Of a DNA stretch of 10,184 nt, positions 1-10,184 are shown in pieces. Where the stretch lies: NCBI GenBank assembly GCA_003660555.1, contig QMUK01000042.1:1-10184 (forward strand), written 5' to 3'. Every line of letters starts with the position of its first letter. Within the stretch, counting starts at the first letter, position 1. Source of the stretch: Thermococci archaeon. GTDB lineage: Archaea > Hadarchaeota > B88-G9. Below the pieces are notes generated by a model. That model did not search any database. It saw nothing but the letters and a program-made list of their open reading frames with translations, and was not told where the DNA came from. A program made the translations under genes and the position numbers.

Positions 1-246
1 CCAACGAAGGTGGAGTGGATAGATTCCCTAGGAAAGAGGAACGCTACGACAGTTAGTGAAGACTCAATTACTGTGAAAATCTCAATGAAGAAGATAGCTC
101 TATTCCTCTTATTAGTTGCCCTATTACTCCTCATTCTCCTAGCCAAATCTATGACTAGAAGGGAGAAAAGACCAAGGATCAGAAGAAGACAAGTAATAAT
201 AAGAGCTAGGCCTAAAACAAGTAGGGGAGGTATTCCAAAGAGATGA
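1..246 (+). CDS. C-terminal part of a membrane-anchored protein (5' end outside window)
   Basis: Frame 1 is open from the first base to a TGA at 244-246, so this is the last 81 codons of a gene that begins upstream. A GTG at position 10 is an in-frame codon but has no sign of being the start. The visible part has a polar segment with an N-A-T glycosylation-type sequon, then one strongly hydrophobic helix (roughly codons 30-48, rich in Leu, Ile and Val), then a very basic tail full of Arg and Lys. This is the layout of an extracytoplasmic domain held by a C-terminal transmembrane helix with a basic cytoplasmic stop-transfer tail. The family cannot be named from this part. It overlaps mptE by 4 nt (ATGA), which suggests translational coupling in one operon. 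Confidence 0.6.
   Translation, partial: PTKVEWIDSLGKRNATTVSEDSITVKISMKKIALFLLLVALLLLILLAKSMTRREKRPRIRRRQVIIRARPKTSRGGIPKR
224..231 (+). promoter_or_regulatory. Shine-Dalgarno for mptE
   Basis: GGGGAGGT lies 11 nt before the ATG at 243. It sits inside the end of the preceding membrane-protein gene and supports the ATG that overlaps that gene's stop codon. Confidence 0.5.
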
Positions 247-920
247 ATAGCAAATTGAAGAGTAGATACGCTTGGATATCCCGTCTTTTGGATCTAGACT
301 TCAGCGCAGACTTCTTGGCATCCAAGTATCTCTCTGAGAGAATTGAGATGAGCATAGATGACCTACCCTCAATCGGGAAGAGAGCCATAGTATTGGGGGC
401 AGGTCCATCTTTGGAGGAATTCAGAGGAGGAAAAGGGAAAATAGTTGCCTCGGATGGATCAGCTAAATTTCTGATGGAAAGGGGAAGAGTCCCGGATTTG
501 GTAATCACTGATTTAGACGGCCTCACTCCTAGGTTTATCAGATCATTATTCGAGAAGGGGTCTGAAATAGTGATACACGCCCACGGAGATAACCTAAACA
601 GAATAAAGGATCTATCGAAAGAAATAGACCTTTCAAATTTCTTCGGGACGACCCAAGTTCTTGAAATGGGCAATCTCTTCAATCCGGGGGGATTCACGGA
701 CGGAGATAGGGCCTTCCTGATTTCCTTGGAATCCGGAGCGGAAATAATAGAAATGTTCGGGATGGACTTCGGTAGCATAGTAGGGAAATATTCAAAACCT
801 TGGATCAGAAGAGAGACTAGAGCCAGTGAAAGAAAAATGAAAAAACTGAAAATAGCTAAAAAAATAATAAATGATAATTTATGGAGAGCTAAATCAGTCC
901 ATTTCAGAAGAAGTCGGTAA
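243..920 (+). CDS. mptE: 6-hydroxymethyl-7,8-dihydropterin pyrophosphokinase, MptE type (DUF115)
   Basis: Predicted to transfer pyrophosphate from ATP to 6-hydroxymethyl-7,8-dihydropterin in archaeal pterin (folate or methanopterin) synthesis; cytosolic. The 225-residue protein shows the archaeal MptE/DUF115 motif series in order: GAGPSLE (52-58), SDGSAKFLM (70-78), PDLVITDLDG (84-93), IHAHGDN (111-117), GTTQ (135-138), GGFTDGDRA (149-157) and GMDFG (173-177). The acidic residues of ITDLDG, HGDN and DGDRA are the expected metal and substrate ligands of this family. The length is typical. The ATG overlaps the stop of the upstream gene and has an SD 11 nt away. The 3' end overlaps the convergent nreA stop by 17 nt. 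The last 30 or so residues are Lys/Arg-rich. The identification rests on motifs seen in the sequence; the reaction comes from knowledge of the family. Confidence 0.87.
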   Translation: MNSKLKSRYAWISRLLDLDFSADFLASKYLSERIEMSIDDLPSIGKRAIVLGAGPSLEEFRGGKGKIVASDGSAKFLMERGRVPDLVITDLDGLTPRFIRSLFEKGSEIVIHAHGDNLNRIKDLSKEIDLSNFFGTTQVLEMGNLFNPGGFTDGDRAFLISLESGAEIIEMFGMDFGSIVGKYSKPWIRRETRASERKMKKLKIAKKIINDNLWRAKSVHFRRSR

Positions 921-2166
921 TTCTCTTTTGTTGGAGTATTTCTCTGAGAAGAATTCCGTTTTTCATCCACTCCTCTGGGGGAATCCTCAGCTTGTATCTC
1001 AAGAAATTCAACAGGTCTTTTACTTCCTCTAGCTTAACCGCTTCTCTGGACAAAGCCTCTCTGACAGATTCTCTGACTAGCCAGACTCCAAGTGGCATGA
1101 GATATTCGGGATAAGCCTCTCTTAGAATTAATACAGAAGCTTGCCTCTTCTCACTTACTAATTTCTCCAGAACAGCCAGTCTTGCTGCGTAGTAACAACC
1201 ACCTATTTGGGCATACGTGCTCCTACCAGAGAACGGCTCCCAGTCCGATAGGACATAAGTCCTCTTGCCGAACGGATTCCAAGTAGTCCCAGGATACCAA
1301 GCCTCCATACTCTCGTATTTCCATGCACCAGGAAACATGATTATCAGAAATCTGTTCCCTAGGGCATTGAACTCGTGTATCCTTATTTCTTCTATCGTCT
1401 TGAAACTCTTGATTTCCTTGGATAATTCTTTCCCCAGAGAATCGTCCACAGCTGTTATGCTCAATCTAGTCGGAACTATCCTCCTTTTAGATTTAAGACC
1501 GAGCATTCCCAGACTGAATACCCTCTGGATATCGTAAACGCTCTCTCCTCTTTCGTATAGAAAGCGAATTGCTTCCCTGGCTGGCATGTCCTCTTCGTAG
1601 TACACCTTCTCTACACTCCTGTTGGATCCCCTCTGGGAGTAGTCTATCTCCAAAAGTGGAGCAGATGGACCAATTGGCTGAATTTCGTCACTTAACTCTA
1701 TTTTAGAGCGAGGAGCTCTCTTTAGAGTCATTTCTACATCCACTGACTTCTTGGAGAGGTTTATCTCTCTTATTTCATCTATAGTCTTTTCTATTTTTTC
1801 AGGATATCCGCCTATTAGCTCATATCTCATATCTACTATCTCCTTTAGGTCCATGTGTATCCATCTTCCCTCTGGATTTGAGTAAACCGAAGTGTCACCG
1901 AATTTCTCGTTCGGAACCTGGATAGAGACCCTCATGCTCCTACTTCCTATGAACACACTTGGAGGAGATGCCCCCTCTATGTTCCTTTTACTTGACGCGT
2001 GTTTAAAATAAGACGAAATCTTGACCAGTATTGGACACTCTCTTTTTCCACATAATAGCTTAGTTCCTTTGCACTTAACACAGATGCTTTTTCCTGGGAT
2101 GACCTCCATTAGGGAAGATATTACAGCTAGTTTCTTACTGGGAACCCTTATTACTGAGCCACTCAT
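904..2166 (-). CDS. nreA: Archaeal DNA repair protein NreA with C-terminal PCNA-interacting motif
   Basis: NreA proteins are archaeal repair factors linked to survival of DNA damage and bound to the sliding clamp PCNA. Two hallmarks are visible. Near the N-terminus there is a zinc-ribbon-like cluster, C-x2-C-x6-C-x4-C (ICVKCKG then LLCGKRECP). At the extreme C-terminus, QKRITDFF fits the PIP-box pattern Q-x-x-(I/L)-x-x-F-F. The body contains the family-like stretch GGCYYAARLAVLEKL and a Trp/Pro-rich segment (WYPGTTWNPFGKRTYVL). Length is about 420 residues, as expected. The start is uncertain. ATG at 2166 has GGAG 3 nt upstream, ATG at 2199 adds 11 residues and overlaps the Nudix gene, and ATG at 2109 would start just before the zinc cluster. 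The gene is divergent from the Nudix gene and convergent with mptE. The family role is known; the exact repair pathway is not. Confidence 0.85.
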   Translation of the reverse strand: MSGSVIRVPSKKLAVISSLMEVIPGKSICVKCKGTKLLCGKRECPILVKISSYFKHASSKRNIEGASPPSVFIGSRSMRVSIQVPNEKFGDTSVYSNPEGRWIHMDLKEIVDMRYELIGGYPEKIEKTIDEIREINLSKKSVDVEMTLKRAPRSKIELSDEIQPIGPSAPLLEIDYSQRGSNRSVEKVYYEEDMPAREAIRFLYERGESVYDIQRVFSLGMLGLKSKRRIVPTRLSITAVDDSLGKELSKEIKSFKTIEEIRIHEFNALGNRFLIIMFPGAWKYESMEAWYPGTTWNPFGKRTYVLSDWEPFSGRSTYAQIGGCYYAARLAVLEKLVSEKRQASVLILREAYPEYLMPLGVWLVRESVREALSREAVKLEEVKDLLNFLRYKLRIPPEEWMKNGILLREILQQKRITDFF

Positions 2167-2188
2167 GTGCTCCAGTTGGGTGGAAAGC

Positions 2189-2629
2189 GTGAAAAACATT
2201 AGGGAGCATCCCCCTTATCCGATACCCTCTGTGGGAGTGGTCCTAATACACGAAAACAGGGTTTTACTGATAAGAAGAGCAAAAGATCCTGGACTTGGGG
2301 AGTGGAGCATCCCCGGTGGGGTTATAGAAGTAGGAGAAACAATCAAGGACGCTGCTGAGAGGGAGCTGAAGGAGGAGTGCAACCTGAAGTGTTCAATTCT
2401 GGGTATAGTTGGCGTTTCCGAGAGAATAGATAGGGACTCTAGGGGGATCAGGACACACTACATCATATTCGACTTACTCGCAGAGAACCCAACAGGAGAT
2501 CTCACTCTATCAGAGGAAGAGGTAATGGAAGCGAAATGGGTCCCGAGGAAGAATCTAGGAAAATACCTTGATGAGGACACACTCACCATAGTGGAAAGGG
2601 GCTTCGAGAGGAAATTCCTACCGTTGTGA
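2189..2629 (+). CDS. Nudix hydrolase (MutT/ADP-ribose pyrophosphatase-like)
   Basis: A small hydrolase expected to cleave nucleoside diphosphates linked to another group X; the substrate cannot be told from sequence. The Nudix box is at about residues 44-66: G-x5-E-x7-R-E-L-x-E-E, with Gly of the usual final E-E-x-G-U replaced by Asn (EECNL). Upstream is the typical W-S-I-P-G-G entry strand, and the N-terminal strand VGVVLI precedes LLIRRAKDPG. The length of about 146 residues is normal for a single Nudix domain. I prefer GTG at 2189 because GGTGGA lies 6 nt upstream and the domain begins within a few residues. GTG at 2180 and ATG at 2165 are alternatives. The gene diverges from nreA with no room for a conventional promoter between them, and no TATA box is evident. 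An inverted repeat follows its stop. Confidence 0.85.
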   Translation: MKNIREHPPYPIPSVGVVLIHENRVLLIRRAKDPGLGEWSIPGGVIEVGETIKDAAERELKEECNLKCSILGIVGVSERIDRDSRGIRTHYIIFDLLAENPTGDLTLSEEEVMEAKWVPRKNLGKYLDEDTLTIVERGFERKFLPL

Positions 2630-2639
2630 GAATCAAAAA

Positions 2640-2687
2640 TTGTGCCCGGAGCCTCGGTAGGAGGTGGGGCCATGCCCTCGGGCACAA
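2640..2687. repeat. 9-bp perfect inverted repeat flanked by a second 6-bp inverted repeat
   Basis: TTGTGCCCG (2640-2648) pairs perfectly with CGGGCACAA (2679-2687). Outside it GAATCA (2630-2635) pairs with TGATTC (2691-2696). Inside it CCTC (2652-2655) can pair with GAGG (2661-2664), and GGG (2667-2669) with CCC (2675-2677). The result is a compact branched structure on either strand. It could act as a terminator between the Nudix gene and the tRNA, as a small RNA, or as a translational hairpin (see separate entries). Confidence 0.7.
2660..2666 (+). promoter_or_regulatory. Strong Shine-Dalgarno ahead of a 13-codon ORF
   Basis: GGAGGTG is a perfect match to the anti-SD of archaeal 16S rRNA and ends 5 nt before the ATG at 2672. 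It would be partly sequestered by pairing of GAGG (2661-2664) with CCTC (2652-2655). Confidence 0.35.
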
Positions 2688-2713
2688 TCCTGATTCAACT
2701 TAGGACTATTTAA
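2672..2713 (+). CDS. Possible 13-residue micro-ORF (MPSGTILIQLRTI)
   Basis: ATG at 2672 follows a perfect SD at ideal spacing and is read for 13 codons to TAA at 2711-2713. The peptide has a hydrophobic centre. Its start region lies within the 2640-2687 inverted repeat, so the RNA fold would control access to the ribosome site. No plus-strand gene follows, so it is not a leader peptide for anything visible. It would have to be transcribed with the Nudix gene. The SD and ATG may equally be a by-product of a minus-strand RNA. This is a low-confidence candidate recorded because of the quality of the SD. Confidence 0.2.
   Translation: MPSGTILIQLRTI
2707..2713 (-). promoter_or_regulatory. TATA-like box before the candidate small RNA
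   Basis: TTAAATA on the minus strand is centred about 23 nt upstream of the stem that begins at 2687. The match is to the archaeal box A in an A/T-rich spacer, so chance occurrence is possible. Confidence 0.3.
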
Positions 2714-2773
2714 CTATTGCGAGAGATCTCAATACATTGGAATTATCATCATATTAAGAATGTAATCTGAAGG

Positions 2774-2850
2774 TGGCGGGCCCGCGGGGATTTGAACCCC
2801 GGACCAGCAGGTTAAGAGCCTGCCGCTCTGCCAGACTGAGCTACGGGCCC
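2774..2850 (-). tRNA. tRNA-Lys (anticodon CTT), CCA encoded
   Basis: The minus strand folds as a complete cloverleaf. The acceptor stem GGGCCCG pairs with CGGGCCC, TA is at positions 8-9, and the D stem is GCTC/GAGC. The anticodon stem GCAGG/CCTGC encloses the loop CTCTTAA (anticodon CTT, reading AAG). The T stem CGGGG/CCCCG has the loop TTCAAAT, and the discriminator is G. CCA is encoded at the 3' end (2776-2774). No intron is present. It has its own TATA box and lies downstream of hypE. Confidence 0.96.
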
Positions 2851-2872
2851 CCATTCTATCGGAGCAATATGA

Positions 2873-2880
2873 CTTTTAAG
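2873..2880 (-). promoter_or_regulatory. TATA box of tRNA-Lys
   Basis: CTTAAAAG on the minus strand is centred about 26 nt before the first tRNA base at 2850, the normal archaeal box A spacing, with purines just upstream as expected for a BRE. Confidence 0.6.
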
Positions 2881-2996
2881 CATTTCTATTAGACGTTATC
2901 GTCCAATTCGTCTTGTTCTATCAATGTTCAGACCTAAAGTAACCGAACTTGAGAGATAATACATAGATCAACGTAATAAATGGTTATTCGAATGAG

Positions 2997-4028
2997 TTAA
3001 CATATCCTAGGAACAGGATCTCCAATTGGAGGAGGAATGACCCTCTTTCCTCCGACGACAGTCTCCATTACGACTCCCTTCACATCTGAAGAGACTTCTC
3101 CTATTATTTCTGCATTTTTCCCGTATTTGTTTTTTCTAATTTCCTCCAGTACACTGTCAGCCATTTCCTCTACTACTCCAATTATTATTTTTCCTTCGTT
3201 GCCTATTTCTAGAGGATCTATTCCCAATAGTTCGCAAGTCCCTTTTACTTCCTCCCTTATAGGCAAATTTTCCTCTTTTATCAGTATTCCTGTTTTACTT
3301 TTTTGAGACCACTCGTTCAGTACTCCTGCAACTCCTCCTCTTGTAGGGTCCTTCATGGCAACTATTCCTCCGATTTTCAGACATTTCTCCACTAAATTGT
3401 TGAGAGGCGCTACGTCACTCTCTATTCTGGATAGATCGTACCTCTCAGAGAGTATAGATGCCCCGTGATCTCCTATATTTCCAGATATTATGATCTTATC
3501 CCCAGGAGACAGGTTCGAGTCAAGGGGCCATTTGTAGACTCTTCCAGTGTACTCCTTCACTACCTGAAAGTTCCGATCTAGATATTCGCTTCTCTTCCCT
3601 ATACCAGAGGTATTTACAATCAGGGAGTCAACTCCTCCCCTTTCCACTACTTTGGTATCTCCAGTTATGACAGGCACTTCAGCTTCAAGGCAGGTCTCCC
3701 TTACGCTCCTCATTACTCTGGACACGTCTTCAATGGAGAACCCCTCTTCTATCACCAAGGAAAGTGAGAGAGCAATTGGACTCGCGCCCATTACCGAGAG
3801 ATCGTTCACTGTTCCCGATACTGAGAGTCTTCCTATGTCCCCCCCTGGGAAGAAGATGGGCTTCACCGTGTAGGAATCAGTGGTGAAGACTATTCCATCT
3901 ATTATTCCGGAGTCTTCCATCTCATCTAAACCGACCTCACCAGAGCTCCACAGTTCTTTCAGGACGAACTCTCTCAGGAATTGAAACATTTTCTCTCCGC
4001 CAGCCCCGTGTTCCATTAGAATCTCCAT
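2997..4028 (-). CDS. hypE: Carbamoyl dehydratase HypE (NiFe hydrogenase maturation)
   Basis: HypE carries a carbamoyl group on its C-terminal Cys and dehydrates it with ATP to make the cyanide ligands of the NiFe centre, working with HypF, HypC and HypD. The sequence ends in PRIC, the required terminal Cys (residue 343). AIR-synthase-type nucleotide-binding features are in place: EHGAGGEKM (6-14), TTDSYTV (49-55), GTVNDLSVMGASP (72-84), TGDTKVV (122-128), SGNIGDHG (182-189) and DPTRGGVAGVLNE (227-239). Between SGIG (141-144) and PGDKII the chain seems about 15 residues longer than usual. ATG at 4028 keeps the first beta strand and has GGGGGT upstream; ATG at 4016 would instead share one base with the preceding stop (TAATG). 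It overlaps the radical SAM gene by 13 nt. No other hyp or hydrogenase gene is in the window. Confidence 0.95.
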   Translation of the reverse strand: MEILMEHGAGGEKMFQFLREFVLKELWSSGEVGLDEMEDSGIIDGIVFTTDSYTVKPIFFPGGDIGRLSVSGTVNDLSVMGASPIALSLSLVIEEGFSIEDVSRVMRSVRETCLEAEVPVITGDTKVVERGGVDSLIVNTSGIGKRSEYLDRNFQVVKEYTGRVYKWPLDSNLSPGDKIIISGNIGDHGASILSERYDLSRIESDVAPLNNLVEKCLKIGGIVAMKDPTRGGVAGVLNEWSQKSKTGILIKEENLPIREEVKGTCELLGIDPLEIGNEGKIIIGVVEEMADSVLEEIRKNKYGKNAEIIGEVSSDVKGVVMETVVGGKRVIPPPIGDPVPRIC

Positions 4029-5656
4029 CTCATCAACCCCCTTATTATGGACAGAGATGAAGGAGGAGTCAGTTCCTCCTTTAAACTTATTTCTGGCTCG
4101 AAATCAGAGAAGGGCACTTCTGGTTCAATACCTTTTTCTATTAGAGAGTCTATCTCGTTCATTAGTTCTTTCGACTTCCTTATTCTTTCGATTAGTTCGA
4201 TTCCAGAGTCCTCTGGTATTAAGTTCATCTTGATTTTTTCTCTTATTAGGAGTTCCGCTCCATCATAGGTTGCCCTTACTATCTCGTCCCTAGACATCTT
4301 AGCTTCATAGTTCAGAGAGTATTTCCAGCTGTACTGCTTCAAGGCATAGCAATATCTCCTTAAGTCCTTCCATAGTATTTTGTATCCCACCCCTTTTTCG
4401 AAAGCCAAGCTTCCTGGATCCACATAGGGCGCCAATGGGGCTAGGAAGCAATCAACTTTTTTTGAGTCATCCTTCTTGTTGAACTCCTCCATGATTCTCC
4501 CAGCATACTTTGGAATCCCCATAGCTGAGAAGAAATCCTGTTTTGCCAATCCAATCATGAAATACAGATCTATTCTTCTAAAGGGAAGTTTTGAGGCCTT
4601 CTTTAGAAATCTCTCTAAGGAGTTGTTTGAATATCCTCTTCCTTGGAACTTCCTGACCTCTTGGTCTTGCGATTCCGGAGATATTTGAATATAGACCTCG
4701 GGAGAACAGGATGAAGCCTCTCTAAGAAATTCCTCCCCTGGAGGATAAAACACCTCAATTATAACAGGTATTTCCACACCTTCTTCTCTCATCAGAGAGA
4801 ACAATCTCTTCCATCTCTTCCTTCCACCGATCTGCAGGTCACCAATCAGGAATATTGGGGCTTTTAGTATCGAGAAAGATTCTATCTCTCTCAAGATTAC
4901 CTCGGGAGATTTCAGAACAGGACACTTTCTATTGCATATCAGGGAGTAGGAGAACTTCGATCCCCCGCAGGATATGCAGTTGTACTCACATCCCTTCATG
5001 GTGAGAGTTGCCCCAACGAAGTTCTTGGATCTATAGGGCATGTAGTCCTTGATTCTGAACAGAGCAGATTTGAATACCTCCTTGAAGTCTATGTAGTACT
5101 CATCTATTTCTCCCGGAACAAAACTGAGCGGATTCACCCTTGTTTTCCCGTTGATTCTGTAAGATAAATTGGGAATTTCTCCTAATTTTCTTTCATCTTC
5201 TTTGTTTTCCAGCAAAAGTTGAATTAGAGGCTCTGTCGTGTCACCCCTCAGGACGAAGTCCACGTCCCATAGTTCCATTATCTCCCTGTGGTAGTACGAG
5301 GAACTGAGTCCCCCCAAGAGGACATTCTTCTCCTGTTCCTTCAAAATGGAAGAGACTCTCATTACTCCATTTGCATGTACAAGCCAGTGAAAGTCTATAC
5401 CGAAGAGATCTGCATCTATTTTCCTGAGACGCTTCTCTGGATTAAATTTCCTTTCTGTGAGCATTCTGTAGGCCAAATTCAATATCTTGACTTTGAATCC
5501 CCTCTTCCTTAGGTAAGAGAGAATAGACAGGAATCCAATTGGATACATTTCAAATATCTGGTTCGAGGGTATCACGTCGCTTATTGGACCAAATATCATG
5601 CCACCTTCTCTGAAATCCATTACGCTTGGAGTATGGATCAGAACCAAATCATACAT
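4016..5656 (-). CDS. B12-binding domain / radical SAM protein (Ta0216-like)
   Basis: A 546-residue protein with an N-terminal cobalamin-binding-like Rossmann region (about 1-150), including YPIGFLSILSYLRKRGF (38-54), FGIDFHWLVHANG (85-97) and LLGGLSSSYY (113-122). A radical SAM core follows, with the cluster motif C223-x3-C227-x2-C230 (CEYNCISCGG). Two further Cys (C241, C245, in CNRKCP) could be ligands of something else. The pattern fits the archaeal B12/radical SAM family often called Ta0216-like, whose reaction I do not know. The SAM core would bind a 4Fe-4S cluster and generate a 5'-deoxyadenosyl radical. Its SD (GAGGGT, 5667-5662) overlaps the D box of a C/D sRNA. It lies 59 nt after tyrS and overlaps hypE, so operon membership is likely. 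A link to hydrogenase maturation is only suggested by position. Confidence 0.85.
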   Translation of the reverse strand: MYDLVLIHTPSVMDFREGGMIFGPISDVIPSNQIFEMYPIGFLSILSYLRKRGFKVKILNLAYRMLTERKFNPEKRLRKIDADLFGIDFHWLVHANGVMRVSSILKEQEKNVLLGGLSSSYYHREIMELWDVDFVLRGDTTEPLIQLLLENKEDERKLGEIPNLSYRINGKTRVNPLSFVPGEIDEYYIDFKEVFKSALFRIKDYMPYRSKNFVGATLTMKGCEYNCISCGGSKFSYSLICNRKCPVLKSPEVILREIESFSILKAPIFLIGDLQIGGRKRWKRLFSLMREEGVEIPVIIEVFYPPGEEFLREASSCSPEVYIQISPESQDQEVRKFQGRGYSNNSLERFLKKASKLPFRRIDLYFMIGLAKQDFFSAMGIPKYAGRIMEEFNKKDDSKKVDCFLAPLAPYVDPGSLAFEKGVGYKILWKDLRRYCYALKQYSWKYSLNYEAKMSRDEIVRATYDGAELLIREKIKMNLIPEDSGIELIERIRKSKELMNEIDSLIEKGIEPEVPFSDFEPEISLKEELTPPSSLSIIRGLMRWRF

Positions 5657-5661
5657 TTCCG

Positions 5662-5667
5662 ACCCTC
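5662..5667 (-). promoter_or_regulatory. Shine-Dalgarno of the radical SAM gene, overlapping the sRNA D box
   Basis: GAGGGT on the minus strand ends 5 nt before the ATG at 5656. Its first two bases (GA) are the last two of the box D CTGA at 5669-5666, so a kink-turn formed by boxes C and D would include or crowd the ribosome site. Confidence 0.55.
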
Positions 5668-5716
5668 AGATACTCCGAGGCTCATCACAGCTCAGAGCGC
5701 TCGCTAATCATCACCC
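5663..5716 (-). ncRNA. Box C/D guide sRNA (2'-O-methylation guide)
   Basis: The minus strand of the tyrS/radical SAM spacer contains, in exact order: box C GTGATGA (5714-5708), a 12-nt guide TTAGCGAGCGCT (5707-5696), box D' CTGA (5695-5692), a 3-nt linker GCT, box C' GTGATGA (5688-5682), a 12-nt guide GCCTCGGAGTAT (5681-5670) and box D CTGA (5669-5666). All four boxes are perfect and both guides have the canonical 12-nt length of archaeal dual guides. By the N+5 rule the D' guide would direct methylation of the C at position 5 of target AGCGCUCGCUAA, and the D guide the U at position 5 of target AUACUCCGAGGC. No long terminal stem is visible, which is common in archaea. The RNA starts at the tyrS stop codon and ends just before the next ATG, so it is probably cut out of the operon transcript. 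The targets were not identified. Confidence 0.88.
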
Positions 5717-6843
5717 TAGGAGACCCCTAGCTCCTTCATCTCCTCTATGTATTTTCTCCCTTTACCATTTGAGAAGTACTCCCTCGTTTCCCTTAATATT
5801 TTCGAGATGCTCCCTGCTATAGCACTCTTTAGGTCCGCCGGATGGACCCTCCTAGCTAGATATTCCCTTTTTAAATCGTTATATCTTTCGAACTTGAGTA
5901 CCTCCCCTGTTTTATCGTTCACTATGGTCATCTCTCCCAGAATTGGAAATACAACGTATTCGGCAAGCTCTAAAATCGGATTTAGCTCAGTTTCTCCCAT
6001 GGGGCAGTAAGCCTTATTTATCTTTCTTTTTATTTCTTCTGGCGAGTCATGGACGAAAATAGCACTTTCTGGTTTGGATTTAGACATTTTGACTTCTATT
6101 ATTTCTCTTTCGAATTCATCTCTTCTTCCAGAAGCTTTGGCATCTGCTAGCACCCTCCTTTGTCTCTCCGTGATGTGCATACCCATTAACAGATGGTGAT
6201 GAACTGCCAATGGCTTATATCCGAATTCCCTCTCTCCAATATCTATTGCTATGACGTGAGCCTTTCTCTGGTCCATTCCACCGTGAGCTAAGTTCACTCC
6301 CAGTGAGAATATGTCTGAAACCTGCATCGGAACATACAACAATTGAGAGAAGTCTAGCCTCTCTCCTTCCTTTCTACCCATTATTGTTATTGACCTTTTG
6401 ACCCTAGAAAGAGTAGTTCTTCTCGAAATTTTTATTAGGTTTTCTAAATACTCTATTCCAAGTTTTTCGTACAGTTCTGACCCTAAAATGAACTCAGTCT
6501 TACTTGGATTACCTCCACTAACTTCTAAAACTTTTTCGAGAGCTTTTCTGAAGTATCCCCCAGCAATTTTTCTTATGGTATCTAGATCACCCCCCAGCTT
6601 TCTGTTTATCCATGAGTGATAATCCGCTAGGAATACTTTAGTCTTGATCCCAGCTTTTTGAAAATCCGAGACTTTCTTCATGCATATTAGTCCAGTGCCC
6701 AAGTGGACGAAGCCTGAGATTTCGAAACCTATATAATGTACGAGTTTTTCTCCTCTCTCTAGGTAGGAAAGTAGCCTCTCCTCCGTTAGCACTTCCTCTG
6801 TTGGTTTCTCCTTTATTAGCTTTAGAACATCCTCTGGTTGCAT
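5716..6843 (-). CDS. tyrS: Tyrosyl-tRNA synthetase, archaeal type
   Basis: A class I synthetase that activates tyrosine with ATP and charges tRNA-Tyr. The 375-residue protein has the archaeal/eukaryotic TyrRS form. [13 protein letters not shown] (37-49) contains the HIGH-like HLG and the tyrosine-contacting Tyr37. YVPMQVSD (170-177) supplies Tyr170, Gln174 and Asp177. GGMDQRKAH (188-196) precedes KMSKS at 252-256, and [18 protein letters not shown] follows. The C-terminal helical domain is short, as in archaeal enzymes, with no S4 domain. The Tyr/Gln/Asp set argues against TrpRS, the nearest relative. The start at 6843 is supported by a TATA box about 26 nt upstream, implying a leaderless mRNA. 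It is the first gene of a minus-strand operon with the C/D sRNA, the radical SAM gene and probably hypE. Confidence 0.95.
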
Positions 6844-6864
6844 GTCTCCCGCTATCCTCGAGAG

Positions 6865-6874
6865 ATATTTAAAA
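6865..6874 (-). promoter_or_regulatory. TATA box of the tyrS operon (leaderless start)
   Basis: TTTTAAATAT on the minus strand is centred about 26 nt before the tyrS ATG, so transcription should begin at or next to the start codon. The decayed insertion element begins only about 10 nt upstream of it. Confidence 0.65.
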
Positions 6875-7429
6875 CTTAGGTGTAGGGGTTCTGTTGAATC
6901 TTAGGGTGTTGCATTTGGTGTGGTAAAAATTAGGTTGATTTTTTATGAATTCCAAGCTTTTCCTGAGTAAATCCAACCACTTGTTGTTATCCAAGTTCAA
7001 GTCTATTTTCGCCTTCTCTGCTGGAGTTCTGTCATCCAACCACATATTCGGGCGAATGAAGTTGTAGTAAATCATGTATCCATTGATTATTGGGTATTCT
7101 CAATTTTAACCCTCTCATCACTTTCCCTCTATCTCTCAACTAAATTGTTGTTTAGCTGTCCTCTCCATCTAACATTGCTTATGTGCTTGCAACTCCTATG
7201 ATGTCCCAGAATTCTTTGTTAAACGCTTTGCGATGACTCTTAAGCCATCTGTTATAATAAACTTTGACTTCTTCTTTCCAATTTGCTTTGCCATTCTAAA
7301 TGCTCTTCTTGCATCTTCGATTTTTCTTTCCCTTGATATCACGCTTACAAGCTGAAACATCATCCCTTCATCTATGACATTCCAAAGCCATTTTCAATCA
7401 TCAGCAATCTTAACCATCATTTCATCAGA
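6869..7429 (-). pseudogene. Transposase pseudogene (DDE, IS6/IS240-like)
   Basis: Reading the minus strand across frames restores a recognisable DDE transposase. The first block has SDEMMVKIADD (first Asp) from 7429, then a stop where Trp or Tyr is expected, then KWLWNVIDEGMMFQLVSVIS and FIITDGL (second Asp). A frameshift leads to LKSHRKAFNKEFWD, and another to HISNVRWRGQLNNNLVER (catalytic Glu in LVER). After further in-frame stops comes IYYNFIRPNMWLDDRTPAEKA, the usual C-terminal YN-x-IRPH-like motif. At least three stops and two frameshifts are needed, and the DNA-binding N-terminus is absent. It cannot make a functional enzyme. The remaining 68-codon frame (7075-6869) is only its tail. 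Confidence 0.8.
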
Positions 7430-7440
7430 CTACAACGCAT
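6885..7440 (-). mobile_element. Remnant of an IS6/IS240-like insertion sequence
   Basis: The block holds a decayed transposase on the minus strand. Its tyrS-proximal boundary reads GGGGTTCTGTTG (6885-6896), similar to the GG-x-x-CTGTTG type of IS6-family ends. I could not find the inverted partner on the far side, so the distal end and the 5' part of the transposase gene appear lost. The family call rests on the transposase motifs; the end call is tentative. Confidence 0.5.
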
Positions 7441-7696
7441 GACTTCACTTCGTAATTCCAGCGACAGTGAGAATAAACAATAAACCGATCTGAATATGAG
7501 GCAAGTCAAAAAGTACATGACGCCGGCTACTCTCACCATCGTTCGCTATGTATAACAGCATATTCGAATTCACTAGCACTTCGTCCGAGTTCCTCGCTTT
7601 GCTCAGAACTTCGTTTATCCACAAAACGTAGTATGCACTCGGCTTCAGACGCTGGGAATGAAAAGGATTAAAATTAGATAGAGGAAGACATAACCT
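7441..7696. other. Spacer between the transposase remnant and the methyltransferase; no recognisable gene
   Basis: This stretch of about 256 nt has a weak minus-strand reading frame of 93 codons whose translation I do not recognise and which lacks an evident SD. It may be a second decayed element or the scrambled 5' part of the same insertion sequence. An A/T-rich segment near 7668-7677 (GATTAAAATT) is a possible box A for the methyltransferase gene. Confidence 0.4.
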
Positions 7697-7701
7697 ATGA
7701 A

Positions 7702-7707
7702 GGGGAT
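7702..7707 (+). promoter_or_regulatory. Shine-Dalgarno deciding the methyltransferase start
   Basis: GGGGAT lies 4 nt before the ATG at 7712. The earlier in-frame ATG at 7697 precedes this SD and has none of its own. Confidence 0.5.
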
Positions 7708-7711
7708 AAAA

Positions 7712-8287
7712 ATGGTAAACTTTCAAGCAAAGATGTTCAATAAAAAAGCTTCCGACCCCAAAAACAAACCAGACCAGATTATAGAAGCTATTGCATTAAA
7801 GCCCGGTCAAAGTATTGCGGATATCGGTTCAGGAGGGGGTTATTTTTCTCTGCGATTTGCCAAGATAGTTGGAAAAGAAGGAAGAGTTTATGCAGTTGAT
7901 ACAAAACCAGAACTTTTAGAGTATGTCGAAAATAGTGCCAAAGAAAAAGGATTGGATAACATTATACCAATACTTGTATCGGGAGATAAATTAGAAGATT
8001 TACCTGAAAAAAGCCTGGATTTGATATTCATGCGTAATGTCACCCATCACATACCAAATCGAGTGGAGTATTTCAAGAGTCTAAAACGATTTTTAAAACC
8101 CGATGGGAGAATTGCCATCATTGAGTACAAAAAAGGTAAGATTTTCACTTTCCGTGGATTGTTTGGACACTACATTCCTAAGGAAACCATCATTCAAGAA
8201 ATGGAGGAGGCAGGCTATTTGCTGGAAAAGGAATTCAATTTTTTACCAGAACAACATTTTACAATTTATGTAGTAAAAATGAGCTGA
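7712..8287 (+). CDS. Class I SAM-dependent methyltransferase (Methyltransf_11/UbiE-like)
   Basis: A 191-residue Rossmann-fold methyltransferase. Motif I is ADIGSGGGYFSL (36-47), followed by the acidic strand end VDTK (62-65), which should bind the ribose of SAM. DLIFMRNVTHHI (103-114) is motif IV-like, and LKPDGRIAIIEY (128-139) is the motif VI region. The C-terminal part is short, with no added substrate domain, so the acceptor (small molecule, lipid or metalloid) is unknown. The start at 7712 has an SD (GGGGAT); 7697 is the alternative. Codon use is rich in AAA, GAA and ATT compared with the genes left of 6850, and the gene sits beyond an insertion-sequence remnant, so recent acquisition is likely. 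A small membrane protein follows 34 nt downstream and may be cotranscribed. Confidence 0.82.
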   Translation: MVNFQAKMFNKKASDPKNKPDQIIEAIALKPGQSIADIGSGGGYFSLRFAKIVGKEGRVYAVDTKPELLEYVENSAKEKGLDNIIPILVSGDKLEDLPEKSLDLIFMRNVTHHIPNRVEYFKSLKRFLKPDGRIAIIEYKKGKIFTFRGLFGHYIPKETIIQEMEEAGYLLEKEFNFLPEQHFTIYVVKMS

Positions 8288-8308
8288 AAGTGCAATAATA
8301 TACGTGAA

Positions 8309-8315
8309 AGGAGAT
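8309..8315 (+). promoter_or_regulatory. Shine-Dalgarno deciding the start of the small membrane protein
   Basis: AGGAGAT ends 6 nt before the ATG at 8322. The in-frame GTG at 8304 lies upstream of it and is therefore unlikely to be used. Confidence 0.6.
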
Positions 8316-8321
8316 ACCAAA

Positions 8322-8654
8322 ATGGAGAAAGACGAACTGCGAAGAATCGTCGTTGCTATGCTCTCGATAACGGTGACAATGAGCGTGATAATATGTCTTA
8401 ACAAGCTATCGAAACCAGTTTTTGAGAAACCATACTGGATTAGCATTGTCGCATTATTACTCCTGTATTGGACAATTTTCATCAACTGGTATTCCAAACG
8501 TAAAAGAGAACGAGCATCACATCTCTTCGCGGACTCTTCGTATTGCTTCTCATTCCTCACCTCATCGGGAGTTAATGGTGATGCGTGGTCGCTCACCCAA
8601 CCTTTAGCGCTTTGCATACCCACCAGAGTTATCGGAAACTACGATCTCACATAG
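8322..8654 (+). CDS. Small membrane protein, two predicted helices, atypical C-terminus
   Basis: A 110-residue unrecognised protein with a strong SD. Residues of about 8-28 (IVVAMLSITVTMSVIICL) and 38-56 (YWISIVALLLLYWTIFINW) form two hydrophobic segments joined by a short loop containing KLSKPVFEKPYW. A basic stretch KRKRERA follows, which suggests a hairpin with that end in the cytoplasm. From about residue 65 on, the character changes to Ser/Thr/Cys-rich sequence (ADSSYCFSFLTSSG and onward). The DNA there is less A-rich and is open in several frames on both strands, including 126 codons on the minus strand. The natural gene may have ended or been interrupted near 8510, with the rest read through foreign or repeat DNA. 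It lies 34 nt after the methyltransferase. Confidence 0.5.
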   Translation: MEKDELRRIVVAMLSITVTMSVIICLNKLSKPVFEKPYWISIVALLLLYWTIFINWYSKRKRERASHLFADSSYCFSFLTSSGVNGDAWSLTQPLALCIPTRVIGNYDLT

Positions 8655-8659
8655 AAAGA

Positions 8660-8669
8660 TTTATAAAAA
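8660..8669 (+). promoter_or_regulatory. TATA box upstream of the large anchored protein
   Basis: TTTATAAAAA is a near-ideal archaeal box A. Transcription would start near 8690, giving a leader of about 70 nt before the GTG at 8763. The 8655-8762 spacer holds nothing else that I recognise. Confidence 0.6.
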
Positions 8670-8752
8670 ATAAATAAGTAAGGGAGCAATAAATCGCAAG
8701 GACGAAAGACAAAATTTTAACATCTGTCATCGTGATAGCACAAAGTAAATGT

Positions 8753-8760
8753 GGTGGTGA
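8753..8760 (+). promoter_or_regulatory. Shine-Dalgarno deciding the GTG start at 8763
   Basis: GGTGGTGA resembles the full archaeal SD (GGAGGTGA) and ends just before ACGTG. It contains other in-frame GTG codons (8751, 8754, 8757), but only 8763 leaves it intact as a ribosome site. Confidence 0.5.
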
Positions 8761-8762
8761 AC

Positions 8763-10184
8763 GTGAACAAGAAATTGCTGACCACAATTCTCTGCGGAAT
8801 AATACTGATCTCAGTCTTAGGAGCTTTTCTATTGAAAAGAGAGGCACATGAAGTAATACCAAAAGAGCTAAAGCAGGAGTATCTGAAATTCAAAGAAGAA
8901 TACCTTGAAAAGAAAAATCAAGGCTATGACTTAAGAGAGGCCACTTGGTGGATTAAGGAGGCAAGAAAGGAATATATTGAGGGAAACTACGAGAGAGCAA
9001 AGGAATACCTTAAAAAAGCATTTTTGGCTTTAGAGAAAGCAGAGAAGATAGATTTTTCTCTGCCAGAAACTCCAGAAAGAGGCTGGAAGATTACAGAAAA
9101 ACCTAATACTTTTATTGATAAAATTCCCACGGTAAAGGATTGGGTACCAATAGGAATTACGTACAATTTAGAAGAAGACAATCTTTTGAGATATATCCCA
9201 GGGTATCCTTGGCAGCAGAGCTGTTTCATCTTTGTTGCTATTGGTAAAAGCAAGGAAGGGGATACCCTATTTTATCAGGGAAGATTGCCATTTGAAGGCG
9301 GATTTGCTCCGAGAATAAACATCAACGGAAAGTATTTAAGAAACGTTCCAGTTTTTAAAGGAGGAATGTACTACTACGAGGATGGAATAGAAGGTTATCC
9401 TCATCCCACTGTTTTAGTTCATGGAACGAGGGGTTACAAAGAGATTTTATCTTACGATGAGGAGAATCAAATTTGGTATCACGCAATTTTACCTCCAGAC
9501 GAGAACGGGCTAAAAATTAAGGTTAAAGCTAAAGCCTTAGGCACGCCTTTCTGGATGGGACCCCAAGAGGGACCTTACATCGTCCACGGAGCCTATAGCG
9601 GAACGAAGGACATCGATGTTTGGGGTGGTTTCTGGGTAGTTGGAAGGTTCGAAGGCGAAGTAAAACTTCCTCAACAAAAAGAAGAAAAGGAATTCTCTGG
9701 CTACTTTTTATTCGACAGAGCAACTCACATTGCCTACTATGCCCAGCAGGAATACCAAGGGGAGTATTGCAGAGAAGTAGCTTGTCCAGCAAGAGGTGGG
9801 GTTGTAGAGTTTTCCTGCTTGGCAATATTCCACGAGAATTTCACAATCACTCTTTGTGACTCAAACAATCCAACCCCAGTCGATTTTCCGAAATTTCAGC
9901 ACCAGGGAAGAATAAATTACATCTTCGACGAAAGCTATCCCTTCAACGATTTCACCTTGAGAAGCTTCGGCGAAAAACTTCAGCCCTCAAGTTTCGAACT
10001 CAAAGGAAACTTCGAAGAAGGAAGCGTGAATTTGAAAGGAAAAGTAATTGAATACTGGCCCCCAAGGGGATGGGGAAGAGTAGAAGGAACCTGGTGGGAT
10101 CCAGAGGGAAAGAGGACTTGGGGAAGAGCCTTCATTTCATGGGAAGGTGAAATAGAATTCAAAGGAAAATTGATAAAAGTAAAA
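8763..10184 (+). CDS. Large membrane-anchored, beta-rich secreted protein (3' end outside window)
   Basis: The frame is open from GTG at 8763 to the last base, 474 codons and continuing. Residues about 5-24 (LLTTILCGIILISVLGAFLL) form a signal anchor. Residues about 30-85 are charged and helical (LKQEYLKFKEEYLEKK, WWIKEARKEYIEGNYERAKEYLKKA), probably a helical hairpin. The rest is rich in Trp, Tyr, Phe and Gly with alternating patterns typical of beta barrels or sandwiches, for example FWMGPQEGPYIVHGAYSG (263-280) and GYFLFDRATHIAYYAQQ. Cysteines at 336, 341 and 352 could form disulfides. The layout loosely recalls lipocalin-like AttH/CrtC proteins, but I see no diagnostic motif and do not assign the family. 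It has its own TATA box and SD, and A-rich codon use like the methyltransferase. Confidence 0.8.
   Translation, partial: MNKKLLTTILCGIILISVLGAFLLKREAHEVIPKELKQEYLKFKEEYLEKKNQGYDLREATWWIKEARKEYIEGNYERAKEYLKKAFLALEKAEKIDFSLPETPERGWKITEKPNTFIDKIPTVKDWVPIGITYNLEEDNLLRYIPGYPWQQSCFIFVAIGKSKEGDTLFYQGRLPFEGGFAPRININGKYLRNVPVFKGGMYYYEDGIEGYPHPTVLVHGTRGYKEILSYDEENQIWYHAILPPDENGLKIKVKAKALGTPFWMGPQEGPYIVHGAYSGTKDIDVWGGFWVVGRFEGEVKLPQQKEEKEFSGYFLFDRATHIAYYAQQEYQGEYCREVACPARGGVVEFSCLAIFHENFTITLCDSNNPTPVDFPKFQHQGRINYIFDESYPFNDFTLRSFGEKLQPSSFELKGNFEEGSVNLKGKVIEYWPPRGWGRVEGTWWDPEGKRTWGRAFISWEGEIEFKGKLIKVK

Follow-up and report, generated by a model that had tools for sequence, protein, structure and literature searches.

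The window, by which is meant the whole 10,184-nt stretch of archaeal DNA that was analysed, carries on its minus strand a tyrosine--tRNA ligase gene, tyrS (NF006330, 412.6 bits against a cut-off of 220), followed by a gene for a B12-binding/radical SAM protein of the TIGR04190 family (570.6 bits against a cut-off of 500), in which PF02310 and PF04055 were also matched. As the TIGR04190 profile match begins at residue 3, the ATG at 5656 is supported as the start of the radical SAM gene. The spacer between the two genes is 59 nt long (5715-5657), and 49 of these 59 nt belong to an element that was read as a C/D box sRNA from its sequence, a genome-wide pattern count and Rfam matches. The features, 5′ to 3′ on the minus strand, are as follows.

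5716-6843, minus strand: tyrS, tyrosine--tRNA ligase, the upstream neighbour
5718-5716, minus strand: tyrS stop codon, TAG
5715, minus strand: single spacer base G between the tyrS stop codon and box C
5666-5714, minus strand: whole C/D box sRNA from box C to box D, 49 nt
5714-5708, minus strand: box C, GTGATGA (RNA GUGAUGA)
5707-5696, minus strand: D′ guide, 12 nt, TTAGCGAGCGCT (RNA UUAGCGAGCGCU)
5695-5692, minus strand: box D′, CTGA (RNA CUGA)
5691-5689, minus strand: D′-C′ k-loop linker, 3 nt, GCT (RNA GCU)
5688-5682, minus strand: box C′, GTGATGA (RNA GUGAUGA)
5681-5670, minus strand: D guide, 12 nt, GCCTCGGAGTAT (RNA GCCUCGGAGUAU)
5669-5666, minus strand: box D, CTGA (RNA CUGA)
5667-5663, minus strand: GAGGG, putative Shine-Dalgarno sequence of the radical SAM gene
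5665-5657, minus strand: GGGTCGGAA, between box D and the radical SAM ATG
5656-5654, minus strand: radical SAM start codon, ATG
4016-5656, minus strand: TIGR04190-family B12-binding/radical SAM protein, the downstream neighbour

All four boxes are at consensus (RUGAUGA and CUGA) with ideal spacing, and guides of 12 and 12 nt fit the range of about 10-12 nt typical of archaeal C/D sRNAs (PMC4644070). When the sequence was read again, the box anatomy, strand, guide lengths, linker and both predicted target strings were found to be as the first-pass annotation had written them. Its statement that the element "exactly fills" the spacer holds for nearly the whole gap and is slightly generous, as 6 nt remain between 5663 and the ATG; the 5′ end that it gave, 5716, falls on the final base of the tyrS stop codon, outside the spacer. 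Judging from the sequence, the mature RNA is likely to end at about 5663 and 5717.

Evidence for a C/D box sRNA gene

The genome (1,295,439 bp) was searched with a strict C-D′-C′ pattern, RTGATGA-N8-16-CTGA-N2-20-RTGATGA, and with the reversed pattern as a control. The strict pattern gave 4 matches and the reversed pattern 0. When 397 kb of this genome was scanned more loosely, with weighted boxes, three near-maximal elements came up, the tyrS-linked one among them, with none of weaker score in between; the two matches to the reversed control had far lower scores.

Rfam C/D families, RF00095, RF01139 and RF01147 among them, matched the same span and strand, with E values of 0.0009-0.03 for the ten best. 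No Rfam family reached its gathering cut-off, the best score being 26.2 bits against the 45 set for RF00095, as is expected for a new pair of guides. No unusual stability was seen on folding (minimum free energy z = -0.93); C/D sRNAs are not expected to fold stably. A terminal stem is not evident, as pairing outside boxes C and D is non-canonical. Fibrillarin (320 bits) and a Nop-family domain protein (235 bits) are encoded in the same genome.

A second MAG contig, about 98-100% identical and bearing the label Candidatus Bathyarchaeota archaeon ex4484_205, carries a letter-identical sRNA, and the tyrS protein encoded there is 100% identical. Compared with window positions 1-7463, about ten stretches of some 40-230 nt are missing from that contig, one of them inside the radical SAM ORF (window 5097-5331); this is probably an assembly artefact. 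A search for the D-guide pattern in 120 relatives, among which there was no other member of the same family, returned the window and two chance matches without boxes, and no C/D motif was found within 200 nt after tyrS at 18 tyrS loci of more distant archaea. A covariance model (R1) was too narrow for a census; its matches were confined to three of the sequences on which it had been trained. As sRNA guides evolve quickly (PMC7994747), non-detection in relatives does not refute conservation beyond that near-identical MAG.

Three of these results could be taken to mean that the four boxes have come together by chance in a short spacer and that there is no gene: the unmet Rfam cut-offs, the lack of distant conservation in the relatives searched and the ordinary minimum free energy, though stable folding is not expected of the class. 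Such an arrangement is unlikely given 4 real and 0 reversed strict matches in 1.3 Mb, and four consensus boxes at ideal spacing, together with two matches to targets in the correct register (see below), also argue against it, so that chance is a highly improbable explanation. On the strength of its sequence, the element is almost certainly the gene of a canonical archaeal C/D box sRNA with two guides, on the strand that codes for tyrS and the radical SAM protein.

With the archaeal C/D box sRNAs of the Sulfolobus/Pyrococcus sR families (RF00095 snoPyro_CD, RF01139 sR2 and RF01147 sR12) it shares consensus C, D′, C′ and D boxes, 12-nt guides, a length of about 50 nt, a short D′-C′ linker and targets that follow the +5 rule. 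It differs from them in its guides, in scoring below their gathering cut-offs and in having no terminal stem pairs, and no family member with the same guides was found among the named sR families. The sRNA is an ordinary addition to a well-known RNA class, the picture of which is unchanged, and its guide pair is new.

The remaining strict-pattern sRNAs of the genome are listed here by contig.

C3:36495-36544, minus strand: second C/D sRNA, overlapping a 108-aa ORF at the ORF's 3′ end
C20:1133-1181, plus strand: third C/D sRNA, with a CDS 13 nt downstream
C121:1849 onward, plus strand: fourth C/D sRNA, with irregular D spacing (16 nt)

Genes for tRNA-Asp and tRNA-Lys lie about 190 nt downstream of the C3 sRNA on the same strand. 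Four C/D sRNAs with intact boxes, as counted by the strict pattern, seem very few: the thermophiles covered in PMC4644070 have 26-128, and Methanococcus maripaludis has 7 there. The exact pattern found 0 or 1 C/D sRNA in each of 27 genomes of the same phylum. As only four were found and most of them have their best matches in 23S domain V, the genome may show which guided methylations survive in a small set. For a poorly studied uncultured archaeon, the tyrS-linked element is a credible and previously unlisted guide RNA, with three more beside it.

Predicted targets of the two guides

Dennis et al. (PMC4644070) include the opening base of box D or D′ in guide-target pairing, and the criterion is an unbroken run of nine or more Watson-Crick pairs that takes in the +5 position. 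The first-pass annotation had proposed searching 16S, 23S and tRNA sequences for the two 12-nt targets, and had named the lack of any rRNA or tRNA match of at least 9 bp among the findings that would speak against its prediction. Both guides gave a match: 11 bp with tRNA-Thr for the D′ guide and 12 bp, including 2 G-U pairs, with 23S rRNA for the D guide.

The D guide, with the first nucleotide of box D, forms 12 continuous pairs (2 of them G-U) with GGUACUCCGGGG in 23S rRNA, with a duplex energy of -20.7 kcal/mol. The +5 pair is Watson-Crick and its target is U2546, which aligns with E. coli U2441. This nucleotide is five to six nt ahead of the peptidyl-transferase loop (E. coli 2447-2451). 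The duplex contains only 7 consecutive Watson-Crick pairs, which is under the strict nine-pair rule, and 5 of 300 shuffled D guides also reached 12 pairs. A literature search on U2441 found nothing directly relevant. From this pairing the D guide probably directs 2′-O-methylation (Um) at U2546.

The D′ guide, with the first nucleotide of box D′, forms 11 consecutive Watson-Crick pairs with GAGCGCUCGCU in tRNA-Thr(GGU), with a duplex energy of -22.0 kcal/mol. The match is longer than the nine Watson-Crick pairs of Dennis et al. and includes +5, for which the target is position 28 of the tRNA sequence, corresponding to C27 in the standard numbering read from the cloverleaf. Among 42 tRNA sequences tested GAGCGCUCGCU is confined to tRNA-Thr(GGU), and it is absent from the rRNA of the set. 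Eleven pairs were reached by 3 of 300 shuffled D′ guides. Matches of the D′ guide in 23S rRNA near 2592 and 2251 were dropped, as their 8 bp are ordinary for shuffled guides.

Each of the two target matches is thus better than about 98-99% of the 300 shuffles. As 3/300 and 5/300 shuffles equal them, both targets are plausible and neither is certain, and significances of about 1-2% become modest once the choice of measure and the presence of two guides are counted. In a positive control, the same method assigned the D guide of the C3 sRNA to 23S G2353, equivalent to E. coli G2251; this is a known P-loop site, and its guided methylation has been predicted in three archaea.

It is quite possible that the element is a genuine C/D sRNA for which 23S U2441 is the sole real target, and that its D′ guide is an orphan or is aimed elsewhere, the tRNA-Thr match being due to chance, which has a probability of roughly 1% per guide. 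About one third of the sRNAs studied by Dennis et al. have no convincing rRNA targets (PMC4644070), and in those sRNAs of Pyrobaculum that target a tRNA, one of the guides usually lacks a target (PMC7994747), so that an rRNA target and a tRNA target in one sRNA would apparently be uncommon. The literature search also found no report of C27 as a site, or of Cm27 in tRNA-Thr. Against this stand the 11 consecutive Watson-Crick pairs, their correct +5 register and the uniqueness of the match to tRNA-Thr(GGU) among the 42 tRNAs. On balance a role for the D′ guide in directing 2′-O-methylation of tRNA-Thr(GGU), to give Cm27, is favoured, and this is put forward with some reserve.

The concrete sites predicted are 23S U2441 and tRNA-Thr C27 for the tyrS-linked sRNA and the P-loop nucleotide G2251 for the C3 sRNA. 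The guides of the C20 sRNA match 23S rRNA at 2529 and 2501, near the 23S target of the tyrS-linked sRNA, with 9 Watson-Crick bp each, which is not significant alone. For the D′ guide of the C121 sRNA the match with 23S rRNA is perfect over 12 Watson-Crick bp, at position 239 of this 23S rRNA, which is E. coli A251.

Biogenesis and the overlapping Shine-Dalgarno sequence

Guide RNAs that lie between genes and are processed from mRNA are an established archaeal arrangement. In six archaea that have been studied, most C/D sRNA genes overlap a neighbouring ORF or are no more than 25 nt away from one; about a quarter overlap the end of the upstream ORF and many others are within 25 nt of an ORF (PMC7994747). 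A TATA-like motif was present at only about 20% of these C/D sRNA genes, and in Sulfolobus the internal boxes are by themselves sufficient for maturation (PMC7994747). Given this usual arrangement, and as a promoter of its own would have to lie inside the tyrS coding sequence, it is plausible that the sRNA is processed from the tyrS mRNA, and it is probably made from the tyrS-radical SAM transcript. There is a weak A/T-rich stretch, AAAATACAT, inside tyrS at about 5756-5748, which may be a promoter of its own.

The sRNA would then be transcribed as part of the tyrS-radical SAM transcript and bound by L7Ae, Nop5 and fibrillarin via its k-turn and k-loop, and, owing to protection by the RNP, would be trimmed to about 50-55 nt. 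The resulting RNP would 2′-O-methylate 23S U2546 (E. coli U2441) via the D guide and, probably, C27 of tRNA-Thr(GGU) via the D′ guide. As a whole, this explanation, with a canonical C/D sRNA gene at its core, is given high confidence; origin from the transcript and the 23S target are each probable, and the tRNA-Thr target is somewhat less so.

The mRNA-embedded C/D sRNA genes of Tripp et al. 2017, as they are described in PMC7994747, are similar in being placed on the coding strand, between the ends of ORFs or overlapping them, with no obvious promoter of their own. Compared with the genes in that description, both neighbours abut here (1 nt after the stop codon and 9 nt before the start codon) and the downstream Shine-Dalgarno sequence overlaps box D.

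This sequence, GAGGG (5667-5663), shares its first two bases with the last two of box D and is 6 nt from the radical SAM ATG; the anti-Shine-Dalgarno sequence CCUCC is present at the 3′ end of 16S rRNA. Because of the overlap, excision of the sRNA, or binding of L7Ae to the k-turn, should disable the radical SAM ribosome-binding site on the same transcript. The relevance of this for translation of the radical SAM gene is a matter of speculation. There are precedents: L7Ae represses its own mRNA (l7ae) through a k-turn beside the Shine-Dalgarno sequence, which is masked (PMC5539422), and in Sulfolobus an sRNA that overlapped the start of a downstream gene lowered reporter expression, according to the account of Tripp et al. 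given in PMC7994747. The regulatory k-turns of mRNA 5′ UTRs bound by L7Ae are like the present element in lying next to a Shine-Dalgarno sequence, whereas they are single k-turns without guides and here there are two guides.

The element might accordingly be thought to act mainly in cis, either because L7Ae on the C/D k-turn masks GAGGG and represses the radical SAM gene, or because excision of the sRNA severs the operon, with loss of the ribosome-binding site. The position of GAGGG and the two precedents are in keeping with this. A regulatory k-turn, however, needs no D′ and C′ boxes, no exact 12-nt guides and no complementarity to rRNA or tRNA, and these suggest a trans-acting guide, beside which a cis effect could still occur as a side effect. 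A mainly cis-acting element is therefore considered unlikely, and a guide RNA acting in trans is preferred. It is similarly doubtful that the RNA has a full dual role, coupling as a trans guide the tRNA-Thr site to the 23S site next to the peptidyl transferase centre and serving at the same time as a cis switch, in which formation of the C/D RNP or excision removes the radical SAM Shine-Dalgarno sequence. If it did, translation of the radical SAM gene would be tied to the levels of L7Ae or of the guide RNP. The tight packing from stop codon to Shine-Dalgarno sequence makes the locus a clean case for the effect of guide excision on the surrounding mRNA.
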